Origin: Lachnospiraceae bacterium
GTDB taxonomy: Bacteria > Bacillota > Clostridia > Lachnospirales > Lachnospiraceae
Assembly: GCA_029224965.1 (NCBI GenBank)
Contig: JAQXVO010000033.1
Location: 62,001-126,000, forward strand
Reading direction: 5' to 3'
DNA length: 64,000 nucleotides
The notes below the pieces were generated by a model. The model was not told where the DNA came from and did not search any database. It saw nothing but the letters and a program-made list of their open reading frames with translations. Every line of letters starts with the position of its first letter. Within the stretch, counting starts at the first letter, position 1. A program made the translations under genes and the position numbers. Positions 1 to 64,000 of this stretch are shown here, piece by piece.

Positions 1-661
1 ACAGGTGATATTCTCTCATGTTCTGAGAGATATTGGCCGAGGATGCGGGCGGAATGATCATCAGGGCGCTGATCAGAAGGATGCCGATCCAGCGGATGGA
101 CAGCATGACAACGACAGCGATCAGAATCGAAAAGATATCCTCGATCAGCTTGACCTGGATATTGGCGGACCTTGCCAGAGTGGCATGAATGCTGATGGCA
201 TTGAGGCGGTTGACGGCCAGAATCCAGAAAACCACGGTCACACAGAGAATGACAAGGAGCCAGAGAACCTCGGACTTCTTGATAGAAAGGATATCTCCGA
301 TCAGGAGGGCCGAATAGTTCGAGAAATTGCCCCCGTGAGACAGAATGGCCAGACCGATGGCCGTACTGCCGCTGGCAAAGACCGAAATGATGGTATCGGT
401 CGAAGATAGATTTCTTCTCTGAATGGTCGTAAGAAGGACGGCAAAGACAATACCGTAGATGACCATGGAGAGAGAGGGATCGCTGATGCCAAGGAAGAGG
501 CCGAGGGCAATACCGGTCAGAGCCGAGTGACCCAGGGCATCCGAGAAGAAGGCCATCTTCTTTCTTACCACCATAGTTCCGAGGATACCGAGAAGGGGTG
601 TGATTAATAAGACGGCTGCAAAGGCCAGCCGCATAAATTCATAGGAAAAAAGAGAACTCAT
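1..661 (-). CDS. znuB: Metal (zinc/manganese) ABC transporter permease, ZnuB-like; truncated at the window edge
   Basis: Minus-strand reading from ATG at 661 gives MSSLFSYEFMRLAFAAVLLITPLLGILGTMVVRKKMAFFSDALGHSALTGIALG..., an ABC-3 type permease; overlaps the ATPase stop codon; absent from the ORF track because it runs off the edge. Confidence 0.9.
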   Translation of the reverse strand, partial: MSSLFSYEFMRLAFAAVLLITPLLGILGTMVVRKKMAFFSDALGHSALTGIALGLFLGISDPSLSMVIYGIVFAVLLTTIQRRNLSSTDTIISVFASGSTAIGLAILSHGGNFSNYSALLIGDILSIKKSEVLWLLVILCVTVVFWILAVNRLNAISIHATLARSANIQVKLIEDIFSILIAVVVMLSIRWIGILLISALMIIPPASSANISQNMREYHL

Positions 662-1440
662 CGTAAACTGTCCTCCCTTCCAAAGACTTCCCGGAAGGCG
701 TCGCTGGCATAAACCTCTGCCGGGCTGCCGCTGGCCTTGACCGTCTGGTCCAGAAGAACCACCTGGTCGGCATACTTTCTTACATAGTCGAGATCATGGG
801 AAATGATAATAATAGCCGCATCATAGTGGTTTCTTAAATAGGTCATATTCTTATAAAAGAGGTCCAGTCCGTTCTGATCAATGCCGGCTACAGGCTCATC
901 CAGAAGGAGAAGGTCGGGATCGTCCATGACGGCCATGGACAGGAGGACCCTCTGGAGCTGACCGCCGGACAGCTGGCCGACCGGATGATCGATCAGATCC
1001 TTAGCCTGGAAAACATCCAGGGCGTCCTCGATTTCCCCATAGAGCTTCTTACTCTTTAAGAAGATCGGGAAACGGCTCTTGAAGGATGCGATCAGATCAT
1101 AGACATCCATGGGCGTATTGCGGTCGATATTCAGTTTCTGTGGAACATAGCCGATCCGGAGCTTCTTCACCATGCCGGCTTCCCGATTCCGAAATTCCAC
1201 AGTGCCGGTATGCTTGACTTCATCTAACATAGCCCGGATCAGGGTGGATTTTCCGGCTCCGTTCTGTCCAATGACCGCCAACATCTGTCCGCAGTGGACA
1301 TGAAGGTTGACATGGGAAAGAACCACCTGGTCGCCGAATTTCACGCCGAGGTCATTGACCCGGACGCAGTGGAGGCCGCAGGGTCGGATCAGCTTCCGCC
1401 GGTAGGGGTTCCTGTCCTTGTTTTTATTCTCTGTTTCCAA
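658..1440 (-). CDS. znuC: Metal ABC transporter ATP-binding protein, ZnuC-like
   Basis: Walker A GQNGAGKST, signature LSGGQLQR, Walker B LLLLDEP; adjacent to permease and binding protein. Confidence 0.93.
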   Translation of the reverse strand: METENKNKDRNPYRRKLIRPCGLHCVRVNDLGVKFGDQVVLSHVNLHVHCGQMLAVIGQNGAGKSTLIRAMLDEVKHTGTVEFRNREAGMVKKLRIGYVPQKLNIDRNTPMDVYDLIASFKSRFPIFLKSKKLYGEIEDALDVFQAKDLIDHPVGQLSGGQLQRVLLSMAVMDDPDLLLLDEPVAGIDQNGLDLFYKNMTYLRNHYDAAIIIISHDLDYVRKYADQVVLLDQTVKASGSPAEVYASDAFREVFGREDSLR

Positions 1441-1560
1441 ATTACTACTCCTTTAGATGGAATATCCGTTTATCCGAAAAGACTGGTCTGAAGACCGGGT
1501 CTGTCTGCCGCTGATACAAATCTTAGGGCTGCCTTTCAGCGGAAATCTTCGGCGGAAAAT

Positions 1561-2508
1561 TTACTGGCCGATCGCAGCCTCGATTTTCGCAAGGTTTTCT
1601 TCCATGCCCTTGAGATAGGCATCTTTTTCGTAATTTCCATTGCTTCGAGTCAGAGGATCGAGGTAGATGACCTTGCAGCCGGTTTCGGTCTGCATTCTTT
1701 CCGCCATCTCCTGGCCATAGGTTTTTTCAGCCAGGATGACAGGATTAGACATCGTCTTCAGGGCATCTGCCGTATCTCTTGTCTCTCCGGCACTGACCTG
1801 GCGTTCCTCGTCAAGGTCCAGGGTATAGGCCACCTGACAGTTCAGATCCTGGCAGAGGTAATAGAAGGCAGCATGAAAGATAACGGCATTGGAAAGCTTT
1901 CCGGCCACTTTCTTTTCCTTGGCCTGGAGTCCTTCCAGTTCCTTCTCATAGGCCTCGGCATTGGACTGATAGAGAGAGGCATTGGCCGGATCAGCATCCG
2001 CCAGACCTTTGGCCATGGTATCGACCTGGGTCTTTAACAGGGTCACACTCATCCAATAATGAGCGTTGGCTTCACCCTGCTCATCAGTCTCTCCGCCGGC
2101 CTCGTGGATCTGCTCCAGCTCCTCGTCGGTAAAATTCCTGGACAGATCAATGATCTTCAGATTGGGATAGGATTCGGCCACATCGGTCAGGAAGTTCTCG
2201 ATCCCGCCGCCGTTGACCAGGAAGATATCCGCCGTCGACAGAAGCTTCATGTCCTTGGGTGTCAGTGTGTAGTCGTGGAGGCAGCCGGTCGAAGGCTCGG
2301 TCAGATTCTCCAGATCGACATCAGCTCCATCGGTCACATTCATGGCGGAAATATAGACCGGATAGAAGGAGGTTACGATGGTGAGCTTTCCACTGCTTTT
2401 ACTCTTGTTTTTCCCCGAATTTACAAAAAGTGCAGTCCCCAAAACAGAAACTGCACTGATCGATAGCAGCAGAACAAATACGAATAAACCTGTTCTACGT
2501 CTTTTCAT
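1561..2508 (-). CDS. znuA: Metal ABC transporter substrate-binding protein, ZnuA-like
   Basis: N-terminal signal/anchor, TSFYPVYISAMNVTDGADVDLENLTEPSTGCLHDYTLTPKD typical of cluster A-I (ZnuA/TroA) proteins. Confidence 0.92.
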   Translation of the reverse strand: MKRRRTGLFVFVLLLSISAVSVLGTALFVNSGKNKSKSSGKLTIVTSFYPVYISAMNVTDGADVDLENLTEPSTGCLHDYTLTPKDMKLLSTADIFLVNGGGIENFLTDVAESYPNLKIIDLSRNFTDEELEQIHEAGGETDEQGEANAHYWMSVTLLKTQVDTMAKGLADADPANASLYQSNAEAYEKELEGLQAKEKKVAGKLSNAVIFHAAFYYLCQDLNCQVAYTLDLDEERQVSAGETRDTADALKTMSNPVILAEKTYGQEMAERMQTETGCKVIYLDPLTRSNGNYEKDAYLKGMEENLAKIEAAIGQ

Positions 2509-3113
2509 TTCATTTCCTTTTCGTTTTCGATAACCTGGTCCATAAAGTCATTCAGGGTATCCAGACCCTGTTTGGTCACAGAGGAGAAGGGCACGATAAT
2601 GGCATCGCTCTCCAGACCCAGCACCTCAGAGATCCGGTCCAGGTGGGCCTCAATCTCTCTTGGCTTTAATTTATCAGATTTCGTTGCGATGATGATCGGA
2701 TCGAATCCCAGATAGGTCAGCCAGTCATACATCTTCTGATCGTCTTCCGTAGGATCGTGGCGGATATCCACCAGCTGGAAGACATACCGGAGCATTTCGG
2801 AGCCGGTCAGATAATTCTGAATCATCCGGCCCCAGGCCTCCCGGTTGGCCTGTGAATTCTTAGCATAGCCGTAACCCGGCAGGTCCACCAGATAAAGTGC
2901 TGAATTCACCTTGTAGAAATTCAGGGTCTGGGTCTTTCCGGGTTGCTGGGAAGTCCTGGCAAGCTTCTTCCTCTCCATCAGGGTATTGATGAGAGAGGAT
3001 TTCCCGACGTTGCTCCGGCCGCAGAAGGCGATCTCGGGCAGATGGTTCTTGGGAAGCTTACTGGTGATTCCACATACGGTTTCAAGTTCTGCATCAATAA
3101 TCTTCATAGGCAC
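2505..3113 (-). CDS. engB: Ribosome biogenesis GTP-binding protein EngB/YsxC
   Basis: GRSNVGKSSLINTL, DLPGYGYAK, ATKSDK motifs; follows clpX. Confidence 0.96.
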   Translation of the reverse strand: MPMKIIDAELETVCGITSKLPKNHLPEIAFCGRSNVGKSSLINTLMERKKLARTSQQPGKTQTLNFYKVNSALYLVDLPGYGYAKNSQANREAWGRMIQNYLTGSEMLRYVFQLVDIRHDPTEDDQKMYDWLTYLGFDPIIIATKSDKLKPREIEAHLDRISEVLGLESDAIIVPFSSVTKQGLDTLNDFMDQVIENEKEMK

Positions 3114-4427
<1,314 letters not shown>

Positions 4428-4445
4428 AGTTTTCCTTTCTTGTGA

Positions 4446-4475
4446 GAGAAAGGGTACCCCAAAAGGGATACCCTC
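4446..4475 (-). terminator. Intercistronic GGGTAtCCC/GGGgTACCC hairpin between clpP and clpX
   Basis: Inverted repeat gggtacccc-aaaa-gggataccc followed on the minus strand by a short T/C tract; may be partial attenuation or an RNA stability hairpin. Confidence 0.45.
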
Positions 4476-4481
4476 CTTCTA

Positions 4482-5084
4482 TCAATCCTTATTCTCACCG
4501 TCTGCACGACTGGTGATGATCTGGTCGATCAGACCATAATCCAGGGCTTCCTGGGCATCCAGATAATGATCACGCTCTGTATCCTGGCAGACCTTTTCAT
4601 AAGGCTGTCCGGTATTTGCAGCCAGCATCCGGTTGAGTTTTTCCTTAACCTTCAGGATGTTTTCTGCAGCGATCTGAATCTCTGTTGCCTGACCCTTGGT
4701 TCCGCCGGAAGGCTGATGAATCATGATCTCGGAATTCGGAAGGGCATAACGCTTGCCCTTGGTTCCGCCGGCCAGAAGAAATGCTCCCATGGAAGCGGCC
4801 ATGCCTACGCAGATGGTAGAGACATCGCACTTGATGTACTGCATGGTATCGTAGATACCAAGGCCTGCAGTAACCATTCCTCCAGGGGAATTGATGTAAA
4901 GGTTGATGTCCTTGTTGGGATCCTGAGATTCCAGGAAAAGGAGCTCAGCGATTACGATCTGAGCGGTTGTCTCGTTTACCTCTTCTCCGAGGAAAATAAT
5001 CCGGTCTTTCAGAAGACGGCTGTAGAGATCATAACTACGCTCTCCTCTGGAATTCTGTTCAATGACATAAGGAATTGTTGCCAT
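4482..5084 (-). CDS. clpP: ATP-dependent Clp protease proteolytic subunit ClpP
   Basis: [60 protein letters not shown]; Shine-Dalgarno AAGGAGG places the start at 5084 rather than 5099. Confidence 0.98.
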
Positions 5085-5135
5085 ATTTGCCTCCTTCACG
5101 CCGGTCTGTATCTCTCTTGTCAGGCAGTCGGATAA

Positions 5136-6485
5136 TTACTCTTCGGAGCCTTCCTTATTCTCGGTCTGGTCCTTATCTTCTGTCTTGGCCTTTCTTTCCG
5201 GCTTCTTTCTCTCCTTGCAGTTGTCCATAACGAAATCGATTGCCTTCTGGATACGGAGATCTGCCTTGATATTTTCTCTGTCGGTATCAGATACGTTCTT
5301 GACAAGGTCTTCGAACTTCATACCATACTGTTCTGCAGTCTTCTTGATGTCAGCATCCACATCCTCATCGCTGGCTTCGATCTTCTCTGCATCAGCAATG
5401 GCCTCAAGTACCAGGGAGTTCTGGATCCTCTTCAGAGCGTCCGGCTTAACCTGCTCGCGAAGCTGCTCCATGGTGGTTCCGGTGAACTGGAAGTACTGCT
5501 GCATGGACAGACCCTGACGAGCCATGTTCTGAGCCATCTCGTTGATCATGGAATCTTCCTGGGACTTAACCATAGCATCCGGGATATCCATCTCAGCGTC
5601 AGCAACAATCTTGGCGATTGCTTCCTCTTCCTTGGTACGCTTTGCAGCGTTTTCCTTGTTCTCCTCGAGATGCTTCTTAACGTCAGCCTTGTACTCGTCT
5701 ACGGTATCGAAGCCCTGATCGCCTGCGAAATCATCGTTCAGCTCGGGAACTTCCTTGGCGGATACGCTGTTGACATGAACCTTGAAGAGTGCAGGCTTGC
5801 CTGCAAGCTCGGATGCCTGATAGTTCTCAGGGAAGGTAACGTTGACTTCTACGTCATCGCCGGCCTTCTTGCCGATCAGCTGGTCTTCAAAGGTATCGAT
5901 AAAGCTGTGAGAACCGATCTCAAGCTTGTAGTTCTCGCCCTTGCCGCCTTCGAATGCCTTGCCATCAACAAAACCTTCGAAGTTGATGTCTGCGGTATCC
6001 TTGTCCTGGATCTCACGATCTACAGTAACGGTACGTGCGTTATTATTGAGCTGAGTCTCAACTTCCTTGTCGACATCCTCATCAGAAACGGTGGTGTCGA
6101 TCTTGGTTACGGTAACACCGGCATACTTGCCAAGCTTCACTTCCGGCTTTACAGCTACAGTTGCGGTAAAGATAAAGTCCTTGCCGGATTCCATCTGAGT
6201 GATCTCGATCTCAGGCTGAGATACGATTTCAAGACCGGACTCATCATAAGCCTTGGGATATTCATCCTGAATCAGGATATTGCCTGCGCCCTCATAGAAA
6301 ACATTCTTACCATATTCCGCTTCGATCAGCTTTCTCGGAGCCTTGCCCTTACGGAAGCCCGGGATGTTGATCTGCTTCTTCTCACGGTTATAGGCCTGGT
6401 TCAGTGCCTTCTCAAATGCTGATGCATCAACAGTGACGGTCAGCTTGGCCATATTGTGCTCTAAGTTTTCTACCTGTACGCTCAT
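5136..6485 (-). CDS. tig: Trigger factor (peptidyl-prolyl isomerase chaperone)
   Basis: N-terminal GFRKGKAPRKLIE ribosome-binding motif, FKBP-like middle domain, upstream of clpP-clpX. Confidence 0.97.
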   Translation of the reverse strand: MSVQVENLEHNMAKLTVTVDASAFEKALNQAYNREKKQINIPGFRKGKAPRKLIEAEYGKNVFYEGAGNILIQDEYPKAYDESGLEIVSQPEIEITQMESGKDFIFTATVAVKPEVKLGKYAGVTVTKIDTTVSDEDVDKEVETQLNNNARTVTVDREIQDKDTADINFEGFVDGKAFEGGKGENYKLEIGSHSFIDTFEDQLIGKKAGDDVEVNVTFPENYQASELAGKPALFKVHVNSVSAKEVPELNDDFAGDQGFDTVDEYKADVKKHLEENKENAAKRTKEEEAIAKIVADAEMDIPDAMVKSQEDSMINEMAQNMARQGLSMQQYFQFTGTTMEQLREQVKPDALKRIQNSLVLEAIADAEKIEASDEDVDADIKKTAEQYGMKFEDLVKNVSDTDRENIKADLRIQKAIDFVMDNCKERKKPERKAKTEDKDQTENKEGSEE

Positions 6486-6679
6486 TTTGTTTATTTATTC
6501 CTCCTTGGTTTAAAAATGCCTGGTCTATTCGGAAATGAAAATTCTTTCAGACAGATACTGCTGTTTTATCTTATTTCCTGAAGCGGGCATAAAATACCCG
6601 TGCAGACAGTAAAGAATTATAACATATCATTTTTTGAAAAACAACGTGCTTTCCCCTGAAAATCTTATCAATTCAGCCC

Positions 6680-7231
6680 TCAGGCCTTGTATACGATCTT
6701 CTCTGCGATCCGGTCGGCCTCATCCTGTCCCTTGATATAGGTGATGATGGCCAGAGCGAAAGGAATGGCAGTGCCGAGGCCCCGGCTGGTAATGATGTTT
6801 CCATCAACGACAACGGGCTCTAACGTGACCTCTGCTCCCAGAAGCTTGTCCTCCATGCCCGGATAGCAGATGGCCTTCTTTCCGCGGAGAATACCGGCCT
6901 TGCCGAGAACGGTAGGTGCGGCGCAGATGGCTGCGCAGAGCTTGCCCTGCTCGAAGAAGTTCTGAATGGTATTGATGATGGTGACATTGTTCAAAAGGTT
7001 CTCGGTACCACGCATGCCGCCTGGAAGAACGATGCCGTCATAGCTCTTCAGATCGGCCTCTCTCAGATTGATATCGGTTTCAAACTGAATCTTGTGGCTG
7101 CCCATGGCCCGTCCCCGGTTCTGGGTCGAAATCATATCGATCTCGATATCGGCTCTTCTCAAGAGGTCTACAACTGTCAGTCCTTCTATTTCTTCCACAC
7201 CGTCTGCCATGCAGATTGCAAGTTTACTCAT
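6680..7231 (-). CDS. DJ-1/PfpI family protein
   Basis: MSKLAICMADGVEEIEGLTVVDLLRRA..., nucleophile elbow AAICAAPTVL; SD AAAGGAG upstream of ATG 7231. Confidence 0.9.
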   Translation of the reverse strand: MSKLAICMADGVEEIEGLTVVDLLRRADIEIDMISTQNRGRAMGSHKIQFETDINLREADLKSYDGIVLPGGMRGTENLLNNVTIINTIQNFFEQGKLCAAICAAPTVLGKAGILRGKKAICYPGMEDKLLGAEVTLEPVVVDGNIITSRGLGTAIPFALAIITYIKGQDEADRIAEKIVYKA

Positions 7232-7339
7232 TTGGAAGTCTCCTTTCTTACGAATCACAGGATGAATTACGATTTTTCTTATTGATTCCGGGTCTCTGCC
7301 GGTCCGTTCATCTGCCGGGATTTCCGGATCTCTTCTTTT

Positions 7340-7927
7340 TCAGCCATCGGCCGGAAAGATCATGGCCGAATTGTGATAATGCTTATCCATGGTCACATCC
7401 TCGCCGAACCAGTCGGCCGGCTCAAAACTGTCCGCCTCTTTAAGGCCGGGGAATTCAACCTCTGCCATGCAAAGCAGCCGATCCGGTGCTTTCGGATCCT
7501 TCACATTTTCGAAAAGATCCAGCTCGATCACATAGGGATCATAGGGAATCCGATAGCGGGTCTTCTTGATCACGACCCCGTCGGCCTTCTCCTTCAGATG
7601 CTGATAGGCTTCCTCGCTCAGGGAAAAGCTTTCCTCTTCGTGGGCCAGAAGGCCGCTGGACTTATAAACCAGGGTACAGTGTCCCTTTTTATAGACCTTC
7701 TTCCCATCCGTCAGCGGACCGGAGCATCGAACCCGGACCACAGGATCTGTACAGAGATAACCCTGCTCAATCGTGTAGTGGGGATAGGATTCCAGGTTCT
7801 CCGGAAGGGTTTTCAGGCGATATTTTCTCTCGATTTCCAATTGTTCTGCCTCCGAAAACGGTTCTTTTCTATAGATTACATATCGAAATGTCTCGGGATC
7901 ATTCCCGGCAGAATTTCTGACTATCAT
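7340..7927 (-). CDS. CYTH domain-containing protein (triphosphate tunnel metalloenzyme-like)
   Basis: EIERKYRLK motif near the N-terminus, VRVRCSG, IELDLFE, MAEVEFP. Confidence 0.82.
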   Translation of the reverse strand: MIVRNSAGNDPETFRYVIYRKEPFSEAEQLEIERKYRLKTLPENLESYPHYTIEQGYLCTDPVVRVRCSGPLTDGKKVYKKGHCTLVYKSSGLLAHEEESFSLSEEAYQHLKEKADGVVIKKTRYRIPYDPYVIELDLFENVKDPKAPDRLLCMAEVEFPGLKEADSFEPADWFGEDVTMDKHYHNSAMIFPADG

Positions 7928-7930
7928 CTC

Positions 7931-8677
7931 TTATCTTCTGAAGCGGTCGGTTTCAAACTGCATCCGTTTGGAAACAGCATACTTCAGATGGTCGAAACGG
8001 TCATCGACCGGTCCGTCCGGGATGACCACATCAATGGATGCCGCCATGTTGTCGATCAGGGTATCGTTGATGTCGCCCTCTTCCTGCATAGCTTCGAGGA
8101 TCTTGTACTTCCTTCCGAAATTATCTTCATCGAGAAATTCGAGAAGGAGAGGATTGACTCCGGCTTCTTCCAGAGCTTCTTCCTCCGCTTCCTCTTCGTC
8201 AGGTGATTCTGTCGGAGCGGTCTTTAATGGTGTTTCTTCATGATCTTCCGTCAGAGTCCCGTTCGCATGGGCTTCTTTTCCGACATGGCTGACATTTTCC
8301 GCTTCAGTCTCTCTTGTCAGAGCGGGATCCTTTGGTCCCGAATCGGCAGAATTTCGATCTGCTGCAGGAATCGATTCGATCAGATTCGCCGGTTCAGCCT
8401 CATTGTCTGATTCATGTGATTCCTTCCGTTCTCCGAGCTGTCCCGGCTCCACCAGAGTGAAGCGGTATTTTGCCTTCACCTCCGGATACTTCTCATGATC
8501 GACCTCGCTGATAAACATGCTATAAGGTCTGGCGTAAACCCCGTAGTCACCGTAAAGAGCCTGATAGATTACCAGGCGCTCCCGGGTCTCCGAGTGGGTT
8601 GCAATGGTCAGGACCTGGTAAAGCTTCTTTTTAAAATGCAGGTAGAATTCTCCTGCTCTCGGATTTCCCTGCGGCAT
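7931..8677 (-). CDS. DUF1653 domain-containing protein with acidic low-complexity insert
   Basis: GEFYLHFKKKLYQVLTIATHSETRERLVIYQALYGDYGVYARPYSMFISEV matches DUF1653 as remembered. Confidence 0.75.
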   Translation of the reverse strand: MPQGNPRAGEFYLHFKKKLYQVLTIATHSETRERLVIYQALYGDYGVYARPYSMFISEVDHEKYPEVKAKYRFTLVEPGQLGERKESHESDNEAEPANLIESIPAADRNSADSGPKDPALTRETEAENVSHVGKEAHANGTLTEDHEETPLKTAPTESPDEEEAEEEALEEAGVNPLLLEFLDEDNFGRKYKILEAMQEEGDINDTLIDNMAASIDVVIPDGPVDDRFDHLKYAVSKRMQFETDRFRR

Positions 8678-8787
8678 AGCATCCTCTTTCTCTTTCCAAG
8701 CAGATTTTCATTTATTATAATGAACCTGTAAACTCATTAACTTATATATTATAACCCCTGTCAGAAGTCATTCCAACGGAGAAAACC

Positions 8788-9129
8788 ATGATTGCCGAAA
8801 AAGATCTCTTATCACTGGAATTTTATAAAAAATCTCCCTATACCGGAAGCTCCGGCAAAATGTGCTTTCGAATCGAGAAGGTCGAGGTTCCGGTCGAACC
8901 GGAAGAACCCGCATCTTCTGACCAAGCCGAGAACCAGGCAGAGGCTTCCGGCGATGAAGAAAAGCCGGTGCCCATGGAGAATCGTCTCCAGGCCACCATA
9001 TGGAAGGGTCCCTATGCCTTCGCCCATACCAAAGAAAAAAAGACCTCACACCAGGAGGCCTTTTCCAAAGAAGGAATCTCAGCCATCTGCAGCTGGCTCA
9101 ATGAACAGGCCAGGATCTATAACGCCTGA
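8788..9129 (+). CDS. Hypothetical protein, 113 aa
   Basis: SD-like GGAG upstream of ATG (aacggagaaaaccatg) and a terminator immediately downstream; no family recognised. Confidence 0.7.
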   Translation: MIAEKDLLSLEFYKKSPYTGSSGKMCFRIEKVEVPVEPEEPASSDQAENQAEASGDEEKPVPMENRLQATIWKGPYAFAHTKEKKTSHQEAFSKEGISAICSWLNEQARIYNA

Positions 9130-9160
9130 TTTTCCTCCCTTTTCTCTTCTCTATTTTCGA

Positions 9161-9192
9161 AAGGCAGACCCATTCTCAGGCTGCCTTTTTTT
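9161..9192 (+). terminator. Rho-independent terminator after the 8788-9129 ORF
   Basis: AAGGCAG-N13-CTGCCTT followed by a T run. Confidence 0.8.
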
Positions 9193-9232
9193 GTCTGAAT
9201 TTCAGACCCGAAAAGCAATCTCAGCACTTCCG

Positions 9233-9949
9233 TCAGCTCTTCTGCTTCTGACTCTCATAGTCTGACAGGCCATCCAGGATTCCCTGATAGATGATCTTAT
9301 AGGTGTCATTGTCATAATGCAGACCGTCTGTCGTCTTATAGCCCTGATCCATCAGAGTCGTGTAGGTATCAATGTAATACCAGCCATTCTCGTCACAGGC
9401 ATCCTTCAGCTTTTCATTGAAGGATTCGATCTGGGTATTGGAAATGGACGGATAGTCCTTGACCGGATTGACGGAAACCAGGATCAGCTCGATCGATGAA
9501 TCACCGGATGTCAGCGTCTTATATTCCTCAATATAATTGTCCATATCCTTCAGATCATTGACACCGAGACAGATGACATAACGCCAGGTCTTCAAAGCGG
9601 AATTCTTGGACCGGATCTTCTTCACACTGGTCAGAGCCGTGTTCTTGAACCAGGGCAGGCCCTGGCCGACCTTTGCCACGAGGAAATTCCGGTCGGTCGA
9701 TGTAATATCTACGGCCTTGTCCATGCCGACGAAACGGGAATCGCCGATCCACATGGTTCCGGTATAGTCATCGGCCTGTGTGGATGTCGCCGAGGCTGTT
9801 TTGGACTTGGAAGTACTGCTTGTCTGCGCACTGCGTCCGAAGATATCGCCCTTCCTTTCAATCAGAAGATGAAGGACATAGCCGCCGATGGTCAGAGACA
9901 TGATCAGAATCAGAAGCGTAATAATAAATTCCACAATCGTTTTCTTCAT
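9233..9949 (-). CDS. Membrane-anchored SGNH/GDSL-family hydrolase
   Basis: N-terminal TM segment, WIGDSRF block I, GVNDL block III, TDGLHY block V. Confidence 0.83.
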   Translation of the reverse strand: MKKTIVEFIITLLILIMSLTIGGYVLHLLIERKGDIFGRSAQTSSTSKSKTASATSTQADDYTGTMWIGDSRFVGMDKAVDITSTDRNFLVAKVGQGLPWFKNTALTSVKKIRSKNSALKTWRYVICLGVNDLKDMDNYIEEYKTLTSGDSSIELILVSVNPVKDYPSISNTQIESFNEKLKDACDENGWYYIDTYTTLMDQGYKTTDGLHYDNDTYKIIYQGILDGLSDYESQKQKS

Positions 9950-9963
9950 TTCAATAATTCTCC

Positions 9964-11148
9964 TTAGAAGAGCAGGTCCTCCACATTCTCTCTGGAATGC
10001 TCCACCTGCCTTGAGAAAATTCTGGCCCGGTCTTCCAGGGCCGTCTGCGGAATCGAATCCGCGTCATGTGAGAGACACCACTCCGCCAGAAGCAGATCCA
10101 GGAAGCGGCAGCAGCGCCGGATGAAACGTAAGACCTGTCCAGGGTCTTTCCTCTCATAGATCTCTATCGTGTATCGAAAGTACAGATAAGACCGGAAGCG
10201 TTCCAGCCGGTTCCAAAGCCAGGGTCCGACCTCGGATAAAAGCTCCTCTGCCCGGTCTTCGATCTCTTTCAGATTTTCTGAAAGAGAAAGCCTGATCTCA
10301 TGCCAGTCGGGATTGACCTCCTCCATGGCCATGAGCTTTTCCAGAAGGAGCTCATCCTCTGCCCGGCTTCCGGCTGAAAGCTGATCCGGATTTTCCCCGA
10401 AAAGAGCTGCAATCCTTCGGTCCCTCTCCGAAAGCGGGAGGGACCGGTCATTAAGGACCTTCATGACATCCCGGCGGAGAGCCAAAACCCGGTCCAGACG
10501 TGCCTTGTCTTCAGCCAGCCTCTGTTCTCTTTCTTCAGGATCTTCTATACCATCTTTAGATTCTTCGGGTTGATCTGCAGAGGCTGCCTCAGAACCTTCT
10601 TCCATATCGTCTTCTGCCTCGACGGAATCCTCATCCGTCCAGTTGTCCTCTAAATCCGCTTCATCGAAATGCTCATCCTCAGAATCTTCATCATCGAAGA
10701 AAGGATCTTCTTCCCAGTCGGTATCGTGGTATTCCTCTTCCCTCTCCTCATAGGTGACCGGATCTTCGGTCGAAAAGAAAATCCGGGAAGCCTCTGGGCA
10801 GGACAAGGTCAGATCCGTCAACTGATAGAAGGGCGTCTCTATGGTATATCTGGGATATTCCGTGCAGGTGACTGACAAGCCGCCCTGGCCCATAGCAAGA
10901 ATAATGTCACAAAGCTGATCCGAATTCAAGAAGGGGCACCTTTTATCCGGACAGAGCTGAAAACGGTAATGGCCCCTGTCGCCGATCAGCTTTTCCCGAA
11001 GCCGGTCGCCAATCGGGAGGGGCACATTCTTATACATTTCCGCCGTATCATCATCGATATCCACTTCCCAGCCAGCGCAGCAGCTGTCCTTGCAGACGCC
11101 TCCGATGCAGTGAAATTCCTTATAATAATCGGGATATTCGTAAATCAT
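9964..11148 (-). CDS. FliB-like (flagellin lysine-N-methylase family) cysteine-rich protein
   Basis: YYKEFHCIGGVCKDSCCAGWEVDID...CPFL...LCDI...CTEYPR Cys pattern of the FliB family. Confidence 0.78.
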   Translation of the reverse strand: MIYEYPDYYKEFHCIGGVCKDSCCAGWEVDIDDDTAEMYKNVPLPIGDRLREKLIGDRGHYRFQLCPDKRCPFLNSDQLCDIILAMGQGGLSVTCTEYPRYTIETPFYQLTDLTLSCPEASRIFFSTEDPVTYEEREEEYHDTDWEEDPFFDDEDSEDEHFDEADLEDNWTDEDSVEAEDDMEEGSEAASADQPEESKDGIEDPEEREQRLAEDKARLDRVLALRRDVMKVLNDRSLPLSERDRRIAALFGENPDQLSAGSRAEDELLLEKLMAMEEVNPDWHEIRLSLSENLKEIEDRAEELLSEVGPWLWNRLERFRSYLYFRYTIEIYERKDPGQVLRFIRRCCRFLDLLLAEWCLSHDADSIPQTALEDRARIFSRQVEHSRENVEDLLF

Positions 11149-11176
11149 ATAAGTCCTCTCGAAACCCTTTCAGGGC

Positions 11177-11851
11177 TCAGTCCCTGGCTTCGATCACAGC
11201 CAGAACTCCGCTTTGGACCGTAATCTCTCCGACCTCTGCCGTGATTTCATTGGAATTTCCCAGAGAATCCCGTCCGGACAGAACTGCATTTTCAAGCGGA
11301 TAATAGAAGCCCTTCAGGTTCACACCCTCTGCCGGACCGGACAGGGGAATCACACTAAGGTAGGAGCCGAACTGGTCTTCCTTTCTTATAGAAACCGGAT
11401 GATCCCTATCCATAAGCCGGACCCGGTTATGGTCATCAATCAGAAAAATCTCCCGGTTCCTTTCCAGGCCTTGCTTCATGGTCATAAGATTCGACAGGAG
11501 ATGATCGATCCGGGTCCCGCTTCCGCCGAAGAAGTAAATCGGTCCATCGGTGTGTTCAAAGGCCAGATGCAGGGCAGCCTCGGAATCCGTGTCGTCCTTG
11601 ACCGGATTCAAAACAGTAAGCCTGCTTTTTCCGGCCTGCTCCAGTTCCTTGGACCGGTCCAGCATGGAGGAATCCGCCGAATCGAAATCACCGATGATCC
11701 AGTCCGGAGCAATGCCCAGCCGGTCTGCGGCTTCCATGCCCTTATCCGCTGCGATGACGGTCAGATCCTCTCCCAGAGCCCCGGCTTCATCGATCGTTTT
11801 CTTCACTTCCCTGTCCGAAATCGATCCTCCGGACAGAATCATTGTTCGCAT
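11177..11851 (-). CDS. thiN: Thiamine diphosphokinase
   Basis: IAADKGMEAADRLGIAPDWIIGDFDSAD, KDDTDSEAALH, GSGTRIDHLLSN. Confidence 0.93.
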   Translation of the reverse strand: MRTMILSGGSISDREVKKTIDEAGALGEDLTVIAADKGMEAADRLGIAPDWIIGDFDSADSSMLDRSKELEQAGKSRLTVLNPVKDDTDSEAALHLAFEHTDGPIYFFGGSGTRIDHLLSNLMTMKQGLERNREIFLIDDHNRVRLMDRDHPVSIRKEDQFGSYLSVIPLSGPAEGVNLKGFYYPLENAVLSGRDSLGNSNEITAEVGEITVQSGVLAVIEARD

Positions 11852-12498
11852 TACATTTTCTCCAGAAAGGCTGCGATATTTTCTGAAATGTCGCCGTGGA
11901 AAATCGCCGATCCCGATACAATGACGTTGGCACCGGTCTCCAGGATGGCATCCAGATTGTCCAGCCGAACCCCGCCGTCGACCTCGACATCTGTCTTCAG
12001 ATGACGCTCATAGAGCATGGCCTGCAGATCTCTCAGTTTGTCCAGGATATAGGGGATAAATTTCTGTCCGCCGTATCCGGGGTTGACGCTCATGACCAGA
12101 ACCATATCCACTTCCGGTAAAATATAGTCCAGAACCGAAAGAGGGGTCGAGGGATTGACGGCAACCGATGCCATGGCACCGCCAGCCTTGATCTGGCGGA
12201 TGACCCGGTCCAGATGATTGGTGCTCTCAGCATGGACCGTGATGATATCTGCACCGGCATCGATGAAGTCGGAAATCATGCGTTCCGGCCGCTCCACCAT
12301 GAGGTGGACATCCAGGATCTTGTCCGTGATATTCCGGATGCTCCGGACCACCGGCGCTCCTACCGTGATCGGAGGGACGAAATGACCATCCATAACATCA
12401 ATATGGATATACTGGGCGCCCGCGTCATCCGCCGTCTGGATATCGCGCTGCAGATTGCAGTAGTCCGCTGACAGAATGGAAGGTGAAAGACAATTCAT
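11851..12498 (-). CDS. rpe: Ribulose-phosphate 3-epimerase
   Basis: LSPSILSADYCNL, IHIDVMDGHFVPPITVG, MSVNPGYGGQKFI, EVDGGV. Confidence 0.97.
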   Translation of the reverse strand: MNCLSPSILSADYCNLQRDIQTADDAGAQYIHIDVMDGHFVPPITVGAPVVRSIRNITDKILDVHLMVERPERMISDFIDAGADIITVHAESTNHLDRVIRQIKAGGAMASVAVNPSTPLSVLDYILPEVDMVLVMSVNPGYGGQKFIPYILDKLRDLQAMLYERHLKTDVEVDGGVRLDNLDAILETGANVIVSGSAIFHGDISENIAAFLEKM

Positions 12499-12590
12499 AG
12501 CCCTATCTCCTTTTGAATCAATCCAAGTGAATCATTCCTGACTCCTGGTTTTTCTGATCTATTACTTCTCGATCCAGTTGGATCTTTTCA

Positions 12591-13550
12591 TTAATAGCTT
12601 CTACGGTTCTTAATCTCCTCATAAAGAAGCAGATAGTTTTCGTAACGGCTCCTGGCAATGGCGCCGGCCTCGACCGCATCCTTGACGGCACAGTCCGGTT
12701 CATGGATGTGGGCACATTCCGCAAAACGGCATCTGGGAATGTAGTCATGAAATTCCGGAAAGCAGTCATCCAGGCTTTCCTTTTTCATTTCCGGAATCAG
12801 AACCGAGCTGAAGCCGGGTGTATCTACAATGTAAGTCTCAGCTGCTTCTCCGGAAGTCCCCTCAGAGGCTTCAGCGGAAAAAGCAGGATCGAAAGCTTCA
12901 CGATCGGACGGATCTTTCGAAAGATGAAGCGGTATGATCTGGGCGTGTCTTGTGGTGTTTTTTCCCCGGGCAATCTTCTTGGAGATCTCTCCGGTCTCCA
13001 TCTGAATACCGGACTGGAGGCTGTTAATTAAAGAAGATTTTCCGACGCCGGAAGGACCGGCAAGGGTTGTGGTCTTTCCTTCCAGAACCTTACGGATTTC
13101 TGAAAGTCCTCTTTTCTCTTTGACCGAGGCGGTCAGAACCGGATAGCCGGCCTTCTCATAGGTCTTGACCAGATCCGAGAGTTTTTCCGGGTCCGCCAGA
13201 TCGATCTTGTTAAAGACGATGATCGAGGGCAGATCCTGATATTCCATCATGACAAGAAAGCGGTCCAGAAGGTTTCGATCCGGGGTAGGACTGGCGGCGG
13301 CAAAGACGACCAGAGCCTGGTCTACATTTGCGACAGCGGGCCGGATCAGATCATTCCTCCGGGGCAGGATCTCATCGACATTGCCGGTCTTCTCTTCCTC
13401 GCTGATCAGGGAAATCGTAACCTCGTCTCCTACCAGGGGCTTCATGCCGCGCTTTCGGAAAATCCCCTTGGCCTTGCACTCATAGAGTCCTTTTCCGGGA
13501 ACGTAGACATAATAAAAACCTGCGATTCCTTTGATGATACGACCCTTCAT
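12591..13550 (-). CDS. rsgA: Ribosome small subunit-dependent GTPase A
   Basis: Circularly permuted GTPase: VFNKIDLAD, GPSGVGKSSLIN, DTPGFS, C-terminal Cys/His zinc motif CRFAECAHIHEPDC. Confidence 0.96.
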   Translation of the reverse strand: MKGRIIKGIAGFYYVYVPGKGLYECKAKGIFRKRGMKPLVGDEVTISLISEEEKTGNVDEILPRRNDLIRPAVANVDQALVVFAAASPTPDRNLLDRFLVMMEYQDLPSIIVFNKIDLADPEKLSDLVKTYEKAGYPVLTASVKEKRGLSEIRKVLEGKTTTLAGPSGVGKSSLINSLQSGIQMETGEISKKIARGKNTTRHAQIIPLHLSKDPSDREAFDPAFSAEASEGTSGEAAETYIVDTPGFSSVLIPEMKKESLDDCFPEFHDYIPRCRFAECAHIHEPDCAVKDAVEAGAIARSRYENYLLLYEEIKNRRSY

Positions 13551-13684
13551 AAACCTTCTTTCCTGATCATGGTCTTATAACAGCCGGCCCTGCTTAACAG
13601 TTATCGTCGGAATTTTCGGGCAGGCTTTAAACTTCGCACTATTAGTATAAGTATACGCTTGATTGCCTTTCGATTAAACAAAAA

Positions 13685-13730
13685 TTTACACCATCTGACT
13701 GCGTAATGCAGAAAGATGGTGTAAATCTAA
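13685..13730 (-). terminator. Rho-independent terminator after prkC
   Basis: Minus strand ATTTACACCATCT...AGATGGTGTAAAT with nested CTGC/GCAG stem followed by TTTTTG. Confidence 0.82.
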
Positions 13731-13764
13731 ATTTTGATTCATGAATCCGAGTGGACAGTCACGT

Positions 13765-15747
13765 TTATTCCTGAGCCTTCGGTCCAAGACTTATAACAAG
13801 GTTTACCTTGGTGCCCTTGACCTGTGATCCGCTGACACTCTGAGAGATAACCTGACCGGCTGCAACACTGTCACTATAATCCTGGGTAATATTGCCGACA
13901 GTCAGACCGCTGCTCTGAAGCTTACTAGCAGCATCAGACTGGCTGAGTCCTACGACATTGGGAACTGAAACGGTCTCAGGCTGCTCCTCTGGCTTCTTGC
14001 CAAGACTTACAACAAGATTAACCTTGGTGCCTTTGACCTGGGTTCCGCTGACGCTTTGGGAGATGACCATGCCGGCAGCGACAGTATCGCTGTATGCCTG
14101 GCTGATATTTCCGACGGTCAGACCGTTATTCTGAAGAGAGCTTACGGCTGCGGACTGGCTGGATCCTACAACATTGGGAACCGAAACGGTTTCCTGACCC
14201 TGAGATACAACGATGGTTACAGTATCGCCTTCCTTGACGCCGTCAGCACCGCTCTTGGGAGACTGGCTGATGACAACGCCCTGGGCTACCGAATCACTGG
14301 TCTGATACTGGACGTCGACCTCGAGATTGACAGCCTTCAGCGCAGATTCTGCGGCGGATCTGGACTTGCCGACAACATTTGGAACGGTAACAGTGGTTTC
14401 TGCCGGACCGCTGGACAGAGTCAGCTGAATGGTCGTATTCTTGGAAACTTTCTTATCTGCCTTAGGAGTCTGACGGACAACCTGACCCTCTTTGTACTGG
14501 TCGGAGGATTCCTTACCTACAACCTCGTACTTCAGGCCGGTGCTGTCAAGCTTTGTTCTTACTTCATCAACGGTCATTCCGGTAAGATCCGGAACAGTGA
14601 CCTTTTCGGTCGATTCCGTTGTCGTTTTTGTTGTGGTGCTCTTCTTGGAAGAAGATCCGAAATGGAACCAGCCCATGAAGGATGCGACCAGAACCAGAAC
14701 GATCACAGCAATGATAACTGCTGCGGCAATGCCCATGATGGTAATGGCTTTCTCCATCTTGGGGTTTACCTTTTCATCGTCATCGTCCTCATCCTCGTCA
14801 TCCGGATTCTTCTCCGGAACGAAGTTTTCTTCCTTGGAATCCTGACGGATCTTCTCCATCTCCTCAGGAGTCAGGACCTTGGTCTTGCCCTCTTCATCCG
14901 GATCGATATCCTGAACAAAGTCCTCATCCGGATTGATCAGAGCCTTCTTCAGATCGACCAGAAGGTCGCCCATGGTCGGATAACGGCGCTCCGGGCTCTT
15001 CTGGGTTGCCTTTTCAATAATGTGTTCCAGGGAAACCGGTACATCATCGACCAGCTCGCTGGGTTTCTTCATCTGGCCCTGCAGATGCTGGATGGCGATG
15101 GAGACAGCGGTTTCTCCGTCATAGGGAACTCTGCCGGTCACCATCTCGTACATAACGATACCCAGAGAATAGATATCGCTCTGCTTGGTGACATAGCCGT
15201 TTCTGGCCTGCTCCGGCGAGATATAATGAACAGATCCCATGGCACCGGTGCTCATGGTCTTGGAGGATGTAGCCTTGGCAATGCCGAAATCGGTCACCTT
15301 GACCTTGCCCTCGTTCGAGATAATGATATTCTGGGGCTTGATGTCCCGGTGAATGATTCCCTTGTTATGGGCAGCCTCGATACCGCGGGCCACCTGGATG
15401 GCAATGGACAGGACTTCCTTGTAGTTGAGACGGCCCCTCTTGGAAATATAGGTCTTTAAGGTAATGCCCTGCACATACTCCATTACGATGTAATAGAGGT
15501 TGTTTTCAAAACCGACATCGTAGATATTGACAATGTTGGGATGCTCCAGTCCTGCTGCAGCCTGTGCCTCCTGACGGAACTTACTGACGAAGGTCTTGTC
15601 CTCGGCAAATTCAGGCTTCAGAACCTTGATGGCGACATCACGCTCGAGCACATGATCCTTGGCCCGATAGACATCTGCCATGCCGCCGGCGCCGACCTGT
15701 TCCTGGATCTCATAACGATCTCCTATAATGGTTCCCGGTATTAACAT
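13765..15747 (-). CDS. prkC: Stk1/PknB-type serine/threonine kinase with four PASTA domains
   Basis: HRDIKPQNIII, DFGIAKA, TM segment IMGIAAAVIIAVIVLVLVASF, four VxVPxxxG PASTA repeats. Confidence 0.97.
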   Translation of the reverse strand: MLIPGTIIGDRYEIQEQVGAGGMADVYRAKDHVLERDVAIKVLKPEFAEDKTFVSKFRQEAQAAAGLEHPNIVNIYDVGFENNLYYIVMEYVQGITLKTYISKRGRLNYKEVLSIAIQVARGIEAAHNKGIIHRDIKPQNIIISNEGKVKVTDFGIAKATSSKTMSTGAMGSVHYISPEQARNGYVTKQSDIYSLGIVMYEMVTGRVPYDGETAVSIAIQHLQGQMKKPSELVDDVPVSLEHIIEKATQKSPERRYPTMGDLLVDLKKALINPDEDFVQDIDPDEEGKTKVLTPEEMEKIRQDSKEENFVPEKNPDDEDEDDDDEKVNPKMEKAITIMGIAAAVIIAVIVLVLVASFMGWFHFGSSSKKSTTTKTTTESTEKVTVPDLTGMTVDEVRTKLDSTGLKYEVVGKESSDQYKEGQVVRQTPKADKKVSKNTTIQLTLSSGPAETTVTVPNVVGKSRSAAESALKAVNLEVDVQYQTSDSVAQGVVISQSPKSGADGVKEGDTVTIVVSQGQETVSVPNVVGSSQSAAVSSLQNNGLTVGNISQAYSDTVAAGMVISQSVSGTQVKGTKVNLVVSLGKKPEEQPETVSVPNVVGLSQSDAASKLQSSGLTVGNITQDYSDSVAAGQVISQSVSGSQVKGTKVNLVISLGPKAQE

Positions 15748-15778
15748 AGAAATCTCCTCATTTTCATCATTTCATAAA

Positions 15779-16507
15779 TCAGGGCTCGATCACAATCACA
15801 GAGACATTGTCTCTTCCGCCCTTGTCATTTGCACTGTCAATCAGCTCCTGACACTCCTCGCTTACGGATCTGCCGTCCGACAGGATGGCGTGGATTTCCG
15901 CATCTGAAAGCATATCAGTCAGGCCGTCTGAACAGAGAAGCACCTTGGATCCCTCTTTCAGATCCTCTTCAAAGAAGTCCGGCTTCACCTCTTCCTCCGC
16001 ACCGATGGCACGGGTGATGTAGTGGCGTCTGGGATGCACCCTGGCCTCCTCCTCATCGATTTTACCGGATCTTAAAAGCTCTCCGACATAGGAATGATCC
16101 CGGGTCACCTGACGGATCCCGTCTTCATCGGAAATATAGACCCGGCTGTCACCTACATTGGCTGTCAGAAGTCTTCCTTCCTTGATGGAGCAGGCAATAA
16201 AGGTCGTGCCCATGCCCTGCTTCTCCTCATCATCTGCAGCTTCCTGGAAAATCAGTTGATTTGCGTGGCTGATTGCCCCTTTCAGGACTTCCACCGGCTG
16301 ACCCGTTCCATGCTCAGACAGATCCTGAAGAACTGTCTGAACTGTATGACAGGAAGCATACTCTCCTGCCTTATAGCCGCCCATGCCATCTGCTAAAAGA
16401 AAAACATTCGGCAGCAGTCCGACGGGGGAAGAACTGGCATATATATAATCTTCATTATGCGAACGGACCCGTCCCGGATCCGTCTTCATATCGTACTGCA
16501 TAGCCAT
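15779..16507 (-). CDS. stp: Stp1/IreP family PP2C-type Ser/Thr phosphatase
   Basis: RSHNEDYIYAS, LLADGMGGYKAGEYAS, LLCSDGLTDML, GGRDNVSVIVI; adjacent to prkC. Confidence 0.95.
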   Translation of the reverse strand: MAMQYDMKTDPGRVRSHNEDYIYASSSPVGLLPNVFLLADGMGGYKAGEYASCHTVQTVLQDLSEHGTGQPVEVLKGAISHANQLIFQEAADDEEKQGMGTTFIACSIKEGRLLTANVGDSRVYISDEDGIRQVTRDHSYVGELLRSGKIDEEEARVHPRRHYITRAIGAEEEVKPDFFEEDLKEGSKVLLCSDGLTDMLSDAEIHAILSDGRSVSEECQELIDSANDKGGRDNVSVIVIEP

Positions 16508-17544
16508 TAACCCCTTAAATGCCGTCTGCGAAGCTGCCCACAGGCCCCATCGATATCACGGCCCAATTCTCTCCTAATAGTAACATTAATCCCCAGATTT
16601 TCAAGCTTCTTTTGGAAAGCCAGGACCCGCCGGTGGTTGGACTGGACATAGGACCTCTCCTTGATCGGATTGACGGGAATCAGATTCACGTGGCAGAGGA
16701 GTCCCTTCAGAAGGCCGGCCAGACGGACGGCATCCTCATCGGTATCGTTGACTCCGCCGACCAGACTGTACTCGAAAGTCACCCGGCGGCCGGTCGCATT
16801 GACATAGTCCTTCATGGCCTTTAAGACCTCATGAATGTCATAGCGGTTGGCGATAGGCATAAGCTCCTGCCGCTTTTCCTGGGTCGATGCATGGAGGGAC
16901 AGGGCCAGGGTGATCTGCAGATCCTCCCTGGCCAGGTCATAGATCCTTGGAACAATGCCGCAGGTCGATACCGTGACATTCCTCTGACTGATGTTCAAAC
17001 CGTTCGGATCGGTCAGAAGATGAATAAAGCGGATCAGGTTGTCGTAATTATCCAGAGGCTCGCCGGTTCCCATGACGACGACATTGGAAACCCGCTCGCC
17101 GATATCGGTCTGAATCCGATAGATCTGGTCCAGCATTTCCGAAGGGGTCAGGCCCCGGACCAGGCCGTCCAGTGTGGATGCGCAGAAGCGGCAGCCCATG
17201 CGGCAGCCGACCTGGGAGGAAATGCAGACCGAATTCCCGTGCTCGTACTTCATCAGAACGGATTCCACCATATTGCCGTCGGAAAGAGCGAAAAGGTACT
17301 TCCGGGTTCCGTCGATTTTCGAAATCTGCAGGTCCTCCTGAGTCAGAACGGTCAGGCTGCAGCTTTCTTTTAATTTCTCTCTCAGGCTCTTCGGGAGATT
17401 GGTCATCTCATCGAAGGAAGAAACCAGTCGGACATGCACCCATTCATAGAGCTGTTTGGCCCGGAAGGGCTTTTCTCCCATGGAGACCAGACAGTCCTTT
17501 AATTCCTCCAGTGTCATGGATTTGATATCGGTTTTTGCTTCCAT
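16507..17544 (-). CDS. rlmN: 23S rRNA (adenine2503-C2)-methyltransferase RlmN
   Basis: Radical SAM CRMGCRFCAST, GTGEPLDNYDN, FEYSLVGGVND. Confidence 0.97.
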   Translation of the reverse strand: MEAKTDIKSMTLEELKDCLVSMGEKPFRAKQLYEWVHVRLVSSFDEMTNLPKSLREKLKESCSLTVLTQEDLQISKIDGTRKYLFALSDGNMVESVLMKYEHGNSVCISSQVGCRMGCRFCASTLDGLVRGLTPSEMLDQIYRIQTDIGERVSNVVVMGTGEPLDNYDNLIRFIHLLTDPNGLNISQRNVTVSTCGIVPRIYDLAREDLQITLALSLHASTQEKRQELMPIANRYDIHEVLKAMKDYVNATGRRVTFEYSLVGGVNDTDEDAVRLAGLLKGLLCHVNLIPVNPIKERSYVQSNHRRVLAFQKKLENLGINVTIRRELGRDIDGACGQLRRRHLRG

Positions 17545-17573
17545 GTAAATTTATTTCATCCTTTATTGAAGAC

Positions 17574-18965
17574 TTATCTTAAAAAAACGGCATAATAGAA
17601 GCCGTCATGACAGGCGTCGGGAAGGATCTGTTTCTCTGCGGCCAGTTGAAGGTCCGGCCAGGTCTTAAGGATCCAGTCCCGGTTATCCTGATTTTCCTGC
17701 TTACTGATGGTACAAGTGGAGTAGACCAGCTTTCCGCCCTTTTTCAGATAGGAAAGGGATGCGGACAGGATCTGCCTCTGCAGCTTCTGAAGCTCGGAAA
17801 GGTCCGCTTCCTGAACCCTGTAGCGGATCTCCGGCTTTCTTCTTAAGACGCCGAGTCCCGAGCAGGGGAGATCTGCCAGAAGAATGTCTGCCTTTCCGTC
17901 CAGGGCAGGGTCATGGATTTCTGCATTTCCCGGCTCGGCCTGGATACAATTCAGGCCGAGACGCTCTGCATTCTCCTCAATCTTCTCCACCTTCTCTTCA
18001 GTCAAATCCCGGGAAAGGACATGACCCTGATCTCCCATTAATAGAGCTGCATCAATGGACTTTCCGCCCGGTGCCGCACAGAGATCAATGACCTCCATGC
18101 CGGGAGCCAGACCTGCGGCCTCTGCTGGAAGCATGGAGGAGAGGTCCTGGATATAGAAATCGCCCTCCTGAAATTCCGGAAGATCCAGAAGACTTCCGGC
18201 ACCCTCGAGAAGAAAGATGCCGCGGTCGGAACAAGAGTCGGTTTCCGATTCCTTATTTTCCTGGAAAAGCAGGGCCTGGTCTGCCTTTGTCAGAGTCATA
18301 CCCTTATCTTCCAGCTTCTTCATAAGCTCATCTGGGGAAATCTTTAAGAGATTGGTCCGGATGCTTAAGGCCGGGTGATGGGCCAGGCCCTGACAGATCT
18401 GTTCCGTCAGATCTTCACCGTAATCCTTCTGCCAGAGGCTTAGGATCCACTGGGGAATATTGGTTTTGGCTTCCAGACTGGACAGCTCAATGGGATCGTC
18501 TCCAGTCTGTCTCCGGATATAGGTCCGGAGAATTGCATTGACAAAACCCTTGAGGCCTGGAAAGCCGCGTTTTTTTGTGAGTTTTACAGCTTCATTGACC
18601 ACTGCCGAGTCCGGAATGTGATCCATATAGCGGAGCTGATAGAGACTCATCCGGAGGATTTCCCGGATGACGGGCTTCATTTTATTGACCTTTGTCTTGG
18701 AAAGCTGATTTAAGATATCGTCGAGCTCCAGAACCTTTTCGATGGTACCCCGGGTCAGGCGGACCATGAAATGCTGTTCCCGTTCCGGGAGATAGGCGTA
18801 TTTCATGAGGACGGCATTTAAAACCAGATGGCTGAACTCACCCTTGTCCAGGATTTCAATCAGCATGTCCAGGACGATAGCCCTGGTGTTTACTCCGCTG
18901 TTCGCTCCGGTATTTCTTCCACCGCCTGCTTTGGAATTTTTTCTGGCATTTCCTTCAGAAGCCAT
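17574..18965 (-). CDS. rsmB: 16S rRNA (cytosine967-C5)-methyltransferase RsmB
   Basis: NusB-like N-terminus; DLCAAPGGKS, LADLPCSGLGVLRRKPEIR, YSTCTI. Confidence 0.95.
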   Translation of the reverse strand: MASEGNARKNSKAGGGRNTGANSGVNTRAIVLDMLIEILDKGEFSHLVLNAVLMKYAYLPEREQHFMVRLTRGTIEKVLELDDILNQLSKTKVNKMKPVIREILRMSLYQLRYMDHIPDSAVVNEAVKLTKKRGFPGLKGFVNAILRTYIRRQTGDDPIELSSLEAKTNIPQWILSLWQKDYGEDLTEQICQGLAHHPALSIRTNLLKISPDELMKKLEDKGMTLTKADQALLFQENKESETDSCSDRGIFLLEGAGSLLDLPEFQEGDFYIQDLSSMLPAEAAGLAPGMEVIDLCAAPGGKSIDAALLMGDQGHVLSRDLTEEKVEKIEENAERLGLNCIQAEPGNAEIHDPALDGKADILLADLPCSGLGVLRRKPEIRYRVQEADLSELQKLQRQILSASLSYLKKGGKLVYSTCTISKQENQDNRDWILKTWPDLQLAAEKQILPDACHDGFYYAVFLR

Positions 18966-19056
18966 GCCTTCTCCTTATCTTGATCTGTAATTTTTCTGCC
19001 GCTCAATCAGGTAAATCCGCACGGTCTCTGATTTTCCTGTCACTCGTCGGTCAGAA

Positions 19057-19800
19057 TCAGTCCCTGTCGTTTCTGGTCAGAATCAGAATCCGAAGAAGCT
19101 GAAGAATTGCGGAAAGAGCACCTGCGACATAGGTCAGAGCTGCGGCAAAGAGAACCTTCCGGGTCTTCTGAAGCTCATCCTTTTCCAGGATATGTCCGTC
19201 TCTTAACATCATCATGGCCCGGTGGGAAGCATTGAATTCCACCGGAAGGGTTACGATCTGGAAGAGCACAGCCAGAGAGAAGGCCCAGATACCGATCCGG
19301 ATCAGAATGCCGGCCAGGCTGGTCGAGGTCGTACTGCTGCCGCCGTAGCCCAGGAAGATTCCGATCAGAATCAGAGGCCAGGAAATGGCCGAACCGAAGT
19401 TGGCCACTGGTACCAGCCAGCCCCGGAAGGTCAGCGGGAAATAGCCGACCTGGTGCTGGATGGCATGTCCGCACTCGTGGGCGGCAACGCCGACGGCTGC
19501 CACCGATCTGGACTGATAGACGCTGTCGGAAAGGGACAGGGTCTTGTTTCTCGGATCATAGTGATCGGTCAGATTGCCGGAAACATGCAGGATCCGGACA
19601 TCGAAAATGCCTGCCATATGAAGGATCCGCTCCGCGGTTTCGGCTCCGGTCAGGCCCAGACGGCTGGCCACCCTCTGATAGCGACGGAAGGTCGAATTCA
19701 CATTGGCCGATGCAATGGCGCAGATCAGAATACCAATCAGGATTAAAATATAGGTCGGGTCGAAGAAACCGTAACCCCAGCCGTATCCGCCATAGTACAT
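19057..19800 (-). CDS. YugP-type zinc metallopeptidase
   Basis: HECGHAIQH zinc motif, Gly/Tyr-rich N-terminus, TM segments. Confidence 0.92.
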   Translation of the reverse strand: MYYGGYGWGYGFFDPTYILILIGILICAIASANVNSTFRRYQRVASRLGLTGAETAERILHMAGIFDVRILHVSGNLTDHYDPRNKTLSLSDSVYQSRSVAAVGVAAHECGHAIQHQVGYFPLTFRGWLVPVANFGSAISWPLILIGIFLGYGGSSTTSTSLAGILIRIGIWAFSLAVLFQIVTLPVEFNASHRAMMMLRDGHILEKDELQKTRKVLFAAALTYVAGALSAILQLLRILILTRNDRD

Positions 19801-19891
19801 AAATGTTCTCCTCTTTTATCTGTAAAATCAGCGCAGATCTCTGCTTATCAATTCAGTCTCAAAATTCAGGTCTGAATTTCAGAATATAATA

Positions 19892-20830
19892 TTATCGCCC
19901 CTCGGTAAAGAGATCTCCCACCTTCTGAGGGTGTCCCAGAAGGAAGGACTTGGCGTCCATCCGCTTCTTTCCCTCCATCTGGATCTCTTCCAGTAAGAGG
20001 CTGCCCTCTCCGGCAGCGACTTCAATGCCCTGATCGGACAGGGACAGAATGGTTCCGGGCTTTACACCCTTCTTTCCATCCAGGCAGGAACTCTTCCAGA
20101 TCTTTACCATCTTTCCGTTCAGGTAGGAATAAGCGCTGGGCCAGGGATTCAGGCCCCGGACATAGTTATGAAGCTCGGCAGCCGGACGGGACCAGTTCAG
20201 ATTACCCATACTCTTTTTCAGCATGCCGACATGGGTGGCCCTGTCTTCCTCCTGGGGAATGGCTTTGACCTTTCCCTCTTCCAGATCCTTTAGAGTCTGA
20301 ACGATGAGCTGGCCGCCGACGATGGCAAGCTTGTCAAAAAGGGATCCGCCCGTTTCCTCCGGATCGATCGGTACAACCTTCTGCTCCAGAATGTCGCCGT
20401 CATCCAGGCCGACACCCATCTGCATGGTCGTGACACCGGTTTCCCTGTCGCCGTTCAGGATGGACCACTGAATGGGGGCGGCACCCCGGTAGCGGGGAAG
20501 AAGGGAGGCATGGACATTGACACAGCCATAGGGCGGCATGTCCAGGATTTCCTTGGGAAGGATCTGCCCATAGGCCGCAACAACCATGATGTCCGCCGGA
20601 TATTTTCTTAATTCTTCGATATTTTCCGGCTTCCGGATCCGGTCAGGCTGAAAGACAGGAATATCGTGAGCGACTGCCCACTTCTTTACATCCGAAAACT
20701 GGGGTTCGCCCTTTCTGCCCTTGGGCTTGTCCGGCTGAGTGACTGCCAGGACGATCTCATGACCGGCCTGGTAGAGAGCCTCCAGAGTCGTCACAGCGAA
20801 ATCCGGTGTTCCCATGAAGATAATTCGCAT
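19892..20830 (-). CDS. fmt: Methionyl-tRNA formyltransferase
   Basis: RIIFMGTPDFAV, NVHASLLPRYRGAAPIQW. Confidence 0.98.
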   Translation of the reverse strand: MRIIFMGTPDFAVTTLEALYQAGHEIVLAVTQPDKPKGRKGEPQFSDVKKWAVAHDIPVFQPDRIRKPENIEELRKYPADIMVVAAYGQILPKEILDMPPYGCVNVHASLLPRYRGAAPIQWSILNGDRETGVTTMQMGVGLDDGDILEQKVVPIDPEETGGSLFDKLAIVGGQLIVQTLKDLEEGKVKAIPQEEDRATHVGMLKKSMGNLNWSRPAAELHNYVRGLNPWPSAYSYLNGKMVKIWKSSCLDGKKGVKPGTILSLSDQGIEVAAGEGSLLLEEIQMEGKKRMDAKSFLLGHPQKVGDLFTEGR

Positions 20831-20832
20831 AT

Positions 20833-21333
20833 TTACTCTTCTCCTTCGCCCTCTTCGTCATCTCCGTCGTAGGTGACCTCCATCAGATCGCCCTCGACCT
20901 TGGACGTATACATGATGCCGTCCAAATGATCGAGCTCGTGGCAGATGGCTCGGGCCAGAAGGCCCTCGCCCTCCAGCGTGTAGGGCTTCATATCCAGATC
21001 ATAGGCTTCACAGATGACATGGTTGGGACGGGTTACAGTTCCGACCTTGTTCGGTACGGAAAGGCATCCCTCCTGACCGGTCTGCTCGCCGTCCTTCTCA
21101 ACGATTTTCGGATTGATCAGATAATGCGGACCATTGCCGTCATAGACATCGATGACAACGATTCTCCGGAGAACACCAACCTGAGGTGCTGCCAGGCCGA
21201 CACCGTTTGCATCATACATGGTGTCCAGCATGTCATGAGCCAGCTCCACGAGATGCGGGGTCATCTCCTTGACCGGGTTGCATTTCTTACTGAGAATCGG
21301 ATCGCCTTCCAGGCGAATCTTACGTAGTGCCAT
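20833..21333 (-). CDS. def: Peptide deformylase
   Basis: GVGLAAPQVG, EGCLSVP, CHELDHLDGIMY; SD GGAGG upstream of ATG 21333. Confidence 0.97.
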   Translation of the reverse strand: MALRKIRLEGDPILSKKCNPVKEMTPHLVELAHDMLDTMYDANGVGLAAPQVGVLRRIVVIDVYDGNGPHYLINPKIVEKDGEQTGQEGCLSVPNKVGTVTRPNHVICEAYDLDMKPYTLEGEGLLARAICHELDHLDGIMYTSKVEGDLMEVTYDGDDEEGEGEE

Positions 21334-21409
21334 AGTATTCATTCCTCCTTGCATCATGTTTTATGGTTAAATTGAAATCAAATCTGTTTCTATCGATCGG
21401 CTATCATCC

Positions 21410-23659
21410 CTACAGCGGATCAAAGTCGAACCAGACATAGACGTCGCTGTACTTCAGTTTTTCCCGAATATAGACCGCCGCCAGGTCCTTGGCTAAAACC
21501 AGCCTGTCGTAGGAAGCGTCCTTAAGATATATGGTCTTCCGCCAGGCATCCCGAATCCTTGCGATGGCTGCATCCTCCGGGCCGAGAACTCTTACCCTCG
21601 AATCCGGGTCTTTCTTCAGCTCTTCCCTAAGGGCCGAAGCCAGGCTTTCAGACTCCTTCCTGACATGGTCTGCATTTTCCGAGGTCAGAAGGATCATAAG
21701 TAAATGTCCGGCCGGCGGATAGTCAAGAAGGCGCCGGTATTCGATCTCCTGCTCATAGAAGGCCGGATAATCCTGGGCTGCGGCGCATTGGATACTGTAG
21801 TGGTCGGGCTGATAGGTCTGGATTACGACCTGCCCTGGAATCTGCCCCCGTCCGGCCCGGCCGGCTGCCTGGGTAATGAGCTGGAAGGTCCGCTCCGAGC
21901 CCCGGAAATCCGAAGCATTGAGAGACATATCGGCAGCCAGGATTCCAACCAGGGTGACATAGGGAAAATCATGTCCCTTGACGATCATCTGGGTTCCGAC
22001 CAGGATATCCGCTTCCCGGTTGGCAAATTTCTCCAGAATCTCCCGGTAGCTTCCCTTGGCCCTGGTCGTGTCCGCATCCATGCGGAGGACTCTGGCCTTG
22101 GGAAAACGGACCTTTACGGCCTCCTCCACCTTCTCGGTTCCGGCCCGAAAGCCTCCGATATAGGGAGAGCCGCAGGTCGGGCAGGTCTTCGGCATGGGAA
22201 CCGAATAGCCGCAGTAATGGCAGTGGAGTCTTCCGTCCCGGTGGAGGCTTAAGGAGACATCGCAGTGAGGACACTTGATGCTCTTTCCGCAGGAACGGCA
22301 GGAGACAAAGCCCATCATGCCTCTCCGGTTCAGAAAGAGCATGATCTGCTCGCCCTTGTCCAGGCGGTCGGTCATCAGCTCCTGGAGACGGCGGGATAAA
22401 ATGGAGCGGTTGCCCTCTCTCATCTCCTGCCTTAAATCCTCAATCTCGCAGCTGGGAAGGGGCCGCTCCTCGACTCTTTTCTTCATGGTAAGAAAACCAA
22501 TCTTCCCTTCCTCGGCTGCTTCAAAGGTCTCAACCGAGGGGGTTGCAGAGCCAAGGATGACCGTGGCGCCTGCCAGCTCTCCCCGCTTTACTGCCACATC
22601 CCTGGCATGATAGCGGGGCGCCTGTTCACTCTTATAGGAAGATTCATGTTCTTCATCCACAATAATAAGACCCAGATGTGAAAATGGTGTGAACAGGGCG
22701 CTCCGGGGGCCGACCATGATCCGGCAGCTCCCGTTTCTGGCCCTGTCCAGCTGGTCCATCCGTTCTCCGGGAGACATGCGGGAATTTAAAATGGAGACCA
22801 GTTCACCGAAGCGCTGATAGAAACGCATGACCGTCTGATAGGTCAGGGCGATTTCCGGGATCAGAACGATGGCCTCTTCTCCCCGGTCCAGGCAGTCCTG
22901 AATCAGTTCCATATAGACCTCGGTCTTTCCGGAACCGGTCACACCGTAAAGGAGATAGGGCTTTCGGATACCGGCTTCCCGATCCTTCCGTACGATAGAC
23001 AGACAGTCCTTCTGCTCCTCGCTTAATTCGACCCTCTTCTCCTCTTTTTTCAGATCCCCGATCGGATCCCGGTAAGTTCGAACCGAATCCACCCGGGCCA
23101 GGCCTCTGGCCTCCAGATCGCGGATGACCGGGCTTCCGATATGGAGCTTTCCGGTAATGACATCCCAGGGGATTTCCTTCTGATCCAGAAGCTCTGACAG
23201 AAGCCGTTCCCGAGCCAGAGAATGTCTGCGGCCCTGAAGGAGCTCATCGAGTGCCTTCCTTCCGCTTACCTCATCAACCGCCAGGCGGACCAGCTTCTTT
23301 TCCCGGATCTTTCCCCGGTTTCCGGTCGGAAAGACCGTCTTTAAGGCCTGATTCATCGTGGAGCCGAAATGCTCTGCGATCCAACCGGCCAGTTCGATCA
23401 GCTGACCGGTGGTCTTATCGCCTTCCTTTCCGGTCTCTTCGACCGAAAGGATATCCTTCATGGAAGCTTCAGGGACCTTGGCCTCATCGGAAAGGGCGAC
23501 CACAAAGCCCGAAAGCCTGCGGCCACCTCTGCCGAAGGGAACCAGGACCTCGGAGCCGATCCTTACGCTGGAGGTAAGCCCGGCAGGGATCCGGTACTGA
23601 AAGGTCCGGTCTAATTTTTCCAATGTGATATCAACAATGACATCTGCGTAATTCATCAA
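21410..23659 (-). CDS. priA: Primosomal replication protein N' (PriA helicase)
   Basis: LLYGVTGSGKTEVYM, DEEHE, zinc-binding CRSCGKSIKCPHCDVSLSLH. Confidence 0.97.
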   Translation of the reverse strand: MMNYADVIVDITLEKLDRTFQYRIPAGLTSSVRIGSEVLVPFGRGGRRLSGFVVALSDEAKVPEASMKDILSVEETGKEGDKTTGQLIELAGWIAEHFGSTMNQALKTVFPTGNRGKIREKKLVRLAVDEVSGRKALDELLQGRRHSLARERLLSELLDQKEIPWDVITGKLHIGSPVIRDLEARGLARVDSVRTYRDPIGDLKKEEKRVELSEEQKDCLSIVRKDREAGIRKPYLLYGVTGSGKTEVYMELIQDCLDRGEEAIVLIPEIALTYQTVMRFYQRFGELVSILNSRMSPGERMDQLDRARNGSCRIMVGPRSALFTPFSHLGLIIVDEEHESSYKSEQAPRYHARDVAVKRGELAGATVILGSATPSVETFEAAEEGKIGFLTMKKRVEERPLPSCEIEDLRQEMREGNRSILSRRLQELMTDRLDKGEQIMLFLNRRGMMGFVSCRSCGKSIKCPHCDVSLSLHRDGRLHCHYCGYSVPMPKTCPTCGSPYIGGFRAGTEKVEEAVKVRFPKARVLRMDADTTRAKGSYREILEKFANREADILVGTQMIVKGHDFPYVTLVGILAADMSLNASDFRGSERTFQLITQAAGRAGRGQIPGQVVIQTYQPDHYSIQCAAAQDYPAFYEQEIEYRRLLDYPPAGHLLMILLTSENADHVRKESESLASALREELKKDPDSRVRVLGPEDAAIARIRDAWRKTIYLKDASYDRLVLAKDLAAVYIREKLKYSDVYVWFDFDPL

Positions 23660-23734
23660 AGTCCCTGTTCCCCTGCAGCCGTCTTCTTCCTGTGTCTTTC
23701 CGACAGACCTCCTGCACGGATCATAGACAGCCGG

Positions 23735-25225
23735 TCAGACGGTCTTGCCTTCCTGCTTCAGCTCTTCCAGGACTTCCCGGATCAGTTCTCTCTCATCCAT
23801 GGGATGCTTGACACCGCGGATTTCCTGATAATCCTCGTGGCCCTTGCCGGCAAGGATAATGACATCGCCCTCCCGGCCGTGCTCAATGGCATAGCGGATA
23901 GCTTCCTTCCGGTCCTCGATCATGATGTATTTGCCATCGGTCTTCTTCATGCCGGTTTCGATATCCTGCATGATGGCAGCAGGCTCCTCAAAACGGGGAT
24001 TGTCCGATGTGATAATGGTAAAGTCGGAAAGCTTTCCGGAAACCTCGCCCATCTCGTAACGACGGAGCTTGGACCGGTTGCCGCCGCAGCCGAAGACAGT
24101 GACCAGACGCTTGGGTTTATAGTCCTTCAGGGTCCGAAGCAGGCTCTCCAGAGCGACTGCATTGTGGGCATAGTCGATCATCAGAGAAAAATGATCGGAA
24201 ACTGGAACGATCTCGATTCTTCCCTTGACCTGAATGGTATGCAGTGCTTTCTTGATATCCTCGACCGGCACATCAAAGTGACGGGCAACGGCTGCTGCTG
24301 CCAGGGCATTGTAGACCGAGAACTTACCCGGCTGGTCAACATCCACATGGGCATTGATGAGGCCTGACAGGTCAAATTCGATGCCCAGATAACCGGGCTT
24401 ATGAATCAGGGAGAGGTTGGAGGCACGGAGGTCATCCCCCTCCTTCATCCCGAAGGTCTCTACGGTTGAAGTGGCATTTTTCGAGATCTCCCTGAAATGC
24501 GGATCGTCTCCATTGAAGATACCGATCTTACACATGTTAAAGAGCATGGCTTTGCATTCCAGATATTCCTCGAAGGAAGCATGCTCGTTGGGTCCGATAT
24601 GGTCCGGAGACAGGTTGGTGAAGACGCCGATCTCGAACGGAATGGCGGCAACCCGGTGCATCTTGAGTCCCTGGGAGGAAACCTCCATGACGCAGGTATC
24701 GCAGCCACTGTCCACCATATCGCGGAAGGCCTTCTGAATCATATAGGATTCCGGTGTGGTATTGCTGCCCGGTGTCATATGGCCGTGAATCATGGTTCCG
24801 ATGGTACCGATCAGTCCGACATCATGTCCGGCATCCTCGAGGATGGCCTTGATCATAAAGGTCGTTGTAGTCTTGCCCTTGGTTCCGGTGACGCCGACCA
24901 CCTTCAGCTTTCTGGCCGGATAGTCAAAATAGGCAGCGGAAAGCTCTGCCAGAGCAAGACGGGTATCCCCTACCTGGTAGACTGCAATGTCCGAACCACT
25001 GTCGCCGAGATCGACTTCCTTCTCTGTAATCAGAATGGCTGCTCCTTCAACCGCAGCCTGCTCTGCATAGTCGTGACCGTCAAAGGAAGCGCCCTTAAGG
25101 CAGACAAATGCACAGCCCGGAACAATATTCCGGGAATCATAAACAAGCTCTGTAATTTCACCGGCATCACTGCCCTGGATCATCTTTCCATTTAAACCGG
25201 AAAGCAAGTCTTTGATTTTCTTCAT
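23735..25225 (-). CDS. murE: UDP-N-acetylmuramoyl-L-alanyl-D-glutamate--2,6-diaminopimelate ligase
   Basis: GVTGTKGKTTT, DYAHNAVALESLL, DNPR motif characteristic of meso-DAP-adding MurE. Confidence 0.96.
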   Translation of the reverse strand: MKKIKDLLSGLNGKMIQGSDAGEITELVYDSRNIVPGCAFVCLKGASFDGHDYAEQAAVEGAAILITEKEVDLGDSGSDIAVYQVGDTRLALAELSAAYFDYPARKLKVVGVTGTKGKTTTTFMIKAILEDAGHDVGLIGTIGTMIHGHMTPGSNTTPESYMIQKAFRDMVDSGCDTCVMEVSSQGLKMHRVAAIPFEIGVFTNLSPDHIGPNEHASFEEYLECKAMLFNMCKIGIFNGDDPHFREISKNATSTVETFGMKEGDDLRASNLSLIHKPGYLGIEFDLSGLINAHVDVDQPGKFSVYNALAAAAVARHFDVPVEDIKKALHTIQVKGRIEIVPVSDHFSLMIDYAHNAVALESLLRTLKDYKPKRLVTVFGCGGNRSKLRRYEMGEVSGKLSDFTIITSDNPRFEEPAAIMQDIETGMKKTDGKYIMIEDRKEAIRYAIEHGREGDVIILAGKGHEDYQEIRGVKHPMDERELIREVLEELKQEGKTV

Positions 25226-25532
25226 AAAAGGTCTCCTTTATTCTCTGACCAGATGTTTTTGTGATTCTGTTTTTTCTGACCAGCCAGCTTCTGATCCGGA
25301 ATCTCCCGAATCAGATTCCTCCTGCCGGGAAATACTTTACATTTTTCTCTCCTGGCTCGGCACAGAAAAAATCAGAGTTATTATACCGCAATGTGATTGC
25401 AAGGAAAAGGACTGGAAAAAGCACAAGAAAGCAAGTATTCTTTTCTTATATATCATGCTATGATTCATGCAGTGCTTTACAGTCATTTTACATTCTACCT
25501 GTTTACTCCAGTCCAATAGAAAGTGTGTAAAA

Positions 25533-26459
25533 ATGCGTCATCTAATGAATCCGCTTGACTTTTCGGTGGAAGAGCTGGATCAGCTCATGGACCTGGCCAT
25601 GGATATCGAGAAAAATCCCGATAAATATGCCCATGCCTGCGACCGGAAAAAGCTGGCCACTCTCTTCTATGAACCCAGTACCCGGACCCGTCTGTCCTTT
25701 GAGGCAGCCATGCTGAACCTGGGCGGAAGTGTCCTCGGTTTCTCCGAAGCTTCCTCCTCGTCCGCAAGTAAGGGCGAATCGGTCGCCGATACCATCCGGG
25801 TCATCTCCTGTTATGCAGACATCGTTGCCATGCGCCACCCCAAGGAAGGTGCACCGCTGGTTGCCGCTCTCCATTCCCGGATCCCGGTCATCAATGCCGG
25901 TGACGGCGGACATCAGCATCCGACCCAGACCCTGGCAGATCTCTACACCATCAAAAAGCTGCACGGCCGCCTGGATCACCTGACCATCGGTCTCTGCGGC
26001 GATCTGAAATTCGGCCGTACCGTTCACTCCCTGATCGAAGCCCTGTCCCGTTACGAGGGCATCCGCTTCCTTCTGATCTCTCCGAAAGAGCTCCGCGTTC
26101 CCGAATACATCCGAAAAGACGTCCTTGATAAGAAGCAGATCCATTACGAAGAGGTGGAGCGCATGGAGGATGCCCTGCCGAATCTGGACATTCTCTATAT
26201 GACCCGGATCCAGAAGGAGCGTTTCTTCAACGAAGAGGAATACCTCCGCATGAAGGGCTTCTACATTCTGAATGAGGAGAAGATGAAGCTGGCAAGACCT
26301 GACACCTATGTCCTCCATCCACTGCCCCGGGTTAACGAGATTTCCGTCGATGTCGATGACGATCCCCGGGCCAAGTATTTCGAGCAGGCCCAGAATGCCG
26401 TCTATATGCGGATGGCACTGATCCTGACCCTTTTAAATATTCATGTGGATGAAAAATAA
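25533..26459 (+). CDS. pyrB: Aspartate carbamoyltransferase catalytic subunit
   Basis: [40 protein letters not shown]; start set at [11 protein letters not shown] (25533), not the ORF-track 25467. Confidence 0.97.
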
Positions 26460-26477
26460 AGACCGAAAGGAGAAAAG

Positions 26478-26906
26478 ATGCTAAATATCAGCGGTGTTCA
26501 GGAAGGCTATGTCCTCGATCATATCAAGGCGGGAACAGCCCTGAAAATCTACAGAGACCTGGGACTGGAGCAGCATGACTACACGGTCGCCATCATCATG
26601 AATGTCAAATCCAACAAGATGGGCAGAAAGGACATTCTGAAAATCGAATGCCCCATCGGATCCATTGACCTCGATGTCTTAGGCTTCATCGACCACAACA
26701 TCACCGTCAATATCGTAAAAAACGGATTCATTACGGACAAGCTGAAGCTCAAGCTTCCGAAAGAGGTCCACAATGTCATCCGCTGCAAGAATCCCCGCTG
26801 CATCACAACGATCGAACAGGAGCTTGAGCAGGTCTTCATCCTGACCGACCCCGAGCACGAGGTCTATCGCTGCAAGTACTGCGAAGAGAAGTACGAAAGG
26901 AAATAA
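26478..26906 (+). CDS. pyrI: Aspartate carbamoyltransferase regulatory subunit
   Basis: IKAGTALKIYRDL N-terminal allosteric domain; four-Cys zinc site CKNPRC...CKYC. Confidence 0.96.
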   Translation: MLNISGVQEGYVLDHIKAGTALKIYRDLGLEQHDYTVAIIMNVKSNKMGRKDILKIECPIGSIDLDVLGFIDHNITVNIVKNGFITDKLKLKLPKEVHNVIRCKNPRCITTIEQELEQVFILTDPEHEVYRCKYCEEKYERK

Positions 26907-26950
26907 ATAAAAAAGTTCATCAGTAATCATGCTGGTATGAACCGGATCCC

Positions 26951-27130
26951 CGCTTCAGGGACAGATATCGTAATACTGACCAAATATTAATATTCCGATA
27001 GTCTCAGCACTTGAATCGGGGCTGATTATCGTAATAGAGACCCAATACAAAAATTCTGATAGTCTCAGCACCTGAATCGGGGTTGATTATCGTAATACTG
27101 ACTCAATATAGAAATTCCGATAGTGAATCC
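26951..27130. repeat. Tandem repeat array A, three copies of about 60-61 bp
   Basis: Copies at 26951-27010, 27011-27071, 27072-27130 share ATTATCGTAATANNGAC-CAATA...ATTCYGATAGTCTCAGCAC. Confidence 0.88.
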
Positions 27131-27153
27131 TTGAATGCACTATCGGATTTTTT
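27117..27153 (+). terminator. Perfect 9-bp hairpin with T6, likely terminator downstream of pyrBI
   Basis: CCGATAGTG-aatccttgaatg-CACTATCGG followed by aTTTTTT. Confidence 0.78.
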
Positions 27154-27169
27154 AAACTTATACTGTATT

Positions 27170-27323
27170 ACGATAATTGAGGTCAAAATCGACTTATTCT
27201 ATGCCCTAAACTATCGTAATTTTATAAATTAGATTATCATACGATAACTGAGATCAAAATCGGCTTATTCTATGCCCTAGAATATCGTGATTTTATAAAT
27301 CAGCTTATCATACGATAACTGAG
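27170..27323. repeat. Tandem repeat array B, two 71-bp copies plus 12-bp partial third
   Basis: ACGATAAYTGAG recurs at 27170, 27241 and 27312, exactly 71 bp apart, with conserved bodies (GRTCAAAATCGRCTTATTCTATGCCCTARAMTATCGTRATTTTATAAATYAG). Confidence 0.9.
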
Positions 27324-27331
27324 GCCCGCTA

Positions 27332-28114
27332 TTAAGATACTTCCTCGCGTTGAAGAAACTTCCTCACAGCATCGCATACCTGTGACAGTTCCTCATCCCG
27401 GTCGTAACAGTGGTCCGCGCCTTCGATCGTCACAAGCTCCACATCATTCCCCTGGGCCTGGTACTGTTCAGCCAGATCCACACCGTATTGATAGGGCACC
27501 GTGAGGTCCTTCGTTCCGTGAATGACGCAGACCGGACCATGATAAGTCGCGATGCACTCCTCCACAGGCAGGATCCTCGCCACCCGGGCATAGTTTCCCT
27601 TCAATGTGACCCCGGAATCATCGGTAATTCTTTCCGGTGGATTTTCCGGATCAAATGTAAACCCAAGCAGCTTTCCCTCTCTTGCCCCATCTCTTATCAC
27701 CATCGCAGGTGACATGGGGATCAGTCCGCGAATCTTATCCTGCATGATTCCGGCCACAAGAACGGCATTCAGTCCTCCCTGCGAATGCCCGGTGAGATAA
27801 ATCGAGCTGACCCAATCCAGGCCGGCTGCATAATCGATCACTCGCATTCCCTGCGTCATCCAATGCAATATGGTATGATCCAAAAAATCTCCATCACTTT
27901 TCCCATGACCGTAGAGCTCCACGCGGAGCGTTGCAAATCCTTCCTCTCTGGCAGCCTCTGCCACTGCAATAATGTGCCTTTCTTCCATGTGTCCTGTAAA
28001 TCCGTGAAAGACGACCAGAAGCGGCATTTTCTCGCCTTCGGTCTTTCCTGCCGGAAAATCCAGTTTTGCATGCACTTGCATGCAGTCACAAGGAATATAA
28101 AATTCTTTCATCAT
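27332..28114 (-). CDS. Alpha/beta hydrolase
   Basis: VVFHGFTGHMEE, nucleophile elbow GHSQGG, C-terminal GADHCY. Confidence 0.9.
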   Translation of the reverse strand: MMKEFYIPCDCMQVHAKLDFPAGKTEGEKMPLLVVFHGFTGHMEERHIIAVAEAAREEGFATLRVELYGHGKSDGDFLDHTILHWMTQGMRVIDYAAGLDWVSSIYLTGHSQGGLNAVLVAGIMQDKIRGLIPMSPAMVIRDGAREGKLLGFTFDPENPPERITDDSGVTLKGNYARVARILPVEECIATYHGPVCVIHGTKDLTVPYQYGVDLAEQYQAQGNDVELVTIEGADHCYDRDEELSQVCDAVRKFLQREEVS

Positions 28115-28129
28115 CTTTTTTCTTTCTTC

Positions 28130-29428
28130 TCACAGTTGATACACCACCTGTCCCCGGCAAATCGTCATATGTACCCTTCCAGTCAATTCCATACCGATAA
28201 AAGGCGAATTCTTCGATTTGGAATGCAAATCCTCTTTCTTCAGGACCCATTTCTCTTTCGGATCAAAAAGGACCAGATCCGCCGGGCCACCCTCATAAAG
28301 TCTGCCGCCGGGCAACTGATAGAAGTCTGCAGGATTACAGGTCATCTTTCGAAGAAGATCCATAAGAGACAGATCCTTTGTCTCAACCAGATGGGTGATG
28401 CCAAGCGCCAGAGAGGTCTCGAGACCGATCAGTCCGGACGGGGCCGGATTCTTCGGATCAAAACCTTTGGCTTTTTCTTCCAGTGTATGGGGAGCATGAT
28501 CGGTAACGATCATATCCAGTGTGCCGTCTTTTAATCCTTCAATCAGCTTCTGCCGGTCCCATTCCGTCCGGAGAGGCGGGTTGACCTTGGCCAGGGTTCC
28601 CTTTTTTAAGACCAGATCCTCTGTAAAGGAAAAATGGGTCGGCGTGACCTCGGCTTTGACATTGACGCCTTCCTTTTTCATAAAGCGGAGGATATCCACC
28701 GTAATCCCGGAAGAGACATGCTGGATGTCCAGCCTGACTCCGGATTCCCGGGCCAGAAGGCAGTCCCTTGCAGTCAGAGTCTGCTCGGCCAGAGCAGGCG
28801 CTCCGGGAAGACCAAGCTGTTTGGACACCTTTCCCTGATTGACACCGGCTGAACCGATCAGGTCCGGATCCTCCTCATGAAGACTGACGGGAAGGTTCAA
28901 TTCCTTTGCCTGACGAAAAGCCGAGAGAAGAAGCTTCTCATCCCGAATCGGAATTCCGTCATCGGTAAAGCCAACGGCTCCGGCAGCTGCCAAAGCCTTC
29001 ATATCCGTCAGTTCCTGACCTTTGAGTCCCTTTGTAACCGCCGCTGTCTGATAGACATGAACCGGAAGACTTTTTTCTCTGTCCAGAAGATTCTTCAGAG
29101 TCTCCAGGGAATCCACCGGCGGTTTGGTATTGGCCATGCAGACAAGGCTTGTCACACCGCCGGCTGCCGCAGCAGCGGAGCCGGTATGGATGTCTTCCTT
29201 GTAAGTCTGTCCGGGATCCCGGAAATGAACGTGGATATCCACAAGTCCCGGGCCGGCGCAGAGCCCCTCCCCGTCAATCAGGCCGTCCTCTTCTGACCGG
29301 GCCCTGTCAATCTCCTCTTCCCGGGCTTTCCGGATGGCAAGAATCCGATCACTCTCCATCAGAAGATCCGTGACCTCATCCAGTCCGGATGCCGGATCCA
29401 TGACTCTTACATTCTGGATAATTCTCAT
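28130..29428 (-). CDS. pyrC: Dihydroorotase
   Basis: DIHVHFRDPGQTYKEDI, VTDHAPHT; start at MRIIQNVRVMDP (29428) preceded by a GGGGG SD-like sequence. Confidence 0.95.
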   Translation of the reverse strand: MRIIQNVRVMDPASGLDEVTDLLMESDRILAIRKAREEEIDRARSEEDGLIDGEGLCAGPGLVDIHVHFRDPGQTYKEDIHTGSAAAAAGGVTSLVCMANTKPPVDSLETLKNLLDREKSLPVHVYQTAAVTKGLKGQELTDMKALAAAGAVGFTDDGIPIRDEKLLLSAFRQAKELNLPVSLHEEDPDLIGSAGVNQGKVSKQLGLPGAPALAEQTLTARDCLLARESGVRLDIQHVSSGITVDILRFMKKEGVNVKAEVTPTHFSFTEDLVLKKGTLAKVNPPLRTEWDRQKLIEGLKDGTLDMIVTDHAPHTLEEKAKGFDPKNPAPSGLIGLETSLALGITHLVETKDLSLMDLLRKMTCNPADFYQLPGGRLYEGGPADLVLFDPKEKWVLKKEDLHSKSKNSPFIGMELTGRVHMTICRGQVVYQL

Positions 29429-29555
29429 GACAGCCCCCTGTGCTTTCAATCGCTTTCCTCGATATCTGGTCTATCTTTCATCAGAATAAAAAGGACTGCA
29501 TTTGATCCGAATCAGCCAAATACAGACCAATCCAATGCAGGCCGATCCTGTTAAA

Positions 29556-30161
29556 TTAAAAACGCTCCAGTTTCTTTAAGAGATCCTCTTCAGACAGAAC
29601 CTGCTCGGCATCCATACCCTGGGCAATGGATGCTTCCACATTCTCGAGCCGGTCATCGAAGAAAATGCAGTCCTTGGGATCCAGATCATAGACAGAAAAC
29701 AATGCCTGGTAGATGTCCGCCTGCGGCTTTGCCTTGTGGATCATATAAGAAACCATCATGCCGTCAATATCCGCCATAAAATCCGCATAACGGGTATGGC
29801 GTTTAAAAAGGCGATAAGAATAGTTGGAAAGGAGATAGATCCGGTAACCTTTTTCCTTCAGCTCATGGACCCGTTTCCAAGTCCTGGGCCTTGCCACATT
29901 CATGTATTCTCCATGATGGATAAACCAGCGGATTACTTCAATGTCGTCAGGAAACTGTTCTTCATACTCCGAAATGATCGCATCGTCCGTTTTCTCACCC
30001 AGATCCAATTGATGCCAGAGCTTTCTCGGATCATCGAACATTTCATTTCCGATCCGCTTGGCCTCGGATTCCGACAGGCCGTAGTCCATCAGCATATCCT
30101 TCCAGCGATACTGCATCAGTACATCTCCGACATCAAACACGATTGCCTTGTAGTTTTTCAA
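29556..30161 (-). CDS. HAD-family hydrolase
   Basis: IVFDVGDVL motif I, LLSNYSYR motif II, FFDDRLENVEAS motif IV. Confidence 0.9.
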   Translation of the reverse strand: MKNYKAIVFDVGDVLMQYRWKDMLMDYGLSESEAKRIGNEMFDDPRKLWHQLDLGEKTDDAIISEYEEQFPDDIEVIRWFIHHGEYMNVARPRTWKRVHELKEKGYRIYLLSNYSYRLFKRHTRYADFMADIDGMMVSYMIHKAKPQADIYQALFSVYDLDPKDCIFFDDRLENVEASIAQGMDAEQVLSEEDLLKKLERF

Positions 30162-30263
30162 TTTTCTATCCTTCCCGTTCTTTCAGTCAGCGTTACTGCC
30201 AGCAGTGAAAGTTCAAAAGTCAGCCGTCCGTTCTTCCATCCGGACGATCCAGCAATAAATCCG

Positions 30264-30896
30264 TCAACAGCAGAAGCAGCACATATTCATAAGGGCCAGA
30301 TCCAGGCACCAGCTATCCTGCATGTCATTATAAGGCCTGCCATAGCGGCTGCCTCTGGTCTCGTACCAGCCTCCATAGGCATGTCCTCCGAAGGCACCTG
30401 GGCCGCCGGACCGGATCTGATTCTGCAGCTGACGGAACTGGAAATTCGATGGCTCCATGGAAACGGCCTGATCGATATAGCGGTTGGCATCGTCCATCCG
30501 GCCCAAGCCCAGACTTGCGGCAGCAGCCAAATAATACCAGCTTCCGTTCCGCTCCTCCTGCCCAATGCCGGACAGAGCGGTCATGGCCTCCTGATAGCGG
30601 CCCATGCGGATGAAGTTCATGGCACCCTGCATGGCTGCACTGCCCTCGCTTCCGCCTGCATCGGGACCGCTCCGGTTGGTATAGGAATAGCCCCGGCTCC
30701 GGTAGCCGTTCTGCCGGTCCTTCATAATAATATCATAAGCCTGCTGAACTTCCTTAAAACGTTCCTCGGCTGCTTCCTTATTGGGATTGTTGATATTTGC
30801 ATCCGGATGATATTTCCGGCTCAGGGTTCGATATGCTTTTTTGATTTCGTCGTCGCTCGCATCCGGAGAGACGCCTAATACTCGGTATGGATCCAT
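30264..30896 (-). CDS. DnaJ domain-containing protein
   Basis: [33 protein letters not shown] with HPD motif; Gly/Tyr-rich C-terminus. Confidence 0.93.
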
Positions 30897-31741
30897 CAGC
30901 TTGTCTTTCTACGTTCTTTTTTGATCTGGAGGTAGTCGTATTTGGTCCAGACTCCCGAATAGAGAATATTCCGGATCACTTCCGCATTCTTTAAGATCGG
31001 CATATGCTCGAATGCTCTGGCACATTCCTCCATCTGGGTCGTCAGATACTGGCGGACAAAGGTCTCAAAGCATTCCGGACATTCATCGCGGCGGACAATC
31101 AGTGGATTGTAATGCTTTTTCTTCATATCTTCCTGGAGATCCTCATAGGCATCCAGGACATAGATAAAACGTCCCATATAGAATCCCAGAGTATAGAGAT
31201 CATCTGAAAAGGGGTCCTTTTCTTTCATCTGACAGAGACATCCTAGCATTTCTCCGGTCAGAGACGCAACCCTGGAAAGATTCTGCTCCCGGGCAAGCTC
31301 CATCTGATTCTGCTCCCGGATATAGTTCTCAACAGCAGCAGACTGGCGGGGATATCTGTCCTTTGCCTGCTTCACAACAGGAAGTAGAGAATCCGCCAGT
31401 TTCTTCTTGGCTTTTCTTCCGTCATCCTCATAATCATCCAGGAGATTATAGTAGCTTAAGACAACGTCCATATAGGCGCCGTATTCCATAACCTCGCTCG
31501 AGATGACGAGTTTTTTCTTTTTCGGATGCAGGGCACAGGTGAAGAGTCTGCTTTTCTCTTCCGGCTCATAGAGTCCGGACAGAAGCAGGCACAGGAAGGT
31601 CACGTCGTAATTTAAAAGGACCTGGCCTTTATTTCCTGCAATCTCCTTCAGCTTCTGACAGAGTCCGCAGTAATAGCTCTGATAAATCTCTTTGTCTTTC
31701 TCTGAAAGAGATTTTTTATTCGCATTCACATACCCAAACAT
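30896..31741 (-). CDS. DUF5685-like protein
   Basis: [33 protein letters not shown] start resembles this Firmicutes family from memory; translationally coupled to the DnaJ-domain gene. Confidence 0.7.
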
Positions 31742-31843
31742 CTATATCACTTTCTTACACAGTTCATAGATCCTTTTGCTCACAGACAAAAGGCAGATCT
31801 CTTGATTCAGGGAAATCTTCTGATTTCTTCCAAAGTTTCTTCC

Positions 31844-32323
31844 TCAGGTCCGCTTGATAAAGGTCGTATGGCACTTGGGACAGCGGATCTCGATCTTGCC
31901 CTTGCCTCTGGGCACTCTAACCTTCTGTCCGCAGGTCGGGCAGGCATAGATTCGAAATGCCCGGTCCCTTTTTCTCTCTTCGGCACGTGCCTGGGAAGCA
32001 TTGCTTCCAAAACGGATCTTTCTTCCAAGCTCTGTAAAGAAAGCCCGGGTCTTCCAGCCGATATCCTTGAAATTCTTAAAGAAATCCCTGGTGTGAGCTG
32101 TCAGCTGCAGGAATTTCTGGTTCTCATAATAGCGTTTGGACAGGTTCCGGGAAAAGGTCCGGAAGCACGCATAAAAGAGAAGCAGAAGCGTCAGAAAATA
32201 TAAAAGCTGACTTCTTGTGATCATCGTGATAATAAAAAGGACCAGGCTTGCAATAAGACTGGTCTTGGCCAGGGCATCCATGCCGTTCCTTCCGGAAAGC
32301 CATCTCTGAAATCTATAACCCAT
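31844..32323 (-). CDS. Membrane protein with C-terminal zinc ribbon
   Basis: TM hydrophobic segments then CPTCGQKVRVPRGKGKIEIRCPKC. Confidence 0.8.
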   Translation of the reverse strand: MGYRFQRWLSGRNGMDALAKTSLIASLVLFIITMITRSQLLYFLTLLLLFYACFRTFSRNLSKRYYENQKFLQLTAHTRDFFKNFKDIGWKTRAFFTELGRKIRFGSNASQARAEERKRDRAFRIYACPTCGQKVRVPRGKGKIEIRCPKCHTTFIKRT

Positions 32324-32510
32324 ACAGATCTCTCCTTCCTTCGAAGTATCAGAAATTCCGTCTATATTAATTTTAAGGTTCAGACCGGCACTGTCAATGG
32401 AAGCGGGCCGGATTTAAGAAACATTTTAGAAAGAAGACTTTTCTTTTTCACAAAAGGATCCGAATTCCAGGCCGGCCTCTGCCTCCTGCTTTTCTCTAAG
32501 GATTCCACCA

Positions 32511-32544
32511 AAAAGGCCCTTCCTGCTCCCTGGCAGGAAAGGCC
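32511..32544 (-). terminator. Terminator downstream of rnpB
   Basis: Minus strand GGCCTTTCCTGC-cagggaGCAGGAAGGGCC followed by TTTTT. Confidence 0.8.
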
Positions 32545-32606
32545 GAAAACTCATTCTCATACAGGAAAAACAAAGTTCCTGTTCTGTGTTTTATTCAGAA
32601 TAAAAA

Positions 32607-32946
32607 GTAAAAGCAGAACGGTAAGCCGGGTTATGTCGTTGGATGATCATCTATCTAGGACGCCTGTCGCCAGACGCCTCAAGCGTCCAACCTGGAACTG
32701 GCGGGCCGCGTACGTTCCGTCTTGGACTTGCTTCGGATGAGGTTTACATGGCATTCCCTGTTACCAGGAAATCGGTGGTCTCTTACACCGCCTTTTCACC
32801 CTTACCGGCTGAGAGCCGGCGGTATATCTCTGCTGCACTGTCTCGGGAGTCGCCTCCGGCGGACGTTATCCGCCATCCCTGCCCTGTGAAGCCCGGACTT
32901 TCCTCTCCCGCCCGAAGGCGGCAGCGATCATCTGTCCTGCTTTTAC
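32607..32946 (-). ncRNA. rnpB: RNase P RNA (type A-like)
   Basis: Minus strand contains GAGAGGAAAGTCCGGGCTTCACAGGGCAGG and ends CATAACCCGGCTTAC; terminal P1 pairing GTAAAAGCAG/CTGCTTTTAC is perfect and defines both ends. Confidence 0.96.
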
Positions 32947-33056
32947 CGAATGACTATTATACATGAGAGGCCGGCCGTCCGACAAGTCTTTTCTTTACGA
33001 ATCCGATCTGAATTTCTGCCGGTAACCTGTCAGGACATTCCGTTTGGGAATATTCC

Positions 33057-34706
33057 TTATACAGGGAATACCGATCCTCCGATAAATTCTCTGACCAGAG
33101 ACGTATTGTTGATGTCTTCCGGCGGTATGGACAGGAAATACTGGAGGAGCTTTATCAGCCGGACAGCCTCCGGATACATGGGACTGTCTTCCTCAATGGC
33201 ATAAAGCTGAGGCAGAGCATAAAGCTTCAGCACTGCCATCTCGTAGATCAGAGCCGAATTGAAGATTACATCCGCTCCGTCCTGGAAGGGGAAGATATTC
33301 TTTTCTTCGCCGGCCCGGACGCTGTGCCACATCTTTAAGGTTTCTTCCGCAGAGGTGCCCCGGGTTCTCGAATCTCTGACGATCCGCCGGATCAGGCGTC
33401 CGTCCGTGGTCGACAGAGGATTATGTTCATCAATGGACAGCTGGGTCAGGGCGGAAATATAGATCCGGAACTTATTTTCCCTGGGGATCATATAGGACAG
33501 GCGGTCATTCAATCCGTGAATGCCCTCGATCACCATGACATCTCCCCCGCCAAGCTGCATGAAACGGCCCCGGCGTTCACTCTTTCCGGTCTTGAAATTG
33601 AAGACCGGAAGCTCCACCCGTTCTCCCCGGTGGAGAGCCGTCATATCCTGATTGAAAAGCTCGATATCCAGGCAGTCAATGCTCTCAAGATCGATCTCTC
33701 CGGTCACCGGATCCCTGGGACAGCGGTCCCGGTCCATATAATAATCATCCAGAGAAAGGGGATGCGGGGTGACGCCCTGGGCTCTCAGCTGGGTCGACAG
33801 ACGGTAGGAAAAGGAGGTCTTCCCCGAGGAAGAAGGACCTGCAATCATGACAAAGCGTTTCCTGGGATCTCCCGCGATCTGCTTAGCCAGGTTTCCGATC
33901 CGTTCCTCCATCTGGGCCTCAGACATCAGAATAATGTCCCTGGCTCCGCCGTGGGCAACCGCATCGTTCAAGGCGCCGACGGTCGGGATACCGAGTTCCT
34001 CGCTCCAGCCGCCCGAATGGCGCTGGGTCAGATAGAATTTTTTCGACGGATTGAAATCGGCCACTTTTTTTGCATCCTTATAAGGAAAGAGCAGAACGAA
34101 ACCGTCCTCATAGAGCTTCAGGTCAAAATAGCGTAAGAAGCCGGTTGAAGGAACCATATAGCCATAGAAATAATCCTTGCAGCCGCAGAGATCATAGAGA
34201 TGAATGGTGGATGCACTGCGGTATTTGAGCAGGCGTTCCTTATTGGGCATCTTGGCCTTCTGGAAAATCTCCCGGGCCTCTCTGGTACTGGTCGTATACT
34301 TGCGGATCGGATAATCCATCTCAACCAGGTTCTCCATGGTGTCCTTCAGCTTTGAAAGGAGATCCTGATCCAGAGACGTTTCCGCTTCAAGTCTGCAGAA
34401 ATAGGCCTGGTCCAGAGAAAAGAGAACCTGGATATCAGGATTTTCACCAGGAAGAATCAGGTCAATGGCCTTCTGCATGAGAAGAACCATGGATCTCCGG
34501 TAGGCTCTCCGTCCGTCGATATCACCGGTCGTGATCATGGTCACCGGGTGATCATTCTCAATCCCCGAAACCAGCTCATGCAGGCGGTTATCCTGCTTGG
34601 CCAGTACAATATCATCCTTATATTCTTTTTTCACCAGGTCCGCCAGAAAGCGATAGCTGGACTTGTCAGGGACCTGATAGGTTTTTTCTTTAACCTTGAT
34701 TTCCAT
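33057..34706 (-). CDS. Nucleoside (uridine-like) kinase with N-terminal TGS/threonyl-tRNA-synthetase-like region
   Basis: GPSSSGKTSFSYRLS P-loop, DDYYMDRDRCPRD, EGIHGLND; start set at MEIKVKEKTYQVP (34706) to avoid overlap with the upstream gene. Confidence 0.88.
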   Translation of the reverse strand: MEIKVKEKTYQVPDKSSYRFLADLVKKEYKDDIVLAKQDNRLHELVSGIENDHPVTMITTGDIDGRRAYRRSMVLLMQKAIDLILPGENPDIQVLFSLDQAYFCRLEAETSLDQDLLSKLKDTMENLVEMDYPIRKYTTSTREAREIFQKAKMPNKERLLKYRSASTIHLYDLCGCKDYFYGYMVPSTGFLRYFDLKLYEDGFVLLFPYKDAKKVADFNPSKKFYLTQRHSGGWSEELGIPTVGALNDAVAHGGARDIILMSEAQMEERIGNLAKQIAGDPRKRFVMIAGPSSSGKTSFSYRLSTQLRAQGVTPHPLSLDDYYMDRDRCPRDPVTGEIDLESIDCLDIELFNQDMTALHRGERVELPVFNFKTGKSERRGRFMQLGGGDVMVIEGIHGLNDRLSYMIPRENKFRIYISALTQLSIDEHNPLSTTDGRLIRRIVRDSRTRGTSAEETLKMWHSVRAGEEKNIFPFQDGADVIFNSALIYEMAVLKLYALPQLYAIEEDSPMYPEAVRLIKLLQYFLSIPPEDINNTSLVREFIGGSVFPV

Positions 34707-34752
34707 AAAACGCATCACTCCCGTAAGTTCACATTTTTGACCGATTCTGAAA

Positions 34753-35556
34753 TTACATAACAAGGAAAGGCTCGCAGACCGGCATCTTCTCAGTCTGAAG
34801 CTCCGGCAGGCGTCTCCCCAAGGCTTCCTCCATATAATCCATGAAGACATGCTCCAGACCGTAATGGCCAGCATCAATCACAGAAAGGCCCTGGGTCACA
34901 GCATCGATTCCGCTGTGATGATCGATATCCCCGGTGATCAGGACATCCGCCTCTGCCTCAAGAGCAGCCGGAATCTCACTCTTTCCGGAGCCTCCGATCA
35001 CAGAGATACGACGAACCCTCTTCTCGGGATCTCCGAAGAGACGGACGTGAGGAATGTCAAACTGCTTTTTCACAAACTCGCAGAGAGAAGAAAGGCTCAT
35101 TTCTTCCTTCAGATCCGAAATCGAGCCCATCATAGCCAAAGGATCCAGAGGCTGGCAGGGTGTTTCCCTTCGGCTTCCATCCTCATGAAAGAGCGGACCC
35201 TCTGTAAACCCCAGCTTCTGATCAATAGCATCCCGCATACCGCATCTGTCAAAGCAGGTATGCATGGCAATATAGCCGATCCGGTCTTCTGCCAGGCGGA
35301 GAATTCTCTGTCCGACGAAATCCCGGTCGCTGACTGTATTGATACCGTGGAATATCAGAGGATGGTGGCTTAGAATGACATCTGCCTTCCATTCCTCTGC
35401 CCGGTCGATGACCTCTTTTGTGACATCCACACAGAGCAGAATCCGTTCTGCCTTCCAGTCCGAGCGGCCAACTTGAAGACCGGAATTGTCCCAGTCTTCC
35501 TGATTGCAAAAAGGAGCCAGGGAATCCAGCTCCTTGTATAAGTTTCCTAGTGTCAT
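34753..35556 (-). CDS. Nif3-like dinuclear metal center hexameric protein
   Basis: CNQEDWDNSGLQVG, ILSHHPLIFHG, ITGDIDHH, IDAGHYGLE. Confidence 0.94.
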   Translation of the reverse strand: MTLGNLYKELDSLAPFCNQEDWDNSGLQVGRSDWKAERILLCVDVTKEVIDRAEEWKADVILSHHPLIFHGINTVSDRDFVGQRILRLAEDRIGYIAMHTCFDRCGMRDAIDQKLGFTEGPLFHEDGSRRETPCQPLDPLAMMGSISDLKEEMSLSSLCEFVKKQFDIPHVRLFGDPEKRVRRISVIGGSGKSEIPAALEAEADVLITGDIDHHSGIDAVTQGLSVIDAGHYGLEHVFMDYMEEALGRRLPELQTEKMPVCEPFLVM

Positions 35557-36389
35557 TATTTTCTCTCCACAATCTGCAGAGCCAGATTCAGAAGGGCCAT
35601 ATCCTCCCGAAGATTCTGCAGGCGCTTTTGGATCCGTTCATCCTGACTGTCTGCCTGCTCGAGAGAATGGGCAATCTCCAGCTGAATGTCCGACTCATGG
35701 TGCAGATACCGCTTCAGTGCCGGATCCTTCTTCATAAGAAGAACCGGTCCGAATTGAAAGCCAAGTTTTAAGCAGAGCGGCATAGGCAGACCCTGGCTCT
35801 TCCAGAAGGAAGACAGGTCTTCATTTTCCTGATCTGCCGGAGGCAGGACCTTCATGAGGAAATAGAACTTTCCCTCTTCTTCGGCGATCTTTTCATCGAC
35901 CAGGCGGAAGCCTTCTGTATGAAGAAATTCCCGGAATTCCGGGATCTCGGACTGGGGCTGGAGAATCAGAACCTGAAGGGAAGAAAGCCTGTTCTCTGCT
36001 TCTCTCAGGATCCTCTGCATGACAATGCCGCCCATGCCAGAAATCACAGCACAATCGGCCTCACCGGCCTGAAATTCAGAAAAGCCGTCGGACAAACGGG
36101 TCTTGATTTTTGCTGACAGACCCTCTTCTTCAATATGTGCCTTTGCCCGGTCCAGTGGGCCTTCTCTCAAATCCATGGCAATGGCGGACGGAATCCGGCC
36201 GCTTTTAACCAGATCAATGGGGAGCCAGCCATGGTCGGTTCCAATATCAGCGAGCTTCAGGCCCTCAGGAACCATATCATATAAGGCCTGAAGACGGGGA
36301 GACAGAGGGTGAAGGCCCTCCATCCCTGTCCGGTCTTGTTGGATGTCTGTCTTTTCCATAACTTCTCTGTCCCTGTTTTCCATCTTCAT
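35556..36389 (-). CDS. trmK: tRNA (adenine22-N1)-methyltransferase, TrmK-like
   Basis: LADIGTDHGWLPIDLVKSG, ISGMGG, LILQPQSE; located between rpoD and nif3. Confidence 0.92.
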   Translation of the reverse strand: MKMENRDREVMEKTDIQQDRTGMEGLHPLSPRLQALYDMVPEGLKLADIGTDHGWLPIDLVKSGRIPSAIAMDLREGPLDRAKAHIEEEGLSAKIKTRLSDGFSEFQAGEADCAVISGMGGIVMQRILREAENRLSSLQVLILQPQSEIPEFREFLHTEGFRLVDEKIAEEEGKFYFLMKVLPPADQENEDLSSFWKSQGLPMPLCLKLGFQFGPVLLMKKDPALKRYLHHESDIQLEIAHSLEQADSQDERIQKRLQNLREDMALLNLALQIVERK

Positions 36390-37771
36390 TACTCCAAATA
36401 GTCCTTCAGCTTGCGGGAACGGCTGGGATGACGAAGCTTACGCAGAGCCTTGGCTTCGATCTGCCGGATTCTTTCACGGGTAACATTGAATTCCTTGCCG
36501 ACTTCCTCAAGAGTTCTGGAACGTCCGTCCTCCAGACCGAAACGGAGGATCAGAACCTTCTGTTCCCGTTCGGTCAGAGTGCCCAGGACCTCCTGAAGCT
36601 GTTCCTTCAGAAGGGTAAAGGTAGCCGCATCAGCGGGAACCGGTGCATTATCATCCTGAATGAAGTCTCCGAGATGAGAGTCTTCCTCTTCACCAATAGG
36701 TGTTTCCAGGGAAACCGGCTCCTGGGAAATCTTAAGGATCTCACGAACACGGTCTACGGAGATATCCATCTTCTCGGCAATCTCTTCCGGGGTAGGCTCA
36801 CGGCCTAACTCCTGGAGCAGCTGACGTGCCACACGAACCTGCTTGTTAATGGTCTCTACCATGTGAACCGGAATACGGATGGTCCGGGCCTGATCGGCAA
36901 TGGCACGGGTGATGGCCTGACGGATCCACCAGGTTGCATAGGTGGAGAACTTGTAGCCCTTACGGTAATCAAACTTCTCAACAGCCTTGATCAGACCCAG
37001 GTTTCCTTCCTGAATCAGATCCAGGAAAAGCATGCCTCTGCCGACATAACGTTTGGCAATGGAAACGACCAGACGGAGGTTGGCCTCGGCCAGACGCTGC
37101 TTTGCGGACTCATCGCCGAGCTCCATCCGCTTGGCAAGCTCGATTTCCTCATCTGCAGTCAGAAGAGGAACCTTTCCGATTTCCTTTAAGTACATGCGGA
37201 CCGGATCCTCGATGGAGACACCGTCCGGAACCGACAGGTCGATGTTGGCGGTATCAACCTCATCCTCTTCAGACAGGTCGATGTCATCGTCATCGACATC
37301 GGAATCGTCCTCACGCATGATATCGATATTATTCTTCTCCAGAAAATCGAGGATCAGATCAAACTGCTCATCGCGAAGCTTTAAGCCCTGGAAATGGGAA
37401 TTGATCATGGAATAATCCAGGACATTGTTATTCTTCTTGGCATCGGCAAGAAGCTCCTGGAGACGTCTGGACATCTCATCCTTACCGGCTTCCTCGACTG
37501 TCTTTTCCTTGGGCTTTTCCGCCTTGGTTTTCTTTTTACCAGCGGACTTTGCTTTGGTCTTGGAAGCAGTCTTCGCTGCGGTCTTGGTTTCGGACTTCTC
37601 TGCTGTCTTTGCTGCAGCCTTGGCCTTGCTTTCCGCCTTCTTTGCAGTCTCTGCCTTGGTCTCTGCTGCCCTGGTCTTCTTCTCAGAATCCTTTACTGCA
37701 TCTTTTTCCATGTTTTTACTCTCCTCTGCAGAACGAATCTTCTTGTTCTCTTCGGCGCTCTTTGCTGCCAT
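36389..37771 (-). CDS. rpoD: RNA polymerase primary sigma factor with long Lys/Ala-rich N-terminal extension
   Basis: [61 protein letters not shown]. Confidence 0.98.
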
Positions 37772-37912
37772 GGTTTTCTCCTTCTATATAGCTATATTCA
37801 AAACCTCTTCAGATTCTCTCTTTTCGTACGATCATAAGAGCTGCTTTGGATTGCTGCTCTTTCTACATAATCGTAAAGGCTGTTTTCGCCTCCTGAAATT
37901 CAGAGTTCCGGC

Positions 37913-39742
37913 CTACTTTCTCCCGGCCGGAGCCGTGAATCTGGTCTGTTTCAGTTTCTGAAGCAGATTCTTGTTCTCTATAATCCGATTAAACTTTGTC
38001 GGATCTCTTGGATCTATCCTCTTCTCTTCCTCCTGAATGGCCCGTTCCTTCAGACGGAAGACCGTCTCGCTCAGAGCCTTGGCCCAGTCATCCGGAGTCT
38101 CTAAAAGATTCTCTCCCGTATGGAAAATCCTTGCCACCTCGGCCTGCTCATCCTCCAGCTCATAATGGGTGATCAATGCCGCCGGATTGTATCCTTCTTC
38201 CAGGTTCCTGCCCTGATAGATATCCTCGGCCAGATCCCGATGAACTCCCTCGCTAAAGTCCGAAGGCTTGAGATAATTCCGGACCTGATCCAGAACATCC
38301 GGATATTCGGCCATCCAGGAAAGAAGCAGCCGCTCCGATTCCTGATAGCCCTCATCCTTAGACTGAAGCCGGGCCCGTCTTCTCTGGACCGGCAGAGGCG
38401 CGGGGCCGGCTTCCTCCGGCTCGGGGTCCGCACGGACGCCCTTTTTCACTTCCTCAGCCAGAAGCTTCAAGAAGCTCTCCCGGGGCATCTGATAGTCCCG
38501 GCAGAGGACATCGATATAATTGTTCCTCTCCATCTCCTCCGGGAAGGTCTCAATGACCCGGTCGGCCATGGCGACCTGGAAATCCGTCTTCTGCTGGGGA
38601 TCCTTCAGATCATAGTCACGCATCAGCATGCGGATCTCATAAAGGAAGGCATTCTCGGCCGTACCGATCCGCTTCTCGTATTCCTCCGGGCCCAGAGCCT
38701 TTAAGAATTCATCGGGATCCTTGTAGGGCCTCATGTTGATGACCCGGCAGGCAATGCCGGCCTTCCGGAAGAGGCGGATGGCCTTCAGGGCCGCATCCAC
38801 GCCGGCGCCGTCACTGTCGTAGGAAAGGAGGACCGGCTTTCGGTAATTTTTCAGAACTGCCACATTCTCATCCGTCAGAGCCGTGCCCAGTGATGCAACC
38901 GTATTGTCAAAGCCGCCCTGGTGCATGGAGATGACATCCATGTAGCCTTCGCAGAGGATAAATTCCTTTCTCCTCGAACCCCTGGCGATATGCATGCCGT
39001 AGAGGGTCTTTCTTTTATTGAAAATCTCGGTCTCCGGCGAGTTCAGATACTTTGGCGTATGCTCGCCCGGAGTCCCCATGACCCGTCCGCCGAAGGCAAT
39101 GACATGCCTTCTCGGGTCCATAATGGGAAATATAACCCGGTTCCAGAAGCGATCCTTGGGGCCGCGGTCGTCCCGGTAGGTAATAAGGCCGGAATCTTTC
39201 AAAAGGTCATCCTTATAGCCCTGCCCCCTCAGATACTGGTAGAGACCGTCGCTTCGGGTTCCGGAAAAGCCCAGACCGAATTTGGTCATGATCTCAGGGG
39301 TCAGCTTCCGTTCCTGAAAATACTTCAGGCCGACCTTCCCCTCTGGGGAATGGAGGAGGCGGTAGAAGTAGGTTGCCGCATCCTTATGGACGGCAAGAAG
39401 CTGGTCTCTTCTGGTCTGTCTGGCCTTTTCGTCCCGACTCATTTCTCTTTTCGGGAGCTCGACACCGGCCCGGTTGGCCAGCTCCTCGACCGCCTCAGGG
39501 AAGGACATATTCTCCTTCTCCATGAGGAAGGTAAAGACATTGCCGCCCTTGTGACAGCCGAAGCAGTAATACATGCCCTTGGACGGAGTCACGGAAAAGG
39601 ACGGTGTCTTTTCCGAATGGAAGGGACAGAGGCCGAAATAGGTAGACCCCCGCCGCTCCAGATGAACATACTGGCCGATCACATCGAGAATGTCATTCTT
39701 CTCCCTGACTTCTTCAATTATTTCATCCGAATATCTTGGCAT
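37913..39742 (-). CDS. dnaG: DNA primase
   Basis: CHC2 zinc finger CPFHSEKTPSFSV...YYCFGCHKGG, TOPRIM EGYMDVISMHQ. Confidence 0.97.
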   Translation of the reverse strand: MPRYSDEIIEEVREKNDILDVIGQYVHLERRGSTYFGLCPFHSEKTPSFSVTPSKGMYYCFGCHKGGNVFTFLMEKENMSFPEAVEELANRAGVELPKREMSRDEKARQTRRDQLLAVHKDAATYFYRLLHSPEGKVGLKYFQERKLTPEIMTKFGLGFSGTRSDGLYQYLRGQGYKDDLLKDSGLITYRDDRGPKDRFWNRVIFPIMDPRRHVIAFGGRVMGTPGEHTPKYLNSPETEIFNKRKTLYGMHIARGSRRKEFILCEGYMDVISMHQGGFDNTVASLGTALTDENVAVLKNYRKPVLLSYDSDGAGVDAALKAIRLFRKAGIACRVINMRPYKDPDEFLKALGPEEYEKRIGTAENAFLYEIRMLMRDYDLKDPQQKTDFQVAMADRVIETFPEEMERNNYIDVLCRDYQMPRESFLKLLAEEVKKGVRADPEPEEAGPAPLPVQRRRARLQSKDEGYQESERLLLSWMAEYPDVLDQVRNYLKPSDFSEGVHRDLAEDIYQGRNLEEGYNPAALITHYELEDEQAEVARIFHTGENLLETPDDWAKALSETVFRLKERAIQEEEKRIDPRDPTKFNRIIENKNLLQKLKQTRFTAPAGRK

Positions 39743-39762
39743 CTTTTATCTCTCTAAAACCA

Positions 39763-40791
39763 TTAAAAGCCATCGACCTGCCAGGCCTGAGGCATGAAGA
39801 GTTCGTTGAACTTGGTAACGGCATACTGATCCGTCATACCGGAAATATAGTCCGCGATCATCCGGTCCTTTTCAACCTCACCCTTCTGGTAGGACCGCAT
39901 GTATTTGGACGGAATCAGATCCGGCATCCTGTCTGCATTTTCCATATAGAAATCAAAGAGACCGTCCAGCATACGGCAGGCCTTGACCTCTTCTCCCTTG
40001 GCCACCGGATTGGTATAGACCTTTTTAAAGAGAAACTGACGAAGATCAACCAGAGCCTGATAGATTTCATCGGACATATGAATCTCCGGCTGGTCGTAGC
40101 TATTGACGATGACATCGTGAACCAGTGTGTTCAGACGGTCGTGGCCGTTTTTGCCCAGGGTTTTCCGGATTTCCCATGGAATCATATCCTCACTTAAAAT
40201 CTCCGCCCGGATGCTGTCATCGATATCCGCATTGACATAGGCGATCTTGTCTGCCAGACGGACGGCCTGTCCCTCCGGCGTATGGGGATGCAGCTCCAGC
40301 TCATGGTTTAGAATACCATCCCGGACCTCCCAGGTCAGATTCAGTCCCTGGCCGTCCTTTTCCAGCTTCTCGACGATCCGGACCGACTGCTCATTATGAC
40401 GGAAACCGTCTTTCAGTTTCCTGTTCAGGGTCCGCTCTCCGGCATGGCCGAAAGGAGTATGGCCCAGATCATGGCCTAAGGCGATGGCCTCGGTCAGGTC
40501 TTCATTTAACCGTAAGGCCTTGACGATGGTTCTTGCAATCTGTGATACTTCCAGGGTATGGGATAGGCGGGTCCGGTAATGGTCTCCCAGAGGTGTCAGA
40601 AAAACCTGGGTCTTGTTTTTCAGTCTTCGGAAGGACTTGCAGTGGAGAATCCGGTCCCGGTCTCTCTGAAAGAGAGGGCGGATGTCGCACTGGGGTTCTT
40701 CCCGGTCACGGCCCCTGGAATTCTGACTCAGAGTCGCATAAGGGCTTAGGGTTTCTGCCTGAATTGTTTCAATCTGTTCCCGAATGGTCAT
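39763..40791 (-). CDS. dgt: Deoxyguanosinetriphosphate triphosphohydrolase (dGTPase family)
   Basis: HD motif: RLSHTLEVSQIAR, GHDLGHTPFGHAGE; start at MTIREQIETIQAE (40791). Confidence 0.94.
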   Translation of the reverse strand: MTIREQIETIQAETLSPYATLSQNSRGRDREEPQCDIRPLFQRDRDRILHCKSFRRLKNKTQVFLTPLGDHYRTRLSHTLEVSQIARTIVKALRLNEDLTEAIALGHDLGHTPFGHAGERTLNRKLKDGFRHNEQSVRIVEKLEKDGQGLNLTWEVRDGILNHELELHPHTPEGQAVRLADKIAYVNADIDDSIRAEILSEDMIPWEIRKTLGKNGHDRLNTLVHDVIVNSYDQPEIHMSDEIYQALVDLRQFLFKKVYTNPVAKGEEVKACRMLDGLFDFYMENADRMPDLIPSKYMRSYQKGEVEKDRMIADYISGMTDQYAVTKFNELFMPQAWQVDGF

Positions 40792-41025
40792 AGTGAAACC
40801 TCCTCCCCGGTGTCTGAATCCGATCATGCGATGACTGCCAAAGCCCGGCCGATGAGACAAAGCTTTGTAAAAAGATCATCGATGAAACCCGATCTGTCAC
40901 AATTAATAAATTCCGTGCACACTTCAAAAATCCTTTTTTCTATATAAAATATTTTGAGAATTGTTGTTTTTATTTCTGTACAAAATTTACCCTTCTCAAA
41001 TTTCTGTCAGGACTTGCTTTTCTTA

Positions 41026-41034
41026 TGGTAGAAT
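41026..41034 (+). promoter_or_regulatory. Extended -10 promoter (TGG TAGAAT) upstream of trpS
   Basis: TTATGGTAGAATAG 41 nt upstream of the proposed TTG start; -35 region weak. Confidence 0.55.
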
Positions 41035-41074
41035 AGAACAGATTATAAAAATATACTTTACAGGGAGGTTAGCC

Positions 41075-42178
41075 TTGGCTGAATCAAAGCAGAAAATTAT
41101 TCTGACCGGTGATCGTCCGACCGGCAGGCTTCATTTAGGACATTATGTCGGATCCCTCCGGCGGAGAGTAGAACTCCAGAATTCCGGAGAATACGACAAG
41201 ATCTATATTCTCGTAGCCGATGATCAGGCTCTGACCGACAACGCAGACAACCCGGACAAGATCCGCGACAATATGATCCAGGTTGCTCTGGATTATCTTT
41301 CCGTCGGCATCGATCCGGAAATTTCCAACATCTGTGTTCAGTCACAGATCCCGGCTCTTCATGCCCTGACTTTCTATTATATGAATCTGGTTACGACCGC
41401 ACGTCTGTCCCGAAACCCTACCGTCAAGGCCGAGATGGCTCAGAAGGGCTTCGACCAGGAAGGACTTCCGGCAGGCTTCTTTACCTATCCGGTTTCCCAG
41501 ACCGCTGATATCACAGCCTTCAAGGCAACCACCGTTCCGGCCGGTGAAGACCAGGAGCCCATGCTGGAGCAGGCCAGAGAGATCGTCCGGAAATTTAATC
41601 AGACCTACGGCGACGTCCTGGTAGAGCCTCAGATTCTCCTTCCCGATGTCAAGGCCCAGCTCCGTCTGCCCGGCATTGACGGCCAGGCCAAGATGAGCAA
41701 GTCTCTCGGCAACTGCATCTATCTGTCCGATACCCCTGCAGAAGTTAAGGAAAAGATCATGAAGCGGACCTATACCGATCCGACCCATCTGAAGATCGAG
41801 GATCCGGGCCATGTCGAGGGCAATATCGTATTTACCTATCTCGATGCCTTCGCAAACGACGACATGTTCGCTGAATATCTGCCGGACTACAAGAATCTCG
41901 ATGAAATGAAAGAGCACTATCAGAGAGGCGGCCTCGGCGACGTGAAGTGCAAGAAGTTCCTGATCAAGGTCCTCGAGGAGACCCTCTCTCCCATCCGCGC
42001 CCGCCGTGCCGAATGGGCAAAGCGGATCCCCGATGTCTATGATATTTTAAAGACCGGTACCGAACGCGCCGTTGAGGAAACCAACAAGACTCTGGAAGAA
42101 GTCCGTTCCGCTATGCGGATCGATTATTTCAAGGACGGCTCCATCATCGACCAGTGGGAGAAGATCATTAACGGATAA
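41075..42178 (+). CDS. trpS: Tryptophanyl-tRNA synthetase (TTG start proposed)
   Basis: [17 protein letters not shown] (HIGH-like), AKMSKS; SD GGGAGG 7-8 nt upstream of TTG at 41075. Confidence 0.95.
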
Positions 42179-42293
42179 GATTCCGTAAAGAGACGGAATT
42201 CCATTAAGAAAGGAATCCTGTCCGGACAGATAATCCCCGGTCTGAATTCCATAATTCCAATAGTTTTTCTGAAAGTTTTAAGTTCTGCCATCT

Positions 42294-42860
42294 ATGAAAA
42301 AGAAAGACGAAACGAAAATCCAAAACAAAAAGCCCCAAAAGCCCCTTTCCCGGTGTGCGAAAATCGTGATCCTTGTCATTATCGCCGCCATTGCGGCTAT
42401 CCTTCTTGCAGGCATTCTCTTTATCCACCAGAAAACCGGCGGCAATCTGGAACTGGTCGGAAAGAAGCTGGATGTCAGGGAATCCGCCCTTTTCAAGGAC
42501 GTTGATACAAGTAAGATCACCAAAGCCGAAATCTATATGAATGCCGGCACCCTGAAGGGCAAAACCATCACCCTGACCAAAGAGGATCAGGCCGATGAGC
42601 TGAAAAAGCTGGAAAAGACCTTCTTCCGCTCCCGCAACCGTTACGGGACAGCGGATTCCACCAGTCTGAAGAAGAATGACTACGAATATCGGGTTACATT
42701 TACCGCAGGAGATACAACGGTCAATATCTGGTACTATAATACCTACATCCTCCGCATTCGGGGGGGCTACTACTATCAGACTCCTGCCGTCAATAATGAC
42801 GATCTGAACGATATCCTGGACCGCTATTACGCCAAGGATCACTACAGTTACTTCCCTTAA
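42294..42860 (+). CDS. Hypothetical membrane-anchored extracytoplasmic protein
   Basis: Lys-rich N-terminus, single TM segment (IVILVIIAAIAAILLAGILFI), soluble C-terminal region. Confidence 0.75.
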   Translation: MKKKDETKIQNKKPQKPLSRCAKIVILVIIAAIAAILLAGILFIHQKTGGNLELVGKKLDVRESALFKDVDTSKITKAEIYMNAGTLKGKTITLTKEDQADELKKLEKTFFRSRNRYGTADSTSLKKNDYEYRVTFTAGDTTVNIWYYNTYILRIRGGYYYQTPAVNNDDLNDILDRYYAKDHYSYFP

Positions 42861-42927
42861 CGAATTTTTCCTATAAGAATCGATCCGGATATCAATACAG
42901 ATTCACCTGTCAAAACAAAAGCTGTAA

Positions 42928-42978
42928 AAGCAAAAAGGCCCGGCCAGGATTCTTCCTGTCAGCCGGACCTTTTCTTGT
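42928..42978 (+). terminator. Terminator hairpin after the 42294-42860 ORF
   Basis: AAAAAGGcCCGGC...AGCCGGaCCTTTTCTTG. Confidence 0.7.
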
Positions 42979-43005
42979 AAAATTTCCATAAGAGAAATAT
43001 AGACC

Positions 43006-44100
43006 ATGACGATCAATATCCCCCGCTACCGTTTTGAACAGCTTCAGAAGTCGCTCCCGGGCCTTCAGCCGGACATGCCGGAAGGCTTTTTCCGCCTGGC
43101 CATGCTTCTGACCGATGACCTCTTCGAGCCGGTCCACCAGGAGAAAAGCCGGGATTACCGGCTGATCTACCAGATGAATGATGCCGTGGAGAGCTTTCTG
43201 ATCTTTAAGGACTGCCATTCCAGCGGAAATCTGGACCCCTCCTGGGAAGGACCCCTGGAGGCCAGTCTTGAGAAACGTGTCGAAGAAAAGAAAGAAGACA
43301 GCGCTCCAGATCGGGCCTTTCATCAGGAAGCTGCCAAAGATACGGATGTCAGGACCGGGAATCATACAGACTATGTCCTCATCCTCCGCCAGGGGCCGAC
43401 CCCCTATCTCCTCTTCTTTTCCGACATTGAGATTGAGGACCACTACTATAACTACTGCAGGGTCGGTCACAACTGGGTCCAGGGCCAGGCCCGCATCCGG
43501 AACCTGTCCTGCCACATCTGGAATCTCTGGGACAAATACACCTATATGGGCTCCGGTGCCTGCTCGCCCCTGGAACAGCGCCTGGTCCTCCTCAACCATT
43601 TCCCGCCTCTGAACTACACCTGCTATTCCTATCTGCCTGAGGAATACATCATTCCCTTCGAGGGAGCCTGGAAGGTCGATTCCGATGCCGTCCGGATTCT
43701 TCGCGAGTACATCAGAAAGGCCGGGGATTACAGGCTTGGCCTCGCTCTATCTTTCCTGGAGTGGATTCCAAGCAGAAGAAATATAAGGCGTTTCGCCCGT
43801 CTCCTCCAGAAGCCGGCGCATCAGCCTCTTCTCGATCTGATCTGGGAGGACCTGGATCGGGCCGGATCCGCCTACCCCGACCGGGTCTATGATGAAAAAA
43901 GAGAAGAAAACCACGAAACTCTCCGGGAAAGGGCCGAAAAAAGAAAGGCCCTTCTGGAAAACCAGGGCAAGCGCGTTGTCCTGCTCCAGGAAGAGCCTTT
44001 TCTCTATGATGAATCCGATGAATTGACCTACAAGGTCCTGCTCTTGATTCAGGTTCAGGAGGGCGGACGGGTGGATACCCGGGTGGAAACTTTTCAATAA
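43006..44100 (+). CDS. Hypothetical protein, 364 aa
   Basis: Long ORF with ordinary amino-acid composition and flanking terminators; no family recognised. Confidence 0.75.
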   Translation: MTINIPRYRFEQLQKSLPGLQPDMPEGFFRLAMLLTDDLFEPVHQEKSRDYRLIYQMNDAVESFLIFKDCHSSGNLDPSWEGPLEASLEKRVEEKKEDSAPDRAFHQEAAKDTDVRTGNHTDYVLILRQGPTPYLLFFSDIEIEDHYYNYCRVGHNWVQGQARIRNLSCHIWNLWDKYTYMGSGACSPLEQRLVLLNHFPPLNYTCYSYLPEEYIIPFEGAWKVDSDAVRILREYIRKAGDYRLGLALSFLEWIPSRRNIRRFARLLQKPAHQPLLDLIWEDLDRAGSAYPDRVYDEKREENHETLRERAEKRKALLENQGKRVVLLQEEPFLYDESDELTYKVLLLIQVQEGGRVDTRVETFQ

Positions 44101-44113
44101 GACCCGGATAAAC

Positions 44114-44172
44114 AAAAAAAGATCTCCATTTCCAGTCAGAATTCTGATTGTGAAATGAAGATCTTTTTTAGT
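44114..44172. terminator. Bidirectional terminator between convergent genes
   Basis: AAAAAAAGATCT-CATTTC...GAAATG-AGATCTTTTTT. Confidence 0.82.
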
Positions 44173-44183
44173 CAGATTTGGAA

Positions 44184-44885
44184 TTACTGGTTTTTCAGTC
44201 TCTTGTCCAGCTTCACCGCAAGGTGGGTCCCGATGGACTGGAAGACCTGAACCATGACGATCAGAAGGATCACCGCACAGATCATGATCAGATACTTGTA
44301 GCGGTAGTAGCCGTAGTTGATGGCAATCTTACCTAGTCCGCCTCCGCCGATGACACCGCTCATGGCTGTATAGCCGAGGATGGTGGTGATGGCGATGGTG
44401 AAGTTCGAGATCAGGGATGGTACGCTCTCCGGAATCAGCACCTTGGTGATGATCTGAAAAGGCGTTGCGCCCATGCTCTGGGCTGCTTCGATGACATTGG
44501 GATTGACCTCTCTCAGGCTGGATTCAACCAGACGGGAAACGAAGGGGAAGGAAGCAATGACCAGAGGAATGATCGAAGGCGCAGTTCCGACAACGGTTCC
44601 CATAATCAGTCTGGTCAGAGGCATGACCACGATCATGAGGATCAGGAAAGGCACCGAACGAAGCAGGTTGATTAAGATATTTAAGAAAGACATGAGACCC
44701 TTGGGAAGAGGTGCAATGCCCTTCTTCTCACCGACGACCAGGAGAACTCCTAAGGGAAGGCCGATCAGGATGGCAAAGAAGGTCGAAAGGACGGTCGCAT
44801 ATAAAGTTTCCCAAGTTGCCTGAAGGAATTCCGTTGAAAGGATCTCCCAGGTCTCATGCAAGGATTCTGCTGAAAAAATGTCCAT
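44184..44885 (-). CDS. metI: Methionine ABC transporter permease
   Basis: ATVLSTFFAILIGLPLGVLL, EAAQSMGATPFQII; adjacent to metN. Confidence 0.94.
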   Translation of the reverse strand: MDIFSAESLHETWEILSTEFLQATWETLYATVLSTFFAILIGLPLGVLLVVGEKKGIAPLPKGLMSFLNILINLLRSVPFLILMIVVMPLTRLIMGTVVGTAPSIIPLVIASFPFVSRLVESSLREVNPNVIEAAQSMGATPFQIITKVLIPESVPSLISNFTIAITTILGYTAMSGVIGGGGLGKIAINYGYYRYKYLIMICAVILLIVMVQVFQSIGTHLAVKLDKRLKNQ

Positions 44886-45884
44886 TTACTCCACCTCCTC
44901 GACTTCAATATCCTTGGTCTTTCGGATATAGGCGATTGCACGATCTACGGTTTCTTTATCATCATCAATTCCAAGAATCATGGTTCCGTAAGCCTTCTTT
45001 CCAATACTTCTTGTCGAAGCGAAAAGAATGCTGGCCAGGATTCCCTCTTCCTCTGCCATCTGGGCGATCAGAGGCTTGCTGGTCGCATAGGCTCCGTTAT
45101 AGACGACGCGGATCTTATGCATGGTCTTCGGGAACTCGGCATCCTGGAAGCCGTCCGGATAAACCAGACGCTTTGCGGCATCAGACTTGGGCTGGGAGAA
45201 GACATCGGTGACATTTCCCTCTTCTACCACGGAGCCATGGTCCAGGATGGCCACCCGGTTGCAGATCTCTTCGACCACGTTCATCTGGTGAGTGATAATG
45301 ATCACGGTCAGACCCATCTTGTCATGAATGTCCCGGATCAGTTCCAGGATGGCATGGGTGGTCTTGGGATCCAGAGCCGAGGTTGCCTCGTCGCAGAGGA
45401 GAACCTGGGGATTGGTGGCCAGGGCTCTTGCGATGGCGATCCGCTGCTGCTGTCCGCCGGAAAGCTGGGCAGGGTATACATTTGCCTTATCGGGCAGGCC
45501 GACAAGCTCCAGAAGCTCCTTGGCCTTCTTCTCGGCCTCTGCCTTGGGCCTTCCTGCAAGCTCCAGGGGGAAGCAGATGTTCTTCAGGCAGGTTCTCTGC
45601 ATGAGAAGGTTGAAGCTCTGGAAAATCATGGTGATATTTCTCCGCTTCTCGCGAAGCTCTGCCGGGGAAAGCTTGGTCATATCCACGCCGTCGACCAGGA
45701 CTGCGCCGCTGGTCGGGCTCTCCAGCATATTGATACAGCGGACCAGGGTGGATTTGCCGGCGCCGCTCATGCCGATGATGCCGTAGATATCACCGTCATT
45801 CACGGTCAGGCAGATGTCCTTTAAGGCATCGACGTCCCCGTCCTTTGTTGTAAAGGTTTTATTCAGATGATCTAACTGAATCAT
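44886..45884 (-). CDS. metN: Methionine ABC transporter ATP-binding protein with C-terminal NIL domain
   Basis: GMSGAGKSTLVRCIN, LSGGQQQRIAIARAL, LLCDEATSALDP. Confidence 0.95.
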   Translation of the reverse strand: MIQLDHLNKTFTTKDGDVDALKDICLTVNDGDIYGIIGMSGAGKSTLVRCINMLESPTSGAVLVDGVDMTKLSPAELREKRRNITMIFQSFNLLMQRTCLKNICFPLELAGRPKAEAEKKAKELLELVGLPDKANVYPAQLSGGQQQRIAIARALATNPQVLLCDEATSALDPKTTHAILELIRDIHDKMGLTVIIITHQMNVVEEICNRVAILDHGSVVEEGNVTDVFSQPKSDAAKRLVYPDGFQDAEFPKTMHKIRVVYNGAYATSKPLIAQMAEEEGILASILFASTRSIGKKAYGTMILGIDDDKETVDRAIAYIRKTKDIEVEEVE

Positions 45885-46044
45885 AAATTACTCCTGACTA
45901 CTGTCATGATTCGGGCAAATCATGGCCTGCGCAGACTCTGACGGGTTAAGCCCTTTCTTTCATAGAATCTGCTATTTCTAGAGTTGATACACATCTTCAA
46001 TATTTTACTCTATTCTTCTTTTTCCTTCCATGCTTTTTCCATAA

Positions 46045-46100
46045 AAAGGGCCGCAAACAGAACTTTCTGAATTTCCTGCAGAAATGCTTCTGTTTGCGGC
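46045..46100 (-). terminator. Intercistronic terminator between metQ and metN
   Basis: Perfect 13-bp inverted repeat GCCGCAAACAGAA (46050-46062)/TTCTGTTTGCGGC (46088-46100) with nested TTTCTG/CAGAAA; minus strand continues CCTTTTTAT. Confidence 0.85.
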
Positions 46101-46228
46101 GCCTGAGTCATTTTATGGAGAATGGAATCCGTCCTGAATCTTCACCTCTGAATTCTTCATTCCAAAGCCTTCATTTCTGATTCTTCATTCGGGATTCCTC
46201 ATGAATGAACCTTGAATGGAATCTTGAA

Positions 46229-47074
46229 TCACTTCTTCAGATCATCCAGAGAATCTGACTTGCCGCCATAGATTCCCATAGGCTCAACGTGGATGGTAGC
46301 AACGGACACAACGTTGGTGCCGTTTTCCTTGTTGAAGTCATCCAGATAAGGCTGATGCTGGAAGTAGTTGGCGTAGATCTCACCGGAATCAACAACCTTG
46401 TTGGGCTGTACGTAATCGGTGAATTCCTTTACTTCAAGGGTAATATCCTTTTCTGCCAGGATCTTGGCTGCTTCCTTCAAAATCTCTGCGTGGGGAGTCG
46501 GAGAAGCTGCAACGGTGATGGTAGTTCCCTTCAGGCTGTCATAATCAACAGAATCATCATAGCCGTTTCCGGGATGATCAACAGTAGAAACGATGGCGCC
46601 GTCATACTGCTTGTCGATGAAGTCCTTGACCTGCTGGCTTTCCAGAGCTGCAACCAGTGCCTTGGTCTCAGGCTTCTCTTCGTTGCCCTTCTTTACGGCA
46701 ATGACATTGCCGTATGCGGAAGAAGAACCTTCCTGAGCCAGTGCATCCTTGGGATTCAGCTTGGCATCCAGAGCGTAGTTGGAATTGATGACTGCATAGT
46801 TGACATCCTTTAATACGTTGGGAACCTGAGCAGCTTCAACTTCCTTGAAGTCTACATTGTAGGGATTCTCTTTGATGTCCTTGATGGTAGCAGTGATTCC
46901 TGCATCCTTCTTCAACTTGATGATTCCCTGATCCTGGAGGAGAAGCAGTGCTCTGGCCTCGTTGGTCGTATCATTGGGAACTGCGATGGTAACCTTTTTG
47001 CTGCTGCCGCAGCCTGCAAGTAGGCCGATCGATGCGACTGCTGTAAGAAGCAGTGCTAAAACTCTCTTTTTCAT
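46229..47074 (-). CDS. metQ: Methionine ABC transporter substrate-binding lipoprotein
   Basis: Lipobox LLAGC, NlpA-family sequence, next to metNI. Confidence 0.94.
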   Translation of the reverse strand: MKKRVLALLLTAVASIGLLAGCGSSKKVTIAVPNDTTNEARALLLLQDQGIIKLKKDAGITATIKDIKENPYNVDFKEVEAAQVPNVLKDVNYAVINSNYALDAKLNPKDALAQEGSSSAYGNVIAVKKGNEEKPETKALVAALESQQVKDFIDKQYDGAIVSTVDHPGNGYDDSVDYDSLKGTTITVAASPTPHAEILKEAAKILAEKDITLEVKEFTDYVQPNKVVDSGEIYANYFQHQPYLDDFNKENGTNVVSVATIHVEPMGIYGGKSDSLDDLKK

Positions 47075-47155
47075 AAATAATCCTCACTTTCTTTACGGAT
47101 TCTCATCCGTCTCTCCATACGTTGAATAATTTATCATCTCTGATTGACAAGTCAT

Positions 47156-47184
47156 ATCCTACCTGTTTTACAGGAGTATGTAAA
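47156..47184 (-). promoter_or_regulatory. metQ promoter with palindromic spacer
   Basis: Minus strand TTTACA (47184-47179) - 17 bp - TAGGAT (47161-47156); spacer contains CCTGT-AAA-ACAGG (47162-47174). Confidence 0.65.
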
Positions 47185-47346
47185 ATATATATGATTTATT
47201 CCTGGATATAGTCTGTTCCTATAGCAAAAATGATTGATAACAAATAAAGACCGACCGGAAAGCGGACTTTCTTTTGCTTATCCGCTTTCGGGCCGGTATT
47301 TCTCAGAACAGAAATTGGTCTGCTTTCAGGTATTTACCTTCTGATT

Positions 47347-47640
47347 TCAGTTTTCTTCAACTACCTGCAGAACCAGTCCGTGCTTCCGTGCCGCCTCCCT
47401 GGCCGATTCTTCCAGGCTTTCCGGTACATCGATATAATAGATATCCCGGTCGATCGGATGGCCGGCTCCGAAATCCCTGGGGTCCACCATTCCGCCGATG
47501 CCATTGATGCCGATCGAATCCGCCAGATAGTGGCCGGACCGGACATGGCGGATGCCCTCTTCCTTCAGGGCCTTTTTGATCTTCTGCCAGCTTTCCTTAT
47601 CCTTTTTCTTGTAGATGGTTACCTTTTTTTCGCCGAACAT
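47347..47640 (-). CDS. Hypothetical small protein (97 aa)
   Basis: MFGEKKVTIYKKKDKESWQKIKKALKEEGI...; SD AGGAG upstream of ATG 47640 favours this start over 47703. Confidence 0.72.
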   Translation of the reverse strand: MFGEKKVTIYKKKDKESWQKIKKALKEEGIRHVRSGHYLADSIGINGIGGMVDPRDFGAGHPIDRDIYYIDVPESLEESAREAARKHGLVLQVVEEN

Positions 47641-47699
47641 GCCTTTCTCCTGTTTCTTCATTCTAATTTCATTTGAGGATGCAGATGTTAAAAGTCGAA

Positions 47700-49715
47700 T
47701 CAATGGATTCGCTGCCTGCTTCGCGATCCCGCGATCCTCCGGAAGTCAGGGAACCTTCCGTCCTTCCTTCCCTGATTTCCTTTTTTCACCAGAAGCTCCT
47801 GAATGAGCCGGCTGACACCGCCCGCCAGCTGGTCGACCTTCTGAATGCGGACGAAATCACTGCCATAGATCCGCTTTACATTTTTCACATAGAGATTGGG
47901 GCCGGTGTAGATGGCGCCGAGAGTCAGGCCCTCCTGGCGAAGCTTCTTCACAGCTTCCTCCGTGTCGGACACGCCCTCTTCATTGCCGTAATTATGCTTG
48001 AAGACATCTTTGCCCTGGGCCGGCACCTGGGTGGAATCGGAAGGATTGGCATCCGTCATGACCAGAAGGATATGCTGGCCCTTCCCTTCCTTCTGAATCC
48101 TCTCTTCAATCAGCCGTCCGGTCAGAGACAGAGCCAGGCCGTCCCGGTTCCAGCCGGCCGCCGCATAGCGGAAGATGCCGGTCCGGTCCGGGCTGTCATA
48201 GTCCTTCAGGATCTGAACGACTGTAAAGCCCCGAAGGGAATGAAAGTCCAGAATCCGGGTCCGGACATGGATCCGGTTCAGGCTCTCCGCAATGACATAG
48301 GCCTGGGCCGCGATGGTCTCCTGATAGGGGCTCCGGGAAGCCGACGCATCCAGAAGGAGGTCGATGGTCAGGCTGTTTTCGACCTCATCGCCCGGCCGGG
48401 TGAAGACCTCCGGATCCCTTAGAACCGGCATCCGGTAGGTCTTCTCGGTATCCAGCCGCCCGGCCCGACTGGAAATGGGCAGGGGCTCGAAAAAGCTGGC
48501 CAGAACGGTCTCAAGCTCCGCCGAAAGCTTCTTCACACTGGCCTCGATCTGCATGTAATTCTTCTGATAATAGGCCTGGTTCTTCTTCGCCTGCTCCAGG
48601 GTCTGCTGGTCCACGAGATCACTCTCGGTCAAATGTCGACCGGCTCTCTCATCATCCTTTTTCCAGCCGTCTTCGCTCGAATCGAGGGTAGCCATTGCTG
48701 TGCTTTTCTTCTGCTCTGCCCTGGTCACCCAGAGACTGCAGTACTGGTGACGGCCTTTGCAGAGATCGTTTTCCAGGGTCTTTCTTTCCTTATCGGTCAG
48801 AATGCAGGGACCGAAGCAGCTTTCGATATAGTCCTGGTCTGCCTTGGTCTTTTCCGAGACATGCTTGTCCATAAGACCGCCGGCAGATTTCGGACCTCCT
48901 TCTCCCTCTCCGGCTCCGGACAGATCCTGCCTCTGCAGAAGGGAGTCCACATGATGGGTCTCCCGGTGCAGCATCTTTTCCAGAAGTTCCTTCATGGGAC
49001 CGGCCGCCTGGAAGCCATGCTCCACATCCATGCGAAAGTCCGAGAAATGGAAGCCTTCGAGTAAAATTTCCTTCAGATGGCGGACCACTTCCTCCGTTGA
49101 AGCCTCCGGATCCTGATAATCCACCAGGGCCCAGACTTTTTTCTCATGGGGAGATAGATGGGGCAGATTCTGTTTGATCTGCCCATTTTTATGCGCAGAA
49201 AATCCCGGAGAATTCCGCCCGTTCAGCTCATTTTTATGCGCAGATATCTCGGAGGCCGTCTGCCCCTTTTCATGGAAAGAGTCCTCTGCCGCCTGATTGG
49301 CCACAAGCGTCCAGCGGTATTTCTGCAGATCCAGAACCAGGGGGTCGTTCATCATCATTTCCTGGCGGGACAGGCGGGCATCGTGATCGAGATATTGACG
49401 GGCATAGTCCGCGCGGAGAGTGTGGAGGGCCGGCCGTTTCGGGAGTTCCTTCTGATAAAGCCAGTTCTCCAGGCAGAGCCAGACCAGTGCATCGAAGTCC
49501 GCCGCCTTACCGGCTCCCTGATAGGAGAGGAAAAAGCCGTTTAAGGTATCCCGGTCCAGCCATTTCTGAGACAGGCCGATGACAAGATTCATGTAATAAT
49601 CGGCCTGATCCCTCCGGACAGCCAGAAAAGGCGGCTCCAGGTCATAGTTCCCCGCAGCCGCCCATACAATATTCAGAGCTCTCCGCTCGCCTTCGCTATA
49701 ATGTCTTTCCAGCAT
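47700..49715 (-). CDS. VWA domain-containing protein (CobT/NorD-like)
   Basis: MIDAS-type DLLLDASASRS, ILLVMTDANPSD; immediately downstream of a MoxR-type ATPase. Confidence 0.87.
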   Translation of the reverse strand: MLERHYSEGERRALNIVWAAAGNYDLEPPFLAVRRDQADYYMNLVIGLSQKWLDRDTLNGFFLSYQGAGKAADFDALVWLCLENWLYQKELPKRPALHTLRADYARQYLDHDARLSRQEMMMNDPLVLDLQKYRWTLVANQAAEDSFHEKGQTASEISAHKNELNGRNSPGFSAHKNGQIKQNLPHLSPHEKKVWALVDYQDPEASTEEVVRHLKEILLEGFHFSDFRMDVEHGFQAAGPMKELLEKMLHRETHHVDSLLQRQDLSGAGEGEGGPKSAGGLMDKHVSEKTKADQDYIESCFGPCILTDKERKTLENDLCKGRHQYCSLWVTRAEQKKSTAMATLDSSEDGWKKDDERAGRHLTESDLVDQQTLEQAKKNQAYYQKNYMQIEASVKKLSAELETVLASFFEPLPISSRAGRLDTEKTYRMPVLRDPEVFTRPGDEVENSLTIDLLLDASASRSPYQETIAAQAYVIAESLNRIHVRTRILDFHSLRGFTVVQILKDYDSPDRTGIFRYAAAGWNRDGLALSLTGRLIEERIQKEGKGQHILLVMTDANPSDSTQVPAQGKDVFKHNYGNEEGVSDTEEAVKKLRQEGLTLGAIYTGPNLYVKNVKRIYGSDFVRIQKVDQLAGGVSRLIQELLVKKGNQGRKDGRFPDFRRIAGSRSRQRIH

Positions 49716-49716
49716 A

Positions 49717-50649
49717 TCAGGAGAATACCTCCTTCGATGTCAGGTCTCCCGGAATCCGTCCCTTGATGAGGTCACGGATTACATTTTCCTCAAAAGGATC
49801 AAAGCTCTTGTCCACAATGGTCATTTCCAGGGCCTCGCCCGTGGTCAGACCATTCTTGACCAGAAGCAGGCTGTCCAGAAGTCCCCGGAGATCGACCGAG
49901 CGCTCGCTGACTTCGGCATTCTCCGCCTTCTTCTGAAGTTCAAAAAAGAGCTCCATAAACTGGCCCTTGATATCCGGATTGATGTCCGGAAAGCTTCTTA
50001 AAATCAGCCGGTCCAGGTCCTCCGGCCGGATCAGAGGCATTTTCAGAACCGCGAAACGGGAGACCAGAGCCTCATTTAGCTCCCGGGTTCCGGCGTAGCC
50101 GTAATTCATGGTTCCGATAAAGCGGGCGGCCGGGTGAACCTGAATCCGGTCATAGCCCGGCACATCGATGACCCGGCGGAAGTCCAGAGTCGAATGGAGA
50201 ACGGCCAGGGCTTCATTCTTGGCCATGTTGATCTCATCCAGGACGGCAAAGCCGCCGTGTTCTGCGCTTTCGTAGATGGGGCCCGGCCGAAAGACGACCT
50301 TCTCGCCGTCATAAGTATCCGTGCCGATCAGATAGGCTGCATCGACATTGGAATGAAAGCTGACATTCCACTGGGGCCGGCCGAAGACATAGGTCAGGCA
50401 GTCAGCCAGGACATTCTTTCCGGTCGCCTTGGGGCCGGTGAGAAGGAGGTTCCTGCCCGAAAGCAGGGCTGCCGCGGCCCTGGTCCAGACCTCTTTCCCG
50501 TAATAAATATAGACCGGCTCCGGAATCCGCTCCCGAAGCTTTTCATCATCATTTTTATCGTAAGTATTATGAAATTCCTTCAGACCCCGGATCAAAGAAT
50601 CCGAAAGACCGGCTTCCTCAGCCATCTCTAACCAGGTCATGCTCTGCAC
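49717..50649 (-). CDS. MoxR/CobS-type AAA+ ATPase
   Basis: LLTGPKATGKNVLADCL Walker A, FAVLDEINMAK Walker B, GTMNYGYAGTRELNEALVSRF sensor/Arg finger. Confidence 0.92.
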   Translation of the reverse strand: MQSMTWLEMAEEAGLSDSLIRGLKEFHNTYDKNDDEKLRERIPEPVYIYYGKEVWTRAAAALLSGRNLLLTGPKATGKNVLADCLTYVFGRPQWNVSFHSNVDAAYLIGTDTYDGEKVVFRPGPIYESAEHGGFAVLDEINMAKNEALAVLHSTLDFRRVIDVPGYDRIQVHPAARFIGTMNYGYAGTRELNEALVSRFAVLKMPLIRPEDLDRLILRSFPDINPDIKGQFMELFFELQKKAENAEVSERSVDLRGLLDSLLLVKNGLTTGEALEMTIVDKSFDPFEENVIRDLIKGRIPGDLTSKEVFS

Positions 50650-50664
50650 CTCGCTTTATATAAC

Positions 50665-51672
50665 TTACTGGTAATCGCTGACAAGGAAAAGAGGTTTCAC
50701 TACAACTACCTCGTCATATTCCTTCTGGCTGACCTGAACGGAAGAATTCAGTTTTTTCAGATCCTCCTTGACCAGTTCCAGGGCTTCCTCGGCTGTCTCG
50801 CAGCGGCCCATGCGAATGGCACGGATCATCCGCTCGATTACGATCGGGTGAGCATACTGGGCAGGAAGAGGAAAATGAGGAATTCTCTGAATATAGTTTG
50901 CACTGTCCTCGCGGGCCTGCTCCCATTCCTTCTCTGCCGCCTTGTTATTCCGCTTCCGGGTCGGAAGAATGCCGGTCGCCATAATGGTAAAGAGGAAGGC
51001 GATACCGAAAAGGACGAAATACAGAGCCACGGCACTGTGCATAACAAAGAGGAAAATGCCGGCGATCATAGCGACAATGGCCATGGAGAAGACCACGATG
51101 GCCAGGATCTTATAGGTCGGGCTGATGCCCTGAAGAACCCGCTTCTGCTTGGCAGCTGCGGCCAGGTGATTGTAGATGGCAGGCTTCTGCTTAAGCTCGT
51201 CCTCATAACGCCTGAGGTCGCGAATGGATTTCTCTGCGGTTTCCGAGAGGTCGGTCTTATATTTCCTTGCTTCTTCCATGGCCTCCCGCTTTAAGGCCTG
51301 CTCTTCCTTGACACTGTGTGTCGGAATCTCCGGATGCTTCTTCTCGAGCTGGGACAGAAGGATATCCACATTCTGCTCATACTTGAAATTGCACTGGTAT
51401 TCCTGACCGTTCCGAAGCTTTATGATCAGATAGGCCATGGAGCCGAAGACACCCTTGCCGGAATAGCCGCCCTTACTCATGGCAACCCGCTTCCAGACTC
51501 TGGCGATATCCTCGTATCTGGCATAATAGCGCCGGTCGATGAAGAAGCTGTTGAAATAAAGGGCCTGTTCGCCCAGACCGCAGGGGCCGATCTTGGTACA
51601 GGTTTTCTTATCCAGTTTCAGCTCAGCCTCGGTCAGAGGATGGGTACCTGTCAATGTCGGTTTAAAAATCAT
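50665..51672 (-). CDS. Uncharacterised protein with two central TM segments
   Basis: N-terminal soluble domain, TM pair ILAIVVFSMAIVAMIAGIFLFVMHSAVALYFVLFGIAFLFTIMATGIL, soluble C-terminus. Confidence 0.8.
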   Translation of the reverse strand: MIFKPTLTGTHPLTEAELKLDKKTCTKIGPCGLGEQALYFNSFFIDRRYYARYEDIARVWKRVAMSKGGYSGKGVFGSMAYLIIKLRNGQEYQCNFKYEQNVDILLSQLEKKHPEIPTHSVKEEQALKREAMEEARKYKTDLSETAEKSIRDLRRYEDELKQKPAIYNHLAAAAKQKRVLQGISPTYKILAIVVFSMAIVAMIAGIFLFVMHSAVALYFVLFGIAFLFTIMATGILPTRKRNNKAAEKEWEQAREDSANYIQRIPHFPLPAQYAHPIVIERMIRAIRMGRCETAEEALELVKEDLKKLNSSVQVSQKEYDEVVVVKPLFLVSDYQ

Positions 51673-51808
51673 AAGTCAACTCCTAAACTCTCTTCAAAAT
51701 TGCAATCATCATAAGACTGTATTCCAATCGTACCTGCAATCATATATGACTGCAGGATAATTTCATGAAATCCAGTTCCATAACATCATAGCATTTTCTG
51801 CCATGATG

Positions 51809-51845
51809 AAAAAATAGCGGAAGGCAGTGGGCCCTCCGCTATTTG
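51809..51845. terminator. Terminator between cstA and the membrane-protein operon
   Basis: AAATAGCGGA...TCCGCTATTT, A-rich left flank (minus-strand T tract). Confidence 0.8.
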
Positions 51846-51955
51846 CCGGTGCTCTTATCAGGGACACCGGGAATGCTTGAATTCTCTATGAATTCGAGGC
51901 GGTGATCCGATGGATCATTTCATCCTTTGTTTCTTTGCGGACCCGGGAGCCTGAT

Positions 51956-53434
51956 TTATGCTCTCTCTTTCTTTCTAGCAGTAGTCATAAAGATAATCAG
52001 GCAGACCAGTGCGAAGATAATGCCAACCGGATATGCAACTGCTGTGTTATTAGTCAGAGCCGGAATCATGCCCAGGCACTCAGGTGCCATTACAAAGTAA
52101 GTGGCTGTTACGGCTGACATAAATACGGCAGGAATAGCTGCAACCCAGTAGTTCTTCTTTTCCTGAGCCAGGAAGGCTGCGCCGCACCAGAGAACCAGCA
52201 TAGCCAGGGTCTGGTTGGACCAGGAGAAGTATCTCCAGATAATGGTATAGTTCAGAAGGCCGAAGGCCTGTCCAAAACCAAGGAAGCAGCCGACTGCGAA
52301 GCAGGGGATGCAGAGCTTCAGACGATTAACAGCCTTCTTCTGATCCAGGCCGATCCAGTCGGACAGGGTCAGACGTGCGGAACGGAATGCGGTATCGCCG
52401 GAAGTAATCGGGCAGACAACAACACCGATCATTGCAAGGGCAACACCTACAGTGCCCATTGTCTTGATGCAGACATCGTAGATGGCTGCAGGCTGGCCGG
52501 CTGACAGAGCGGTTGCAAGTCCTGTGTTCAGACCGCCGGTAACCTTGTAGATTGCGCATCCTGCGGATGCCCAAATCAGAGCGATGATACCTTCGGCAAC
52601 CATGGCGCCGTAGAATACGAAGTGGCCCTGTTTCTCACTCTTCAGGCAGCGGGCCATCAGAGGGGACTGTGTAGAATGGAATCCGGAACATGCGCCGCAG
52701 GCTACGGTGATGAACATGAAGGACCAGATCGGTGTATGGCTCGGATGCATGTTGTAGAAGTGGCTCCAGAGCTCAGGGATATGATAGCCATGAGTAGGAA
52801 GGCCGAATGCTACGCCGATTGCCATGATGATCAGGCAGATACCGAAGATCGGGTAAATCTTACCGATGATCTTATCAATTGAAATAAAGGTTGCGATGAA
52901 GTAATAAGCAAAGATAATAATAAGCCAGGTTACTGTCGAAGCGAAGATTCCGCCGTTTCCGACATGCTTCGGGTCGATCAGCTCTACCAGAAGTCCTGCA
53001 GGTCCTACTGCGAATACAGTACCGACCATGATGAGGAGAACGACAGAGAAGAAACGCATGATCCACTGCATTGTCCTGCCGAGATAAATACCGGTAACCT
53101 CTGCGATGGAATCACCATTGTTACGTTCCGAAAGCATTCCGGAGAAGTAATCGTGAACACCTCCGGCAAAGATGGTACCGAATGTAATCCAGAGGAATAC
53201 AACCGGTCCCCAGAGAGCACCCTGCAGGGCACCGAAGATAGGTCCAAGACCTGCGATGTTCAACAGCTGAACAAGGAACATCTTCCATTCCGGCATTACA
53301 ACGTAGTCAACGCCATCGTTGATCTTGACTGCCGGCGTCTCACGGTCATCGGGACCGAAGGTCTTCTCTACGAGTTTACCGTAGGTGAAGTAGCCGCCGA
53401 TCAGGATGAGGAGACAAATCAAAAAACTAACCAT
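51956..53434 (-). CDS. cstA: CstA family carbon starvation protein / peptide-pyruvate transporter
   Basis: DYVVMPEWKMFLVQLLNIAGLGPIFGALQGALWGP, GGVHDYFSGMLSERNNG. Confidence 0.94.
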   Translation of the reverse strand: MVSFLICLLILIGGYFTYGKLVEKTFGPDDRETPAVKINDGVDYVVMPEWKMFLVQLLNIAGLGPIFGALQGALWGPVVFLWITFGTIFAGGVHDYFSGMLSERNNGDSIAEVTGIYLGRTMQWIMRFFSVVLLIMVGTVFAVGPAGLLVELIDPKHVGNGGIFASTVTWLIIIFAYYFIATFISIDKIIGKIYPIFGICLIIMAIGVAFGLPTHGYHIPELWSHFYNMHPSHTPIWSFMFITVACGACSGFHSTQSPLMARCLKSEKQGHFVFYGAMVAEGIIALIWASAGCAIYKVTGGLNTGLATALSAGQPAAIYDVCIKTMGTVGVALAMIGVVVCPITSGDTAFRSARLTLSDWIGLDQKKAVNRLKLCIPCFAVGCFLGFGQAFGLLNYTIIWRYFSWSNQTLAMLVLWCGAAFLAQEKKNYWVAAIPAVFMSAVTATYFVMAPECLGMIPALTNNTAVAYPVGIIFALVCLIIFMTTARKKERA

Positions 53435-53613
53435 TTCCCAATACTCCTTCCCATAAATAATAATTGTAAATATTTCACAAAGGACCGCCTTTGCCTTACT
53501 TCGGTTTTATTGTAATTCACTAAGAATTCGATTTCAATATAAATTTCATTCGATCTGTGTATGTGATTTTGTACAAAAGCTATTATCTGTTATTTCGTTT
53601 CCGTAGAAGAAAT

Positions 53614-53663
53614 TGACAATGTACAACTTGAGGCCATCTGACAATGTACAACCCGAGGCCATC
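53614..53663. repeat. Two tandem 25-bp repeats, possible mobile-element end remnant
   Basis: TGACAATGTACAACTTGAGGCCATC (53614-53638) and TGACAATGTACAACCCGAGGCCATC (53639-53663). Confidence 0.8.
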
Positions 53664-53732
53664 TCCGGCTGAAGCAGGCCGCGTCTCCCAGGCTGTTCTG
53701 CCCTGAAAGTTCGGCAAAGGAAAAGCAGGCAA

Positions 53733-53765
53733 AAAAAGACATCTCCCTTCAAAAAAGGGAGATGC
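53733..53765 (-). terminator. Terminator downstream of lon
   Basis: Minus strand CATCTCCCTTttttgAAGGGAGATG followed by TCTTTTTTT. Confidence 0.85.
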
Positions 53766-53893
53766 CCGTACAGCCATATATTACTTGTAATTACAGGTTT
53801 CTATTGTTTCACTAAGTTTGGTTATGATTTGTTTCTTTGATCCTGATTTCTTTGATCCTGATTTCTTTCATCCTGATCTCTTTTGATTCGGTC

Positions 53894-56200
53894 TTATTTT
53901 TCCTTCTTACTCTCCTTTGCATCATCCGTAAGATTCAGTGCAGTCAATACATCTGTAACCTTCTCAACCGGAACAATCTCAAGGGCATCCTTGACTTCCT
54001 GGGCTACATCGCGGAGGTCTTCGACATTTTCCTTAGGAATGAAGACCTTGGTGACACCGGCTCTCTGGGCTGCCATCAGCTTCTCCGGAAGTCCTCCGAT
54101 CGGATTGACTCCGCCCTGGAGAGAAACCTCACCGGTCATTGCCACATGAGGTGTAACCGGCTTGCCGGTAACCAGGGAAGAAAGTGCTGTGGTCAGCGTG
54201 ATACCTGCGGAAGGACCGTCCTTGGGGGTAGATCCGTCAGGTACGTGGATATGAAGATCATTCTTCTCAAAGAGCTTGGCCTTGTCCGGATAGAGGGACT
54301 TGACCAGGGAAATGGCGATCTCCGCCGATTCCTTCATGACGTCTCCCAGCTGTCCGGTGATGGTGACCTTGCCGCTGCCCTTGGTAAAGAGGGTTTCAAT
54401 ATAGAGGATGGTGCCTCCGACCTGGGTCCAGGCCAGACCGGTAATGACGCCGGGCTTTGCCTCATCCCTGACCTTGTTCCTTGTCATAGGCCTTGCATCC
54501 AGGAAGTCTCTCAGATTGTTCGAATCGACAACGATGTGTTTGTCCGGATTCTTGACATGCTCTACTGCTGCCACACGGCCGATGGTATCCATCCGTTTCT
54601 TCAAGCCGCGGACTCCGGCTTCCAGGGTATATTTATCGATGACATCGGTCAGGGCCTGATCGGTCAGCTCGATATCTTCCTTCTTTAAGCCGACGGCCTT
54701 CAGGCTCTTCGGGATCAGATGCTCCCGGGCGATCTGGAACTTCTCGCTCGGTGTATAGCCCTGGAACTGGATGACCTCCATACGGTTCAGCAGAGGCTCC
54801 GGAATGGTCTCAACGGTGTTGGCCGTGCAGATAAAGAAGACATCAGACAGGTCATAGGGCACATTCATATAGTGGTCGGTAAAGGTATTGTTCTGCTCCG
54901 GATCCAGGACCTCGAGCAGGGCCGATGCCGGATCTCCGTTGTAGGACTGGCCCAGCTTGTCGACCTCATCAAGAACCATGACCGGATTGGAGACACCGGA
55001 CTTCTCAATGCCGTCCATGATACGGCCGGGCATAGCTCCGATATAGGTTCTCCGGTGGCCGCGGATATCTGCCTCATCACGAACACCGCCCAGGCTGACA
55101 CGGACGTATTCACGTCCCAGGGCCTTGGCAATGGACTTTCCGATCGAGGTCTTGCCGGTACCGGGAGCTCCGACAAAGAGGAGGATGGAACCGGACTGTT
55201 CCTTCTTCAGATTCATAACGGCGATCTGCTGAATGATCCGGTCCTTGACCTTCTTTAAGCCGTAATGATCCTCATCTAGAATCTTTCTGGCGGCATCAAG
55301 ATCGATCTCCTTAGCCTGTTCCTTCTTCCAGGACAGGCTGGTCACGAAATCGAGATAATCGTAAAGCATGCCGGACTCCTGGGAGTTCTGACCTTCCTGC
55401 TTAAGTCGGTTCAGAACCTTGTCGGCTTCCTTCCTTGCATCCGGATTCATGCCGGATTCTTCGATCTTCTTCTGGAATTTCTGCAGATCGGTCACATCCT
55501 CGGGATGCATGTCATCGAGTTCCTTCTGCAGGTAATCCATCTGCTTTTTGATGGCCTGTTCCCGGTAGAGTTTCTGATAATCCTCTTCCTGGGCATTTCT
55601 GGCTTCGGTATTGACGCGGTTGATCTCTACATTTTCATAGATCATCTTCTCTTCCAGATCCATCCGCTCCTTCTTGGAGTCAGTTTCCAGAAGCTTGAAC
55701 TTGTCCTCAGGGCTTTCGACCACCCAGGGACTCATCATGGCTGCGGCTTCATTCAGAGAATTGATCTGGGCCACATAGGTCCGGACAGCTCCGGCCCACT
55801 GTTCTCCGGCTGTGGCCTGGATCATCTCCCGCTTCAGAGCTTCCAGATGCTTCTTGGCTTCTTCCGGATCCAGATCATCGGTATCCGGACGCCGGGTTAC
55901 GGTCAGCTCCAGGCTGTGATCCGGATAAACAGTGACTTCATCGATATTGCGGCGGTCCTTGGTCCGGATGACGAGATAGTTATTGGCGGTATTGACTTCT
56001 GTGATCTCACCGGACACACCGATGGGGAAGAAATCCTGATCGGTCAGTTCATCCCTGGTCTTATATTCCTTCATGGCGATCAGGATGACCCGCTCGCCGA
56101 CCTCGGGGTTCCGTCCGGTCACATTCTTATAATTGTCGGATTTCAGATATATATTTGCTTCTGGTACAAGGACCATATTATAAACGGGTACAACTGTCAT
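53894..56200 (-). CDS. lon: ATP-dependent Lon protease
   Basis: FVGAPGTGKTSIGKSIAKALGREYVRVSLGGVRDEADIRGHRRTYIGAMPGRI, catalytic PKDGPSAGI and TGEVSLQGGVNPIGG; SD AAGGAGG. Confidence 0.98.
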   Translation of the reverse strand: MTVVPVYNMVLVPEANIYLKSDNYKNVTGRNPEVGERVILIAMKEYKTRDELTDQDFFPIGVSGEITEVNTANNYLVIRTKDRRNIDEVTVYPDHSLELTVTRRPDTDDLDPEEAKKHLEALKREMIQATAGEQWAGAVRTYVAQINSLNEAAAMMSPWVVESPEDKFKLLETDSKKERMDLEEKMIYENVEINRVNTEARNAQEEDYQKLYREQAIKKQMDYLQKELDDMHPEDVTDLQKFQKKIEESGMNPDARKEADKVLNRLKQEGQNSQESGMLYDYLDFVTSLSWKKEQAKEIDLDAARKILDEDHYGLKKVKDRIIQQIAVMNLKKEQSGSILLFVGAPGTGKTSIGKSIAKALGREYVRVSLGGVRDEADIRGHRRTYIGAMPGRIMDGIEKSGVSNPVMVLDEVDKLGQSYNGDPASALLEVLDPEQNNTFTDHYMNVPYDLSDVFFICTANTVETIPEPLLNRMEVIQFQGYTPSEKFQIAREHLIPKSLKAVGLKKEDIELTDQALTDVIDKYTLEAGVRGLKKRMDTIGRVAAVEHVKNPDKHIVVDSNNLRDFLDARPMTRNKVRDEAKPGVITGLAWTQVGGTILYIETLFTKGSGKVTITGQLGDVMKESAEIAISLVKSLYPDKAKLFEKNDLHIHVPDGSTPKDGPSAGITLTTALSSLVTGKPVTPHVAMTGEVSLQGGVNPIGGLPEKLMAAQRAGVTKVFIPKENVEDLRDVAQEVKDALEIVPVEKVTDVLTALNLTDDAKESKKEK

Positions 56201-56325
56201 AGGTGCCTCCTTATTCTGTAATCTTTTTTCTTAGTTTCCTGTTTAGGTTTCGGTTTTCGGTTTTGGTTGTTCTGTTTCTGTTTTTGTTTTTTCGATTTTA
56301 TTCATTTATATTGTTTTCGATATTA

Positions 56326-56352
56326 TTAGCACTCATAAATGTCGGTTGCTAA
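56326..56352. promoter_or_regulatory. CIRCE-like HrcA operator upstream of lon
   Basis: TTAGCACTC-N9-GGTTGCTAA versus CIRCE consensus TTAGCACTC-N9-GAGTGCTAA (left arm 9/9, right arm 7/9), 126 bp upstream of the lon start. Confidence 0.8.
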
Positions 56353-56523
56353 TACAGATCAAATAATACTCCCTCATTTTCAAGAATGCAAGGGTACAGG
56401 AAAGAATTTATGATTCTTTAATAAATGGATCCGCCTGTCAGCAGGCAGGAAAAGTGCTATCTTAATATGGTGGCAGTGTAATAAGTCATCACCCGCCTTG
56501 CGCTTGTGCAAAAAGTAGGTGTT

Positions 56524-56583
56524 ATGAGTGCGAATTGCGCAGCGGATCTTCGAATGAGCGCGAATCGCGCAGCGGACCTTCGA
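56524..56583. repeat. Two tandem 30-bp repeats (27/30 identical)
   Basis: ATGAGTGCGAATTGCGCAGCGGATCTTCGA / ATGAGCGCGAATCGCGCAGCGGACCTTCGA. Confidence 0.9.
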
Positions 56584-56714
56584 TTTTGAAATCAGAAAAC
56601 GAAAGCTTCCCACATCAAATGGGTGCGCGGGCCTTGGGCTTCCAAATGTCAAGCAAAACGCATTTAAAGTTTTTATAAGAAATAAGAAAAGAAAAAGAAA
56701 CGGAGGACTCTTTC

Positions 56715-57929
56715 ATGTCCATTGATAAGAAAACTGCTCAGGAACTGATTCTTCGCGCCGGCCGCGAGCTCAAGCGTACCGGCCTCATTGCCCGGACCTG
56801 GGGAAATATCAGCGCCCGTATTTCCGACACGTCCTTTCTGATCACGCCCAGCGGCCGCTCCTATGAGAGCCTTACGCCCAAGGATCTGGTCGAGGTCCGC
56901 CTCGATGATCTCTCCTATCAGGGGGATCTCAAGCCTTCGAGCGAGATGAAGGTTCATGCGGTCTGCTACCGGAACCGGCCGGACACGGACTTTGTCATCC
57001 ACACCCATCAGGATTATGCGACCGACCTGTCCACACTCGGAGCAGATCTGTCCTTCCCGGGCCAGTCCCTCTCCCCGGTTCCGACCGCAGACTATGCGAT
57101 TTTCGGTTCCGATGCCCTGGCGGAAAATGTAGACCGTGCCTTAAAGCGCAATGACTGCCGGGTTGTTCTCATGCGAAATCACGGAACCGTCTGCCTGGGA
57201 AAAGATTACGAAGATGCCTTCCGACTTGCCCGGCAGTTAGAAGACGAATGCCAAAAGGAATATCTGAAAATGATTGCTCCGGTCAGGCCCGAAGAAATCT
57301 GTGGAAATCTGGAATTGGGGAAATTCACGGAAGAGCTCATCGCAGGCTCTGATTTCTCTGAAGTTTCTGGTTCTTCTGAAAAATCCGGATTTTCTGCAGT
57401 TCCTGGCTGCTATCTCTTTACGAAAGCGCCCTATATTTCTAAGTATGCATCCTTCGGCGAGGATCTGACCGTCTATGTCGATGACCTGGGCATGATGGTC
57501 GGACCCGTGGTCCGCTGCCTTCCAAAGGATGCTTTCGAAAGAGGCGTCCAGAAGGATCTGGAAAAGAAAGTTCTGCCGGATCCAATCCGGGCCTTTCTGA
57601 CCGGAAAAGCATCCGAGGAAGCTCTTTCCTTAGGAAGCTCAGAAAAATCTTCGAAATCAGAAGGAAATCTTCAGGATCATACTGCAGAGAGTTCGAAAGA
57701 CAGCACCTCCGCACTTCCCGTCGTCAGCAATGCCCTTCTGCTTCCGGGCATGGGCGCCGTCTGCTACGGCAAGGACCGATCCGAAGCCGAAGCCATGGTC
57801 ATGGTTTTAGACAAGGGCTGCCAGGTCGGCCTTCTGGAGAGAGCCGGCTTTCAGCCACAGGCTGCTGATCTTGCCACACGGATAGAAGAACATGAGATCT
57901 ATGTCAGGAAATATGCCGGCCTGAAGTAA
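56715..57929 (+). CDS. Class II aldolase/adducin family protein with C-terminal degenerate second domain
   Basis: RTWGNISARISDTSFLITPSGRSYESLTPKDLV, FVIHTHQDYATDLS, LMRNHGTVCLGKDYEDAFRLA. Confidence 0.9.
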   Translation: MSIDKKTAQELILRAGRELKRTGLIARTWGNISARISDTSFLITPSGRSYESLTPKDLVEVRLDDLSYQGDLKPSSEMKVHAVCYRNRPDTDFVIHTHQDYATDLSTLGADLSFPGQSLSPVPTADYAIFGSDALAENVDRALKRNDCRVVLMRNHGTVCLGKDYEDAFRLARQLEDECQKEYLKMIAPVRPEEICGNLELGKFTEELIAGSDFSEVSGSSEKSGFSAVPGCYLFTKAPYISKYASFGEDLTVYVDDLGMMVGPVVRCLPKDAFERGVQKDLEKKVLPDPIRAFLTGKASEEALSLGSSEKSSKSEGNLQDHTAESSKDSTSALPVVSNALLLPGMGAVCYGKDRSEAEAMVMVLDKGCQVGLLERAGFQPQAADLATRIEEHEIYVRKYAGLK

Positions 57930-57930
57930 G

Positions 57931-58110
57931 TCCTGAACTCCGATCTTTATTATCCAGTTTTCGGGTCTCAGGGATCGATTTTGAAAGCAATCCTGAATCC
58001 TGATCCCTATTTATCCGACTTTCTGGATTTCAGGGATCAATTTTGATGGAAAATTCCTATCCCGATCCATTTCTTCAAATTGACAGATCTTAGACATCGA
58101 TTTTCTCTTC
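57931..58110. repeat. Degenerate tandem repeat, about three units of 60-63 bp
   Basis: TCCTGAAYYCYGATC...TTATCCRRYTTTCxGGxTYTCAGGGATCRATTTTGA at 57931 and 57991, weaker third unit near 58054. Confidence 0.65.
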
Positions 58111-58113
58111 CTA

Positions 58114-58146
58114 TTGAAAAAACCCGTCCGAAGACGGGTTTTTTCT
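58114..58146. terminator. Bidirectional terminator between convergent genes
   Basis: AAAAAACCCGTC-cgaa-GACGGGTTTTTT. Confidence 0.92.
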
Positions 58147-58149
58147 ACC

Positions 58150-59013
58150 TTACTGAATTGCAGTAATGCTTGCTCCGCTGATCAGGAAGGCCAGGATAAC
58201 GAAGATACCAAGGGCGATCCGGTACCAGCCGAAGACTTTGAAGTCGTGCTTCTTGATGTAGCTCATCAGGAAACGGATGATGAAAACGGAAACCAGGAAT
58301 GCTACGATGCATCCGGTCAGAAGAATAGCGGTCTGATAGCCGGTCAGGACATTTCCTGCATGGAAGAACTTGAAGATCTTCAAAAGACTTGCGCCGGCCA
58401 TAACAGGGATGGCTAAGATGAAGGTAAATTCTGCTGCGACTTTTCTTGAGACACCGATCATGATGCCGCCGAGGATGGTCGAGCCGGAACGGGAAGTTCC
58501 GGGCAGGCAGGCGGCAACCAGCTGAAAGAGACCGATGATCAGTGCGTCCTTGTAAGTTAATTCACTGAGACGGTTTACATTTGCCACGGCATCTGTCTTC
58601 TCTCTCCGGTTTTCAACAATAATAAAGGCAATACCGACAAGGATCAGCATGATCGAAACGACCAGGGCATTATAGAGATGGGAATCCAGCCAGTCATCCA
58701 GCAGAACGCCGACGATTCCGGCGGGAATGCAGGCAACGATGGTCTTACCCCAGAGGCTTAAGGTGTGGCGTTTCACCATAACTCGTCCTGTCTTTCTGGA
58801 CCTGCCAAAGGGCCAGATGGTTTTCCAGTACATGAGAATGACGGCCAGAATCGCACCGAACTGGATGACAACCAGAAACATCTGCCAGAAGTCTTTTCCC
58901 TGATCGATCCGGCAGACCCGGTCCAGAAGGATCATATGGCCGGTCGAGCTGACCGGCAGCCATTCGGTAATTCCCTCTACGATGCCGTAGAGAATCGCTT
59001 TTAAGATATCCAT
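58150..59013 (-). CDS. uppP: Undecaprenyl-diphosphate phosphatase
   Basis: GIVEGITEWLPVSSTGHMIL, LPGTSRSGSTILGG. Confidence 0.97.
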   Translation of the reverse strand: MDILKAILYGIVEGITEWLPVSSTGHMILLDRVCRIDQGKDFWQMFLVVIQFGAILAVILMYWKTIWPFGRSRKTGRVMVKRHTLSLWGKTIVACIPAGIVGVLLDDWLDSHLYNALVVSIMLILVGIAFIIVENRREKTDAVANVNRLSELTYKDALIIGLFQLVAACLPGTSRSGSTILGGIMIGVSRKVAAEFTFILAIPVMAGASLLKIFKFFHAGNVLTGYQTAILLTGCIVAFLVSVFIIRFLMSYIKKHDFKVFGWYRIALGIFVILAFLISGASITAIQ

Positions 59014-59638
59014 AATTGATGATATCCTTTCTTTTATGAACTATTTTATCCCTTCTTTGTGTTTCTTCGAATGCTTCTAATAGAAAATAGAAAGAACCTA
59101 GAGGAATCTCAAGCTTCCTCGAATATTCTTAAGAAAGAACCTGAAAAAATTAGGAGAAAGAAACAGAGGAAAGAAACCGGAAAAAGTATACCATAAGTGG
59201 GGTGCGAGAACCACTCATAGTTGACGGAGAGTTTTTTAGTGAAATTCTTGCATATTAACTGTTTCAGCAGGTCGATCTCATTATTATAATCTGCGGATTG
59301 TTGCATGCTGTTCTTTTATCTCCTGATTTGATCAGCTACTTTGAACATATTAACTCGTTCTAATAAGATGATTTCAGAATTAAATCATTTTTATTTTGTT
59401 ATACCGTGAATTTGGCGTAAAATTTACATTAGTAAGATTTGAACGTTAATAATAATTGTTGACAGATTTTACGCTCCTTGACAACTGAATAAAGCTGTAG
59501 ATATCAAAATATTACAATAATAGAGAAAACTTTAATGACCAAGTGAAATAGTTTTTTTGTTATTGTTGGCAATTTTTAAAATGCATTGGATTAGTCTTTT
59601 CTATATTTTCAAGAACAACTGATTTGAGGGTGGGTTCA

Positions 59639-60019
59639 ATGAAAAACAATTGTAAGCGACTTGTATTCATTTTTCTATCCATTAGTATACTGATCGTGCT
59701 TACTGTAAGAGGATGTTTATTTCAGGAGAATCATCAGGGCATGGGGCAACTTTATAGTGGGGATGATTATTCTCATTGGTTTCATCTAAGGGGCATTGTC
59801 CTAGAAAAAACAACTACTCTTTTGGTAAGGCTAATGGATGAGAAAGAAAGTACCTTGTTTTTTGATAAGACCGAAGTCTCCTTGGATTGTACCAAGTGCG
59901 AGACCGAAGTAAAAAATGTTTCGAAGGGAGATATTATTCAATTCTACTTCTTTAAGCAACATGCAGATAATGGAATAGTAAAAGTTGAAAAGGTTATTGG
60001 AGAAAAGGAAGAAAAATGA
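59639..60019 (+). CDS. Hypothetical exported or lipoprotein-like small protein in an AT-rich region
   Basis: MKNNCKRLVFIFLSISILIVLTVRGCLFQ signal/anchor followed by a short soluble domain; GAGGGTG upstream of the ORF-track ATG. Confidence 0.65.
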   Translation: MKNNCKRLVFIFLSISILIVLTVRGCLFQENHQGMGQLYSGDDYSHWFHLRGIVLEKTTTLLVRLMDEKESTLFFDKTEVSLDCTKCETEVKNVSKGDIIQFYFFKQHADNGIVKVEKVIGEKEEK

Positions 60020-60252
60020 CGGGAAAGCATGTGTCTCCTTACGCCATAAAACCTATTCTGCCAGCTCCTTCATATTTACTTTTTTGGAAAAAACTGTAAC
60101 CGGAGGAATCGGCAATTTGCACTTTTTATAGAACCATCTTTTCTATTCTATATGGTCGTGGTATCATTTGAATTTAAGCAGGTGCAATTTCCAAATGCTT
60201 CCTGCTGACAGGAAAAGATTACTGAGTGACTGTGATTGTGAGAGGAAAGAAA

Positions 60253-61572
60253 ATGAAAAAGGTTGTGAAGTTCGGAGGCAGTTCCCTGGCCGATGCCAAG
60301 CAGTTTGAAAAGGTCGGCCGCATCATTAAAAGCGACGAATCCAGAGTCTATGTGATTCCAAGCGCTCCCGGCAAACGGTTCAGCGGAGACACCAAGGTCA
60401 CGGATATGCTGATCAAAGCCTATCAGATTGCTGTAAACGGCGGAGACCTCCATCAGCAGCTTCTGGATATCAAGGCCCGTTACAATGAGATCATCGAGGG
60501 CCTGCAGCTGGATTTCAGCCTGGACGATGAATTTGAGACCATCGAAAAGAATCTGAAGGAAGATCCGACCCTCGATTACGCTGCCAGCCGCGGCGAATAT
60601 CTGAACGGCCACGTCATGGCCAAATACCTGGATTACGAATTCATCGATCCCTTCGATGTGATCTTCTTTAATGAAGAGGGAAATCTGAACACCTACAAGA
60701 CTGAGAAGGTTTTAAGCCAGCGTCTTGCCGAGACACCCAAGGCCGTCATCCCCGGCTTCTACGGCAGGGGCAAGGACGGAAAAATCAAGACCTTCTCCAG
60801 AGGCGGATCCGATGTCACCGGATCCATCGTAGCCGGTGCCTGCGGTGCCGATGTCTATGAAAACTGGACCGATGTATCGGGCTTTCTGGTTGCCGATCCG
60901 AGAATCGTCGATCATCCCAAGAGCATCGATACCATTACCTATCGGGAGCTCCGCGAGCTTTCCTACATGGGCGCCTCTGTTCTCCACGAGGACGCCATCT
61001 TCCCGGTCCGCTCCAAGGGCATTCCGATCAACATCAGAAATACAAACCGTCCGGACGATGCCGGCACATGGATCGTCGAATCCACGGCTCGTAAGCCCCA
61101 GTATATGATCACCGGCATTGCCGGAAAGAAGGGCTTCTGCGCGGTCGATATCACAAAGGCCCTGATGAATTCCGAGGTCGGATTCGGCAGGAAGGTTCTC
61201 CAGGCATTTGAGGATCATGGGATCAATTTCGAGCATATGCCCTCCGGCATTGATACCATGACCATTGTGGTTCATGAAGATGAGTTCCTGGACAAGGAGC
61301 AGCAGGTTGTATCCGAGATCCATCGTCTGACCCATCCGGATTCGATTGAGATCCAGCCGGATCTGGCCTTAATCGCGGTTGTTGGCCGGGGAATGAAATC
61401 CGCCTATGGTACTTCAGGAAGAATCTTCTCCGCCCTGGCTCATGCCAGAGTCAATGTCCGCATGATCGATCAGGGCTCCTCCGAGCTCAATATCATCATC
61501 GGAGTCGACGAGAAGGATTTCGAGAAAGCCATCCGGGCCATCTACGATATCTTTGTCATGACCCAGCTGTAA
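60253..61572 (+). CDS. Aspartate kinase with C-terminal ACT domains
   Basis: KKVVKFGGSSLADAKQFEKV, GFYGRGKDGKIKTFSRGGSDVTGSI; SD GAGAGGAAAG before ATG 60253. Confidence 0.95.
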   Translation: MKKVVKFGGSSLADAKQFEKVGRIIKSDESRVYVIPSAPGKRFSGDTKVTDMLIKAYQIAVNGGDLHQQLLDIKARYNEIIEGLQLDFSLDDEFETIEKNLKEDPTLDYAASRGEYLNGHVMAKYLDYEFIDPFDVIFFNEEGNLNTYKTEKVLSQRLAETPKAVIPGFYGRGKDGKIKTFSRGGSDVTGSIVAGACGADVYENWTDVSGFLVADPRIVDHPKSIDTITYRELRELSYMGASVLHEDAIFPVRSKGIPINIRNTNRPDDAGTWIVESTARKPQYMITGIAGKKGFCAVDITKALMNSEVGFGRKVLQAFEDHGINFEHMPSGIDTMTIVVHEDEFLDKEQQVVSEIHRLTHPDSIEIQPDLALIAVVGRGMKSAYGTSGRIFSALAHARVNVRMIDQGSSELNIIIGVDEKDFEKAIRAIYDIFVMTQL

Positions 61573-61674
61573 TACAATTCCGAAACAGAGATATATGACC
61601 GCGAGATCTACATCGGGAATTGAAATTTTCTTCATTATCGATGTACAGCATTAGGAAAATCCTTTATTAAAAGA

Positions 61675-61715
61675 AAAAGTGCCATGGGGCTGCCGCTCCA
61701 TGGCACTTTCTTTAT
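61675..61715. terminator. Terminator between convergent aspartokinase and L,D-transpeptidase genes
   Basis: AAAGTGCCATGG-ggctgccgct-CCATGGCACTTTC. Confidence 0.9.
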
Positions 61716-61789
61716 GCATATTCAGGCAATAAGCGGATTCGCTGCGTAGCTTCCTGCTTCACATTTTGCGATCCCATCCGTCAGGAAGA

Positions 61790-63088
61790 TCACTGATGTA
61801 TGATGATCATGGTCTTTCCTTCCTTGACCATGTCATAAAGCTCTGTGACCTTGTCGGTCGGGCTGTTGATACAGCCGTTGGATCCGTGGGTCATATAGAT
61901 GGTTCCGCCGAAGGCATTTCTCCAGGGAGCATCATGGATGCCGACACCCGAATTGGTAACCCACATGAAACGGCTGCAGTCTGTGGAATAGGCCTTGCCG
62001 GATGCACTCGTTCCATTCATGGTATGATCCTTCTTCTTCATCAGGCAGTAGAAGACACCGGTTGGTGTATCGGTAACACCCTTCTGGCCGGTAACAACCG
62101 GATAGTCAATCTTAAGATTTCCGCTGGGATCATAGGCCCAGAGATGCTGCTGGGAGATGCTGACCTCAATGATCAAATCCGAATCATACTTACTCATATC
62201 ATTCGCCTTGCCAGCCATCTCAGGTTCCCGATTGTCCTCTGATTTTTCCTCATCCAGGTCTTCCATCAGATGGCTGATTTCACTCTTTGTATCCACATAG
62301 GATCCCCAGGTTCCTCCGGTTACAGTCTGCATGCTTCCGTCATGGAGAAGGACCGGAAAGCCCTTGCCGACCGTTGTATAATCCTTATTGACTTCCGTCA
62401 GAAGCTGCTTGAAGGTCTTGGTCAGATCAGCCAGCTGATAGCTTCCGTCAGGCTGAACGGTAATATCGTCCTTGGTAATGGTCGCTTTCTTTCCATCAGA
62501 ATAGGTGACATGCCAGTCCAGAAGCTTGTTCAGCTTTTCCGCTTTTTCCTTCAGATTCTTGGCTGTATAAACCGGTTTTACATAATAATCGGAAAGCTTG
62601 AGTCCGGTCTTTCCGGCCTCGGCATCCTGGATCAAAGCATCGGTATCTACCCTTGTGCCCTGGCTTTCCTTCTCAATCTGATACTTGCCGGACGCATCAT
62701 CGTAGTAGATGCTGGCATCCTTGCTTGCTGTATTCTCGCTATTCCACTGGTCCAGATAGGTCTTTAATGCATCGGTGTCCACAGTATTGGTCACCTTGAC
62801 CGTAATATTTTCCGGTCCGAGAAGGCCGCTTTCTCTTCCGGTCACTTCCGCACTGGTCTTAACAAACTGGTCATTCAGTTTCTTGTCGGCAAAGGTATGG
62901 CTTGCCTTGTATTCCTGACTCAGATATTTGTCGGCAATCTGACTGTCACTCGAGGAAGTAATGCCAGTCAGTGTCTTTCCATTCACAACCTTCCTCTGAC
63001 GAAGGAAGAAAACGAGAGCGCAGAGAATCACAGCCAGAATTACAATAGTCACTATGATCCGAGTCTTTTTTGTTCCAGTCTTATTCAT
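61790..63088 (-). CDS. L,D-transpeptidase (YkuD) with N-terminal TM and PG-binding-4-like region
   Basis: Catalytic HGSNGCINSP motif, GIHDAPWRNAFGGTIYMTHGSNGCIN. Confidence 0.95.
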   Translation of the reverse strand: MNKTGTKKTRIIVTIVILAVILCALVFFLRQRKVVNGKTLTGITSSSDSQIADKYLSQEYKASHTFADKKLNDQFVKTSAEVTGRESGLLGPENITVKVTNTVDTDALKTYLDQWNSENTASKDASIYYDDASGKYQIEKESQGTRVDTDALIQDAEAGKTGLKLSDYYVKPVYTAKNLKEKAEKLNKLLDWHVTYSDGKKATITKDDITVQPDGSYQLADLTKTFKQLLTEVNKDYTTVGKGFPVLLHDGSMQTVTGGTWGSYVDTKSEISHLMEDLDEEKSEDNREPEMAGKANDMSKYDSDLIIEVSISQQHLWAYDPSGNLKIDYPVVTGQKGVTDTPTGVFYCLMKKKDHTMNGTSASGKAYSTDCSRFMWVTNSGVGIHDAPWRNAFGGTIYMTHGSNGCINSPTDKVTELYDMVKEGKTMIIIHQ

Positions 63089-63486
63089 CAGTCTTTCTCC
63101 TCTATTCCTTTCATACCGCGCCGAGGCACAGTACGATTAAATTTTCATTTAATAAAATTCTAGCACAGACAGGAATATTATATTGCACAACATCTTTTTT
63201 CACTTCAGAGAAAAATCGTTATTATTGATAAATATTCCTATTAATTATTTCAGGAATATTTTCCCCTGTTTCATTTGCTTTACAGGATTGCAACAAGTAT
63301 GAAAGAAATGTAGACCGATTTCACATCAGCCTGTGAAAAATGAAGAACGGATCAGCATCAGAGTGCAAGGAAAACGTAGATCGATTTCAACATCTTTTTG
63401 GAGTTTCTGGTGAAAAAAGCGGAGTTTTTTCGGACCGGATTTTGCATAAAACTTCTTTATTAACGAAAATAACGGAGTTTTCAAAA

Positions 63487-63537
63487 ACAAGGCCTGCCGC
63501 TAGGATCTCTCGATCCCTGGAACAGACCTTGTCTCTT
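63487..63537 (-). terminator. Terminator downstream of the transketolase subunit gene
   Basis: ACAAGGcCTG...GATC/GATC...CAGaCCTTGT; minus strand continues TTTTTG. Confidence 0.65.
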
Positions 63538-63556
63538 ATTCACAATATAAATTGAA

Positions 63557-64000
63557 TTACTGCAGCCACTCGCGGATCTGCCTGTAGACGCCGTCGCCGT
63601 CCAGCTCGTACTTCTTCAGAAGCTCTACGGCAGGACCGGACTCACCGAAGGTATCCCGGACACCGATCTTATGCACTGGAGTCGGAAGCTTCTCGGAAAG
63701 GACATCTGCGACCGCGCTGCCCAGACCGCCGATGATGGAATGCTCCTCAACGGTTACAACCTTGCCGGTCTTCTTTGCTGATGCGAGAACCAGCTCCTCA
63801 TCCAGAGGCTTGATGGTATGGATGTTGATGACCTCTGCATGAATGCCGTCTGCTGCCAGACGGTCAGCTGCCTCAAGGGCATAGCCGACTTCCAGGCCGG
63901 TCGCAATGATGGTAAGGTCTGTGCCCTCACGAAGAAGGATGCCCTTGCCGATCTCGAAATGATAGTCTGGACGGTCATTGATGACAGGCGCTGCCAGACG
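63557..64000 (-). CDS. Transketolase C-terminal subunit / transketolase family protein, 5' part beyond the window edge
   Basis: Minus-strand reading ends ...TDLTIIATGLEVGYALEAADRLAADGIHAEVINIHTIKPLDEELVLASAKKTGKVVTVEEHSIIGGLGSAVADVLSEKLP...REWLQ stop; not in the ORF track because it is open at the edge. Confidence 0.92.
   Translation of the reverse strand, partial: RLAAPVINDRPDYHFEIGKGILLREGTDLTIIATGLEVGYALEAADRLAADGIHAEVINIHTIKPLDEELVLASAKKTGKVVTVEEHSIIGGLGSAVADVLSEKLPTPVHKIGVRDTFGESGPAVELLKKYELDGDGVYRQIREWLQ

Follow-up and report, generated by a model that had tools for sequence, protein, structure and literature searches.

Does an inverted repeat resembling the CIRCE operator, found upstream of lon in a Lachnospiraceae bacterium, bring this protease under the control of HrcA? 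The window, by which we mean the whole stretch of 64,000 nt that was analysed, holds a single match with three or fewer mismatches to the CIRCE pattern used here (TTAGCACTC-N9-GAGTGCTAA, with few mismatches and a 9-nt spacer), compared with a mean of 0.01 in shuffles of the window. The original prediction had described one perfect arm and one 7/9 arm separated by 9 nt, and both the coordinates and the letters proved exact when checked. On the + strand positions 56326-56352 read TTAGCACTC-ATAAATGTC-GGTTGCTAA, so that 16 of the 18 arm positions match; the left arm matches TTAGCACTC perfectly, and the right one, GGTTGCTAA, is 7/9 against the consensus GAGTGCTAA. Both mismatches fall in this one arm, which on the lon strand is TTAGCAACC and is promoter-proximal. 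The gap from the site (56326) to the lon ATG (56200) is 125 bp, essentially the predicted 126 bp. For comparison, ∼0.04 sites with two or fewer mismatches are expected in 2 Mb of uniform random sequence.

The gene downstream of the repeat is a clear lon, its 768-aa product scoring above the NCBIfam equivalog cut-off for "lon" (endopeptidase La; 772 versus 608 bits) and carrying the AAA, lid and Lon_C domains, with a substrate-binding domain barely above the Pfam cut-off. On the lon strand the order is TTGCAT-N17-TATTAT followed by CIRCE, which starts 10 nt past the predicted −10 box and should therefore cover the lon transcription start, which is where HrcA classically represses. By itself this promoter has a modest score (8/12), and a generic promoter scan did not pick it up because its −35 box scores only 3/6. 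As CIRCE is palindromic and this copy lies between two genes, it might instead serve the divergent class II aldolase-like ORF (start 56715), which we regard as highly improbable given that the site is 362 bp from that ORF, that the promoter boxes face lon and that, at the related locus L121, the sequence past the lon promoter is unalignable and the site remains with lon. The region between lon and the aldolase-like gene also contains a tandem pair of a 30-nt unit (56524-56583, 90% identical), of which no further copy was found elsewhere in the window. The features of the locus are collected in the table.

Table. Features of the lon locus, in positions of the window
Feature	Position	Strand	Remarks
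Candidate CIRCE-like HrcA operator	56326..56352	.	lon strand: TTAGCAACC-GACATTTAT-GAGTGCTAA, 2 mismatches
lon, ATP-dependent protease La, 768 aa	53894..56200	-	belongs to a Lon clade found chiefly in Lachnospiraceae
Predicted −35 box TTGCAT	56386..56391	-	TTGCAT also in L121; TTGCAA in L148
Predicted −10 box TATTAT	56363..56368	-	17 nt after the −35 box; same in L121 and L148
Putative transcription start region, at the CIRCE edge	56353..56357	-	placed from the −10 box position
Ribosome-binding site AAGGAGG	56206..56212	-	

We then considered the regulon in which such a site would have to operate. The genome that holds the window (2.0 Mb in 34 contigs, 80% complete) encodes a complete HrcA, which reaches 317.9 bits with TIGR00331 (cut-off 197.2) and has both the DNA-binding and the C-terminal domain (PF01628 and PF03444); absence of the gene is what the original prediction had named as evidence against itself. 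Scanning this genome for further sites, as had been proposed, gave exactly five CIRCE-like sites with three or fewer mismatches, compared with one for a reversed-pattern control. Apart from the lon site, all are perfect and lie upstream of classical heat-shock genes, namely groES-groEL, hrcA-grpE-dnaK-dnaJ, htpG and hsp20, with clpB located behind the CIRCE-preceded hsp20. The HrcA regulon is therefore in place in this lineage. For CtsR, there was no match to PF05848 in this 80% complete genome, a negative that is weak because the same model also missed the B. subtilis control, and no CtsR operator was detected within one mismatch in the same assembly.

The perfection of the other four sites is a counterpoint to the lon site with its two mismatches, and raises the possibility that the latter is a decayed CIRCE no longer usefully bound by HrcA, lon being an ancestral HrcA target that is now constitutive here. 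The location of both mismatches in one arm would agree with such decay, as would the complete loss of the site in some members of the Lon clade described below. Comparison with congeners points the other way. Four genomes of the genus have this type of lon (G000, G200, G201 and G205), and CIRCE precedes it in 4/4. In G201 (locus L121), where the lon coding DNA is 98% identical to that of the window, the two promoter boxes are retained along with the two CIRCE arms, including the imperfect one, whereas the spacer, leader length and flanks differ; in G205 (L148) the arms are again those of the window, with another spacer and a close promoter. A near-identical arm variant, TTAGCAACA, is found in G062. 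Because the imperfect arms and the promoter have persisted amid drift of the spacer and flanks, the lon CIRCE looks like a protein-binding site under selection. Furthermore, work on S. melliferum, in a comparison with M. gallisepticum, treats CIRCE sites with at most two mutations as functional (PMC5138195). We thus consider decay unlikely, and favor a functional site; its imperfect promoter-proximal arm, shared by at least three congeneric genomes, may make repression less tight and give a higher basal level of Lon than of the other regulon members.

Across eight congeners, CIRCE sites lie almost all at groESL, the hrcA operon, htpG, hsp20 (with paralogs), clpB or lon. The lon gene itself is patchy in the genus, being near-identical in G000, G201 and G205 (the G205 copy is interrupted by a contig end), on a different branch with 61% identity in G200, and not found in congeners G202, G203, G204, G206 and G207, a distribution that suggests loss and/or transfer. 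Two further sites stand somewhat apart. One (L191; G200:C9:11750-11776) is a one-mismatch CIRCE with no adjoining heat-shock gene recognised, possibly a relic, whose 27-mer is identical to one before clpB in G204 (L215); the other (L183; G205:C31:17045-17071) is a perfect CIRCE with 4 bases between it and the end of its contig, so that one flanking gene is missing.

Conservation extends well beyond the genus. Counting a CIRCE with three or fewer mismatches within 1 kb upstream of lon, we found the site in about 40 of the 51 sampled members of the Lon clade (52 entries, one locus being present twice), and 22 of these 40 carry it within 30 bp of the lon start codon; about a fifth of the clade is without a recognisable CIRCE. 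Among the best 30 family loci, most have a CIRCE upstream by the same mismatch limit, typically 13-30 bp from the start codon, and 900 shuffles of their upstream regions produced no match at 3 mismatches. By contrast, the canonical Lon genes of this family and order, 23 in number, are all without one, the best match having 6 mismatches. A chance match, which the imperfection of the window site might have suggested and for which only 0.01 occurrences per window are expected, is already contradicted by this conservation at lon orthologs and absence at canonical lon, and its probability is close to nil. The original prediction had likewise exposed itself to a lack of conservation at orthologous lon genes, and on this point too it holds. 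On the Lon tree the CIRCE-bearing proteins fall in a strongly supported clade, and the CIRCE label requires 7 changes compared with 21.6 when shuffled, with 0/500 shuffles as low. This clade is nearly confined to one family, taken to be Lachnospiraceae from named loci such as L041, L043 and L045. Sampling 148 genomes of the class yielded only three members with roughly 60% identity or more, counting that of the window genome, and a phylum sample of 300 genomes contained no additional ones, both samples apparently being without Mollicutes. L168, a clade member from another family, still has a 3-mismatch site. At some loci the site lies farther upstream with a gene between, the order being CIRCE, hsp20, lon in L021 and CIRCE, a thioesterase-like gene, lon in L015. 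Separately, the lon frame of L016 reaches upstream to give an ORF of 855 aa, whose N-terminal extension is rich in lysine.

Another possible reading is that the repeat works chiefly at the RNA level, as a hairpin in the lon 5′ leader that affects mRNA stability, and not as an operator in the DNA. The repeat would be transcribed, and in B. subtilis a link between CIRCE in the mRNA and transcript stability has been described. However, deviations within the arms are one-sided in 51 cases and two-sided in 2, a pattern that fits binding by a protein and not a hairpin in RNA; with the arm changes uncompensated, an ordinary leader fold (z −0.46) and no match to an Rfam family, we rejected the hairpin as very improbable.

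A promoter scoring at least 10/12 is found near 14 of the 40 lon CIRCE sites, compared with 4.8% with shuffled flanks, and two arrangements of promoter and operator can be distinguished. Most readable lon promoters are of the TTGACA/TATAAT type and are followed by CIRCE at the transcription start (L022, L122, L154 and L155). In the nested layout, seen at lon in L021, L024, L030, L159 and L162, the CIRCE spacer and right arm (TTGACAGTGCTAA) themselves supply a −35 box that reads TTGACA or nearly so, and the −10 box follows 17 nt beyond, so that operator and promoter have bases in common. This second layout recurs at hsp20/clpB of the genus (L192-L194, L198, L199, L202, L209, L210, L212, L213 and L215), where the nesting of the −35 box in the operator accounts for a recurring one-base change in CIRCE, CAGTGCTAA.

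Comparison with known systems defines what is new. The class I groE and dnaK operons of B. subtilis share with this locus the operator sequence, the 9-nt spacer and the placement at the transcription start, but lon is not known to be a class I gene in that organism. In C. acetobutylicum, as here, HrcA acts with CIRCE at hrcA-grpE-dnaK-dnaJ, groESL and htpG as the class I regulon (PMC3828012). Lon is, however, not among the members of that published regulon, and hsp18 and the clp genes are assigned to CtsR (PMC3828012), for which no match was found here. In C. difficile, mild heat elicited no response of lon (PMC3408451). The closest parallels are Mollicutes, HrcA/CIRCE at lon having been reported in M. 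pneumoniae (PMC7737663), M. gallisepticum (PMC4245973) and S. melliferum (PMC5138195), with CIRCE directly upstream of lon as here and a regulon shared with dnaK and clpB. The lineage is different, and in the present case groESL, htpG and hsp20 also have CIRCE. Control of lon by HrcA/CIRCE is hence not new in general, and our finding is a new lineage for known wiring. The literature searched for HrcA and lon in Lachnospiraceae gave nothing relevant, an earlier in-silico prediction (e.g. RegPrecise) being possible; what is new relative to that literature is the lineage, the link to one Lon subfamily rather than canonical Lon, and the recurring −35 box inside CIRCE.

The site, the adjoining conserved promoter, the intact hrcA, the regulon context and the cross-species conservation were each observed directly. 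From them we infer that lon is regulated by HrcA here, and estimate a probability of roughly 0.88 that the inverted repeat is a working operator that would repress lon in unstressed cells. The mechanism would be that of B. subtilis, where GroEL keeps HrcA active and titration of GroEL by unfolded protein releases the repressed genes (PMC3828012, PMC7737663), and it is on this model that HrcA binding, repression and GroEL-dependent release at lon are proposed. HrcA, kept active by free GroEL/ES, would bind the lon transcription start; with the chaperonin engaged by unfolded proteins, HrcA would become inactive, and lon would then be induced together with groESL, hrcA-grpE-dnaK-dnaJ, htpG, hsp20 and probably clpB. 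The suggestion in the original prediction that lon joins the HrcA regulon in this lineage is thereby supported by the regulon context, by hrcA and by conservation, and the best reading of the genomic evidence is that lon is a genuine member here and would have been one since early in its Lon clade. With distinctly less assurance, we lean towards a broader proposal, that a distinct, near-Lachnospiraceae-only Lon subfamily became early on, and has stayed, a protease dedicated to the HrcA regulon, and that the HrcA regulon of the genus unites chaperones, Hsp20, ClpB, HtpG and Lon, with no sign of CtsR, through a reusable promoter-operator cassette whose −35 box lies within CIRCE.

If lon is under HrcA, a dominant gut family would have a major quality-control protease tied to a switch that senses the chaperonin, and folding and degradation would therefore be induced by one signal, the occupancy of GroEL. 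CIRCE would then be predicted to mark, in a family with two Lons, the one that is stress-induced.
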